DNA from: a bacterium | Lineage (GTDB): Bacteria > Zixibacteria > MSB-5A5 > GN15 > FEB-12 | Reading direction: 5' to 3' | DNA: 47,216 nucleotides | Assembly: GCA_030605565.1 (NCBI GenBank) | Contig: JAUWIB010000124.1 | Coordinates: 1-47,216 of the forward strand | In this document: positions 1 to 47,216 of the stretch, piece by piece | Position numbering within the stretch: the stretch's first letter is position 1 | How the letters are laid out: every line of letters starts with the position of its first letter | The notes under the pieces: model-generated | Database searches by the model: none | Told to the model about the DNA's origin: nothing | What the model saw: the letters and a program-made list of their open reading frames with translations, nothing else | Translations under genes and position numbers: made by a program

Positions 1-128
1 ATGACCTTTCGCATATCAAGGTTGCCAAGCCTGACGAACTCCCGTCGGGCTATGCCTTCCGTCCGTTCCCCAAGCTGCCAAAATAAACCAATCATCAGAA
101 CAATAAAGTCTCCAATGTCATTTGGCAC
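1..128 (-). CDS. Possible 5' part of an unrecognised protein, cut by the window edge
   Basis: Reading leftwards from a GTG at 128, an open frame runs off the window after about 42 codons. It reads MPNDIGDFIVLMIGLFWQLG and continues with a charged stretch ending NLDMRKV. The alternation of hydrophobic and charged residues looks protein-like, and an in-frame TGA lies shortly upstream, so the gene would begin here. No clear ribosome binding site precedes the GTG; an internal ATG (codon 12) is an alternative start. The opposite strand is also open over this stretch but gives an unconvincing Ser/Arg/Pro-rich product. No family is recognised, and it could be chance. Confidence 0.3.
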   Translation of the reverse strand, partial: MPNDIGDFIVLMIGLFWQLGERTEGIARREFVRLGNLDMRKV

Positions 129-215
129 AAATATAGGCGGGTTTCGACATCATGAATATCCCACAGTCCCGCCCTTGGCGGAATGGGCCACCCGTGGTTC
201 GTGAGATTCGGAGCT

Positions 216-345
216 CATGAGACTGGTCCTTTTACTGACCAATGTACAGACGCATCTTGGTTGGAATTGGTAGCGTTTTTGTGAGGGCTGAAGTGGCAAG
301 CCACTTTTTCGCGCCTTGATTCCCACCATGAATGGTAGGCCACCC
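216..345 (-). repeat. Dispersed repeat, ~130 bp, copy 1
   Basis: Read on the minus strand, this stretch aligns with 7995-8115 on the plus strand. Shared blocks include ATTCATGGTGGGAATCAA, an AATTCCA block and CTGTACATT, in the same order with small gaps. No conserved reading frame was seen in the pair. The rest of 129-540 holds nothing else I can name. Confidence 0.7.
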
Positions 346-540
346 GGCCTCTTGGTGAGCGGAGTCGAAGGGTCCATCTTTTCTTGTAGGTCGAAAACCC
401 CTGGTCCGAAGGATCGCCGAAGGCGGGTTCCGACATCTCGCTCGGTAGCGCCTCAGATCTCATGTCCGCTTCTAATACTCTGCATCCCAACCAGTTATGT
501 GATCTGGTTGCTCGCTGGGCGCGATGGGTAGCCAGAGTGC

Positions 541-586
541 GGCACAGTGTAGGCACAGTGTAGACACAGTGTAGACACAGAGTGTA
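541..586. repeat. 11-bp tandem repeat (three full units plus one degenerate)
   Basis: Units begin at 541, 552, 563 and 574 and follow GRCACAGTGTA; the fourth carries a 2-bp insertion. Later units contain a nearly palindromic ACACAGTGT core. The 11-bp period places each core on the same face of the helix. The array sits about 75-120 bp upstream of a TTGACA box (662-667) and about 260 bp upstream of the small gene at 849. Phased operator or iteron function is inference. Confidence 0.75.
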
Positions 587-627
587 CAATGTGTGTTAAG
601 AGTATACTGAAGAAGGAGGGTGAAATA

Positions 628-705
628 ATGGAGAATAAGTGGAAAATACTCGAGAAAATTCTTGACAACACAAGAGATGATGATGTAACATGGTGTCATG
701 ATTAG
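628..705 (+). CDS. Possible 25-residue minigene
   Basis: An ATG at 628 follows a strong AAGGAGGG Shine-Dalgarno at a workable distance and opens a 25-codon frame (MENKWKILEKILDNTRDDDV and five more residues) ending in TAG at 703. It could be a leader peptide or a small protein for the gene at 849. Against this, the same bases hold a TTGACA...TGTAAC promoter-like pair (662-689), which would give a transcript starting after the minigene. No family is recognised. Confidence 0.35.
   Translation: MENKWKILEKILDNTRDDDVTWCHD
662..689 (+). promoter_or_regulatory. Possible sigma-70-type promoter for the gene at 849
   Basis: A perfect TTGACA at 662-667 is followed, after 16 bp, by TGTAAC at 684-689 (four of six matches to TATAAT). 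A transcript would begin near 696 and leave about 150 nt of leader before the ATG at 849. The -10 is weak and the pair lies inside the possible minigene 628-705. Confidence 0.4.
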
Positions 706-848
706 TGAACTCATATCTGGCCGAGTCCCGGACACTGGTCGGGCGATAAGCGGGAGGTGGGCAATCTTGTGCTTAGGCGTGGCTAATAATGTGGTTGACA
801 ACAACGCGAGGAGTCACTATCATCCAACAACCCAACGCGGAGGCAAGT

Positions 849-1232
849 ATGGGATATGAACTGTTTGACAAGATGACGCGCTCCTTCACAGCGAAGATAT
901 CAATCCGCAGAAACGGGCAGATTGGATTTAGCAAGGGAGCCGTGAACAAATTTGGCTTGCAGGGACAGAAGTTTTGCAAGCTGTACTATGACAGTGATCG
1001 ATGCCTAGTAGGTTTTGAATTCACAAATGATGAAAGGCCGAACGTTACAGCCAAGGTTGTGGAGCGTGAACAGGATATGTTCATTTTGGGAAAGCCTTTT
1101 CTGTCGTACTACAACATCGACTTCAGAGTAACTCGTGTCTATATGGCTGAGAAGGACGAAGAAAGTAGTCTGCTTTTCATTGATTTGAACAAGTTTATAT
1201 ATGAGAGCAAGCGTACTGAAAAAAAGAAGTAG
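849..1232 (+). CDS. Conserved-looking small protein of unknown function
   Basis: This is a 127-residue soluble protein. The frame is open further upstream, but ATG 849 is chosen because GGAGG lies five bases before it, and the upstream codons give low-quality sequence. The N-terminal third contains SIRRNGQIGFSKGAVNKFGL, an ordered Arg/Gly-rich stretch that resembles the start of short bacterial proteins with an AbrB-like or other small DNA-binding fold. The similarity is by eye only and names no function. The C-terminus is Lys-rich (RTEKKK). It stands alone, with the 11-bp repeat array upstream and an HNH gene downstream. Confidence 0.65.
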   Translation: MGYELFDKMTRSFTAKISIRRNGQIGFSKGAVNKFGLQGQKFCKLYYDSDRCLVGFEFTNDERPNVTAKVVEREQDMFILGKPFLSYYNIDFRVTRVYMAEKDEESSLLFIDLNKFIYESKRTEKKK

Positions 1233-1373
1233 CGCTGTGGCAACAACGCTACTCCAAAAATAGGGCGGGTCTAGCGAACCAATAAACGCCCTGTAGTGTC
1301 TATGGCAACTTAGCCCGCCCTTGATTCAATGTCAAGCCATTTTCACTTCGGGCATGATTAAGGAGGTCATCGT

Positions 1374-1634
1374 ATGACCTACCGTACTAAAGAGTTCCCC
1401 GTTTCAGTGGTCCGGTCTGCGTGGACTCGGGCTGGTGGCAAGTGCGAATGCACAAGGATTGCATGCCGGCACAATTCGAGATGTGCCAAGCCGCTGAGAT
1501 GGGAACTCCGGGGTTCCGAGGCCGAGGGTGGGTGGGAAGCCCACCACGTCAACCGAAACGGCCCCGACATTCTGAGCAACTGCCTCATCTTGTGCCAACC
1601 TTGTCACAAGAACACGCCATCCTTTGGCCGTTAG
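1374..1634 (+). CDS. Small HNH-type nuclease-like protein
   Basis: This 86-residue protein has a compact zinc/HNH layout: a GGKCEC knuckle near residue 23, a further Cys pair (ACRHNSRC), then AHHVNRNGPDILSNCLILC and QPCHKNT. The HH, Asn and CxxCH arrangement matches the beta-beta-alpha metal nuclease fold of HNH endonucleases. Start ATG 1374 is preceded by AAGGAGG at ideal spacing. No specificity domain or methylase is adjacent, so it is an orphan. It could be a stand-alone nicking or defence nuclease, or a relic of a mobile element. The HNH assignment is by motif; the role is unknown. Confidence 0.7.
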   Translation: MTYRTKEFPVSVVRSAWTRAGGKCECTRIACRHNSRCAKPLRWELRGSEAEGGWEAHHVNRNGPDILSNCLILCQPCHKNTPSFGR

Positions 1635-1648
1635 GCTTACGCTAACGT

Positions 1649-1673
1649 GGCGCCGGGCTACTTGCCCGGCGCC
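1649..1673 (+). terminator. Strong GC hairpin after the HNH gene
   Basis: A perfect 10-bp stem (GGCGCCGGGC at 1649-1658 pairing with GCCCGGCGCC at 1664-1673) closes a TACTT loop, 15 nt after the HNH stop codon. No T-run follows on either strand, so it may terminate weakly or protect the transcript's 3' end. Confidence 0.5.
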
Positions 1674-1804
1674 TGGCTATCATCGACGCTTGTCCTTCGT
1701 GAGTCAAGCCCTGGCGAACGGCCGGACGAGGCGTCCCATTGACGGCCAACGGGGGTTTTTCAACACTCCCCAAGCCGTTGGCCACCCCGGCTGATGCGTA
1801 TCTG

Positions 1805-3178
1805 TTAGTGTTCATGAAGTCGCTCATGCTGACGCTCAATCAGCAGTTCGTTCAGCGTCTCCATAAGGCTGAATTGACTCTGGTTGTTCTGATTGTATTC
1901 GCTCACAAGTCTCTCATAATCATCGATGGCGGCGTCGTGCGCCGCAGCAAGGTTCTTCAGCGAATCCTGCAACGATTCCAGTTGTCCTCTAATTGAATCG
2001 CGTTCTATCTCCAAGCGGCCCACAATTCCCTCCCTTAAGGCAACACTGTCCCGTACCAGTCGTATATCCTCTTCGTAACTGCGAGTGATCGAGTCGAGCG
2101 AAGCAAGGTGGTTCCGCAGGCTTTCATTAAAGCTCACATTGAACCTGATTCTCGCGTCGATTTGCCACACGATGTCGTCTTTGTGCGCTCGCACAGAGTC
2201 GCCTGCGCTAGCTTTCACGGTCGGGAGTTCGGCCACAGTCCCCATATCAGATAGTACCCTAGTCGCGACGTAATGAAGCTTTTCGAGATTTAACCGGGTA
2301 ACATATTCGTGACGCTGCAAGAGTTGTTGGAATACCTGTACTGGCATGTCCTTTGCAACCGCCTTATAAATCCTCATATGGCCCGTAACCCATTTGGGCA
2401 GAGGTGTTGCCTTCAGCGCCTCGATCATCTGCTGGGATACTATAGGGCCAGTCGTGAACGCGGTTGTCTCCCGGACTGATCGTACGAGGCTCTCGAGTGT
2501 TCTTACGCGGTTTGTAGCGCGCTGGACTGCCCATTCTAGCGTGTCACGTGCCGTCCGCAATGTGTCATTTGCTTTTCTGAAGAGAACTGCTATCCCCGAA
2601 AATCGCTCACACCAGTTGGCCAGGGCGCCCGTTTCTCTACTCAATGATGCTTCGCTGACCAAAAGTCTGTTCAGGGAATCAACGGAAGCGTAGTACGCGT
2701 GGACGGCAGTATTCTTAACCACAAGTGCGGCGGAGTCAGCCACCAAGAGCGAATCCCTCTCCGCATTCACTATGGACATTCGGTGCAGCTGCTGTTCCAA
2801 CTGTATCAACGACTTCGGATCACCTCTGGCAATCGCCTCCTTCAGACCGTCAAGCTTGCCACGAGACTCGAGTAAGCTGGAATGGAGAAACAACGACAGG
2901 AAGAAAAAGACAACGACGACAGCCATTATGACAATAGACCAAACCAGCAGTCGTCGTATTCTCTTCGGTTGCACTGGAACAGTCCCTCTTGTGCTGTTCT
3001 TTTGGGGTTGCCGTTGGGAAGCATCCATAGGGGTGTCTCCTTCGCCTAGCCTGCGTACATTCCACTCTTTGAGCCACCGGCCAAGTTCTCGGATGAATTG
3101 AATCACCGCTATTGTACCGGCCAAGAAGCCCACGATCGCGACAATGCTCGGCCACGTATTACTTATGAACTCGCGCAT
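1805..3178 (-). CDS. Membrane-anchored coiled-coil protein of unknown function
   Basis: The protein has 457 residues. Two hydrophobic segments are visible, near residues 8-28 (PSIVAIVGFLAGTIAVIQFI) and 77-97 (LLVWSIVIMAVVVVFFFLSL), separated by a basic, Gln/Arg-rich linker. From about residue 105 to the end the sequence is long, charged and heptad-like, with many Leu/Ala/Asp/Ser-Leu repeats and a Gln/Asn-rich C-terminus, so an extended alpha-helical coiled coil is predicted. No catalytic motif was found. Both ends of the hydrophobic hairpin point to inner-membrane anchoring with a large soluble domain. It has its own start with a weak GAGGG Shine-Dalgarno and no operon partner. A structural, sensory or defence-accessory role is possible, but none can be assigned. 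Confidence 0.7.
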   Translation of the reverse strand: MREFISNTWPSIVAIVGFLAGTIAVIQFIRELGRWLKEWNVRRLGEGDTPMDASQRQPQKNSTRGTVPVQPKRIRRLLVWSIVIMAVVVVFFFLSLFLHSSLLESRGKLDGLKEAIARGDPKSLIQLEQQLHRMSIVNAERDSLLVADSAALVVKNTAVHAYYASVDSLNRLLVSEASLSRETGALANWCERFSGIAVLFRKANDTLRTARDTLEWAVQRATNRVRTLESLVRSVRETTAFTTGPIVSQQMIEALKATPLPKWVTGHMRIYKAVAKDMPVQVFQQLLQRHEYVTRLNLEKLHYVATRVLSDMGTVAELPTVKASAGDSVRAHKDDIVWQIDARIRFNVSFNESLRNHLASLDSITRSYEEDIRLVRDSVALREGIVGRLEIERDSIRGQLESLQDSLKNLAAAHDAAIDDYERLVSEYNQNNQSQFSLMETLNELLIERQHERLHEH

Positions 3179-3336
3179 TTCTTACCCTCACTCGCTTAGG
3201 GCCACAACACTATGCCGCGTCGATTCCAGTGTGATGATTAGTCAAAGATGTCGTTCCCTATATAGAGGATTTCAAGAGAATCCGCAAGTACTTATTGGGA
3301 CTATCGAGAATGCCGATATGGAACCCCCCCCACAAG

Positions 3337-3362
3337 AAAAGCCCCGGCATTGCTGCCGGGGC
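3337..3362 (-). terminator. Rho-independent terminator of groESL
   Basis: On the minus strand a 9-bp GC stem (GCCCCGGCA with TGCCGGGGC, 3341-3362) is followed by TTTTCTTG. It lies 33 nt beyond the groEL stop codon. Confidence 0.9.
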
Positions 3363-3394
3363 TTGGGGCAAATATATGCAGATAAGGGGTAGGC

Positions 3395-5053
<1,659 letters not shown>

Positions 5054-5067
5054 TTACTCGTGGGCGT

Positions 5068-5361
5068 TTAGCTGTTCTGGATGATGGCGAAAATGTCTGA
5101 CTCACGCATGATGAGCAGCTCTTCGCCGTCAACTTCGACTTCGGTGCCGCTGTACTTGCCGTACAGGATGCGGTCACCCTTGTTGACTTCCATCGGCAGA
5201 ATCTTGCCTTCGTCGGTTTTGCGGCCGGTGCCGACTTCCATGATTTCGCCTTCCATCGGCTTTTCTTTGGCCGTATCGGGAATGATGATCCCGCCTTTTT
5301 TCAGTTCGGCGGCCTCAATCGGCTTGACGACCACGCGGTCGGCGAGAGGTTTCAATTGCAT
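5068..5361 (-). CDS. groES: Co-chaperonin GroES (Hsp10)
   Basis: GroES forms the heptameric lid of GroEL. The 97-residue protein has the family start ([19 protein letters not shown]), the mobile loop [17 protein letters not shown] that contacts GroEL, and the C-terminal [22 protein letters not shown] 5361 is preferred over a GTG one codon upstream because the CGGAGG ribosome binding site sits six bases before the ATG. It is the first gene of the groESL operon; about 125 nt separate it from the CIRCE element. Confidence 0.97.
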
Positions 5362-5489
5362 CACAATCCTCCGTTTTGTTTAGTATTGTTTATCATATAT
5401 TTATTTGCGAACTGTTTGTTTCCGTACTTTCTAATACTCTTGCTAACTCTCTGCCTCGGTGACTCTTTACAATGCCACCGTCGCCATTG

Positions 5490-5516
5490 TTAGCACTCGT
5501 CATCAGTGAGTGCTAA
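5490..5516 (-). promoter_or_regulatory. CIRCE operator (HrcA binding site)
   Basis: A perfect 9-bp inverted repeat, TTAGCACTC and GAGTGCTAA, is separated by 9 bp, matching the CIRCE consensus exactly. CIRCE is bound by the heat-shock repressor HrcA. hrcA itself is not in the window and is predicted elsewhere in the genome. Confidence 0.97.
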
Positions 5517-5544
5517 CAGTATGTATAACATACAGACATGTCAA
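5516..5544 (-). promoter_or_regulatory. groESL promoter
   Basis: On the minus strand a perfect TTGACA (5539-5544) is followed, after 17 bp, by TACTGT (5516-5521); CATACT at 15 bp is an alternative -10. The start point would fall inside CIRCE, the usual geometry for HrcA repression. Confidence 0.65.
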
Positions 5545-5733
5545 GAGGTTTCCGAGAAAAATGTGGAGAAAGTGTGAAAAAGTAGATATTTATCGAAGGT
5601 CACTGGCTAATTGGCGGGAGGGGGGTGCCAGAATGGCGGGGCGGGCCGACAAATTGTAGCTAAGGTGGTGTCAGCGTCCTCGAGACCTGTGTCGCGACTT
5701 TGACCTTACGATTCGACCATGGCTAGATATCTG

Positions 5734-5763
5734 TTGACAGTGCCACACCTATCATGCTATTTG
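5734..5763 (+). promoter_or_regulatory. Possible promoter of the restriction endonuclease gene
   Basis: TTGACA at 5734-5739 is followed, 17-18 bp later, by a weak CTATTT/TATTTG -10. The -10 ends only 4-5 bp before ATG 5768 and no Shine-Dalgarno is present, so the transcript would be leaderless or nearly so if this promoter is used. Confidence 0.35.
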
Positions 5764-5767
5764 AATC

Positions 5768-6394
5768 ATGGTGAAGAGAGCGGTAAATGTTGGCAAACAC
5801 ACGTTCAGGTCCAATAAGCTTCGTAGTATTGTGAGGGTAGCGTCTGAGTTTTTCGCAGCAACGCCCACTCACCAGTTACCACCAGCGGAGAGCTTCGAGG
5901 GTGTGGGAGTCTATGCTCTCTTTTACAGGGGAGATTTCGAGCTTTACAGGCCAATTGCCCATGCCAATGCCTCATCGTGCACCCGTCCTATTTACGTTGG
6001 TAAGGCCGTACCGCCTGGCTGGCGCACCGCTCGAACGTCTCAAGTCAAGGTCGTGCGGGGTCTTTTCGGACGCCTTCGCGAGCACTCTCACAATATCGCA
6101 CAGGTGGGAAACCTCGATCCCACTGATTTCCAGTGTCGGTTCATGATCCTCGACAACATAGAAATGGACCTGATCACTGCGGTTGAAGCCAACCTCATTA
6201 GGCTACATACTCCGCTTTGGAATGCGGTCGTTGACGGCTTCGGCAACCATGACCCCGGAAGCGGTCGCTACGATCAAGCGAAATCTGAATGGGATGTCCT
6301 GCACCCAGATAGACCTTGGGCTGACCGGCTTAAAGGAAAGGCTCCGGCATCAGCTGCTGTCCGAGACAAAGTCAAGACTGCACTGCTCAGTTAG
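5768..6394 (+). CDS. Eco29kI-family type II restriction endonuclease (GIY-YIG)
   Basis: The protein has 208 residues. The family signature is strong: GVYALFYRGDFELYRPIA (GIY half), RPIYVGKAVPPGWR (YIG half), a RLREHSHNI segment with the catalytic Arg/His region, DFQCRFMILDN, the EANLI Glu, and the C-terminal block PLWNAVVDGFGNHDPGSGRY followed by WDVLHPDRPWADRL. These match Eco29kI, a GIY-YIG enzyme that cuts CCGCGG; the site cut here cannot be read from the sequence. ATG 5768 has no Shine-Dalgarno. The stop overlaps the stop of the convergent methyltransferase gene by four bases (6391-6394). Such pairs protect host DNA by methylation and cut foreign DNA. Confidence 0.92.
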   Translation: MVKRAVNVGKHTFRSNKLRSIVRVASEFFAATPTHQLPPAESFEGVGVYALFYRGDFELYRPIAHANASSCTRPIYVGKAVPPGWRTARTSQVKVVRGLFGRLREHSHNIAQVGNLDPTDFQCRFMILDNIEMDLITAVEANLIRLHTPLWNAVVDGFGNHDPGSGRYDQAKSEWDVLHPDRPWADRLKGKAPASAAVRDKVKTALLS

Positions 6395-7764
6395 CGCTTC
6401 CGCAACTCTACTACTGCCTCGTACAAGTGATGGGAAGTCTCTGCCTTATGAACCCGCACGTCTGAACGGATAATGCTGTTGCCTACTCGCGTACTTCGAG
6501 GGATGTGAATATCTACCACTGAGAGTCCATGAGAATCTGCAATCTTCGCAAGGTACCGATCCGTCGGTATCATCACGCCTTGGAGAATACTGTTGCCAAT
6601 TACTACAAGGGCGGTGCCACGCCGCCTTAGAGTACGCTTAGCCGATATCACGAATCTTGCGCAGTCATTGAAGTACGTTGCAGCATAGTTAGCCCAACCA
6701 TTGCCCCCGTAGACCCCCTTGTGAGTGTTCTTCGAGCGAAGTTGGCTAATGCACTCCGCGATTTCGTCAACACGGACTGTGTCATCCAGTCCGATGTGAT
6801 CTGAATTCCTCACTGTCTGCCAGTACTTACCGAAGTTCTGGCGTTCAAGGACCAACAGATCTTTGTTGCCGTTTGCATAGCCGAGCCAATACAAGTGCGG
6901 TCGTGTGTTGCGATTGTAATGGTAGTTGTTCAGATAAGGTGGAGAGGTAACTACTAGATCAACTGTGCCGGTATCCACCTTCCTGTGTGCAGTGAAGAAT
7001 GACTCGTTAAACACTGTCGCAGGCTTGGTGGTACCGTCAACATGCTCACGCATCCAAGCTACATCAGTCTCCATTTCCCGGAGCTTCGCCAAAACTGTCT
7101 CGCCAACCGGGAAATCATGAATATCCTGTTTGCCAGCGGAGACTCTACGGCTAAGACTTGGTTCGTAGGAGTAGTTTGAGTAGGAGATCATCGTCGCAGC
7201 GAATGCCAGTCGGAAGACATCACGCAAATCATCTTGTCGTAGATGGTTGATGAAGTCGTTGACGATCAGCACCTTGTGAAGTACAGCAGGACTATAGAAC
7301 TCGCCACGCGTCCGGAAGCCGTGTGGTGGTTCTGACTTGCAGACATAGTCACCATCTACCGCTGATGAGTAAAACGACCAGAAGCGGTTTATCATATCAC
7401 GCAGAGATTCTGAGCGGATTCTGTGTGCTGATGCCTTAGTACGGGATGCGAGTACCGCGAAAGGATTTATTTCAAAGCCCACCGCTTCGTGCCCTGCAAC
7501 CACAGCCTCTACCAGCGTCGTCCCGACACCAGCAAAAGGGTCAAGAACAGTACTTCTTCCGGCAAGATGCTTGTCCAGCGCACTTACCACGAATTCTCGG
7601 GAAAAACCTGCTACCCAAGGGACCCAGCGATGAACAGGGAAGCTCTTGTTTGACGCGAAGGCAGGGTCGCTGTAGGGGCCTACGCTCCTTGATCCTGCTT
7701 CGGACACATTTGTATCGGCGAAGTCAAAAAGGGTTTCCTGGATTGTCGGGGCACATTCGTTCAT
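6391..7764 (-). CDS. DNA amino-methyltransferase (SPPY class), partner of the Eco29kI-like nuclease
   Basis: The protein has 457 residues. The S-adenosylmethionine motif DPFAGVGTT is at residues 75-83, followed by GFEINPFAVLASRTK. The catalytic motif TSPPY is at 273-277, with NNYHYNRNTRPHLYWLG after it. The SPPY form is typical of N4-cytosine methyltransferases, although some N6-adenine enzymes share it. About 190 residues separate the two motifs and may hold target recognition. There is no PC/ENV C5-cytosine motif, so it differs in kind from M.Eco29kI, a C5 enzyme. The gene faces the nuclease gene and ends in a shared TTAG. A TTGACA-17-TAAGCT promoter lies upstream; the Shine-Dalgarno is weak. 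Confidence 0.9.
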   Translation of the reverse strand: MNECAPTIQETLFDFADTNVSEAGSRSVGPYSDPAFASNKSFPVHRWVPWVAGFSREFVVSALDKHLAGRSTVLDPFAGVGTTLVEAVVAGHEAVGFEINPFAVLASRTKASAHRIRSESLRDMINRFWSFYSSAVDGDYVCKSEPPHGFRTRGEFYSPAVLHKVLIVNDFINHLRQDDLRDVFRLAFAATMISYSNYSYEPSLSRRVSAGKQDIHDFPVGETVLAKLREMETDVAWMREHVDGTTKPATVFNESFFTAHRKVDTGTVDLVVTSPPYLNNYHYNRNTRPHLYWLGYANGNKDLLVLERQNFGKYWQTVRNSDHIGLDDTVRVDEIAECISQLRSKNTHKGVYGGNGWANYAATYFNDCARFVISAKRTLRRRGTALVVIGNSILQGVMIPTDRYLAKIADSHGLSVVDIHIPRSTRVGNSIIRSDVRVHKAETSHHLYEAVVELRKR

Positions 7765-7817
7765 TAGTCACCATCCAAGGGCATAATACACAGCCACTCT
7801 TCGGCCTGTCCGAGATT

Positions 7818-7846
7818 AGCTTAAGCATGGCTCACCACGTTGTCAA
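7818..7846 (-). promoter_or_regulatory. Likely promoter of the methyltransferase gene
   Basis: On the minus strand a perfect TTGACA (7841-7846) is followed, 17 bp later, by TAAGCT (7818-7823), leaving about a 50-nt leader to ATG 7764. The -10 matches only three of six positions. Confidence 0.4.
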
Positions 7847-7965
7847 TCACATTCTGGTTGTTTCTGCTCGGACGGCCGGCAAGTTTGTCCGGGTTTCGTT
7901 TCCCCAAAAAACTGTACTCAATCCAGCCCGGACAAATGTCCGGGGCACCCTTGCGTGGAGAGGAG

Positions 7966-7985
7966 CGGATGTGGACATCTGCCGC
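7966..7985. repeat. GGCAGATGT palindrome, degenerate copy
   Basis: GCGGATGTGGACATCTGCCG is a variant of the palindrome GGCAGATGTSSACATCTGCC found at several inter-operon sites in the window. It lies between a CCGGACA/TGTCCGG hairpin (about 7927-7945) and the ~130-bp repeat at 7995. Confidence 0.7.
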
Positions 7986-7994
7986 CCACACGAC

Positions 7995-8115
7995 GGGTGG
8001 GCCACTATTCATGGTGGGAATCAAAGCGTAAAAGTTGGCTTCACCACCCGCAAGAATATAGCTAATTCCACGCAAAATGAGCCTGTACATTACTCAATAA
8101 AGGATAAGCCCCATG
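7995..8115 (+). repeat. Dispersed repeat, ~130 bp, copy 2
   Basis: This aligns with the minus strand of 216-345 over its whole length. Shared blocks in order are ATTCATGGTGGGAATCAA, AAAAG, a GGCTT block, AATTCCA and CTGTACATT. It belongs to a 550-bp gene-free stretch (7765-8316) built mostly of repeat copies. Confidence 0.7.
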
Positions 8116-8139
8116 GTTACCAGCGCAAAACAGAACATC

Positions 8140-8218
8140 TCCAACTCAGACAGGCCTCACAATCACCACCGATTCTATTATCCGAATACAAAAATACACA
8201 AAACGAACCCATTTCGCC
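8140..8218 (+). repeat. Dispersed repeat, ~65-79 bp, copy A
   Basis: Its core runs from GCCTC through AATCACC, CGAATA and ACAAAACGAACCCATTTC. It is nearly identical to 9020-9097 and 34811-34873. It shares the TCAGACAGGCCTC left end with 9020-9097 only, so the third copy is shorter on the left. No coding potential is conserved. Confidence 0.85.
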
Positions 8219-8230
8219 ATTGTCGTGCAT

Positions 8231-8255
8231 GCCACCCTTCGACTGCGCTCAGCAT
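8231..8255 (+). repeat. CCCTTCGACT..GCTCAG short repeat
   Basis: This short motif recurs at 25475-25503 and 43247-43270. Similar CTTCGACTCCGCTCAGG motifs occur between genes in many environmental genomes. Confidence 0.6.
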
Positions 8256-8316
8256 AACATTCAGGAACCCGCAGCCTATCTACACGGTTACTGAATGAAA
8301 CAAACGCAACGCATGG

Positions 8317-8336
8317 GGCAGATGTGGACATCTGCC
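8317..8336. repeat. GGCAGATGT palindrome just upstream of osmC
   Basis: GGCAGATGTGGACATCTGCC is a perfect palindrome apart from the central GG. It ends about 14 bp before the osmC Shine-Dalgarno, so it falls in the leader or promoter region of that gene. Confidence 0.8.
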
Positions 8337-8362
8337 GCCCACGGAAAATAAGGAGAGACACC

Positions 8363-8791
8363 ATGCCGGTTCGGAAAGCAAACGCAGTTTGGGAAGGGAA
8401 TCTTCCCAGTGGTAAAGGAACTATCTCGTTCGGCAGCGGCGCCTTTGAAGGAGCGTACTCGTTCGGGTCGAGGTTCGAAGGGGCCTCAGGCACCAACCCC
8501 GAAGAGCTGATCGCGGCCGCTCACGCCGGATGTTTTTCCATGGCGTTGTCGCACGGGCTGGCCGTCGGCGGGCACAAACCCAAGCGCGTGCAGACCAAAG
8601 CCAAGGTCCATCTCGACAAAGTCGGCGACGGGTTCCAGATCACTTCGATCGAGCTGGTGTGCGAGGCGGAAGTGCCGGAGATCAACGAGGAGACTTTCAT
8701 GAAGTTCGCTAACGATGCGAAGGAAGGTTGTCCCGTTTCGCAGGCGCTCAAGGCTGTCGAGATCAAGCTCGAAGCGACGTTGGTGAAATAA
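8363..8791 (+). CDS. osmC: OsmC-type organic hydroperoxide reductase
   Basis: OsmC enzymes reduce organic and inorganic hydroperoxides with a reactive cysteine pair. The 142-residue length is typical. Both cysteines are present: Cys57 in AAAHAGCFSMAL and Cys123 in EGCPVSQALK. The flanking NPEELIAAAHA helix and the N-terminal WEGNLPSGKGT strand match E. coli OsmC rather than Ohr. Start ATG 8363 is chosen because AAGGAGAG lies eight bases upstream; an upstream TTG in frame lies inside the palindromic repeat and is rejected. The gene stands alone in repeat-rich DNA and has no visible regulator next to it. Confidence 0.95.
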   Translation: MPVRKANAVWEGNLPSGKGTISFGSGAFEGAYSFGSRFEGASGTNPEELIAAAHAGCFSMALSHGLAVGGHKPKRVQTKAKVHLDKVGDGFQITSIELVCEAEVPEINEETFMKFANDAKEGCPVSQALKAVEIKLEATLVK

Positions 8792-8885
8792 CCTCCCGGC
8801 TGGATTCTGGATCGCGTGGCCCGGACGTTCGTCCGGATGTCACAAGGACGTTCGGTGCGCGACGACACATCATGCGTGTTCCGTT

Positions 8886-8905
8886 ATACTGGCGAAAGCC
8901 AGTAT
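8886..8905 (+). repeat. ATACTGGC hairpin, copy 1
   Basis: ATACTGGC and GCCAGTAT pair perfectly around a GAAA tetraloop. A second copy at 11825-11844 has the same stem with a GTTC loop. Confidence 0.75.
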
Positions 8906-8969
8906 CCAATCCCGCAGGGCAGGTCCGTCTTCGCCGAAGGTCCACCGTAGGAGGAATCCCGCCACTTGT

Positions 8970-8997
8970 GTCAGGAGCACAGGGATCCTGACCTACA
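8970..8997 (+). repeat. GTCAGGA...TCCTGACCTAC hairpin repeat, copy 1
   Basis: GTCAGGA and TCCTGAC flank a CACAGG-containing loop, and CTAC follows. Related copies are at 34643-34669 and 43330-43355. Confidence 0.65.
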
Positions 8998-9019
8998 AAG
9001 CTACTTTTGCTGAGTTACC

Positions 9020-9097
9020 TCCAGTTCAGACAGGCCTCGGAATCACCATCGACCCTATTATGCGAATATAGTAAACCACAAAACGAACCCATTTCCC
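9020..9097 (+). repeat. Dispersed repeat, ~65-79 bp, copy B
   Basis: It matches copy A (8140-8218) from TCAGACAGGCCTC through CACAAAACGAACCCATTTC with scattered substitutions. Copies A and B lie on either side of osmC, in the same orientation. Confidence 0.85.
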
Positions 9098-9143
9098 CCA
9101 GGGTGGCTCGGACGTTCGGGCTTGTTGAAGAACCCCGAGAACA

Positions 9144-9194
9144 GTCATTGCGAGGAGCTAAGACACTCGTGTCGTAGCGACGCGGCAATCTCAT
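9144..9194 (+). repeat. CATTGCGAG...GGCAATCTCA repeat
   Basis: The outer ends GTCATTGCGAG and GGCAATCTCA enclose an inner palindromic GACACTCGTGTC. Related copies are at 9277-9313 (inverted), 34458-34498, 35002-35112 (inverted pair) and 43383-43435. Confidence 0.75.
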
Positions 9195-9203
9195 ACGGTT
9201 CGT

Positions 9204-9268
9204 GGTGTCGGGAGTCTCTGCCCGACACCGTTCGATGCAAGAGCCGTCAGGCAGAAACACCTGACGGC
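9204..9268 (+). repeat. Two adjacent 9-bp hairpins
   Basis: GGTGTCGGG pairs with CCCGACACC (9204-9229), then GCCGTCAGG pairs with CCTGACGGC (9243-9268), both perfectly. Together with 9144-9194 and 9277-9313 they form a composite of inverted CATTGCGAG units. The 742-bp gap 8792-9533 otherwise holds no gene. Confidence 0.65.
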
Positions 9269-9276
9269 ACAGGAAA

Positions 9277-9313
9277 TTGAGATTGCCGCACTCCCTACGG
9301 TCGCTCGCTATGA
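9277..9313 (-). repeat. CATTGCGAG repeat, inverted partner of 9144-9194
   Basis: TTGAGATTGCCGCA...GGTCGCTCGCTATGACA is the reverse-complement form of the CATTGCGAG repeat, giving a fold-back with 9144-9194 around the two hairpins. Confidence 0.65.
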
Positions 9314-9533
9314 CAACCAAAGGGACATTATCAACACTCCTGTTCGTCAGGGTTTCACTTCTGGTGAGCAACCGGGTGACCGGCTCAAACTTGTTTGGGA
9401 CGGGACCTTCCGGCGGCAGAGTTAACCGTTGCCATTCGGGGAATGATGTCGTACCCTGAAGAGGTTAACATAACAAGGCTAACAACATCAATCACCAGAT
9501 TCCGGCGATCTGTTCGCCAAGGAGGGTACCACG

Positions 9534-11330
9534 ATGCCAGAAAGCAAATGGAAGACAAGAGTAAAGGCCGATGTTCCGGACATCCGTGACTGGATGTATT
9601 CGCCCCCGCTCATTCAGATCAAGGAGACTATCGATCCCCCGAGAGACCTTTACATCCTCAATCAGAAGAGCGAGGGAGCGTGCACCGGGTTTGCCGTGGC
9701 CGCCGCCATCAACTACCTGTACACACAGGCGGGGCAGAACACCAGAGTCAGTCCCCGCATGTTGTACGAGATGGCTAAGCGCCACGACGAGTGGCCGGGC
9801 GAGGACTACGGCGGTTCCAGTCTGCGCGGAGCTATCCACGGCTGGAAGTACATGGGTGTCTGTCTGGAGAAGCTGTGGCGCTACTATATTAAGGACAAGG
9901 GAAGCCTGACCATCGGTAAGGCCAAGGATGCGCGCAGTCACACCATCGGTGCTTACTACCGCCTCAAGCCGGAGATAACGGATTATCACGCTGCTCTCAA
10001 TGAGACCGGAGTGATCGCGGCATCGGCCAAAGTACACACCGGCTGGCTCAATCCTAAGGGTGGTCGGATCAGACAGAGCAAGTTTTCTATCGGCGGTCAC
10101 GCTTTTGCCATAGTCGGCTATAACAAAGAAGGCTTTTGGGTGCAGAATTCCTGGGGACCCTCTTGGGGCGAAAACGGCCTGGCCCTGTGGACCTACGAGG
10201 ACTGGGCGGTCAATATAATGGACGGCTGGGTGTTTCGCCTGGCTCTGCCGACACCGCAGATTTTCGGTTTGCGGCCGGGATCGTCTACTGGGAGCGAAGA
10301 AAGCACCGGCCAGGCCAAAAAACCGGCCGTCAGCCGGTCGGAGATCGCCGGCCACTTCATTCACATCGACGACGGCGCCTACAAGGAGAGCGGGCGATAC
10401 TGGAGCAATCAGGATGATATCGAACAGACGGCCAGGCTGGTGGCCGGCCAGTCCAAATACAAACATCTGCTGGTCTACATGCACGGTGGATTGAACTCGC
10501 CGACCGCGTCCGCCCGCCGCATCGCCGCTATGAAGGACGTGTTCAAAATGAACGGCGTGTACCCGTTCCACATCATGTACGATACCGGCCTCGCCGAAGA
10601 GTTGAAGGACCTCATCCTGCGCAAGGAGAGAGCGGCGGCGGAACGCGTGGGCGCCTTTAGTGACTATTCAGACTGGTGTATCGAGAAGTTGCTTAGCCGA
10701 CCGGGAACGCTGCTATGGGATGAAATGAAGCGGGATGCCTACGACGCATTCGCTCCTGGTGGCGCCGGCACTGATGCTCTGGAGCGATTCGCCGCGCATA
10801 TCCGGCGGAGCGGCAAACTCACAAAAATCCATCTGGTGGGGCACAGCACCGGAGCGGTGGTGATAGCCCATCTGCTTCAGACCATGAGACGAAGGCAGAT
10901 TCGCATCGCGTCCTGCTCGCTCATGGCGCCGGCCTGCTCGGTCGATCTGTACAACGAAGCGTACCTGCCGGTGTTGCAGGGCAAGACGCAGCTAAAACTC
11001 GATGATCTGGCTATCTACAACCTGAGAGATAGACTGGAGAGGGATGATACCGTAACGCTCTACAAGAAGTCGCTGCTATATCTTGTCTCCAATGCTTTCG
11101 AGCGGGAGAAGGGGAAACCGATCCTGGGCATGGCGATGTTCAAAGACAAAGTCAAGACCGTTAGATCGCTTCCGCAGTTCTTTTATTCCAACGGTACTGA
11201 CGGACAACGGACGCGCAGCACCACCCACGGCGGGTTTGACAACGACAGGTATACGATGAATCATGTCCTGCGGCGGGTGCTTGGGGTGGCGCCCGGGCAT
11301 CCTTTCACCAAGGAAGACTTGAAGTACTAG
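9534..11330 (+). CDS. Papain-like (C1A) cysteine protease fused to an alpha/beta hydrolase
   Basis: The 598-residue protein has two enzyme domains. Residues about 10-240 form a papain-fold protease: Gln44 (oxyanion) and Cys50 in NQKSEGACTGFA, His189 in GGHAFAIVGY, and Asn205 in QNSWGPSWGENG. All four catalytic positions are intact. A Ser/Gly/Glu linker (about 247-265) follows. Residues about 270-598 look like an alpha/beta hydrolase: strand plus oxyanion loop LLVYMHGGLNS (312-322), nucleophile elbow GHSTG (436-440, Ser438), and a C-terminal THGGFDND whose His565 could complete the triad. There is no signal peptide or propeptide. ATG 9534 has an AAGGAGGG box. It is monocistronic; a hairpin follows at 11359. 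Substrates are unknown. Confidence 0.88.
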   Translation: MPESKWKTRVKADVPDIRDWMYSPPLIQIKETIDPPRDLYILNQKSEGACTGFAVAAAINYLYTQAGQNTRVSPRMLYEMAKRHDEWPGEDYGGSSLRGAIHGWKYMGVCLEKLWRYYIKDKGSLTIGKAKDARSHTIGAYYRLKPEITDYHAALNETGVIAASAKVHTGWLNPKGGRIRQSKFSIGGHAFAIVGYNKEGFWVQNSWGPSWGENGLALWTYEDWAVNIMDGWVFRLALPTPQIFGLRPGSSTGSEESTGQAKKPAVSRSEIAGHFIHIDDGAYKESGRYWSNQDDIEQTARLVAGQSKYKHLLVYMHGGLNSPTASARRIAAMKDVFKMNGVYPFHIMYDTGLAEELKDLILRKERAAAERVGAFSDYSDWCIEKLLSRPGTLLWDEMKRDAYDAFAPGGAGTDALERFAAHIRRSGKLTKIHLVGHSTGAVVIAHLLQTMRRRQIRIASCSLMAPACSVDLYNEAYLPVLQGKTQLKLDDLAIYNLRDRLERDDTVTLYKKSLLYLVSNAFEREKGKPILGMAMFKDKVKTVRSLPQFFYSNGTDGQRTRSTTHGGFDNDRYTMNHVLRRVLGVAPGHPFTKEDLKY

Positions 11331-11358
11331 GAATCGCAGAATTCCAAGATTGCGAACC

Positions 11359-11390
11359 AGGCTCCTCGTCAGGACGTCGGCGAGGGGCCT
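11359..11390 (+). terminator. Likely terminator hairpin after the protease/hydrolase gene
   Basis: AGGCTCCTCG pairs with CGAGGGGCCT (ten pairs, one G-T) around a 12-nt loop, 28 nt after the stop. Only a weak T-containing tail follows. Confidence 0.45.
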
Positions 11391-11660
11391 CTTGATTGTC
11401 CCTGGTTCAGAATAGGTAGTTCCAAGCGCTGGCCGACGCTCCTCCGGAACATGTAACCCTGGTGTTCAAATGCGGCACGCTTCAGGAGCTTCCACCGGGA
11501 ATGACCACGCTGAGTGGCCCTATGACCCTTCGGGCCGCCGGAGTGACCATCCGCCGGCAGTAAGGGAAGTCGAAGCCGGACGCCCCACAGCATGGGGAGT
11601 AACGCACCTCGCAAGAACGTGCGCGCCCGGGTGGCAGAAGGCTTGGGTGTGTTCTTCACC

Positions 11661-11678
11661 GCAGATGTGGACATCTGC
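11661..11678. repeat. GGCAGATGT palindrome copy
   Basis: GCAGATGTGGACATCTGC is a perfect match to the palindrome core, in the repeat field 11391-12180. That field contains no convincing gene. Confidence 0.75.
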
Positions 11679-11696
11679 CGGACACGTAGAAGTCTG

Positions 11697-11727
11697 GTGC
11701 GCGGCGGATGTCCCCGTCTGCCGCGAC
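11697..11727 (+). repeat. GCGG..GTCCCCGTCT palindrome, copy 1
   Basis: A 10-bp stem (GCGGCGGATG with CGTCTGCCGC) encloses TCCC. The copy at 34368-34398 differs at two stem positions: C-G becomes T-A, and a T-G wobble becomes C-G. Pairing is kept both times. Confidence 0.75.
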
Positions 11728-11780
11728 AGCACCCATGAGCCGGTGCACGAGGAACGTACACCGGCCACTCAAGCACTGTC

Positions 11781-11801
11781 ATGCCGGACTTGGTCCGGCA
11801 T
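11781..11801 (+). repeat. ATGCCGGAC hairpin repeat
   Basis: ATGCCGGAC and GTCCGGCAT pair perfectly around a 3-nt loop. The motif resembles a TCATGCCGGACTTGATCCGG-type repeat seen between genes of many bacteria. Confidence 0.65.
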
Positions 11802-11824
11802 CCAGGGCTATTTGCAGAGACTGG

Positions 11825-11844
11825 ATACTGGCGTTCGCCAGTAT
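11825..11844 (+). repeat. ATACTGGC hairpin, copy 2
   Basis: It has the same 8-bp stem as 8886-8905, with loop GTTC instead of GAAA. Confidence 0.75.
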
Positions 11845-11975
11845 GACAGAGTGCGGGCAGTCGTAGGTAAACTTCGGTACCCCACCCAGAGCTTCAGCGT
11901 CGGGTGGGAATCTTCGTTGTCGCGCTTGGGATCCCACCTGTCGCTTCGCTATAGGTGGGGTATCAGTTATCCTAC

Positions 11976-11995
11976 GGCAGATGTGGACATCTGCC
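11976..11995. repeat. GGCAGATGT palindrome copy
   Basis: The sequence GGCAGATGTGGACATCTGCC is identical to the copy upstream of osmC (8317-8336). Confidence 0.8.
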
Positions 11996-12072
11996 GCTCA
12001 CAAAACCCGTATCGCCCGGGCGTCCATCCTCGCCGCATAGGTATCTCAAACTTGTTTGGCACGGCAGTTTCA

Positions 12073-12134
12073 GCAGGGCAGATTTGTCTTCAAACCTGCC
12101 GATATCGGCAGGTCTGCGGACAGACCTGCCCTGC
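12073..12134. repeat. 62-bp double-hairpin element, copy 1
   Basis: The left hairpin pairs GGCAGATTTG with CAAACCTGCC around TCTT (one mismatch). The right hairpin pairs GGCAGGTCTG with CAGACCTGCC around CGGA. The two arms are also roughly inverted copies of each other, meeting at a central GATATC. Copy 2 is at 25405-25466 and has exactly the same length. Other bases of 11391-12180 hold no gene that I can support. Confidence 0.8.
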
Positions 12135-12182
12135 TTTCCAAATCTACTGTCGCGCACTTGAACGGACACACAAATGTATCTG

Positions 12183-12659
12183 CTAATGCACCATGCGTAC
12201 CATGCGAAGACCAACGGTGTAGGAAGAAGTGCTCTCGATGACGAAGCCGGCTTTGAGATAGCAGCCCAGGGTGACAGTGCAGTCGCCGTAGAGGTTCAGG
12301 AGTACTTTGGCCACGTTAGGACGATCAGCAGCCCGCCGGTAGAGCAACTCAAGCATCTTGGCGCCATAACCCTCAGAACGTTTGAACGGGTCGACGATAA
12401 GATGCGCGACCTCCATCGCCATCTCCAGCGGTCGGTTGAACAATTCCCCATAGGCAACCGGTTTGCGTTGCCACAGGAGAATGTAAGATCTGACGGAGTC
12501 CCGCTGCCAGGAGTCGACGATATCGTCCGGCGGCGGAAAGTCCTTGCCGCGACAAACGTTGTGATAAGTCTCCTCCGAATCGATCCATGAACGGACCACC
12601 TGCGCGTACTCCGCTGTGTAGGGAACGATATCGGCCTTGGCCTGGGTCCGTTCGGGCAC
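12183..12659 (-). CDS. GNAT-family N-acetyltransferase
   Basis: GNAT enzymes move an acetyl group from acetyl-CoA to an amine. The 158-residue length fits a single GNAT domain. The acetyl-CoA binding segment is seen as VAHLIVDPFKRSEGYGAKML (about residues 85-105), where RSEGYG is the Q/RxxGxG/A motif, and a late LNLYGDCTVTLGCYLKAGF matches the C-terminal Asn/Tyr region. The start is GTG 12659, four nt after the glmS stop, so it is translated with glmS. Position after glmM-glmS suggests an amino-sugar or cell-wall link, but GNAT substrates cannot be read from sequence; GNA1-like glucosamine-6-phosphate acetylation is only one possibility. Confidence 0.85.
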   Translation of the reverse strand: MPERTQAKADIVPYTAEYAQVVRSWIDSEETYHNVCRGKDFPPPDDIVDSWQRDSVRSYILLWQRKPVAYGELFNRPLEMAMEVAHLIVDPFKRSEGYGAKMLELLYRRAADRPNVAKVLLNLYGDCTVTLGCYLKAGFVIESTSSYTVGLRMVRMVH

Positions 12660-12663
12660 GGCT

Positions 12664-14490
12664 TTACTCCACTGTCACCGACTTGGCCAGATTGCGTGGT
12701 TGATCGACATGACAGCCACGCATCACAGCGATATGATAGGCCAGTAGTTGCAAAGGTATGATCGACAGCAGCGGCGTCAGCAACCGATAAGTCTTCGGAA
12801 TGTAGATGACATGGTTAACGCGCTCGGCGATTTCGGTGTCACCCTCGGTGGCGATGGCAATTATTTTCCCCTTGCGGGCGCGCACCTCGGCGATGTTGGA
12901 CATCACCTTGTCATAGACCGGGTCCTGCAGCGCAATCACCACCACCGGCATGGATTTGTCAATCAGCGCAATCGGTCCGTGTTTCATTTCGGCGGCCGGG
13001 TAACCCTCAGCGTGGATGTAGGAGATCTCTTTCAGTTTGAGCGCACCCTCCAGGGCTGTGGGAAAGTTGATGCCGCGACCGAGATACAGGAAGTTGTTGG
13101 CTTTATAATACTCGTTGGCTATCTGTTTGATCTGTTCTTCGGCCTGAAGGATCGAGCCGACCTGTTCGGGTATCTTGTAGATCGCGGAGATGATCTCCTG
13201 GCCCTGCTGCACCGAGATGTGGCGCATTCGTCCAAGCAGAGTGGCGACCAGCGCGAGCACCATCACCTGATGTGTGAACGCCTTGGTCGAAGCCACGCCG
13301 ATTTCCGGTCCGGCGTGGATGTACACGCCACCGTCGGACTCTCGCGCGATGGAACTACCGACCACATTGACCGCGCCCACCACGGTGGCGCCGCGATGTT
13401 TGGCCTCGCGCATCGCCGCCAGAGTGTCGGCTGTTTCACCTGACTGGCTGATGGCGAGCAGCAGAGTGTTCTCGTCAATGATCGGTGAACGGTACCGGAA
13501 CTCGGATGCGTATTCCACTTCAACCGACACCCGGGCAAGTTCCTCGATCATGTATTCGCCGATCAGCGAGGCGTGCCAGGAGGTGCCGCAGGCAGTGACG
13601 ATGATGCGCTTAATCTGGCGCAGTTCGTCATACTGCAGGTTGAGTCCGTTTAGCCGTGGGATACCCTCTTCCCAGTTGAGGCGTCCTCGGAAGGCGTTGG
13701 GTAAGGTGCGTTCCTGCTCATGGATCTCCTTGAGCATGAAATGATCGTAGCCTTCTTTTTCAATCTGATCGAGGGTCCAACTCACTTCTTCAACCGGGTG
13801 ATCTATTTTGACATTTTGAATGGTAGTCACTTCGAAATCGGTATCGGTCACGGTAGCGATCTCGCCGTCGGTCAGGTATACGACTTTGTTGGTGTGCTCA
13901 AGCATCGCTGAAACATCAGAGGCAACGAAGTTCTCACCATCGCCTCGGCCGAGCACCAGAGGCGAACCCATGCGAGCCGCGACTATCGTCCTCGGGTGCA
14001 GAGATGACACCACGGCAATGCCATAGGTGCCCTCGACCTGGCTGAGGGCGGCACGCACAGCGGCGGTCAGGTCACCGTCGTAGTTGAAGCGAATCAGGTG
14101 CACAAGAATCTCAGAGTCGGTATCGGTCTGCATCACGAAACCATGACGGTCGAGAAATTGCTTGAGGGTCCGATAGTTTTCGATGATGCCGTTGTGCACC
14201 AGCGCGATTTCATGGTCGGCATCAGTGTGCGGATGGGCGTTGAGTTTAGTCGGTTCGCCATGGGTGGCCCAGCGCGTGTGAGCTATTCCTTGTGTGCTGT
14301 CGCAGTCGACGTCGCCGAGGACTTCTTCAAGACAAGCTATCTTGCCGGCCTCTTTGGCCACCGTCAGTCCGGCCTTGGTCATCAAAGCAATGCCGGCTGA
14401 GTCGTAGCCGCGGTATTCCAGTCGCTTCAGACCGCTTATCAGGATAGGCATGGCCTGCTGGTGTCCGACATATCCAACGATTCCGCACAT
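12664..14490 (-). CDS. glmS: Glutamine--fructose-6-phosphate aminotransferase (isomerizing)
   Basis: GlmS makes glucosamine 6-phosphate from fructose 6-phosphate and glutamine, the first committed step to UDP-GlcNAc. The 608-residue length is standard. The N-terminal nucleophile Cys is in MCGIVGYVG, and the glutaminase domain carries THTRWATHG-like IAHTRWATHGEPT and GDGENF. Two SIS sugar-isomerase domains follow (ACGTSWHA, AISQSGETADTL, GRGINFPTALEGALKLKEISYIHAEGY), ending in the typical RNLAKSVTVE. ATG 14490 has an AGGAAGA box, 15 nt behind glmM; no room exists for a glmS ribozyme. Confidence 0.97.
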   Translation of the reverse strand: MCGIVGYVGHQQAMPILISGLKRLEYRGYDSAGIALMTKAGLTVAKEAGKIACLEEVLGDVDCDSTQGIAHTRWATHGEPTKLNAHPHTDADHEIALVHNGIIENYRTLKQFLDRHGFVMQTDTDSEILVHLIRFNYDGDLTAAVRAALSQVEGTYGIAVVSSLHPRTIVAARMGSPLVLGRGDGENFVASDVSAMLEHTNKVVYLTDGEIATVTDTDFEVTTIQNVKIDHPVEEVSWTLDQIEKEGYDHFMLKEIHEQERTLPNAFRGRLNWEEGIPRLNGLNLQYDELRQIKRIIVTACGTSWHASLIGEYMIEELARVSVEVEYASEFRYRSPIIDENTLLLAISQSGETADTLAAMREAKHRGATVVGAVNVVGSSIARESDGGVYIHAGPEIGVASTKAFTHQVMVLALVATLLGRMRHISVQQGQEIISAIYKIPEQVGSILQAEEQIKQIANEYYKANNFLYLGRGINFPTALEGALKLKEISYIHAEGYPAAEMKHGPIALIDKSMPVVVIALQDPVYDKVMSNIAEVRARKGKIIAIATEGDTEIAERVNHVIYIPKTYRLLTPLLSIIPLQLLAYHIAVMRGCHVDQPRNLAKSVTVE

Positions 14491-14505
14491 ACGGTCTTCC
14501 TCGTA

Positions 14506-15873
14506 CTATTTGAAGAGTCCAATAACTTTTTTCGACAGAACTTGACTCAATTTCGCATCATCGGTCTCAACGATGAGCCTGAAAATCGGCTCGGTGTTCG
14601 ATGATCTAATCTGCAACCAGCCTCGGTCGAAATCGAAACGAAGTCCATCCCGCCTGTCCAGACGCGACTGCCCGATTAACCCGCTCGCGATCCTTTTCTC
14701 AAATCGGCTCAAGCGCTGTTTGAAATCAATGGGCAGCCGGGCTTTTGACTTTATAGTATAGTAAGTCGGCAAAGTTTCCACCAGACCTGACAGGCCTTTC
14801 TTTTCTGCAGCCAGATGCGACAGTACCAGAGCGGCTGCGATCAGGGCGTCCCGTCCGGCGTGAAAACTCGGATAGATGACGCCGCCGTTCCCCTCACCGC
14901 CAATGACGGCACGCCGACGGTGCATCGTTTCCACCACGTTGGCCTCGCCGACTTTGGCGTAGTGCACTTTTGAACCCATAGCCGCAGCGACATCGGCGGT
15001 GACTTTCGAGGTCGACAAATTGATAACGGTCGGTCCCGAAATCTTTGACAGCACCTGCTTAACGGCGATGGTCAGCGTAAGTTCCTCACCGATAGGGCGG
15101 CCAGTTTCATCCACTAGTGCTAACCGGTCGGCGTCGGGATCGCAAGCCATCCCCAGATCAGCCTTATGGCGTCGTACCGCCTTGCTCAGTTGGGTCAGGT
15201 TGGTCGGGATTGGTTCAGGCTCATGGACGAAGTTGCCGTCCCCTTTGCAGTTGATCTCGATGACCGAGACTCCCAGGGCGCGGAGTAGTTGCGGAAGTGC
15301 TACCGAGCCGGCGCCGTTGATGGCATCAACCACTATCTTGAAACGTTGTTTCCTGACCGCCGTCCTGGTGACCGCTTTGGCTTTGAGGGTCATGCGAATA
15401 TGCTCGTCGACCCAGTGACGCTGCTGGTAGATAGTACCCAATTCACCGGCTGGACGGTAAGCGAACTTGCCGGCGTTGAAGATACGATCGAGCTTCTTAT
15501 ACTGCGATGGAGTTATAAACTCGCCCAGGTGGTTAAAAAACTTCAGAGCATTCCATGGCGCCGGGTTGTGCGAGGCCGTGATACAGATGCCGCCGGCAGC
15601 CTTCAACTTTTTGACGGCAATCTCCACGGTCGGGGTGGGGACGATACCGATTTCGACGACATCGATCCCAACCGACATTAGCCCGGCAACGACGGCATGG
15701 GTGAACATCTCGCCGGAAGGACGGCTGTCGCGCCCGATTACTACCCTGCCGTTTTTCAGCATAGTACCGAACGTAGCGCCATAGCTTGTCGCTATGAGCG
15801 GGTCAAGTCCGGCGCCGACAATGCCTCTGATACCGGAAGTGGATTTAATAAGGGTCTGTTTGGGCATTTGCAT
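14506..15873 (-). CDS. glmM: Phosphoglucosamine mutase (alpha-D-phosphohexomutase family)
   Basis: The enzyme converts glucosamine 6-phosphate to glucosamine 1-phosphate. The 455-residue protein shows all four phosphohexomutase signatures: the phospho-serine loop ICITASHNP (Ser101), the metal loop CDPDADRLA, the sugar loop GGEGNGGVIYP, and the phosphate loop RSSNTEPIFR. The sugar and phosphate loops (GGEGNGG, SNTEP) resemble archaeal-type GlmM and phosphomannomutase/phosphoglucomutase more than E. coli GlmM, so dual specificity is possible. The glmM name rests on its place directly before glmS. Start ATG 15873 lies next to an in-frame ATG two codons on. An extended -10 promoter sits about 40 bp upstream. 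Confidence 0.85.
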   Translation of the reverse strand: MQMPKQTLIKSTSGIRGIVGAGLDPLIATSYGATFGTMLKNGRVVIGRDSRPSGEMFTHAVVAGLMSVGIDVVEIGIVPTPTVEIAVKKLKAAGGICITASHNPAPWNALKFFNHLGEFITPSQYKKLDRIFNAGKFAYRPAGELGTIYQQRHWVDEHIRMTLKAKAVTRTAVRKQRFKIVVDAINGAGSVALPQLLRALGVSVIEINCKGDGNFVHEPEPIPTNLTQLSKAVRRHKADLGMACDPDADRLALVDETGRPIGEELTLTIAVKQVLSKISGPTVINLSTSKVTADVAAAMGSKVHYAKVGEANVVETMHRRRAVIGGEGNGGVIYPSFHAGRDALIAAALVLSHLAAEKKGLSGLVETLPTYYTIKSKARLPIDFKQRLSRFEKRIASGLIGQSRLDRRDGLRFDFDRGWLQIRSSNTEPIFRLIVETDDAKLSQVLSKKVIGLFK

Positions 15874-15913
15874 CCAAATGTGTTTGCGTTAGATTGTTCG
15901 GCTTCCAAAGAGA

Positions 15914-15942
15914 AAAATAGCAGTTTGAATGCGGAAAACCAA
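15914..15942 (-). promoter_or_regulatory. Likely promoter of glmM-glmS-GNAT
   Basis: On the minus strand TTGGTT (15937-15942) is followed, 17 bp later, by TATTTT (15914-15919), preceded by TGC (extended -10). The leader would be about 35 nt. Confidence 0.4.
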
Positions 15943-15969
15943 GAAAACTTGCCCCCGACATTGGACCCC

Positions 15970-18501
15970 TTAAGGTCGGATCTTGACAACGTAGATGTCG
16001 GTAGACTCGCCGAATGATAGCGTGTAGCCAACGGCGATGACGGAGCCGTCGGGGGTTTGCACCACAGCGTGGAATCTGTCGTCAGCGTCGCCACCGATAA
16101 GGAACTGCTCTATCAACTCGCCGGATGAGTTGACCAGCCCAAACCATGCTTGCCGCGTCGAGCCACGAGTGAACCCTACCGGGACAAAGGAACGGTTGGC
16201 TAATCGAACTACGCTGACGGGGTCAGCGAGCCAATGGCCAGCATTTTGCTGCCACAGTGCATCCCCCTCAGAATTCCAGATCTCGAAGAACCTGCGATCA
16301 ACATCAGATGACAACCTGACTATAGCGAAGCTACCTGAGCCGGTCGAAACCATGGTTCCCGTCGCCCAAGCGACGTAGCTAAAGAACGAGGCAGCATGGA
16401 CTTGTCTCGTATATACTTCCCCGTGCTGCGGGTCCAGCTTGGTGAATAAGCACTCGGTTACGGGAGCACAATCGTTCGGGCCGTAGTCTCGGTCATACGA
16501 TGCCGACCAAGCCATAATAATCGACCCGTCTGCCATTACCACTGCTCCATCTGAGGTGGCATATTGCGTATAGGGTCCACAGTTGCTCAACCGATAGTAG
16601 GTGCTGTCCCATTGCTTGACTCCTGCGGCATCGGTTTTGACCACGATGGCACGGCCACCGGTGTTTCCCGCCATAAAGAAACCTCCGTCACTGGTCTGCA
16701 ACACATCTCGAAAAGAATCATGGCTTTCTGTGCCGAAGGTCTTCTCCCACATTTTGGACCCGGAGGAATTCAGTCTTACCAGCCAGCCGTCGTTTCCCCC
16801 CTCGCCAGCGGACTTGGTGAAACCGACCGCTGCGAAACCGCCGTCGGGAGTTGCGACAATATCGCTTATGACGTCCTCGGCCGGTCCGCCGAATGTCTTT
16901 TCCCACGCAACATTGCCGTCGGAGTCAATTTTCACAACATAGCCATCGTAATTGCCTGTTCCCATCGAGTTGGTCTGGCCGGCAATGATAATACTGCCAC
17001 CGGTCGATATGACAACAGCATTGGCGATATCGACGCCGGTTCCACCGATGTTTTTCTCCCAGATCACCGGGTGAGTCAGATAGATGGCGACTACATCAGA
17101 GATAGGTGACCAGTTCATTCTATCATCGGCGACGCGGATCGCGAAGTAGTAGGTCGTATTACTACCAAGGCCGCTAACAGTGAACGACTCCATCGAACCC
17201 GGGACCTGCGGCGCCTGAACGCCAGCCACTTCGGTAGCGGCCTGCCAGGTTGTTTCGTCAATTGGAGACAGAGAGTACCGCAGGCTATAAAGGCAAGCCG
17301 TTCCCGACGCTCCATCATCGCCGGGAGCAGTCCAGGTGAGGGTTACCGAAGTGTGAGTCGAATCCGTGACTCGCAGGTCGGTGACAGCGTCTGGCGGGGT
17401 TGTATCAAACAGCGTGGTGGGCCGAACGACATTGGACAGTTCCGACCAGTTGTTGTTCTCGTCGACAGTCTTGACGCCGAAAGCGTATGATGTCCCTTCC
17501 TCAAGGCCCGGCACAATCAGGGTCTCAGGGGTACCGGCAGCGTGTGGTGACGGAATGCCGGCCACAAGGGTGCCCACTTCCCAGGTGAGCGAAGAACCGA
17601 CAGCGTAGCGCATATCATACTGATGGGCTACTCCGCTGTTGCCGTCATCGCCCGGCGCCGTCCAACTTAATGTCAATTGACTGGTGTCAGAATCGATCAC
17701 GCGTAGGTCCGAAATGGTCGATGGAGGAACACTATCGGTTGAGATCAATGTCGTTGCCACGACTACGTTGGAGAGCTCCGACCAGTTGTCTTCTTCATCG
17801 GACGCTTTGATGGCAAAAGAATACGTGCTATCAGAGGCTAAACCGCTAACGACCGTCGATTCTCTTCTTCCGGCGCTGTCCGGTTGGGGAACATTTGTCA
17901 CGGTCGCTGCACGGCGCCACTCAAACTCTTCACCTGCTCTTACCCGCAACTCGTATTCCTGGGCAATGCCGACGTCGCCGTTGTCACCGGGCGCAGTCCA
18001 GGCCAGGGCGATACTCTGTTCGGACACCGCTGTGACCTCCAGATCGGTTACGGTTGCCGGCGGAATTGTATCCCCCGCCGGCGATGCGACCCTATGGACA
18101 ATGTTTGAAAGTCCAGAGTGATTCCCAACTTCGTCGACGGCTTTGATAGCGAAGTAGTAGACCTTGTTTGAGTCCAGCCCGGGTATGTCGACCGCGTCGA
18201 TTCTCCCCGCTGGTTTGGGTTTTGGTGGTCCTGGAAAGAGAGGGACATGATTCCAATTGCTGTCGCTGATCGGTTGTTCCGAAAGGCCTATTTTGTATTG
18301 CGAGGCCGTGCCCGAATTGCCGTCATCCCCCGGCGCCGTCCATATCAATGTAATCTCGCCATCTGAATGACTGCTGGCCTGCAAATCCTGAATGGCGGCC
18401 GGCGGAATTGTATCCTGATTGTTAACTCCGGCATCATCACCGCACGAAACTAGCAACAACACTATGCAAAACAAACCAGGTTTGAAGAAACTTCGCGACA
18501 T
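15970..18501 (-). CDS. Lipoprotein with four fibronectin type III domains and a propeller-like repeat domain
   Basis: The 843-residue protein starts with a lipoprotein signal (FCIVLLLVSC, lipid-modified Cys20). ATG 18501 is chosen over the longer frame because GGGAGGTGAG precedes it. Four FN3 modules (about residues 31-130, 136-235, 240-340, 345-440) each begin with a PP-xxxxDL motif and hold WTAPGD(D/N)G. From about 450 come repeats of the form GG-x-Dxxxxxxxxxx-GG-xxxxAGxT-x-GxxDGxVVKIDSxGNxxWEKTFGG, typical of beta-propeller proteins found on cell surfaces. A surface or periplasmic binding role is likely; no enzyme motif is seen. It has its own promoter (18549-18577). Confidence 0.85.
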   Translation of the reverse strand: MSRSFFKPGLFCIVLLLVSCGDDAGVNNQDTIPPAAIQDLQASSHSDGEITLIWTAPGDDGNSGTASQYKIGLSEQPISDSNWNHVPLFPGPPKPKPAGRIDAVDIPGLDSNKVYYFAIKAVDEVGNHSGLSNIVHRVASPAGDTIPPATVTDLEVTAVSEQSIALAWTAPGDNGDVGIAQEYELRVRAGEEFEWRRAATVTNVPQPDSAGRRESTVVSGLASDSTYSFAIKASDEEDNWSELSNVVVATTLISTDSVPPSTISDLRVIDSDTSQLTLSWTAPGDDGNSGVAHQYDMRYAVGSSLTWEVGTLVAGIPSPHAAGTPETLIVPGLEEGTSYAFGVKTVDENNNWSELSNVVRPTTLFDTTPPDAVTDLRVTDSTHTSVTLTWTAPGDDGASGTACLYSLRYSLSPIDETTWQAATEVAGVQAPQVPGSMESFTVSGLGSNTTYYFAIRVADDRMNWSPISDVVAIYLTHPVIWEKNIGGTGVDIANAVVISTGGSIIIAGQTNSMGTGNYDGYVVKIDSDGNVAWEKTFGGPAEDVISDIVATPDGGFAAVGFTKSAGEGGNDGWLVRLNSSGSKMWEKTFGTESHDSFRDVLQTSDGGFFMAGNTGGRAIVVKTDAAGVKQWDSTYYRLSNCGPYTQYATSDGAVVMADGSIIMAWSASYDRDYGPNDCAPVTECLFTKLDPQHGEVYTRQVHAASFFSYVAWATGTMVSTGSGSFAIVRLSSDVDRRFFEIWNSEGDALWQQNAGHWLADPVSVVRLANRSFVPVGFTRGSTRQAWFGLVNSSGELIEQFLIGGDADDRFHAVVQTPDGSVIAVGYTLSFGESTDIYVVKIRP

Positions 18502-18548
18502 GCGCTCACCTCCCGTTCGGAGCAACACGGTTTTCCATTACTATCTAA

Positions 18549-18577
18549 TATATACCAAAATGTCTTGATCGCGTCAA
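18549..18577 (-). promoter_or_regulatory. Promoter of the FN3 lipoprotein gene
   Basis: On the minus strand TTGACG (18572-18577) and TATATA (18549-18554) are 17 bp apart, giving a leader of about 40 nt that includes GGGAGGTGAG. Confidence 0.65.
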
Positions 18578-18623
18578 CTGAACAGACGAAGCGGCATGCG
18601 AGGTTGTTCAGTGGAAGGTTGAC

Positions 18624-19424
18624 CTATTTCCCCGTCAACACTTTTTGCATGGTGCGGTGGATGTGGCCGTTGGAGGCCAGGATGTCTTGATCGAAGATCG
18701 AAAACGGTTTGCCCGACAGCCGAGTGACCCGGCCGCCCGCTTCTTCGACGATCAGCCTGGCCGCCGCCGTGTCCCAGGGATGCAAATACAATTCCCAGAA
18801 ACCGTCGATCCGCCCGCAGGCCAGCCAGCAAAGGTCAATGGCCGCCGAACCGGGACGCCTGACAGCCTGCGCCTTCTTGACCATACGGGCGAACAGGCCG
18901 AGGTTGTTCTTGCGGTCGGTATGGACACTGTACGAGAAGCCGGTGGCCAAAAGAGAGCGTTCCAGTCGATTTTCGCCGGAAACGTGGATCTTGTGTCCGT
19001 TCAGACGGCTGCCAAGCCCTTGTCCGGCGGTGAACATCTCATCGCGCTCCGGATCGTAGACAGCCGCTCCAATAGCCTGTTCATCGTACTCAACAGCGAT
19101 AGAGACGCAGTACACCGGGAAACCATGAGCGAAATTGACGGTGCCGTCGAGGGGATCGATCACCCAACGATACGGTGAAGTTGTCTTACGATCCGTACCC
19201 TCTTCGGCCAGAATTGCATGATCCGGGTAGCGCTTTGCGATCTGAGAAGTAATCAGTTTCTCGGCTTTGAGATCGAACTGCGTCACCGGATCTATTCGAC
19301 CCTTGTAAGTAACGGATATCCTCTGGTTGAATCCACGCTTAAGCACAGCGCCGGCCTCACGGGCCAGGTGCGCGCCGAAATCAATGAGTTCTCTTATGTC
19401 CTTGCGCGTTGGTGACATATTCAC
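18624..19424 (-). CDS. suhB: Inositol-1-monophosphatase family protein (SuhB-like)
   Basis: This family removes phosphate from inositol 1-phosphate or related small phosphates using magnesium. The 266-residue length is standard. Metal-binding motifs are complete: ILAEEGT (Glu near 75), WVIDPLDGTVNFAHGFP (Asp-Pro-Leu-Asp-Gly-Thr), and the late LHPWDTAAARLIVEEAGG. Start is GTG 19424, whose GTGA overlaps the stop of the upstream ABC gene, so translation is coupled; ATG two codons later is the alternative. The link to an ABC exporter suggests a phosphorylated lipid or polyol precursor, or simple co-expression. Substrate is not provable from sequence; suhB is used in the family sense. Confidence 0.9.
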   Translation of the reverse strand: MNMSPTRKDIRELIDFGAHLAREAGAVLKRGFNQRISVTYKGRIDPVTQFDLKAEKLITSQIAKRYPDHAILAEEGTDRKTTSPYRWVIDPLDGTVNFAHGFPVYCVSIAVEYDEQAIGAAVYDPERDEMFTAGQGLGSRLNGHKIHVSGENRLERSLLATGFSYSVHTDRKNNLGLFARMVKKAQAVRRPGSAAIDLCWLACGRIDGFWELYLHPWDTAAARLIVEEAGGRVTRLSGKPFSIFDQDILASNGHIHRTMQKVLTGK

Positions 19425-21232
19425 TTGCTTTTGGCCGCCGGTGACGGTTCCTGCCCGGCCGGCTTCTGGTATTGCATCCGGTATAACGTCTGATAGATAC
19501 CTGGCTGCTGAATCAATTCATTGTGCGTGCCTATCTCGCGGACCTCTCCATGATGCAGCACGACGATTTTGTCGGCTTTTTCAATCGTGGACAGCCGGTG
19601 CGCGATCACGATTGACGTCCGGTCCTTCAATAACTCATCGAGCGCTTTTTGAATCAGCAACTCGGTTTCAGTATCCACGGAACTGGTCGCCTCGTCAAGA
19701 ATCAAAATGTCCGGATCGAAAGCAAGGGCGCGGGCAAACGACAGCAGTTGTTTCTGACCGGTCGACAGCGTAGCGCCGCGCTCCTGAACCTCGGTGTGGA
19801 TACCATCCGGGAGGGTCTCAAGGAAGCGATCAAAGCCGACACGATGAAGGGCGCGCTTCACGTCATCATCGGAGATCCTCTGGTCACGCAGTCGAATGTT
19901 TCCGGCGTAGTCACCGGTGAACATGAAGACATCCTGCAAAACCAGACCGAGATGCGAGCGGAGGCGCCCCAGTGACCAGTCCGTGAGCTCGACGCCGTCG
20001 AGTTTCATCGATCCGCGTTGGTAATCATAGAACCGGTACAACAGCGACACCAGCGAGGTCTTGCCCGCCCCGGTGGCGCCCACCAGCGCGACTTTTTCGC
20101 CCGGTTCGACGGTGAAGGACACGTCCTTGAGCACCCATTCGTCAGGTTTGTAGGCAAACCAGACCTTCTCCAGGGAGATGCCCCCCTTGAAACTACGCGA
20201 ATGGTTGCCATCACCACCGCCGTCGGCCGGGACAGTATCCAAAAGCGCGAAAATGCGCTCGGACGAGGCCATTGATGCCTGCAGGATATTGTACTTTTCG
20301 GACAGATCGCGAATGGGTCGATAGAATCGTTCGACCAAATGGATGAAGGCTACCAACTCTCCGAAAGTCAGGGTGGCTTCGTTGATTTGTACGCCGCCAT
20401 AATAGAGCAGCAGCGCCAACGACAAGGCTCCGATTATTTCTACGGTCGGGAAAAAGATGGCGTAATAATAGATGCCGCGAAAATGTACCGACCGTAAGTC
20501 CCGATTGATATCGTTGAACTCATCAAAGGTGTGATTTTCTCTCACGAACAGTTGCAGCAGTCTGATGCCGGTGATGTGTTCCTGCACGAATGCGTTCAAC
20601 CGGGCCACCCTGGTGCGTACCTCACGGTAGATGCGTCGCACCTTGGCGCGAAACAGGAAGGTCGCCAGGACCAAAAGCGGCAGCACAACGAAAGTTATCA
20701 GGGCCAGTTTCCAGTTGTAGTAGAGGAGAGCGCCGACAATCAGGGCCAGCATGAACAGGTCACCGATGACGGCCACGACGCCGGATGAGAACATCTCGTT
20801 GAGCACGTTGACATCGCTGGTCACGCGAGTTACCAGTCGGCCCACCGGATTCTTGTCGAAGTAACTCAGCCGCAGACTCTGGAGGTGAGCGAAAACCTGC
20901 ATTCTGATATCGTGCAGTACCTTCTGTCCCAGCCATTGCGTGATGTAGAGTTGTGCATAGGCGGCGCCGGAAGCGAGGATGACCGCCACCAGGAAAATCA
21001 GCGCCATCCGCAGCAGACCCGCCTGATCCCCGCTGCCGATATACTCGTCGATGGCAATCTGAGTGATAAAAGCAAAAGATATCTGAAACAAGGAACCCAG
21101 AAGCAAAAAGACAACGGCCAGCAGTAGCCACCGTCGGTAGGGCCGAATGTAGGTGAGCAGTCGCTTCATGAGCCGCGCATCATACGCCTTGCCCAGCACC
21201 TCTTCCTCGTGGTAGTTGTTGACGTCGCTCAT
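19421..21232 (-). CDS. Heterodimeric ABC exporter, catalytic-site half-transporter
   Basis: The 603-residue half-transporter has a six-helix exporter membrane domain (about residues 20-320) and an ATPase domain (350-590). Walker A is GATGAGKT (385-392), Walker B is ILILDE (509-514, catalytic Glu514 kept), and the H-loop is VIAHRLS. The signature is LSTGQ (489-493) instead of LSGGQ. In heterodimers such as TM287/288 and BmrCD, one partner has an altered signature and the other has Asp in place of the catalytic Glu; both changes are present in this pair. The start ATG 21232 overlaps the partner's stop (ATGA). The cargo is unknown: lipid, drug or peptide. Confidence 0.93.
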   Translation of the reverse strand: MSDVNNYHEEEVLGKAYDARLMKRLLTYIRPYRRWLLLAVVFLLLGSLFQISFAFITQIAIDEYIGSGDQAGLLRMALIFLVAVILASGAAYAQLYITQWLGQKVLHDIRMQVFAHLQSLRLSYFDKNPVGRLVTRVTSDVNVLNEMFSSGVVAVIGDLFMLALIVGALLYYNWKLALITFVVLPLLVLATFLFRAKVRRIYREVRTRVARLNAFVQEHITGIRLLQLFVRENHTFDEFNDINRDLRSVHFRGIYYYAIFFPTVEIIGALSLALLLYYGGVQINEATLTFGELVAFIHLVERFYRPIRDLSEKYNILQASMASSERIFALLDTVPADGGGDGNHSRSFKGGISLEKVWFAYKPDEWVLKDVSFTVEPGEKVALVGATGAGKTSLVSLLYRFYDYQRGSMKLDGVELTDWSLGRLRSHLGLVLQDVFMFTGDYAGNIRLRDQRISDDDVKRALHRVGFDRFLETLPDGIHTEVQERGATLSTGQKQLLSFARALAFDPDILILDEATSSVDTETELLIQKALDELLKDRTSIVIAHRLSTIEKADKIVVLHHGEVREIGTHNELIQQPGIYQTLYRMQYQKPAGQEPSPAAKSK

Positions 21233-22992
21233 AACTTGTCCAGTTGCTCCGCCAGCAGTTGTGAACGGTACAGATCGGCGTAGTGGCCACCCTGTTGCAC
21301 CAGTTCGTCATGGCTGCCTTGCTCTATGATGCGACCGTCCTCCAGATAGAGGATGCGGTCGGCCTGCTTCACCGATGAGATGCGGTGCGAGATGATAATC
21401 GAAGTGCGACCCTCGAGGACAGAGGCCAGATTCCGGTTGATTTCCGCCTCGGTCTCAGTGTCGACCGAGGAGGTGGCGTCGTCGAGCACCAGCACGGCCG
21501 GTGCGGCAACGATGGCGCGCGCGATGGCCGTGCGCTGTTTCTGGCCGCCGGAGAGAGTGATGCCGCGCTCTCCGACCATGGTCCCGAAACCGTCGGGAAA
21601 AGTGCGGACGTCCCGGGTAAGAGCGGCTGTCGTCGCGGCTGTTTCAATCGCTTCATCGGTGGCGCTGTCAGCGCCGAAGCGGATGTTGTCACCGATACTT
21701 GCCGAAAACAGGAACGGTTCCTGGGTAGCGAAACTGATCTGCCCACGCAGCGCCGAAAGTTCCCAGTCGTTGATGTCGACGCCGTCGATGAACAACTGTC
21801 CGCGCGGGACAGGATACATTCGGGCCAAAAGCGACACCAGGGTTGTCTTGCCGGAACCGGTGCGCCCCACCAGGCCGATTGTCCGGCCCGGTTCGATAGT
21901 GAGGTTGATCCCTCTGAGTACTTCGGTACCGTTATAGCTGAAACGGAGGTTCGAGAACTCGATCTGCCCACGCATTTCACCGACGTGCAGCTCACCTGGT
22001 TCATCGCGGATGACCGGCTCAGTTTCAAGGATGCGGTTGACGCGTTCCAGCGATGCTTTGCCGCGTTGATAGAGCGAGACGACCCAGCCCAAGGCCACCG
22101 CGGGCCAGATGAGCATCGACAGGTAGGCAAAAAACGCTACCAGCGTGCCCAGAGGAACAGCCCCGCTCATGACCTCGAGGCCGCCGAAGTAAAGGGCGAT
22201 CAGTGTCAGCAAAGAGGCCAGCGTCATCAGAAGCGGAACCATCATGGCGTACAGCCGAGCCAAATCCATGTTGAGTCCGAGGTACTTTTGCGAAAGGGAT
22301 CTGAAGTGCTCGACCTCGTTATCCTCCTGGCGAAATGATTTGATCACTCGTACGCCGGCGATATTCTCCTGCACCGCTGCCGTTAACACCGAAAAATGTT
22401 CCTGTATCTTCATGGCGCGACGGTGCACCATGTTTCCCACTCGGTTGGCTATTAGCGGGAATAGCAGCATCGGTCCCAGGGCGTAGAGGGTAAGTCGCGG
22501 AGAAAGATACAGCATGAAGGCCAGCGCCACGACAAAAGTGACCAGCGTGCTGCTCAAATGCATTATGCCGGGACCAACCATCATACGGATCGCTTCGAGA
22601 TCGTTGGTCAGCTTGGCCATGAGGTCGCCGGTGCGGGTGCGGTCATAGAAGGACGGGGACAGCGTCAGCAGGTGTCTGAAAATCTCGCCGCGCAGGTCGC
22701 ACTCGACCCGACGCGACATCCAGATGACGGTGCGCCGCGTCAGAAACCGAAAGAGACCGGACAGGATGGCCAGTCCAACCATCGCGAGCACCCAGTGCAA
22801 GCGTTCGCTGTCGGTCCCCTTGTTCTCCAGAAGGTCAAAAATGATTTTGGTGATATAGGGCAGGACGAGGATCAGCAGGTTGCTGCAAACGATACAAACG
22901 CCGCCCGCGATCAGGTATCCCCGGTAACGCCTCAGGTACTTGGTGATGGTGTCGAACGGGCCGGGAGGGTGGGGTTGTTTGTCTGCGTTCAC
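21229..22992 (-). CDS. Heterodimeric ABC exporter, degenerate-site half-transporter
   Basis: The 587-residue half-transporter has an exporter-type membrane domain (about 20-310) and an ATPase domain (345-580). Walker A is GRTGSGKT (376-383), the signature LSGGQ (480-484) is canonical, and Walker B reads VLVLDD (500-505), with Asp505 where the catalytic Glu should be. It therefore contributes the non-hydrolysing ATP site together with the partner's LSTGQ. The start is GTG 22992 with a weak Shine-Dalgarno. It is the first gene of a three-gene overlapping operon with the second half-transporter and the SuhB-like enzyme. Confidence 0.93.
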   Translation of the reverse strand: MNADKQPHPPGPFDTITKYLRRYRGYLIAGGVCIVCSNLLILVLPYITKIIFDLLENKGTDSERLHWVLAMVGLAILSGLFRFLTRRTVIWMSRRVECDLRGEIFRHLLTLSPSFYDRTRTGDLMAKLTNDLEAIRMMVGPGIMHLSSTLVTFVVALAFMLYLSPRLTLYALGPMLLFPLIANRVGNMVHRRAMKIQEHFSVLTAAVQENIAGVRVIKSFRQEDNEVEHFRSLSQKYLGLNMDLARLYAMMVPLLMTLASLLTLIALYFGGLEVMSGAVPLGTLVAFFAYLSMLIWPAVALGWVVSLYQRGKASLERVNRILETEPVIRDEPGELHVGEMRGQIEFSNLRFSYNGTEVLRGINLTIEPGRTIGLVGRTGSGKTTLVSLLARMYPVPRGQLFIDGVDINDWELSALRGQISFATQEPFLFSASIGDNIRFGADSATDEAIETAATTAALTRDVRTFPDGFGTMVGERGITLSGGQKQRTAIARAIVAAPAVLVLDDATSSVDTETEAEINRNLASVLEGRTSIIISHRISSVKQADRILYLEDGRIIEQGSHDELVQQGGHYADLYRSQLLAEQLDKL

Positions 22993-23038
22993 AAGCTACT
23001 GTCCATACTAAGCGAGTCTGCCTCTCTCTTCAAGAATC

Positions 23039-23044
23039 ATTATA
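23039..23044 (-). promoter_or_regulatory. Possible -10 box of the ABC exporter operon
   Basis: TATAAT is perfect on the minus strand about 47 bp before GTG 22992, but the expected -35 position holds no good TTGACA, so activator-dependent use is possible. Confidence 0.35.
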
Positions 23045-23057
23045 ACACAAAAGCTGT

Positions 23058-25301
23058 TCAGTAGTTCAGGATATTGGCCAAAAGGTGTATCGCCTGCAGG
23101 TTCAACTGTGAGACCATTTCGAACAACGGCAAACCGCAGTAGATGAACTGACCCTCACCGAGCCGTGACACTGACAAGAGCACCGCTCCGCTCGGAGTAG
23201 TCAGCACCTTTTCCGATGGTGCGACCACGGCCGCCGCAACTTTACGTTTCTGACCGAAGCCCCGGATCAGACCGTCGATCGAAATCTTGTGCGGCTTACT
23301 GAGAATCCGAGCCTCAGGAATAGGAACAGTAATGTCCGATCCGCTTATTCGCTCCAGAGACGGCACTAACATAAACGGCAGAACGTCCCTGGGCCAGCGA
23401 TAGTCCTGACCGAAGGTCACCAACGAGCCGCCCTGACGGACATAGTCCTCCAGGCGGTCGCGAGCGTCCGGCAACTCGCGGTAAATCTGCGCAGCGCCCG
23501 AGCCGATCAGGATTACTTTGTAGGCGGACAGGTTGGCTGTCATCAGGCCGCGTCGTGTCAATGGCCGGATGGCGGCGTTGGTCATGCCGAGGCAATCCTC
23601 GAGCCATCCGGTGGAATCGGGCAGGAAGGCAATAGTGCGAGCTTTACTGATGCCGCAGGAGGCAATGCGCATCTGTCCGGTATCGGCGGCCACCACCTGA
23701 CCGTCGATCACCAGCGAGACAATTGGAAAGTGGATACCCTGTTCGAGAAGATTGGAGATACTGAACGGGATGCGCACCGTGCGACGAATGGCGCCCTCAT
23801 CCAGTGAGAGTTCCGTGCGGTAAGCGCCGGCGAACACGCCGCGAGGGGTCTCCAGCTTTATATGCACGTTACCGGATAGGTCGGGCGGTTTGGTTATGAC
23901 GACATTCCAGGCCATGGAGGATACGATTCGGTCGACATCAAGCTGTGCCACCGGCGGCACGACAAAATAGTCGGGATCGAACTGCACTTTGAGATTCGGC
24001 ATCTCCCTCAACGGCAGACTATGTGAAAGTCTGAGCGGCGTACGAGCGTAATGAACGACGGTAGTGAACGTCAGCGAGTCCGGCTGGTTGCTCTCAAGCT
24101 GGACGGGATCGATGTCGACCAGGTACTGTCGTACATACGATTGATGCGGCGTGATTGTGCGCGGCACGCTGTCGAGTATGACCGCTGCGGTCTCACCCGG
24201 CGGTTGAAACTCCACCGAAGTCAGGGTGACGTCGCTGGGACCATCGACCGAGACAGCCATCACCACCTTGGCGATGGGACCGCGAGGGGAATCACGCAGA
24301 CTGATTCGTCCCTCCCAACTGAGGCCGACCGCGTCCAGGGCGGCGCGTTCGGCTCGCTGCAGGGTTCGTTGGAGATAAGCGCCGAGCACGTCGGCAGTGG
24401 AATGCCCGGCCGCCGCAGTGAGATCTTGCACCGCTCGGTAACCACTTACAAGCAGATCAACGCGATCCGCACCGTCAGTCGCTCCGGCAGCAGCAAAATC
24501 ATGGAGAAACTGACCCGCCTGTTTCAACAGGGTGCTCTTGCGAGGACCCTCGGACTCGAGACTATCGATAATGCTTTCCAGACGGTTGGTCTTGATACCT
24601 CCCAGGAAATCGCTCTTTGCTTCTGAGTTGCTCAATCGAGACGACACCAGGCGGTAGTGGGATAGTATCCCCACGCCGATCTCATCGGTGTAGTAGCTGC
24701 CAACCAGGCGAGGTATCTCTCGATCCATCCGTTCCCGGTAGCGTCGGGCCACCTCTCGAACGTTGAGCACCACGGTTTTTGATCGACCGAGTTTGTCGGT
24801 TTCATGGTCGGATTGCTCAAGAATTCTGATAATGTTGAACAGAAGTGAGTCAGACGAGGGAAGGTCAATCAGATGCTGTCTGAAATCACGAACCGCCTCG
24901 TTATCTCCCGCAGGACCGAGGATGGCCAGATCGGGACGACGAGCATCGAACAGATCGGCCGTCACCAGATCCATGGCTGCGCTGTCATCAGGAATATAAT
25001 AGTGGTGCACATAGAATTCACGCTCTGGCAGCGACGTCGTTGAAGCGTGAAACTGGGTATGTCGCTCCAGCGTCACCAAATCGATACGGCAGGCAAACTC
25101 ACCGTTAAGATAGTACAAGGTCGGCCAGTCGATCGTTCTTTCATTGTCAAATAGATACAGAACCCGAACGTCGCTCAGGGCATAGTCGATCAGGTTGGCG
25201 CCCATGCCCACCGACGGCAGAAGCACCAGCAGCCACAGCACTGAAGACACGAAGCGAACGGCCCGGCGACGCCTAACTGAATTGTTGCGACTATAGAGCA
25301 T
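23058..25301 (-). CDS. Large secreted/periplasmic protein with a C-terminal amidotransferase-like fold
   Basis: This 747-residue protein was not recognised as a whole. The N-terminus MLYSRNNSVRRRRAVRFVSS followed by VLWLLVLLPSVGMGA is a signal peptide with cleavage near residue 34. The middle is beta-rich and has no motif that I know. Near residues 580-720, NLSAYKVILIGSGAAQIYRE, LEDYVRQGGSLVTFGQDY and GEGQFIYCGLPLFE resemble the class I glutamine-amidotransferase/ThuA-like fold often seen in secreted proteins that judge membrane or sugar states. No Cys-His-Glu triad is evident. The start codon is only seven nt after a strong -10, and no Shine-Dalgarno is present. It precedes the ABC operon in the same direction. 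Confidence 0.75.
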   Translation of the reverse strand: MLYSRNNSVRRRRAVRFVSSVLWLLVLLPSVGMGANLIDYALSDVRVLYLFDNERTIDWPTLYYLNGEFACRIDLVTLERHTQFHASTTSLPEREFYVHHYYIPDDSAAMDLVTADLFDARRPDLAILGPAGDNEAVRDFRQHLIDLPSSDSLLFNIIRILEQSDHETDKLGRSKTVVLNVREVARRYRERMDREIPRLVGSYYTDEIGVGILSHYRLVSSRLSNSEAKSDFLGGIKTNRLESIIDSLESEGPRKSTLLKQAGQFLHDFAAAGATDGADRVDLLVSGYRAVQDLTAAAGHSTADVLGAYLQRTLQRAERAALDAVGLSWEGRISLRDSPRGPIAKVVMAVSVDGPSDVTLTSVEFQPPGETAAVILDSVPRTITPHQSYVRQYLVDIDPVQLESNQPDSLTFTTVVHYARTPLRLSHSLPLREMPNLKVQFDPDYFVVPPVAQLDVDRIVSSMAWNVVITKPPDLSGNVHIKLETPRGVFAGAYRTELSLDEGAIRRTVRIPFSISNLLEQGIHFPIVSLVIDGQVVAADTGQMRIASCGISKARTIAFLPDSTGWLEDCLGMTNAAIRPLTRRGLMTANLSAYKVILIGSGAAQIYRELPDARDRLEDYVRQGGSLVTFGQDYRWPRDVLPFMLVPSLERISGSDITVPIPEARILSKPHKISIDGLIRGFGQKRKVAAAVVAPSEKVLTTPSGAVLLSVSRLGEGQFIYCGLPLFEMVSQLNLQAIHLLANILNY

Positions 25302-25308
25302 CTAATCG

Positions 25309-25338
25309 AATATATCGGCAGGATCACGATAGTGTCAA
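25309..25338 (-). promoter_or_regulatory. Strong promoter directly before the start codon of 23058-25301
   Basis: On the minus strand a perfect TTGACA (25333-25338) and TATATT (25309-25314) are 18 bp apart. Only seven bases separate the -10 from ATG 25301, so transcription should begin at or next to the start codon. Confidence 0.65.
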
Positions 25339-25404
25339 ATATGAAATAATCAAAGATGACTGACTTTGGCCGTAATGTTCTCATCGCTCGGCTACTCAGT
25401 GAAT

Positions 25405-25466
25405 GTAGGGCAGGTTTGTCTTCAAACCTGCCGCTAGTGGCGGGTTCGAAGACGGACCCGCCCTGC
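25405..25466. repeat. 62-bp double-hairpin element, copy 2
   Basis: The left hairpin pairs GGCAGGTTTG with CAAACCTGCC around TCTT. The right hairpin pairs GGCGGGTTCG with CGGACCCGCC around AAGA (with wobble/mismatch). Length and layout equal copy 1 (12073-12134). The right arms differ by paired changes that keep the stem. Confidence 0.8.
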
Positions 25467-25474
25467 AAGACTTC

Positions 25475-25503
25475 ATGCCACCCTTCGACTCCGCTCAGGA
25501 TGA
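25475..25503 (+). repeat. CCCTTCGACTCCGCTCAGG short repeat
   Basis: This is the same motif as 8231-8255 and 43247-43270. It sits between the double hairpin and a GGCAGATGT palindrome. Confidence 0.65.
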
Positions 25504-25518
25504 GGTGTTTCCGTGCCC

Positions 25519-25538
25519 GGCAGATGTCCACATCTGCC
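25519..25538. repeat. GGCAGATGT palindrome copy
   Basis: GGCAGATGTCCACATCTGCC is the perfect palindrome with a CC centre. The gap 25339-25597 contains only repeats and the etfB terminator. Confidence 0.8.
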
Positions 25539-25597
25539 GCTCGACCAAACCAACCACAGCGCCGGTTGTTTTTCCTCGATAACGCCGGAATAACCAG

Positions 25598-25621
25598 AAA
25601 AAAGGCCGCCCGAAGGCGGCC
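25598..25621 (-). terminator. Rho-independent terminator of etfB
   Basis: On the minus strand GGCCGCC and GGCGGCC enclose a TTCG tetraloop, followed by TTTTTT, six nt after the etfB stop codon. Confidence 0.93.
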
Positions 25622-25627
25622 ATTTTA

Positions 25628-26413
25628 TCAGATTACTTGTTTTTCTCGGAGTTTGTCGAAAAGCTTGCCCGCAATTTCCTCGGGTGTCTCGCCCTCAATC
25701 ATCTCGCCGGACGGGCGCGGAGGAGGAGGCGACACTTTGACCGTCTTCGTCAGCGAGGCTGCTCCAACAGAGGCGCCGTCGATGTCCAAATCGGCGGCTG
25801 TCCAGGTAATGATAGTTTTTTTCTTGGCCCCCATCTTTCCCTTCAGAGAGGGTAATCTGGGTTCGTTGATTTCTTTCACCACTGAGACCACCGCCGGCAG
25901 TTTCAGTTCCACCAGGTCGTAGCCTTCCTCGGTAGTGCGCTGCACAGTGGCCTGACCATTTTCGAGCGCTTCAAACTTGCGCACGAACATCGCTTGCGGC
26001 AAATCGAGCCTGGCCGCCACCACCGTCGGTACCTGGGCGGCATCGGAGTCAATTGCCTGCTTGCCGGCCAGGATCAGGTCGTACTCACCCAGCTTTTTGA
26101 GACCGGCCGCGAGGATGCAACCGACCGCCTGCGGATCGGAACCTGCGAAGGTGTCGTCGGAAAGCAAATAGGCCTCATCGACACCGAGCGCCAGACAGGC
26201 GCGTAATGCCGATTCCACCCGCTCGGTTCCAACGGAAATGACACTGACTTTGCCACCAGTTTTCTCCTTGATGCGCAGGGCTTCCTCCACGGCGTACTCG
26301 TCCATCGGATTCACCGTACCCGGCCCCTGTGGCAGAACCACCTCGTTCGCGGCTTCATCAACTTTTATCAGTGCTATCTCCGGCACCTGCTTTACTAAGA
26401 CTACTATGTTCAT
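25628..26413 (-). CDS. etfB: Electron transfer flavoprotein, beta subunit
   Basis: EtfB pairs with EtfA to carry electrons from flavin dehydrogenases to a quinone oxidoreductase, or takes part in bifurcation. The 261-residue length is typical. The family start MNIVVLVKQVPE, the AMP/FAD-contacting VNPMDEYAVEEALRIKE, and the LILAGKQAIDSDAAQVPTVVAARLDLPQ and VSVVKEINEPRLPSLKGKMGAKKK blocks are all present. ATG 26413 follows TAGGAG. A strong promoter precedes it and a terminator follows directly, so it is a single-gene unit. etfA, normally next door, is absent from the window. Confidence 0.95.
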   Translation of the reverse strand: MNIVVLVKQVPEIALIKVDEAANEVVLPQGPGTVNPMDEYAVEEALRIKEKTGGKVSVISVGTERVESALRACLALGVDEAYLLSDDTFAGSDPQAVGCILAAGLKKLGEYDLILAGKQAIDSDAAQVPTVVAARLDLPQAMFVRKFEALENGQATVQRTTEEGYDLVELKLPAVVSVVKEINEPRLPSLKGKMGAKKKTIITWTAADLDIDGASVGAASLTKTVKVSPPPPRPSGEMIEGETPEEIAGKLFDKLREKQVI

Positions 26414-26461
26414 TTGAACTCCTATAGATGGTCATGCAATCTCGGCTGCTGTCGTCGGGCG

Positions 26462-26490
26462 AATATGTTACAATCAGTCTCGTTTGTCAA
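26462..26490 (-). promoter_or_regulatory. etfB promoter
   Basis: On the minus strand a perfect TTGACA (26485-26490) and CATATT (26462-26467) are 17 bp apart, with a leader of about 40 nt. Confidence 0.65.
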
Positions 26491-26525
26491 GGGTTGCCGC
26501 CCCGGGATGGTCCTGGCACAACAAG

Positions 26526-26551
26526 AAAAGCCCGCCTTCAGACGGGCTTTT
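26526..26551 (-). terminator. Terminator after the basic chromatin-like gene
   Basis: AAAAGCCCG pairs with CGGGCTTTT around an 8-nt centre, giving T-runs on both strands. It lies 47 nt beyond the stop codon at 26599 and just upstream of the etfB promoter. Confidence 0.85.
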
Positions 26552-26598
26552 CAACCATAAGTACTAATACAAAGAAGTGAGATCTACAGACGATCTCA

Positions 26599-27024
26599 TT
26601 AGCGTCTTTTGCGAGCCGGTTTCCTCTCGGCGGCCGTCTTCTTTTTGGCCACGGTCTTGCGAGCGGGCTTGCGAGCAACAGCCTTCTTCGGTTTGGCCCG
26701 GCGGGTAACTTTCCGCTTGGGAGCAGCCTTGCGAGTGACTTTCCGCTTCGGTGCGGCCTTGCGGGCAGACTTGGGCTTGCTAATACCCAGGACGCGAATC
26801 TTCGCCTTGACCGACGATACCGTCCTTCTCAGTTTCTTGGCGACGGCGGTCGCCGTCTCCGTCTTGTAGGCCTTCTTGAGCATGCTGAGCTCAGCGGCAC
26901 TCCACGGTTTCACTCCGGGACGACCGGCCTTTTTCCTGACGGTTTTGCGCTTGGCGGCCACTTTGCGAGTGGTTTTTCTGGGGGCCGCTTTACGAGTTGG
27001 TTTCTTTCTGGTTGCTTTGCGCAT
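26599..27024 (-). CDS. Lys/Ala/Arg-rich histone-tail-like protein with a Myb/SANT-like core
   Basis: The protein has 141 residues and is extremely basic. Residues 1-37 and 83-141 are almost only Lys, Arg, Ala, Pro and Thr, including a 10-residue repeat (KAAPKRKVTR at 90-99 and 100-109) and a GRPG AT-hook-like core (34-37). Between them, about 38-82, is an ordered helix-turn-helix-like segment: KPWSAAELSMLKKAYKTETA, then VAKKLRRTVSSVKAKIRVLG, which follows the Myb/SANT pattern (W..xE...L...Y, then a R/T-SV recognition helix ending LG). Nucleoid compaction or DNA scaffolding by basic tails is a known role of such proteins; sequence targeting by the core is inference. AGGAG precedes ATG 27024. 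It stands alone. Confidence 0.85.
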   Translation of the reverse strand: MRKATRKKPTRKAAPRKTTRKVAAKRKTVRKKAGRPGVKPWSAAELSMLKKAYKTETATAVAKKLRRTVSSVKAKIRVLGISKPKSARKAAPKRKVTRKAAPKRKVTRRAKPKKAVARKPARKTVAKKKTAAERKPARKRR

Positions 27025-27443
27025 TGGCCAACGCTCCTGACAAAAGGTTCACGATTCAGTTGTCGTCCGATAGACATTCCAAGCGTGACTGCTGTGAGGA
27101 CCCATCAGACACATTCACTTTATTCAAACCGCACCCATGAACGAAAATTTGATGAACAAGTCAATATAAAAAAGATGCAACAATATCTATTTAGAGATTC
27201 ATGCGTGCGTCTTGTGAAAAAGATGCATCCCCACATGCATGGACACACGTTGCAGCCTGCGGTCCTCACCGGATGACTCGCGAACGGCATCGGGCGTTAT
27301 CCGCAAGTAAGGATCCAATGGTCAAGGGATCTTAGGCCTGTCCGACGATTGAGGGTATCCTTCAGGATCTGTCGCGTGTAAAAGAGGGGAGCTTCAAGCT
27401 GTTGGTGATCCACCCGGATGCATGTCGGCGCGAAGGAAGGAGT
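27025..27443. other. Gene-free stretch between the basic protein gene and rnc
   Basis: This 419-bp gap contains an A/T-richer block (about 27120-27230) but no reading frame with a ribosome binding site. I see no strong terminator after rnc; AGCTTCAAGCT at about 27390-27400 is only a weak palindrome. No RNA gene is recognised. Confidence 0.5.
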
Positions 27444-28193
27444 CTATGAGTGTGCGATCTGTTTGAGTGCCTCAGCGGCGGCGTGTTGTTCGGCTTCTTT
27501 CTTGGAGGAACCGATCCCGGAGCCTGCCTCGCGACCGGCCACGATGACAACGATGTTGAATTTCTTGCGGTGGTCGGGACCTGCTTCAGACACTACATCG
27601 TAGCGTGGGGCGCCTTCGCCGAGCGACTGGGTATACTCCAACAGTTCACCCTTGAAATTGCGCTGGGCCGATGAATTGGCCAGGTCACCACGACGGGAGT
27701 AGATCAGTCGCAGGATGACATCACGTGCGGCATCGAGACCGCCATCAAGATACACCGCCGCAATTATCGACTCAAAAGCATCAGAGACAATTGACGAACG
27801 ATTGCGACCGCCGGCTTTTTCTTCCTCCGGTGACAGCCGCAGATATTGGTTCAAACCGATACTTCTGGCCACGTCGGCCAGAGCCGTTTCGTTGACCAAC
27901 TTCGATTTTGTCTGAGTCAGTTCACCCTCGCGAAGATCGGGATCGTCCCTGAAAAGCTGGTCGGCAATCACCAACCCGAGGACCGAGTCGCCGAGAAATT
28001 CCAGACGTTCGTTGGAAGGTGAATGACCCTGATCGAATCGAGAGAAGGAGCGATGGGTGAGGCTGAGCAATAACAAGTTCTCGTCGCGGAAGTGATACCC
28101 GAGCAAGTCCTGAACCGCGTTCAGATCCAGCCTGTGTGAACCGTTCGTGGCTGCGATACCTATCAGCTTCTTGATATTGTCAAACAGACCCAT
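27444..28193 (-). CDS. rnc: Ribonuclease III
   Basis: RNase III cuts double-stranded RNA, including rRNA precursors. The 249-residue protein has the catalytic signature NERLEFLGDSVLG with its Glu/Asp metal ligands, the second acidic patch SDAFESIIAAVYLDGG, and a C-terminal double-stranded RNA binding domain (FKGELLEYTQSLGEGAPRYDVV through GSSKKEAEQHAAAEAL). ATG 28193 is used rather than the TTG one codon upstream. It is the last gene of the fab operon; only a few bases separate it from the fabF stop. fabF-rnc adjacency is common in bacteria. Confidence 0.96.
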   Translation of the reverse strand: MGLFDNIKKLIGIAATNGSHRLDLNAVQDLLGYHFRDENLLLLSLTHRSFSRFDQGHSPSNERLEFLGDSVLGLVIADQLFRDDPDLREGELTQTKSKLVNETALADVARSIGLNQYLRLSPEEEKAGGRNRSSIVSDAFESIIAAVYLDGGLDAARDVILRLIYSRRGDLANSSAQRNFKGELLEYTQSLGEGAPRYDVVSEAGPDHRKKFNIVVIVAGREAGSGIGSSKKEAEQHAAAEALKQIAHS

Positions 28194-28197
28194 CAAT

Positions 28198-29460
28198 CTA
28201 TCTGTCGCTATTCAGACGGCCGATAACGAGAGTGACATTGTGTCCGCCGAAGCCAAACGAGTTTGACAACGCGTAGTCCAGCGATACCTCCCGCTTCCCT
28301 TCCGGCACGTAGTCCAGGTCGCACTCAGGATCGGGATAGTCGAGATTAATAGTGGGATGGACAACGCCATCGTTGATCGACTTGATGGCAATAATGGCCT
28401 CGATGGCGCCGGCTGTACCCAGCAGGTGTCCCGACATCGACTTGGTGGAGTTACATGGGATCTCGAAAGCGTGGTCACCAAGGACGTACTTGATCGCCTT
28501 GGTCTCAGTGATGTCGCCCAGGTCGGTGGCGGTTCCGTGAGTGTTGATGTAATCGATTTTGTCCGGGGTCAGATCTGCATCCTTCAGGGCTGCGGCCATG
28601 GCCCGGCGAGCACCGTAGCCTTCGGGGTGAGGCGCCGTCATGTGATGAGCGTCGGCAGTCATACCGGAACCGAGGATTTCGCCGTGCATCCGTGCCCCCC
28701 GGGCGGTGGCATGTTCGTACGATTCGAGAATCATGATACCGGCCCCTTCACCCATGACAAAGCCGTCGCGTTCCTTGTCGAACGGTCGCGAGGCGCGTTC
28801 CGGTTCGTCATTGCGAGTGGACATGGCGCGCGCCTGACAGAAACCGGCCATGGAAGTAGGTGTTATTGTGGCCTCGGCGCCTCCTGCGATCATGATATCG
28901 GCCTCACCGCGTTGGATGATCTTAAAGGCGTCGGATATGGCATGAGCCGATGATGCGCAGGCGGAAACCGTCGCGTAGTTGGGTCCCCTAAAACCGTAGC
29001 GTATCGATACCAACCCGGCGCACATATCGATTATCATCATAGGGATGAAGAACGGCGATACTTTGCCGGGTCCACCCTTAAGCAGGCGTTCATGTTGGGT
29101 CTCAAAGGTCGAAATGCCACCAATACCGGAACCGATCACTACGCCGCAGCGATCGTGATCGATACCCTCAAGATCAAGCCCGGAGTCTTGAATCGCCTGC
29201 TCGCTGGCGACTATGGCGTACTGTTCGGACAAGTCCATCCGGCGCAATTCCTTCTTCTCGATCACGCCGGAGGTGTCGAGGTTCTTGATCTCACCGGCGA
29301 CCTTGGTGGTATAGTCGCTAACATCGAATCGTGTTACCAATCCGATGCCGGATTTACCCGCCAGCAGCGCCTGCCAGGTTTCTTCGACACTGTTCCCCAG
29401 AGGGGTTACCCCCCCCATGCCGGTAACGACAACCCTCCTAAGGTCTACAGTCTTACTCAT
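28198..29460 (-). CDS. fabF: Beta-ketoacyl-ACP synthase II
   Basis: FabF condenses malonyl-ACP with growing acyl-ACP in fatty acid elongation. The 420-residue length is typical. The start RRVVVTGMGGVTPLGNS, the active-site Cys in TVSACASSAHA, and the two His residues in NTHGTATDLGD and SMSGHLLGTAG are present, with the C-terminal NSFGFGGHN. It lies directly after acpP (16-nt gap) and before rnc. The Shine-Dalgarno before ATG 29460 is weak, so translation is probably coupled within the operon. Confidence 0.97.
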   Translation of the reverse strand: MSKTVDLRRVVVTGMGGVTPLGNSVEETWQALLAGKSGIGLVTRFDVSDYTTKVAGEIKNLDTSGVIEKKELRRMDLSEQYAIVASEQAIQDSGLDLEGIDHDRCGVVIGSGIGGISTFETQHERLLKGGPGKVSPFFIPMMIIDMCAGLVSIRYGFRGPNYATVSACASSAHAISDAFKIIQRGEADIMIAGGAEATITPTSMAGFCQARAMSTRNDEPERASRPFDKERDGFVMGEGAGIMILESYEHATARGARMHGEILGSGMTADAHHMTAPHPEGYGARRAMAAALKDADLTPDKIDYINTHGTATDLGDITETKAIKYVLGDHAFEIPCNSTKSMSGHLLGTAGAIEAIIAIKSINDGVVHPTINLDYPDPECDLDYVPEGKREVSLDYALSNSFGFGGHNVTLVIGRLNSDR

Positions 29461-29476
29461 AATGACGTAATCGGCG

Positions 29477-29719
29477 TCAGTTCGCCTCTTCGGCGTGGTC
29501 GTTGATGTAACTGATGGCGTCGCCGACGGAGGTTATTTTCTCGGCATCCTCATCAGGGATCTCGATGGAAAACTCCTCTTCCAAAGCCATCACAAGTTCA
29601 ACGGTATCCAGGGAGTCAGCCCCCAGGTCCTCCACGAACTTGGCCCGCTCCGTGACTTGGCCGGCTTCAACACCCAGTTGCTCAACGATAAGTTCCTTGA
29701 CTTTTTCTTCAACTGACAT
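29477..29719 (-). CDS. acpP: Acyl carrier protein
   Basis: AcpP carries fatty acyl chains on a phosphopantetheine arm. The 80-residue, acidic, helical protein has the attachment site in [20 protein letters not shown] (Ser36). ATG 29719 follows AAGGAG at good spacing. It lies between fabG and fabF, the usual bacterial order. Confidence 0.98.
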
Positions 29720-29763
29720 TGGATACTCCTTGTATTAGCTACGCTCTTTCTTAAAAGTCGGAT

Positions 29764-30498
29764 TTACGAAATCATCATTCCGCCATCTATGGCCAACACT
29801 TGCCCGGTTACATAAGCCGCTTCATCAGATGCCAGAAACAGCACCGCCCGAGCGACATCCTCCGGTGTGCCGGGACGACCCAGCACAACCTTACTCAGAA
29901 AAAATTCCCTCGCAGCCTCAGGCAGAGCAGCCGTCATCTCCGTTTCGATATATCCCGGGGCGACGGCGTTTACTGTAACACCGCGCGAGCCGAGTTCCTT
30001 GGCTGATGTCTTCGTCAACGCAATCAACCCTGCCTTTGAGGCGGAATAATTCGCCTGCCCGGCATTACCGGTCAAACCGACCACCGAACTGATGTTTACA
30101 ATACGACCGTAACGTTGTTTCATCATAATCCGGGCGGCCGATTTGGTGACAAGAAAGGCACCTTTGAGATTGATGTCAAGTACCGTGTCCCAGTCCTTTT
30201 CATCCATTCGGATCATGAGACCATCGCGCGTGATACCGGCATTATTTACGACAATATCGATGCGTTTGAACTTGTCGGTAACGGTCTTGAACAGTTGGTC
30301 GATATCATCGGCGCTGGTTACATCGGCGCGACAGGCGATAGCGGCGCCTCCGATTTCCGAGGCTGTCTTCTCACAGGCAGCCTGGTCGACATCGCTGATG
30401 ACCACGTTGGCGCCGGCGGTTGCGAAACTTTGGGCTATCACTCGGCCGATACCGCGGGCGGAGCCGGTCACCAGCGCCGTCTTGTTCTCAAAATTCAT
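29764..30498 (-). CDS. fabG: 3-oxoacyl-ACP reductase
   Basis: FabG reduces beta-ketoacyl-ACP with NADPH. The 244-residue short-chain dehydrogenase shows the cofactor motif TGSARGIG, the structural NNAGITRD, the catalytic Ser-Tyr-Lys set (NISSVVG, then YSASKAG), and the typical C-terminus YVTGQVLAIDGGMM. It follows fabD and precedes acpP in the operon. A GAGGGA box lies before ATG 30498. Confidence 0.96.
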   Translation of the reverse strand: MNFENKTALVTGSARGIGRVIAQSFATAGANVVISDVDQAACEKTASEIGGAAIACRADVTSADDIDQLFKTVTDKFKRIDIVVNNAGITRDGLMIRMDEKDWDTVLDINLKGAFLVTKSAARIMMKQRYGRIVNISSVVGLTGNAGQANYSASKAGLIALTKTSAKELGSRGVTVNAVAPGYIETEMTAALPEAAREFFLSKVVLGRPGTPEDVARAVLFLASDEAAYVTGQVLAIDGGMMIS

Positions 30499-30527
30499 AG
30501 ATCCCTCGTCATTCCGTTGACACAGTG

Positions 30528-31460
30528 TCAGGCCGTCACGGCCACGAACGATTCAATATCGGTCAGCTTGTCGAGTGTTAACGATTGTTCGGGACGCATG
30601 TCCCGCTTGGCCAGTCCGCTAAGAACGCGTCCGGGGCCGATCTCGATTATCTGCCCGACACCGTTAGCCAGAAGGTAGTTCATTGTCTGTGACCATCGCA
30701 CCGGCGATGTTACCTGTTGCACCAACAGGTCTCTTACGTCATCAGGTGTGGCCGCAGGTTCGGCTGTAACGTTGGCGACCACCGGCGCCCTGGGCGCGAG
30801 GAACGTCAGGCCGGAGAGATACTTCTCCAAACCATGGCGCGCCGGTTCCATCAAGGGCGAATGAAAAGCACCTCCGACCTCGAGGATCATAGCTCTCTTG
30901 GCCCCGGCTTCCTTGGCCAGTTCGACAGCATGTTCCACGCCTGCCACGGCGCCGGAGATTGCGATCTGCACTTTGGAATTGAAATTGGCCGGCACCACAA
31001 CGCCTTTGGATGAGGCCTTTCGACAAACCTCTTCAACCTGATTCTCATCAAGACCCATCAGAGCGGCCATCGTGCCTGGCTGGGACAGGCACGCCTGTTC
31101 CATCAGGTCGGCCCGCTTGACCACGGCGCGGATGGCATCTTCTATGGACATTACTCCGGCCACGGCCAGGGCGCCGTACTCACCCAGCGAATGACCGCAG
31201 GCATAGTCGAATTTCGGCAAACTGTCTTTGAGTATGGTCAGGACAGCCAGCGAATGAACCAGAATGGCCGGCTGGGTGAAGCGGGTTCGCTTGAGTTCCT
31301 CGGCCGGACCTTCGAACGAAAGGTTCGCGAGATCAACGCCGATCTCATCGGAAGCCAATTGGTAAAGTTCGCGCACCCGAGGTGACGCCTCATAGAGATC
31401 GCGACCCATTCCGACGTATTGCGATGCCTGCCCAGGGAAAAACAGTGCCGTTTTACTCAT
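30528..31460 (-). CDS. fabD: Malonyl-CoA:ACP transacylase
   Basis: FabD loads malonyl groups onto ACP. The 310-residue protein begins with the family signature ALFFPGQASQYVGMG, carries the active-site Ser in GHSLGEYGA, the second conserved His region in GGAFHSPLM, and a late QVTSPVRWSQTMNYLLANGV. Start ATG 31460 lies four nt after the fabH stop, with a GAGGTGG box. Confidence 0.97.
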   Translation of the reverse strand: MSKTALFFPGQASQYVGMGRDLYEASPRVRELYQLASDEIGVDLANLSFEGPAEELKRTRFTQPAILVHSLAVLTILKDSLPKFDYACGHSLGEYGALAVAGVMSIEDAIRAVVKRADLMEQACLSQPGTMAALMGLDENQVEEVCRKASSKGVVVPANFNSKVQIAISGAVAGVEHAVELAKEAGAKRAMILEVGGAFHSPLMEPARHGLEKYLSGLTFLAPRAPVVANVTAEPAATPDDVRDLLVQQVTSPVRWSQTMNYLLANGVGQIIEIGPGRVLSGLAKRDMRPEQSLTLDKLTDIESFVAVTA

Positions 31461-31464
31461 CTGC

Positions 31465-32454
31465 CTACCACCTCACCAGGGCAGCGCCCCAAATAAGTCC
31501 GCCGCCGAACGCCACCATCAGAACATGATCGTCCGGCTTGATTCTCCCGGCGCGGTTGGCTTCGTCAAGCGCCAGGGGCACCGAGGCGGAGGAGGTGTTG
31601 CCGTATTTCTCGACATTCAAGACTACTTTATCCATGGTGACCCCGAGTCGTTTTCTCAGGGCATCTATTATGCGCATGTTGGCCTGGTGCGGTATCACCA
31701 GCGAGATATCCGACGGTTCCAGGCCGGCCTTATCGATCACCCGAAAGGCGGCGTCACACATCTGGCGTACGGCCACCTTGAAGACTTCGGAGCCGTTCAT
31801 TGTAAGCTTGTCCGAACCGTCATAGGTAAAATCGGCCGTGTACGGATTCAGGGTACCGCCGGTTGGCATCCACAGCAGTTCGCGCAGGTTGCCGGCGGAT
31901 TTCATGAATGTCGAGAGGATACCACGGCCGTTGGTATCGCCGGCGACTATAGCCGCGCCAGCGGCGTCTCCGAACAATACGCAAGTGTTGCGATCCTTGT
32001 AGTTGGTGATGCTCGACAGTCTCTCCACGCCTATCACCGCCACCTTCTTGTAGGTGCCGGTCTCAATGAATGCGCGAGCTATGGACAGTCCATTGATGAA
32101 GCCGGTGCAGGCAGCCAGTGCATCAAAGGCGACGGCGTTGGGGAAACCCATTTTTTCCTGGACCACGCAGGCTGTCGAGGGGAGGCGGTAGTCGGGGGTT
32201 ATGGTACCGACAATGATGGCGTCGATTTCATCGTGGGGACACTGCGCCATGTCGATCGCCTGGCGGAGCGCCGCAACGGCCATATCCGAAGTGCTTATGC
32301 CGTTATCGGCGATGCGTCGTTCCCGGATACCGGTGCGGCTGACGATCCATTCGTCCGAGGTGTCGACTATTTTCTCGAAATCAGCGTTGGTCATTCGCCG
32401 CGGAGGCACGAATGATCCCGTTCCGATTATTTTGGCTCTCATCTTTTGTGCCAT
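31465..32454 (-). CDS. fabH: Beta-ketoacyl-ACP synthase III
   Basis: FabH starts fatty acid synthesis by joining acetyl-CoA (or a branched acyl-CoA) to malonyl-ACP. The protein (about 329 residues) has the active-site Cys in FDALAACTGFING, His in LVIPHQANMRIID and Asn in EKYGNTSSASVPLALDEA. ATG 32454 is chosen because GGACGGA lies just before it; an upstream TTG (32466) and a later ATG (32442, MRAKIIGTG) are alternatives. With any of these starts it overlaps the 3' end of plsX, here by 74 nt, unusually long for this operon. Confidence 0.96.
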   Translation of the reverse strand: MAQKMRAKIIGTGSFVPPRRMTNADFEKIVDTSDEWIVSRTGIRERRIADNGISTSDMAVAALRQAIDMAQCPHDEIDAIIVGTITPDYRLPSTACVVQEKMGFPNAVAFDALAACTGFINGLSIARAFIETGTYKKVAVIGVERLSSITNYKDRNTCVLFGDAAGAAIVAGDTNGRGILSTFMKSAGNLRELLWMPTGGTLNPYTADFTYDGSDKLTMNGSEVFKVAVRQMCDAAFRVIDKAGLEPSDISLVIPHQANMRIIDALRKRLGVTMDKVVLNVEKYGNTSSASVPLALDEANRAGRIKPDDHVLMVAFGGGLIWGAALVRW

Positions 32455-33481
32455 TGGTCCGTCCAAAATGGTTTGTTACCAGTTCGTCCTTGATACGTTT
32501 CAGCAGATTCTTTGATACCAGATTTTGTGCCAGCCGGACGCCGTTGCAAATGGCGCGGGAGTTGGAAGCGCCATGGCAAACGATCACGACACCGCCAACA
32601 CCCAGGAGCGGCGCACCGCCGGCTTCCTCATAATCGAACAAGTTGCGCATCCTGCGCAGAAACGGCAAGAGCAGCGTAGCGCCGACACGTGAGAAGATAT
32701 TGGTCTGGACTTGGCGCTGCATCGACTTGACCAGCATCGGCCGAATTGACTCAGCAAACTTCAGAAGTATGTTACCCGTGAAACCGTCGGTCACGGCGAC
32801 ATTGACGGTACCGGAGAGGATATCCCGCCCCTCGACATTGCCGACAAAGTTGATCTTCGAGTTCTTCAACAGTTTCAGCGCGTTGAAAATAAGCTCGTTC
32901 CCTTTGCTGCGTTCTTCGCCGATCGAAATCAACCCGACCCGCGGAGCCTCCTGACCGAATACCACCGAGTAGTATACCGAACCCATCACCGCAAACTGTG
33001 AAATGTGTGTCGGTTTGCAGTCGGCATTGGCGCCGACATCAAGGACCACGGTCGGTCGGCCGGTCCAGGTGGGAAAAACGGAAGTTATCGCCGGACGGCT
33101 CACGCCCTCCATGCGGCCCAGAGTCAACAGAGACGTACCCATGACAGCGCCGGTATTGCCGGGCGAAACGAAGCCGTCCGCCTTTTTATCGCGCAGAAGT
33201 TTCAGACCGACGCGGATGGAGCTATCGCGCATACGAACACCCTCGGACGCCGAGACTTCCATCGGCACCGCTTCGTCGGCATGTTCGATAGAGATGTTGG
33301 CGGGTATCTCCGGCAGTGCCTGAAGGCGTCGTTCGATAATCTCGCGACGGCCGACCAGCGTTACGTGCAGAGAGTCACCAGCACTCTTGGCAGCTTCCAC
33401 GCCGCCGTCGATGATGCTCTCTTCGCCGCTGTCGGCGCCCATCACATCCAGAACAATGTTATGACGCTTTGAACCCGTCAT
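32381..33481 (-). CDS. plsX: Phosphate acyltransferase PlsX
   Basis: PlsX makes acyl-phosphate from acyl-ACP for phosphatidic acid synthesis by the PlsX/PlsY route. The 366-residue protein has the start IVLDVMGADSGEESIIDG, ADGFVSPGNTGAVM, the VTDGFTGNILLK block and GVGGVVIVCHGASNSRAICNG. After the normal end (LKRIKDELV) about 30 polar residues are added; these are encoded by the part overlapping fabH. ATG 33481, preceded by GGAG, is preferred over TTG one codon upstream. It lies between rpmF and fabH in the standard order. Confidence 0.96.
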   Translation of the reverse strand: MTGSKRHNIVLDVMGADSGEESIIDGGVEAAKSAGDSLHVTLVGRREIIERRLQALPEIPANISIEHADEAVPMEVSASEGVRMRDSSIRVGLKLLRDKKADGFVSPGNTGAVMGTSLLTLGRMEGVSRPAITSVFPTWTGRPTVVLDVGANADCKPTHISQFAVMGSVYYSVVFGQEAPRVGLISIGEERSKGNELIFNALKLLKNSKINFVGNVEGRDILSGTVNVAVTDGFTGNILLKFAESIRPMLVKSMQRQVQTNIFSRVGATLLLPFLRRMRNLFDYEEAGGAPLLGVGGVVIVCHGASNSRAICNGVRLAQNLVSKNLLKRIKDELVTNHFGRTNGTKDESQNNRNGIIRASAANDQR

Positions 33482-33526
33482 CAAACTCCGATTCCGGTTA
33501 GCTCAGTTGTTGGTGTCGACGAAGCG

Positions 33527-33712
33527 CTACGACTCCTGACCGGGCGCAAACACTTCGCGACCGTCGTAGTATCCACATTGCGGACAGATATGATGCGGTA
33601 GCCGCGCCTGGTGGCAGTGCGCGCATTCCACCACGTTGACCGTCGTGATTTTCCAGTTAGTGCGACGCTTGCGACCTCTGGCCCGCGAATGTCTTCTCTT
33701 AGGCAGTGCCAT
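33527..33712 (-). CDS. rpmF: 50S ribosomal protein L32
   Basis: The 61-residue basic protein starts ALPKRRHSRARGRKRRTNWK and keeps the four zinc-binding cysteine-type positions as CAHC and CPQC. ATG 33712 has an AGGAAA box and overlaps the 3' end of the yceD-type gene by 14 nt. Confidence 0.97.
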   Translation of the reverse strand: MALPKRRHSRARGRKRRTNWKITTVNVVECAHCHQARLPHHICPQCGYYDGREVFAPGQES

Positions 33713-34259
33713 CGATGTTTCCTTGCTTCTTATCCGATTCTTGCCGGGTGGGCGCGAGCTTTTTCAACGCCGCCCAGCGTTCATCAATTACTTCTGTCTC
33801 GCAACCGCACGGACCCTCGTTGAGATTTTTCCCGCACTGAGCACAGAGACCTTTGCAGTCCTCTGAGCAAAGCGGTTTCAACGACACGGCCAGCAGGATT
33901 GCCTGTCTGACTATCTCTGTCAAGTCGGCGCGCTGGAGATGATCGAGCAGGACATAGTCCTCATGGTCCAGTGCTTCTTTCCGATGCGCGTCGTGCATGT
34001 CTGTGGAACAAACAATAAAGTCGACCGAATTGTTCAGTTCCTTTTCAAACAAAGCGAGGCAGCGCGCGCACTCCAACGTCACCTTGGCTGCGACTTCACC
34101 CTGGCAGTAATACTCCTCGCCGGATTTCTGGATGGCGAGGTCGACTTTTGCCTCTTCTACGGCGTGAACCCCGTCGAAATCCAGAGAAATCTTTTCCGGG
34201 TCAGCCACCAGAGTCTTATGTGCCGGGAACGTTTCAAATTCCCGAAAGTCAACTATCAC
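33699..34259 (-). CDS. yceD: DUF177 (YceD) family protein
   Basis: YceD proteins lie before rpmF in most bacteria and are linked to 23S rRNA/ribosome accumulation; the exact role is not settled. The 186-residue protein shows the family features LECARCLALFEKEL and the C-terminal CSEDCKGLCAQCGKNLNEGP Cys cluster. The frame extends 10 codons upstream (TTG), but that region holds the promoter, so GTG 34259 is taken as the start, with a GAGG four bases before it. It is the first gene of the nine-gene lipid operon and overlaps rpmF by 14 nt. Confidence 0.93.
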   Translation of the reverse strand: MIVDFREFETFPAHKTLVADPEKISLDFDGVHAVEEAKVDLAIQKSGEEYYCQGEVAAKVTLECARCLALFEKELNNSVDFIVCSTDMHDAHRKEALDHEDYVLLDHLQRADLTEIVRQAILLAVSLKPLCSEDCKGLCAQCGKNLNEGPCGCETEVIDERWAALKKLAPTRQESDKKQGNIDGTA

Positions 34260-34267
34260 AGCCTCGA

Positions 34268-34296
34268 ATAGTATACAAAATAGGCGCAAAAGTCAA
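34268..34296 (-). promoter_or_regulatory. Promoter of the yceD-rpmF-fab-rnc operon
   Basis: On the minus strand TTGACT (34291-34296) and TACTAT (34268-34273) are 17 bp apart; an overlapping TATACT gives a 15-bp spacer. The -10 ends eight bases before GTG 34259, so the mRNA should start at or next to the start codon. Confidence 0.6.
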
Positions 34297-34367
34297 GGCA
34301 AAAAGAGCCTTAGAAGGGTTTGCAGGGTAATGGGTTAGGGGGAGTGGGGGCTGAGCCTGAGTGTCTC

Positions 34368-34398
34368 GTGCGCGGTGGACGTCCCCGTCTACCGCGCC
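34368..34398 (+). repeat. GCGG..GTCCCCGTCT palindrome, copy 2
   Basis: The stem GCGGTGGACG pairs with CGTCTACCGC around TCCC. Compared with 11697-11727, two stem pairs changed and pairing is kept. Confidence 0.75.
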
Positions 34399-34457
34399 TG
34401 TATGAGAATGCCACGGGGTGGTTCGGACGTTAGGGAGTGTTGACAAACCCTGGTCAA

Positions 34458-34498
34458 CGTCATTGCGAGGCGCGCCTTGCGTGCCGTGGCAATCTCAA
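34458..34498 (+). repeat. CATTGCGAG...GGCAATCTCA repeat
   Basis: The same ends as 9144-9194 with a shorter, different centre. It is preceded by GGACGTTAGG...TTGACAAACCC, the flank also seen before other copies (9115-9143, 34970-35001). Confidence 0.7.
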
Positions 34499-34514
34499 TT
34501 CGTTGTGTGGGCGG

Positions 34515-34670
34515 CAGACCTCCCGGTCTGCCCCATGTGGGCGGGTGGGTGACCCGCAAGCAATCCAGTAGGTCAGTCCGCCGCGGCGGACTGTGGTCCT
34601 GACACAGCGCCTCGCGCTGTTCTTCGGCTGTCAGCCTGAATCGTCAGGAGGACAGGCCTCCTGACCTACG
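34515..34670. repeat. Cluster of short perfect palindromes
   Basis: It includes GGCAGACC...GGTCTGCC, GTCCGCCGCGGCGGAC, CAGCGCctCGCGCTG and GTCAGGAGG...CCTCCTGAC (34643-34665), the last a copy of the 8970 hairpin. A GTAGGTCAG/CTGACCTAC pair frames the cluster. No gene is present in 34297-35231. Confidence 0.65.
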
Positions 34671-34810
34671 AAACTGGGCAACCCTGCGGGTCAGGGTTTC
34701 GATTCACCGGACACTCACAAGAACACCACCAATTCCTCACAAAACGCTCAGGCACAACCATCAATAAAGAAGAGTAGGGTGTTCGCCACGGCGAACACCA
34801 TTATCGGGAT

Positions 34811-34873
34811 GCCTCGCAATCACCACCGATCCTGTTAAGCGAATACGAAAATACACAAAACGAACCCATTTCG
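34811..34873 (+). repeat. Dispersed repeat, ~65-79 bp, copy C
   Basis: It matches copies A and B from GCCTCGCAATCACCACCGAT through ACAAAACGAACCCATTTCG, about 25 kb away from them. Confidence 0.85.
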
Positions 34874-35001
34874 CTGCAAGCCTATGTCTGTTTTGATAAT
34901 ACGCCTGGCCTGTGTGGCCCGGACGTTCGTCCGGGTTTCTTGGCGGGCATTGCGGGGTTTGACACCCGGACCAAGGGGCTTGTTGAAAAAGGTCCTTTTC
35001 T

Positions 35002-35112
35002 CGTCATTGCGAGCGACCGAAGGGAGCGCGGCAATCTCATACACCAAGTCTGCCAACGAATTGAGATTGCCGCGTCGCTACGACACGAGTGTCTTCGCTC
35101 CTCGCAATGACG
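35002..35112. repeat. Fold-back pair of CATTGCGAG repeats
   Basis: A left copy (35002-35040) and an inverted right copy (about 35060-35112) lie 20 bp apart, so the transcript would fold into one long imperfect hairpin ending CGTCATTGCGAG/CTCGCAATGACG. Confidence 0.75.
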
Positions 35113-35169
35113 GCTCTCGGGGTTTGTCAACAAGCCCCAAGGTCCGGGCCACGTTTGCATGGCAACAAC

Positions 35170-35199
35170 AAAACCCGGCAGATGCAGACATCTGCCGGG
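35170..35199 (-). terminator. Rho-independent terminator of the atp operon, made from a GGCAGATGT palindrome
   Basis: On the minus strand CCCGGCAGATG pairs with CATCTGCCGGG around a TCTG loop (11 bp) and is followed by TTTTGTTGTT, 32 nt after the atpC stop. The stem is a copy of the palindrome found at several other inter-operon sites. Confidence 0.85.
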
Positions 35200-35231
35200 C
35201 ACAGTTTTCGAGTTCTCTATTCGCGAGCCGT

Positions 35232-35651
35232 CTACTTCTTCCGGCCGTGCTCCTTGGCGATGCGCAGGCGGTTGGAGGCGCGGTCGAGAGCCGCGCGCGC
35301 CGATGGCAAATCGATATCGGTCTCGCCCGCACCGGCTGAGATCAGGCGCTTCTTCTCGCGGTCGTAGGCAACCTGCGCGCGTTCAACATCGATCTCATCG
35401 GCCCACTCCACGGCATCGGCCAAAAGCGTCGCGACGTTGTGCGAGACCTCTAAGAACCCTCCCGACACGGCGGTGATTCTCACTTTGTCATCGGCGTCGC
35501 GAAACTCGATCATACCCGGTTTGAGGGCGGTGATCAGCGGCGCGTGGTGCGAAAGGATACCAAGGTATCCCTCGGTGCCGGGGACCACCAGCGAGGTGAT
35601 CTCTTCCTCGTAAAAGGTCTTCTCAGGTGTGACGATCGAAAGTCGAAACAT
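35232..35651 (-). CDS. atpC: ATP synthase epsilon subunit
   Basis: Epsilon links the gamma shaft to the c-ring and can inhibit ATP hydrolysis. The 139-residue protein has the beta-sandwich start [20 protein letters not shown], the [22 protein letters not shown] block, and a C-terminal helical hairpin ([15 protein letters not shown]). It is the last gene of the atp operon, six nt after atpD. Confidence 0.97.
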
Positions 35652-35657
35652 GGGCGC

Positions 35658-37082
<1,425 letters not shown>

Positions 37083-37108
37083 TCAAAAAAACTTACTTTC
37101 GTATCGAG

Positions 37109-37987
37109 CTAACCCTTGAGCGCCTCGGCGCCGGAGACAACCTCCAGCAACTCCTTGGTAATCTGCGCCTGACGAGCTTTGTTGTAATCCAGAGTCAAAG
37201 ACTGGATCATATCACCGGCGTTAGTGGTGGCGGCATTCATGGCGATCATCCGACTGCCATGTTCACTGGCGAACGAGTCGGCCAGCGCCGTAACCATCTT
37301 AGTCGTGGCATAACCGGGCATCAAAGCCGCATAGATCTGTTCAGCATCCGGCTCAAAGATATACTCGGTTGCCATCTGTTCACCAGCGTTAGGATCCTCC
37401 GGTATCTCCGGCGGCGGGATCGGCAGATAGTCCTGCATGATGACCTTGTACCTGGCCATGGACACAAACCGGGTGTACACTATGCTGATCTGATCAGTTT
37501 CTCCCGAGACAAAGCGATTAGTCAAAAACGACACAATCTCTTTTGCGCGATCATAGTCCAAAGTGCCGCCCCAGTCACCCCAGTAACGGGTGATCGGTGT
37601 CGGGCGCCGTTTGAAAAAGTCGTTACCCTTCTTGCCGATGGTGACAAATTCCTGCTCAACAGTGTCATTCTCGCCGAGCCATTGGCCGGTGCGCCTGATG
37701 ATATTGGAGTTGAATGATCCGCAGAAGCCGCGGTCGGAAGTGACCACCACCAGCGTACGCTTCTTGATCTCCCGTTGCTCAAAGTAGGGATGGATGATCT
37801 CACCGGTGGAACCGGCCGCCAGATGGCTGAGCATCTCGTCCATCTTCTGAGCATACGGACGGGCCTGCTCAATACGCTGCTGAGCGCGCCGCAATTTGGC
37901 CGCGGCCACCATCTCCATCGCGCGGGTAATCCGTTGCGTCGAGATTACCGTGCGGATTCTCTTTTTTACTTCACGCAGCGTCGCCAT
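37109..37987 (-). CDS. atpG: ATP synthase gamma subunit
   Basis: Gamma is the rotating shaft of F1. The 292-residue protein has the N-terminal helix REVKKRIRTVISTQRITRAM, the conserved VVVTSDRGFCGSFNSNI, and the C-terminal helix ASEHGSRMIAMNAATTNAGD through NKARQAQITKELLEVVSGAEA. It follows atpA and precedes atpD. Confidence 0.97.
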   Translation of the reverse strand: MATLREVKKRIRTVISTQRITRAMEMVAAAKLRRAQQRIEQARPYAQKMDEMLSHLAAGSTGEIIHPYFEQREIKKRTLVVVTSDRGFCGSFNSNIIRRTGQWLGENDTVEQEFVTIGKKGNDFFKRRPTPITRYWGDWGGTLDYDRAKEIVSFLTNRFVSGETDQISIVYTRFVSMARYKVIMQDYLPIPPPEIPEDPNAGEQMATEYIFEPDAEQIYAALMPGYATTKMVTALADSFASEHGSRMIAMNAATTNAGDMIQSLTLDYNKARQAQITKELLEVVSGAEALKG

Positions 37988-38033
37988 AAGTACGTCTTAC
38001 TGAAATCCTCATTTCACCAGGTGGTCACAACCC

Positions 38034-39542
38034 TCAGGCCTTGAACTGCTGTTTGAACTCCTCCACGGCCGCCTTCAGCTTGGCGCCCAGTTCGTCCGAG
38101 ATTTTCTTCTCCTGGTCCATTGTGTGTTCGATATCGGGATACTTCTGCTTACAGAAGGCCAAAAACTCTGTCTCAAAACGTAGGATGGCGTCGGTCGGGA
38201 TGTCATCGAGGTAGCCATTGGTGCCGGCCCAGATAACCATAACCTGCCGTGCTACCGGCACCGGGACATACTGGCCCTGTTTGAGCAGTTCCACCATCTT
38301 TTCACCGCGGTTGAGTTGCTTCAGGGTGGCCTCGTCGAGATCGGAGCCGAACTGGGTGAAGGCAGCCAACTCACGGTACTGAGCGAGGTCAAGCTTCAGC
38401 GAACCGGCCACCTGTCGCATCATCTTTACCTGAGCATTACCGCCGACACGTGACACCGAGATACCAACGTTGATGGCGGGGCGAATACCACTAAAGAACA
38501 ACTCTCCCTCGAGGAAAATCTGCCCGTCGGTGATCGAAATCACATTGGTCGGAATATAAGCGGCAACGTCACCGGCCTGAGTCTCAATGATCGGCAGCGC
38601 CGTCAGCGAACCACCGCCGAGATCGTCATGGAGTTTGGACGCCCGTTCCAGCAGACGGGAGTGGCAATAGAAGATGTCGCCCGGATAGGCTTCACGTCCC
38701 GGCGGGCGACGCAGCAAGAGCGACAACTGACGATACGCCTGGGCCTGCTTGGAGAGGTCGTCGTAGATACACAGGGCATGTTGGCCGTTGTACAGGAACT
38801 CCTCACCCATAGCGCAGCCGGCGTAGGGTGCGATGTACTGCAGCGGCGCCGGATCAGTGGCGCTGGCCGTAACCACGGTTGTGTACTCCATTGCGCCGTA
38901 CTTCTCCAGAATCTGCACCACCTGCGCCACCGTCGAAGATTTCTGACCGATGGCCACGTAGATGCACTTCACGCCGGAATTTTTCTGGTTGATGATGGTG
39001 TCAATAGCCAGCGCCGTCTTGCCGGTCTGGCGGTCGCCGATGATCAACTCACGCTGACCACGGCCAATCGGTATCATCGAGTCGATCGCCTTAAGTCCCG
39101 TTTGTAGCGGTTCTTTCACCGGCTGGCGTTCGATGACGCCGGGAGCGCGTCCTTCAATGGGGCGAAACTTGTCGGTTACGATCGGTCCCTTGCCATCCAG
39201 CGGCTCACCCAACGGATTGACCACCCGTCCCAACATCGCTTCACCGACTGGAACACTGGCCACTTTGCCGGTGCGCCTGACGGTATCGCCTTCGTGAATA
39301 TGGGTATCGCTCCCGAAAATGGCGGCGCCAACGTTGTCGGCTTCGAGGTTCAACACCAAACCAATAACGTCGCCGGGGAACTGAATCAGCTCGGACATCT
39401 GGACGTCCTCAAGACCCCAGATTCGCGCGATACCATCACCCACCTGGAGTACGGTGCCGACCGACTCCATTTCGAGCTTGGTTTCGTACTTCTCCAGCTC
39501 TTTCTTGATAACCGATGATACTTCTTCCGGGTTGAGACCCAT
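38034..39542 (-). CDS. atpA: ATP synthase alpha subunit
   Basis: Alpha carries the non-catalytic nucleotide sites of F1. The protein (502 residues) has Walker [28 protein letters not shown]-like [15 protein letters not shown], the [14 protein letters not shown] signature, and the [15 protein letters not shown]-terminus. Two adjacent ATGs are possible (39545, 39542); the second is seven bases from AGGAG and is preferred. Confidence 0.98.
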
Positions 39543-39605
39543 CATCGAACTCCTATCGTTACACAGCTATATTCTTCACAATTACCGAACAAACCCTTAG
39601 CGGGT

Positions 39606-40154
39606 TCAATGTACGCGCACTTTGGCCAATTGGCCCTGGAGAACATCCAGTCCGCGTCTGACGGAGCCGTCGATGATCTCGTTGTGCAGGATGATAATCA
39701 TACCGGCTATAATGCCCGGATCGGTCTTCTCTTCCAACTCAATTGTCATGCCGGTGCGCGCCGCCAGTTTGTCAACCAACCTGCTCCGCTCTTCGGCGGA
39801 GATCGGCACCGCCGTTATCACCGTCACCAGCGCAATGCCGCGCTCGGCCTTAACCAGCCGAATGAACTCACCGATGACCTCATGTAGGTAGCCGATGCGA
39901 TGCTTATCGACCAACACGATCAGGAACTCTACAAGGAGCCGATCTATTCGGTCGGTGAAAACGTCGCGCACCAGGTCCAGTTTATGCCCGTCAAGCACGT
40001 GCGGCGCCATCAGGAAATTGAGCAGGGTCGGATCATCGGTCAGGAAATCCTTGAGATCCTTAAGTTGATCGTGCGCCTGGTCGACCAGGCCGCGCTCCTT
40101 AACCGACAAGAACAAACCGCCGGCGTATTTCTTGGCAACTTCCTGGGCTAACAC
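39606..40154 (-). CDS. atpH: ATP synthase delta subunit
   Basis: Delta ties F1 to the peripheral b stalk. The 182-residue protein is mainly helical, with AKKYAGGLFLSVKERG at the start and the conserved C-terminal block DPGIIAGMIIILHNEIIDGSVRRGLDVLQ. The start is GTG 40154, six nt after the atpF stop. Confidence 0.93.
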   Translation of the reverse strand: MLAQEVAKKYAGGLFLSVKERGLVDQAHDQLKDLKDFLTDDPTLLNFLMAPHVLDGHKLDLVRDVFTDRIDRLLVEFLIVLVDKHRIGYLHEVIGEFIRLVKAERGIALVTVITAVPISAEERSRLVDKLAARTGMTIELEEKTDPGIIAGMIIILHNEIIDGSVRRGLDVLQGQLAKVRVH

Positions 40155-40160
40155 GTCGCT

Positions 40161-40643
40161 TTACGCTTTCTCCACATTATCAATGAAATTGCCGATCAAC
40201 TCACGATGCTTGGGATCATCAAGTTTCTCGTTGATGATCTTCTCGGCCGCGGTGATAGTCATCGTAACCATGTCGTTCCTGAGTTGAACTTTGGCCTTGG
40301 CGACATCGCGTTCGAGTTCATCTTTGGCCTTGATGCTTATCTGGGTGGCATCGTCACGCGCCTCGGCCTTGATTTTTTCAGCGATATTCTTCCCCTCGTT
40401 GACGCCTTCGACTAGTTTGGCTCGGCGTTCGGCATCGATATCCTTCAGCTTTGCCTCATACTCGGCGGTCAACTCAGACACCTTGGTCTTTTCAACTTCG
40501 ATATTGTCGAATTCCTGCTTGATCTTGTTGCGACGCTCCTCCATGATGGCCAACAACGGCCCCCAGGCGTAGCGCTTGAGAATCCAGACGGTTATTACGA
40601 AGCCGACCAGGTGTGTCAGCAATTGCTGCCACTGCAGATCCAT
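40161..40643 (-). CDS. atpF: ATP synthase b subunit
   Basis: Subunit b forms the peripheral stalk. The 160-residue protein has one N-terminal membrane helix (LTHLVGFVITVWILKRYAWG) and a long charged coiled coil (KIKQEFDNIEVEKTKVSELTAEYEAKLKDI and on). ATG 40643 is preceded by AGGTAG. It lies between atpE and atpH. Confidence 0.95.
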   Translation of the reverse strand: MDLQWQQLLTHLVGFVITVWILKRYAWGPLLAIMEERRNKIKQEFDNIEVEKTKVSELTAEYEAKLKDIDAERRAKLVEGVNEGKNIAEKIKAEARDDATQISIKAKDELERDVAKAKVQLRNDMVTMTITAAEKIINEKLDDPKHRELIGNFIDNVEKA

Positions 40644-40701
40644 TATTCTACCTAATGTATAAGGTGTTTTCGTCCTGTCCAGTAAGACCGGTTGGGCAGA
40701 C

Positions 40702-40938
40702 TCAGCCGCCGATCTTTCCCTGGAGAATGAAGAAAACCACCAAAGCGTAAATTGTCAGAGCCTCGATCAGGGCGGCGCCAATAATCATGGCTGTCTGAAT
40801 CTTGCCGGCGGCCTCAGGCTGGCGACCGATTGCTTCCATCGCGGAACCTACGGCGCGACCCAATCCGTAACCCGAACCGCACGCAGCCAGAGACACACCA
40901 AACGGCAGCGCTAATGACAACATCGACTGGTAATCCAT
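40702..40938 (-). CDS. atpE: ATP synthase c subunit (rotor ring)
   Basis: Subunit c forms the ion-carrying rotor. The 78-residue hairpin has the polar loop GRQPEAAGK (38-46) between two membrane helices and the ion-binding Glu59 in [17 protein letters not shown]. Leu26 stands where sodium enzymes have Gln, and Ala60 where they have Ser/Thr, so proton coupling is expected. ATG 40938 is chosen because TTTGGAGG lies five bases upstream; the longer frame would start inside the ribosome binding site. Confidence 0.96.
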
Positions 40939-40996
40939 CATTTCCTCCAAATAGCTGAAGCTATATTGTTGTTACTACTCTCTTCTTGTTCGTTTG

Positions 40997-41863
40997 TCAG
41001 TGATGCCCCTCCTCGTGAGGAAGCATCATCAAAATATAAATGGTCGAAAGCAACGTAAATACCAAAGCCTGAATCGTCGACAGGAGCAACCCCAAAAGAA
41101 TGAACGGCACGTTGAACGGCAGTCCGATGGGCGACCCGGTAAAGGCCAGCGCCGCAACTCCCAACCCCACAAAGGCGGCCACCAGAACATCCTCGCCGGT
41201 GATGTTGCCGAAGAGTCGTAAAGCCAGGCTGAGCGGTTTGGCCAGTTCGCCGATGATATGCATGGGCAGCATAATTGGCACCAACGCCCACGAAATGGCA
41301 TCACGAGGTTGTCCCGCCAAGTGATCGGCATATCCGACCACGCCGAGCCGCTTGACGCCAGTGTACTGGGCATAAAAGAACGTGCAGATAGCGAGCGAGG
41401 CGGTGATGTTTATACTCGTCGACGGGGAGTGTCCGAACGGGATAATTCCCATGAAATTCATCAGCAAAATATAGAAAAACAGAGTCCCCAGATACGGCGT
41501 GTAGCGTCTGGCTTCTTTGCCCAGAATTGTGTACAAGAAATTGTACATCCCCTCGACCAGCATCTCGATCACATTCTGAAAAGGTCCGGGGATCATCTGA
41601 CGTTTGGCGTAGACGCGGGTGGCGATAATGATAAAGAAAATGGCGATGGCAAAGGCAAAAATGACATTCACCCATTCGTTTGCCCAGCCGTGTCCGCCGG
41701 TTATCAACCCGACCAGATTCGGAAGATGCGGCGGACCTTCATGACCGCCCTCGTGCTCACCTGCTTCGGCCGATTGACTGTCGCCGCCGGAGGCGATCAT
41801 CATCAGGAAGGGCGTGAGCTTCGCGCCGGCTAAGGCCAGAATATGGGTGTAGTAGAGAATCAT
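40997..41863 (-). CDS. atpB: ATP synthase a subunit
   Basis: Subunit a forms the proton half-channels next to the c-ring. The 288-residue membrane protein has the essential Arg in LSLALRLFGNITGEDVL and several hydrophobic helices. An N-terminal hydrophilic stretch rich in Gly, His and Glu (SQSAEAGEHEGGHEGPPH) precedes the first conserved helix; the C-terminus is HEEGHH. The start ATG 41863 overlaps the atpI-like stop (ATGA). Confidence 0.96.
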   Translation of the reverse strand: MILYYTHILALAGAKLTPFLMMIASGGDSQSAEAGEHEGGHEGPPHLPNLVGLITGGHGWANEWVNVIFAFAIAIFFIIIATRVYAKRQMIPGPFQNVIEMLVEGMYNFLYTILGKEARRYTPYLGTLFFYILLMNFMGIIPFGHSPSTSINITASLAICTFFYAQYTGVKRLGVVGYADHLAGQPRDAISWALVPIMLPMHIIGELAKPLSLALRLFGNITGEDVLVAAFVGLGVAALAFTGSPIGLPFNVPFILLGLLLSTIQALVFTLLSTIYILMMLPHEEGHH

Positions 41864-42282
41864 CGAACCGCCTCACCGAGATTATCGCTTTTGTTCGGCC
41901 CTTTATCAAGCCCCAGGAGCGCCCGGCCCAACGCCTTCAGCGCCAAAACGGCCAGACAAATCGAAAACCCGATCAACAGATTCAAAGGGCTGAATTGCGG
42001 CACTTTCAACAGCGCATAACCGGCCAGATATAACAAGGGAAACTTCACCAGTAAGGCTACGATCAGTCGAGCGGTATCTATGCCCTCGGGACGGATCGCT
42101 GAACGGACCACGGCAGAAAGAAAGATAAGGTTGACAATTCCCCACACCCCGCCCGAAAAAACGGCCAAGGCGGTATAGGTACCAAAATAGTAAACGCCGA
42201 AAGGCAGGAAGATAAGCAGGACGACGCCGATAGTGCGAAGTGTGCGCGCCAGGAAATCAAGTCCGAGGTTACTGTTCGGCAT
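41860..42282 (-). CDS. atpI: ATP synthase I-like membrane protein
   Basis: This 140-residue protein has about four hydrophobic segments (TIGVVLLIFLPFGVYYFGTY; ALAVFSGGVWGIVNLIFLSAV; LLVKFPLLYLAGYALL; LNLLIGFSICLAVLALKAL). Length, hydrophobicity and place before atpB fit the AtpI/ATP synthase subunit I group, which helps assemble the c-ring or import magnesium. ATG 42282 is chosen because AGAAGAGGA precedes it; a TTG five codons earlier is the alternative. It overlaps the AtpZ gene by 14 nt. Confidence 0.85.
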   Translation of the reverse strand: MPNSNLGLDFLARTLRTIGVVLLIFLPFGVYYFGTYTALAVFSGGVWGIVNLIFLSAVVRSAIRPEGIDTARLIVALLVKFPLLYLAGYALLKVPQFSPLNLLIGFSICLAVLALKALGRALLGLDKGPNKSDNLGEAVR

Positions 42283-42532
42283 TGTCCTCTTCTTCAATCT
42301 TAGCTGCCTTCTTTACCAGTTTGTAGGTCTCTATTCCGGCCGCACCGAACCCGAGAAAAATCCCTGCGATCATCAAGTACGGCTCTGTTCCAAACCTGTC
42401 GTCAGCCCAACGGCCGCCGAAAAAACCTAATAATGGCGACACCAGCAGGATAGCCGGTACTGTTGCCAACAAACCGGTTTGCCTGAGAAACCTGCTCGGC
42501 TTCTTGTCGCGTCGTGAATCCAGGAGGGCCAC
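42269..42532 (-). CDS. atpZ: AtpZ/AtpI-family small membrane protein
   Basis: The 87-residue protein has a basic N-terminus, two membrane segments (GLLATVPAILLVSPLLGFFGG and PYLMIAGIFLGFGAAGIETY) joined by a WADDRFG turn, and an acidic C-terminus. This is the AtpZ/AtpQ layout at the head of atp operons. The start is GTG 42532 with a GAGGGTG box. It is the first gene of the operon; its promoter is at 42562-42589. Confidence 0.87.
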   Translation of the reverse strand: MALLDSRRDKKPSRFLRQTGLLATVPAILLVSPLLGFFGGRWADDRFGTEPYLMIAGIFLGFGAAGIETYKLVKKAAKIEEEDNAEQ

Positions 42533-42561
42533 GTTTATACACCCTCAATTTTTGACTGGCA

Positions 42562-42589
42562 AATATACCGACCGGGCAAACAATGTCAA
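42562..42589 (-). promoter_or_regulatory. atp operon promoter
   Basis: On the minus strand a perfect TTGACA (42584-42589) and TATATT (42562-42567) are 16 bp apart, about 30 bp before GTG 42532. It is back to back with the promoter at 42606-42634. Confidence 0.75.
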
Positions 42590-42605
42590 ACGATTTTTGA
42601 TCCTT

Positions 42606-42634
42606 TTGTGAAATTAATCACTTTCGAGTATAAT
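42606..42634 (+). promoter_or_regulatory. Likely promoter of the receiver-protein gene
   Basis: TTGTGA (42606-42611) and a perfect TATAAT (42629-42634) are 17 bp apart. The leader to ATG 42813 would be about 170 nt. Confidence 0.5.
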
Positions 42635-42812
42635 GGGAACCAAATCTCCATTATCAGGTTATATCATGGTTGATGAAGTACAAAGTTTTATGTATCTGAG
42701 GAGTTCACATTGTACGAGATTTTCCGATATTATTATGTAGTGCTCGACACATCGGGATTTGCCGCGCGAAGGGGTAACCCTGCCCAACACGCGGCTACCA
42801 GCATTTGGGGGA

Positions 42813-43190
42813 ATGGTCTTGAAGGTACTGGTTGTTGACGATGAAGAGATGATCCTGTCCATCGCGACCAAGATTCTCGAGCGACAGGGTTACGAAGTGA
42901 TCACGGCTTGGTCTGGTGAAGAGGGGATCAGGAAGTGCTTCGAGCAGTCCGACCGGATCGATCTGATGCTTCTGGATTTGACTATGCCGGGGCTTTCCGG
43001 TGTTGAGACGCTACGCCGGGTACGCCAAACCCGCCCCGATCTGCCGTGCATAATCTCCAGCGGGCACAACGCCGACTGGGATAGCATCCCCGAGGATTTG
43101 AAGGCCAACGTACATTTTCTGCGGAAACCGTACCGGGCCGAGAAGCTCACGGAACTGGTGAACAGTATTCTGTTGACAGAGACAACTTAG
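42813..43190 (+). CDS. Stand-alone response-regulator receiver protein
   Basis: Receiver domains are switched by phosphorylation from a histidine kinase. The 125-residue protein is only a receiver: acidic pair Asp9/Asp10, phospho-acceptor Asp55 in LMLLDLTMPG, Ser82/83, and Lys105 in LRKPYRAEKL. No output domain follows, as in CheY/Spo0F-type relays. ATG 42813 is chosen because the conserved strand VLKVLVVDDEE begins there; the frame extends 18 codons upstream to a TTG. GGGGG lies very close to the ATG, so TTG 42819 is another option. No kinase is adjacent. Confidence 0.88.
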   Translation: MVLKVLVVDDEEMILSIATKILERQGYEVITAWSGEEGIRKCFEQSDRIDLMLLDLTMPGLSGVETLRRVRQTRPDLPCIISSGHNADWDSIPEDLKANVHFLRKPYRAEKLTELVNSILLTETT

Positions 43191-43246
43191 ACAGGAGCAG
43201 CACTTCGTTTGTGAGTTTGGGGTATCCAGTGTTCGCCCACAGGGTG

Positions 43247-43325
43247 CGCCATCCTTCGACTCCGCTCAGGACGACGTTGAGGGGAATGCTCAGGATGACG
43301 TTGGGGGGAATGTTCAGGATGACAT
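43247..43325 (+). repeat. CCTTCGACTCCGCTCAGG repeat with a 24-bp tandem duplication
   Basis: After the CTTCGACTCCGCTCAGGACG motif, a 24-bp unit with TCAGGATG is repeated twice (43274-43297 and 43298-43321) with two substitutions. Confidence 0.65.
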
Positions 43326-43329
43326 TTCG

Positions 43330-43355
43330 GCAGGATCACAGGGATCCTGCTCTAC
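43330..43355 (+). repeat. GCAGGATC...GATCCTGC hairpin repeat
   Basis: A relative of the 8970 and 34643 hairpins, sharing the CACAGG centre and a following CTAC. Confidence 0.6.
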
Positions 43356-43382
43356 GAGAACTTGGTGAAAAGCCTCAAGGAC

Positions 43383-43435
43383 CGTCATTGCGAGCGACCA
43401 AAGACACTCGTGTCGTTGGGAGCGTGGCAATCTCA
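43383..43435 (+). repeat. CATTGCGAG...GGCAATCTCA repeat
   Basis: CGTCATTGCGAGCGAC is at the left, palindromic GACACTCGTGTC in the centre, and GGCAATCTCA at the right. The gap 43191-43655 contains only repeats and the regulatory inverted repeat at 43616. Confidence 0.75.
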
Positions 43436-43524
43436 AGCGTTGTGCCGGGCAGACAGGTGAGATCGCCACAACGGAGGCACACCATTAAGCACGCTACATA
43501 AGGGACAGGACACTCCTTGGGTGA

Positions 43525-43548
43525 ACGGCAGATGTCCACATCTGCCGT
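43525..43548. repeat. GGCAGATGT palindrome copy
   Basis: ACGGCAGATGT and ACATCTGCCGT pair perfectly around CC. Confidence 0.8.
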
Positions 43549-43615
43549 CCACGAAATCATTCCGTAGAAACAGGTTTCGCAATTTCTTCTTTAACCGTCG
43601 CGCCTAATTCACTAT

Positions 43616-43653
43616 TATCCCATCAATGAATAGTAACTCCAAATGATGGGATA
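43616..43653 (+). promoter_or_regulatory. Inverted repeat directly before the start of 43656-46001
   Basis: TATCCCATC (43616-43624) and GATGGGATA (43645-43653) are perfect 9-bp complements 20 bp apart; a nested ACTATT/AATAGT pair lies at 43611-43634. The right arm ends two bases before ATG 43656 and covers the only Shine-Dalgarno-like bases (GATGGGA). An operator or a translation-blocking hairpin is plausible. Confidence 0.55.
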
Positions 43654-43655
43654 CG

Positions 43656-46001
43656 ATGTTTAGTTTGAAAACTTATAGTTTGATATCGCTGGTTTGCCTT
43701 TGCCTGGTAATTCTTACTCTCACGGCGGTGGCCCAACAGAAGAAACGGATCAACCTGGCGTTCTTTGAGGCCGGTCGCTGCCTCGAGCATGACATCCTGC
43801 GTGATGAGTTCAGTCATCAACTGCAGCAGTTATCACCTGAGGGCTTCGAGATCCTACCGATCCCGCAGGGATACAAAATGGCTGAATGGAAACGCGACAG
43901 TTGTCGGCTTCTGGCGGCCGAGTTGGTTGCACTCGAAGAAGCCGATATGGTCGTGGCTTTGGGTCCGTGGGTGGTGGAGGATCTGCTGGCGGCTGGGTAC
44001 GACAAACCGATCGTGGCGTTGAATCGAGTCGACCCGGCGGTTGAAGGACTGCTGGACAAAAGCGGTCGTCCGATCGCTCCGAATCTTACGGTACAGGCGC
44101 GCCCGATACAACTGGCGCGTGATATCGACGCCTTGACCCGACTGATCAATGTGCGGCGTCTCGGTGTGCTGTATTTCCCTACCGGCGATGAGCAAAACGA
44201 TATAATGGCAAAACTACAGTCGCTGGGTGAGCAGCATGGTTTTGAAGTACTCATGGCTGAAGGGTACGACAATAAGGGCGCTTATGCCTTTTTCAAAGCC
44301 TACCACAGTCTGGCCGGGAAAGTCGACGCTGTTTATCTGTTTCCGATGTGGGCAATGGACGGCATCAAAATCCGCGAGTTCTTTGCCATGACCAAACGGG
44401 ACAAGATGCCCACGTTTGTGTGGGAGGGGGCTTATCTGGTACAGCGCGGAGCGCTGGCCGGCAACAGCGGATTCTCGGTGATTCCACAGGCTCGGATGGC
44501 CGCCGTCAAGTTGCTGAAAATAATCGAGGGAGCCACCCCGGCCGACTTGCCGGTGGTTTTCGATGTTCCTCCGGGACTGTCTATCAACGAGGCAACGGCT
44601 GCTCAGTGCGGCGTTACGATCCCGACCACGCTGGAGCGTGAGGTCCGGATTGTCCGCGCCCCCCCAACTGAAGACAGCCGCTATTTCGGTTTCAACGATG
44701 CCTTGCGCCAGGCTATCGATGCCAATCCCTCCCACCTGGCCCGCTATGACGTCCTGGAGGCATCTGCCCAGGCGGCAAAACAAGCCTATGGCGCATATCT
44801 TCCTCACTTATACGGTCGGTTTTCGATTACTCACTTTGACGGCAGCAACATCATAGCATCCGACGGCTACGAGTCCGGGATCGATCTGGACCAGACCGTT
44901 TTCTCGCTGGAAGCGATTCGCGCGATTCAAGCTGCGGCCCAGCGTCGTGGTATCGAACAGATCAACCTGCGTCAATCGCAACTCGATCTGGAACTGGCTG
45001 TCACCCTGGCCTATCTGAACTATCTACAGGTGAGGGATGCCCTCGGGCTGTACCAGGAAGATCGCAATCGGGTGAGCCGCTTTCTGGAGTTGGCTTTCAC
45101 GCGACGAGAAATCGAGGGCAACCCCGGCCGAGACGTCACTCGCTGGGAACAGAATCGACATGAAGCCGACGCCAGAGTCGTTCGCGGCGATAACGACCTG
45201 GTAGCAGCCGGCGTGTTGCTGAACTCGTTGTTCAATCTTCCAGGACATAGCGAACTGACGCTGGACACAGTGGCTTTTGCCGAGCCGAACCTGGTGCGCG
45301 ACTACCGACGGCTGTTTCCACGTTATGACAATCAAAAGGTCCAGGAGCAGGTCAGCGAATTGTTGGTAACTGAAGCGCTGACCAATAGTCCGACTGTCGG
45401 CGTCCACCGAGCGCGGATAACCCTGCAGGAAAAGCTGCTGGCGCAGAATCGCGCCCGTTTTTTCCCGACCCTGGGACTCAGGGCCTCGTACTATTATACT
45501 GACGTGAACTGGGATCAGGATGTCGGCCTGCCGGAGTATTACGATCGATGGTGGGCTCGCGCCGAAATCAGGTTGCCGCTGTTTCAGGGGGCTGATCGTT
45601 TTCGTGAGCACAGCAAACAGAAAGCGCTGTTGAGCCGGGAGGAATACATGCGCGACGACGCCAGCCTCAGGGTCATGCATGAAGTACTCACACGCTGGGA
45701 CGAACTGATCACGCTGGGAGCCAGCCTGCCAAGTTACGTCCGGGCCGGGGAGTTGTCGTTGACGGAGCTTCAATCGTTGATCGGCGACTATGAGTCGGGC
45801 CGGATGCCGCTAATCGATCTGGTGGACGCCCAGCGCAACAGCTTGCAGGCGCGACTGACGGCAATAGATGCTCGTTACCGGTTTTACCGGTCGCTGGTTC
45901 GGCTGACCCATGCCCTCGGTTGGTCGGCCTCAGATCATAGCCGCATGCCGGGTGATCTGTTTTTCGACGGTGTGGCGCGGCTCGCCGAAGATGGCGAGTA
46001 G
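43656..46001 (+). CDS. ABC-type substrate-binding domain fused to a TolC-family outer membrane protein
   Basis: The 781-residue protein starts with a signal peptide (SLVCLCLVILTLTAVAQQ, cleavage near 26). Residues about 31-330 form a two-lobed periplasmic binding domain of the ABC_sub_bind/TrpX type (VVALGPWVVEDLLAAGYDKPIVALN, then RRLGVLYFPTGDEQNDIMAKLQSL, PTFVWEGAYLVQRGALAGNSGFSVIPQARMAAVKLLKIIEGATPADLPVVF). A short linker (331-342) leads to a TolC-type domain (about 345-770): repeated helix-strand halves with FNDALRQAIDANPSHLARYD, LAVTLAYLNYLQVRDAL, ALTNSPTVGVHRARI and PTLGLRASYYYTD. TolC proteins form outer-membrane channels with a periplasmic tunnel. There is no stop between the domains. 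Confidence 0.88.
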   Translation: MFSLKTYSLISLVCLCLVILTLTAVAQQKKRINLAFFEAGRCLEHDILRDEFSHQLQQLSPEGFEILPIPQGYKMAEWKRDSCRLLAAELVALEEADMVVALGPWVVEDLLAAGYDKPIVALNRVDPAVEGLLDKSGRPIAPNLTVQARPIQLARDIDALTRLINVRRLGVLYFPTGDEQNDIMAKLQSLGEQHGFEVLMAEGYDNKGAYAFFKAYHSLAGKVDAVYLFPMWAMDGIKIREFFAMTKRDKMPTFVWEGAYLVQRGALAGNSGFSVIPQARMAAVKLLKIIEGATPADLPVVFDVPPGLSINEATAAQCGVTIPTTLEREVRIVRAPPTEDSRYFGFNDALRQAIDANPSHLARYDVLEASAQAAKQAYGAYLPHLYGRFSITHFDGSNIIASDGYESGIDLDQTVFSLEAIRAIQAAAQRRGIEQINLRQSQLDLELAVTLAYLNYLQVRDALGLYQEDRNRVSRFLELAFTRREIEGNPGRDVTRWEQNRHEADARVVRGDNDLVAAGVLLNSLFNLPGHSELTLDTVAFAEPNLVRDYRRLFPRYDNQKVQEQVSELLVTEALTNSPTVGVHRARITLQEKLLAQNRARFFPTLGLRASYYYTDVNWDQDVGLPEYYDRWWARAEIRLPLFQGADRFREHSKQKALLSREEYMRDDASLRVMHEVLTRWDELITLGASLPSYVRAGELSLTELQSLIGDYESGRMPLIDLVDAQRNSLQARLTAIDARYRFYRSLVRLTHALGWSASDHSRMPGDLFFDGVARLAEDGE

Positions 46002-46141
46002 TCTGCCGGCTGCCCCGGCCTGTGCTGTTGAGTGTCTTGAGGTTGTCCCAAAAGATCGTTTCGTCGGGACTCGCCGACGTTGACGGTGTGACCCGACGAG
46101 TTGCTGCAATCAGGGGAAGAGTTACGCACGGCGGCACGCCG

Positions 46142-47017
46142 TCAAGATCCCAACTGCTCCAACTCGTAGCGCAGACAGTTGCTTCCCAGACAGAAGTAGT
46201 ATTTGATGCGCAACAACGAACTGACCGGCTTACCCTCGCGAATGCTTGGTGCAAACACCCACTCCGGCAGCACCTTGAGGAAGTTCTTGGCAAAAAACCA
46301 GTTGGGCGGTTCTTCCTTGACGGCGTAATTGACAATCCTGCGCGTGCTGCCTACCGTGTATTCGAGAGTCTGAATCTCCTCGCCGCCGATCCAGTCGGGA
46401 AATGTCGTGAGTGCGCCCGTGCTGTCAATATAAACCAGTACGGTGATGTTGCCCTCCTTGCCGGCGTCACGCGCCACGAAAGGATACTCTGGGTCGAGCT
46501 TATATACCACCTGTGCCTGTCGCGTTACCGGCGGGCGAACGTTTTCCGGGGGCAAGTATGCATTTGCGGTAGTGTATTCCTCCGGCAGAAACAGCCCTTC
46601 TTCGTCACCCTCCACAGTCGAAAAGGACGGAGTGCTGTCGCCCTCCAAAGGGGCGAGGTCCGGTACGTATACGTCGGGCCGTTCTGCGATCAACTCGGGC
46701 GCCTGGCACACCGGGCGAAGGTTTACGAAGCCGAGGAAGCCATCATGCGCGGTGGCATACGGATTAATCCCGCCGACTGCCACCATGGCCGGTTTCTCGG
46801 ACGGCTCAACCAGGTCGCGATCCGGTATCACCAGATTCGGAACTGTCGGCGGCGAAGCGCATCTCGGCGTGGGTCCATCAAGTGACCGAACCCACAACCC
46901 AAACCCCAGACTGAGCATTACACACACGCCTAGTCCGAACAGCATATTCCGTTGGTACTTTTTCTTCTGTTCGTGGAGCGACAATACTACGCCACCAGGT
47001 TCGTACATGCCGGGCAC
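46142..47017 (-). CDS. TonB-like energy transducer
   Basis: The 291-residue protein has a short cytoplasmic start, one membrane helix (MLFGLGVCVMLSLGFGLWV, about 25-43), a Pro-rich periplasmic linker (about 50-165), and a C-terminal domain with the TonB layout: DPEYPFVARDAGKEGNITVLVYIDSTG followed by a charged strand and helix region and EWVFAPSIREGKPVSSLLRI. TonB passes energy from the inner membrane to outer-membrane receptors. GTG 47017 has an AAGGAG box at 8 bp; ATG 47008 is the alternative. No exbB/exbD is in the window, and it is convergent with the TolC fusion. Some TonB-fold proteins have other roles. Confidence 0.82.
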   Translation of the reverse strand: MPGMYEPGGVVLSLHEQKKKYQRNMLFGLGVCVMLSLGFGLWVRSLDGPTPRCASPPTVPNLVIPDRDLVEPSEKPAMVAVGGINPYATAHDGFLGFVNLRPVCQAPELIAERPDVYVPDLAPLEGDSTPSFSTVEGDEEGLFLPEEYTTANAYLPPENVRPPVTRQAQVVYKLDPEYPFVARDAGKEGNITVLVYIDSTGALTTFPDWIGGEEIQTLEYTVGSTRRIVNYAVKEEPPNWFFAKNFLKVLPEWVFAPSIREGKPVSSLLRIKYYFCLGSNCLRYELEQLGS

Positions 47018-47088
47018 TTGATCATCTCCTTACAGGCGCCGTCAGTGTATGCCCAATATGCCCACACCCGGCAGTAGCCCGTCTGTAA

Positions 47089-47216
47089 CTACTGTCTGTC
47101 AGCAATCAGTGAGTCAATCGCATGAATCATCTGATCAGATTCGCCACGGTCGAAAGCCGGGAGCCACACACCAAGCAAAGCGCCGGTGGAATCTGTAAGG
47201 AAGTGAAACGGGGCGT
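47089..47216 (-). CDS. C-terminal end of an unrecognised protein, cut by the window edge
   Basis: On the minus strand an open frame enters from the right edge and gives 41 residues, APFHFLTDSTGALLGVWLPA followed by FDRGESDQMIHAIDSLIADR and Q, then TAG at 47089. The alternating strands and helices, FHFLTDSTGALLG and the Asp/Glu-rich final helix look like the end of a folded thioredoxin-like or lipid-related domain, but no family is certain. It lies 72 bp upstream of the TonB-like gene in the same direction and may be its operon partner. Confidence 0.6.
   Translation of the reverse strand, partial: APFHFLTDSTGALLGVWLPAFDRGESDQMIHAIDSLIADRQ

Follow-up and report, generated by a model that had tools for sequence, protein, structure and literature searches.

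The window analyzed here, a stretch of 47,216 nucleotides of contig JAUWIB010000124.1 from a bacterium of the phylum Zixibacteria, contains on its forward strand a single uninterrupted ORF, which extends from the ATG at 43656 to the stop codon at 46001 and encodes a protein of 781 aa. In agreement with the original prediction, a periplasmic substrate-binding domain (SBP) and a complete TolC-type channel follow each other in this frame with no stop between them (Table 1). A putative signal peptide, with a hydrophobic stretch at residues 6–26 followed by A-V-A/Q, was recognized by eye only. In a Pfam search, both of the families that had been named beforehand exceeded their curated cut-offs: PF04392 was matched at residues 56–326 (E 1.2e-11, 44.8 bits vs. 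a cut-off of 25.9) over profile positions 21–285 of 293, i.e. in both lobes, and PF02321 in two stretches representing the two OEP repeats (E 2.4e-29, 102.9 bits vs. 22).

Table 1. Coordinates of the fusion, its parts and other features of the window
Feature	Positions	Strand	Basis
Adjacent pair of exporter-type (MsbA-type) ABC half-transporters	19424..22992	-	
Stand-alone response-regulator receiver (REC) upstream of fusion	42759..43190	+	PF00072, E 3.7e-22
Two 24-nt direct repeats between REC gene and fusion	43264..43311		copies 92% alike
Promoter-like site between REC and fusion	43591..43618	+	9/12 match to consensus; consensus match only
SBP-TolC fusion protein	43656..46001	+	single ORF, domain matches, full-length conservation
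Signal peptide, residues 1–28, Sec/SPI-like, AVA/QQ	43656..43739	+	sequence by eye
SBP (PF04392, TrpX-like), residues 29–330	43740..44645	+	Pfam, profile match to PDB
Linker, about residues 331–342	44646..44681	+	poor conservation; TolC alignment
TolC-type outer-membrane factor, about residues 343–760, two repeats	44682..45935	+	PF02321 x2, TIGR01844, E. coli TolC alignment
Protein with partial TonB C-terminal matches, convergent with fusion	46142..47017	-	

The C-terminal part resembles the TolC/OMF family (PF02321, TIGR01844; E. coli TolC, 1ek9) in its two OEP repeats, its length of about 400 residues and the alignment of most of mature TolC with residues 368–756, but differs from it in bearing an N-terminal SBP of about 300 residues and in its score against TIGR01844, the NCBIfam model of type I secretion TolC proteins, which could be aligned with residues 346–755 at 105.4 bits, below the model cut-off of 225.15. 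Since residue 25 of TolC is aligned with residue 368, the mature TolC start should be placed near residue 343, and the linker is therefore about a dozen residues long. The N-terminal part is matched at residues 42–330 by the PDB sequences 3lkv and 3lft, and a profile built from ten fusion SBP domains yielded 3lkv (E 7e-23), 6hni (8e-15) and 3lft (2e-14). Thus, most of the two-lobed domain is alignable with TrpX/ABC_sub_bind proteins (PF04392), of which 3lft binds tryptophan; unlike these, it is a covalent part of an outer-membrane duct and has no importer. An AlphaFold model based on the window protein and three near-identical loci (four sequences) had a pLDDT of 34 and was discarded.

Distribution and phylogeny of the fusion

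Homologs of the fusion are widespread in the phylum. Among 41 genomes of the same order (that of the window and 40 relatives), 34 yielded a match, mostly full-length and without stops, and the stop-free full-length homologs, present in most of the 41 genomes, are 28–96% identical. Across the surveyed phylum, matches at E below 1e-20 were found in 71 of 132 genomes and 44 of 85 genera, and most of them are full-length, the genome count including a few partial copies at contig ends and a TolC-only match (G119). The scan of genome contigs returned only three MAG contigs of the CSMAG series, each deposited separately, which contain the fusion at 92–96% identity and give dN/dS values of 0.04–0.17 over both domains; viral contigs searched for the fusion yielded no match. 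The same architecture is also present outside the phylum, in a protein of 803 aa from Sulfuricurvum kujiense DSM 16994 (Campylobacterota; WP_041667226.1, plasmid pSULKU01), which is 18% identical in the alignment, phyla other than that of the window having been sampled through plasmid records only. A frameshift or an assembly join between the domains is ruled out by the single ORF, by the stop-free homologs across the phylum and in S. kujiense, and by the three separately deposited MAG contigs. The SBP-TolC join is a genuine and old feature that dozens of genera have conserved.

In the titles, abstracts and passages of open-licence literature that were searched, no description of this architecture was found. 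Each of the two domains is well known, and their combination, for which we found no description, is a variant of the outer-membrane factor family. It is easily missed, because the name that RefSeq gives to the S. kujiense homolog, “ABC transporter substrate binding protein”, covers the first half alone.

In the tree of SBP domains, all 30 fusion copies are separated from 30 stand-alone SBPs of the phylum with branch support of 100/100, and in the tree of TolC halves the fusion copies form one group (support 94/92) as opposed to five other TolC proteins, the joining branches being long in both trees. Two clades of fusions, designated here the pump clade and the orphan clade, the latter containing the window, are recovered identically in both trees. 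This topology is compatible with a single fusion event and a later division into two clades, which would be the simplest reading rather than a proven history. The TolC protein from G119, 456 aa in length and without an SBP, is unusually similar to the TolC part of the fusions, and may represent either a pre-fusion form or a loss; it belongs to an apparent TolC-adaptor-AcrB-sized operon on contig C95 (L090:3189-8737), in which the neighbors were judged by size only.

Genomic surroundings in the two clades

The pump clade has six members, and all six loci examined sit in exporter operons of the drug-efflux type. Five of the operons have the order fusion-HlyD-AcrB (L049, L050, G093, G121, G077); it occurs in the genomes G001, G022, G093, G121 and G077, the genes of G022 being assigned because they cluster with those of G001. 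In G121 and G077, PF04392 gave no score at E 0.001, and the SBP half was placed by alignment and tree. The sixth operon, that of S. kujiense, reads fusion-HlyD-RbbA ABC-2 ATPase-ABC-2 permease. Since all six loci lie in HlyD-AcrB or HlyD-ABC-2 operons, the pump-clade fusion, judging from gene order, provides tripartite exporters of the RND and ABC-2 types with their outer-membrane component, which supports the earlier expectation of export rather than ordinary uptake.

The window fusion differs from that of S. kujiense in its clade and in its surroundings: no pump genes were found directly beside the fusion in the orphan clade, and no pump gene is a conserved neighbor there. Cognate permease or ATPase genes of an ABC importer were likewise not found beside the window fusion, and the ABC genes located there and beside its relatives are of the exporter type. 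The predicted lack of an importer nearby thus holds to the extent that the window was scanned: the only genes for ABC transporters identified there are those of the MsbA-type pair. This pair is found divergently upstream of the fusion in seven loci; as a candidate partner it was rejected, since all 47 genomes searched in the order possess it as a core gene, whether or not they have the fusion. The genome of the window contains five PF02321 genes and three AcrB-type genes. One of the latter, on contig C79 (L107:5468-9771), forms a HlyD-AcrB pair that lacks an adjacent gene for an outer-membrane factor, the next gene, on the opposite strand, coding for a pyruvate formate-lyase-like protein. This pair was also rejected as a dedicated partner, because f2 genomes without the fusion have its orthologs and most genomes with the fusion lack them. 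In one relative, an AcrB-type gene appears as two matches with an internal TGA (G009:C13:39902-43044).

We regard as very unlikely a role in uptake, in which the TolC part would form a passive pore in the outer membrane and the SBP would gather an incoming nutrient for an inner-membrane importer. Although importer receptors are known among PF04392 proteins, TrpX being an example (PMC9382623), and the orphan clade has no local exporter, importer genes were not seen beside the fusions examined, relatives of the window fusion lie in exporter operons, and a tethered SBP would be unable to diffuse to a permease.

A stand-alone REC gene, for which the listed TTG start is probably too early, precedes the window fusion at a distance of 466 nt. 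Among the 35 loci of f1, the family of the window, that have enough flank, such a gene lies directly upstream in 17, always on the same strand and with gaps of 33–544 nt, and is absent from the other 18, as well as from all 12 f3/f4 loci. No histidine kinase was seen beside the fusion-adjacent REC gene. The stand-alone PF04392 SBPs of the phylum adjoin histidine kinases in 27 of 30 loci. One such cluster, on contig C34 of the window's own genome (L081:2158-7246), has the order SBP-HK-REC-REC-HK: the SBP, a stand-alone PF04392 protein, comes first, the kinase next to it is a HAMP histidine kinase, and after the receivers there is a receiver-kinase.

The recurrent same-strand REC gene, the kinase-linked SBPs and the better conservation of the SBP than of the channel in the orphan clade (see below) could all be taken to mean that the SBP senses a ligand, either extracellular or periplasmic, at the outer membrane and signals it to a two-component pathway including the upstream receiver, with TolC serving as an anchor or as a ligand entry pore. 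We nevertheless consider such a sensor unlikely. The receiver is cytoplasmic, the fusion belongs to the periplasm and outer membrane, and a route between these compartments is lacking, with no kinase gene between receiver and fusion; in addition to the loci from which REC is missing, the intergenic gap in the window contains a promoter-like site. The SBP-histidine kinase operons do share with the fusion the PF04392 domain and the nearby receiver genes, but they consist of separate proteins, and their SBPs group apart from all fusion SBPs.

On the other side, a convergent CDP-alcohol phosphatidyltransferase gene (pgsA-like) follows the fusion in 26 of 34 f1 loci, which is probably mere synteny. 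In the window, its place is occupied by the gene for the protein with partial TonB matches.

Sequence constraint, the presumed cleft and the proposed mode of action

The two halves of the protein show opposite patterns of conservation in the two clades, making the role of the SBP directly testable. In the orphan clade (43 sequences), the SBP is more identical than TolC in 901 of 903 pairs, with means of.409 vs..288, although misalignment of the fast-evolving TolC half could inflate this lead. In the pump clade (six sequences), it is less identical than TolC in 15 of 15 pairs (means.337 vs..422). In very close comparisons, which involve few substitutions, the SBP is not the more constrained half, its dN/dS being 0.13–0.17 vs. 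0.04–0.11 for the channel.

The ligand contacts of TrpX (T108, A127, T129, D152, N233 and Q273; PMC9382623) were mapped on the fusions by alignment, with the orphan clade represented by 24 sequences. In these, the published set T108, A127, T129, D152 and N233 is not retained. The position of T108 is taken by P104, part of a G103-P104-W105 motif present in 24/24 sequences; N233 is aligned with W232 (20/24), the T129 position is F or V (20/24), that of D152 is R149 (15/24), and that of A127 is variable. Four further residues, E38, G40, W78 and N143, are invariant among the 24. In the pump clade, the positions of T108 and N233 vary and are mainly hydrophobic. With near-invariant residues at or beside the contact positions and the TrpX contacts themselves replaced, the presumed cleft of the orphan clade, its lining residues being assigned by alignment, appears to be conserved but rebuilt. 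The SBP of this clade is unlike what would be expected of a TrpX-type tryptophan receptor, and its specificity has presumably changed. Since the presumed cleft is conserved, a ligand-dependent role in the orphan clade is plausible, cleft conservation being equally in line with gating, loading and sensing. Ligand control need not be a general role of the fusion, however, since proteins of the pump clade vary at the positions of the TrpX contacts and conserve their SBP less well than their TolC half.

TolC-type ducts are usually regarded as passive exits, with the pump and its adaptor choosing the substrate. A conserved duct with its own ligand-binding module would put recognition at the exit. 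Our preferred interpretation, which we hold with moderate confidence, is that the fusion serves as a duct for export across the outer membrane and carries, within the same chain, a ligand-binding module whose specificity has changed, the pump being encoded elsewhere. In its favor are the exporter operons of the pump clade, the grouping of the fusion copies in both trees, the two OEP repeats and the well-conserved SBP of the orphan clade; against it are the lack of a conserved pump neighbor in that clade, the rejection of both the C79 pair and the MsbA-type pair as partners, and the dN/dS values of the very close comparisons. Here a TrpX-type SBP, joined through a short linker to the N-terminus of a TolC-family outer-membrane factor, would be carried by a trimer in the outer membrane and would act with it as the exit duct for that pump. 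The SBP is attached just before helix H1, which in outer-membrane factors is located in the equatorial belt (PMC8277102); the three binding domains would accordingly encircle the tunnel at its waist, within the periplasm. In the orphan clade, the binding domain may be specific for a small ligand that it recognizes through contacts different from those in TrpX, and binding would either capture an export substrate near the conduit or alter docking or opening of the duct. More tentatively, the orphan-clade protein could be a ligand-gated or ligand-loaded duct, in which a small molecule bound to the three tethered SBPs controls opening, docking or loading; if so, an importer-type receptor would have been recruited to control export.

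Replacement of the TrpX contact residues at nearly every position also raises the question of whether the SBP now binds anything at all, or only stabilizes the duct or fixes its partners. There is a precedent in YbjP, a periplasmic protein that is attached laterally to TolC in E. coli and has no supported signaling role; it binds TolC in the same general region as that proposed for the SBP on the fusion (PMC13082787), but is a separate DUF3828 lipoprotein and not an SBP. Such a purely structural role fits better with the pump clade, in which the SBP is less conserved than TolC and contact positions vary mostly among hydrophobic residues, than with the orphan clade, in which the near-invariant P104, W105 and W232 at or beside contact positions would not be expected of a dead cleft; for the fusion as a whole, we find it improbable.

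As regards an export duct served by a pump encoded elsewhere, the TolC part of the fusions carries a hairpin-tip motif of the Y-x-x-G...DLLDAQ type. This motif is only loosely conserved in the orphan clade, so that docking to an adaptor may have been lost there.
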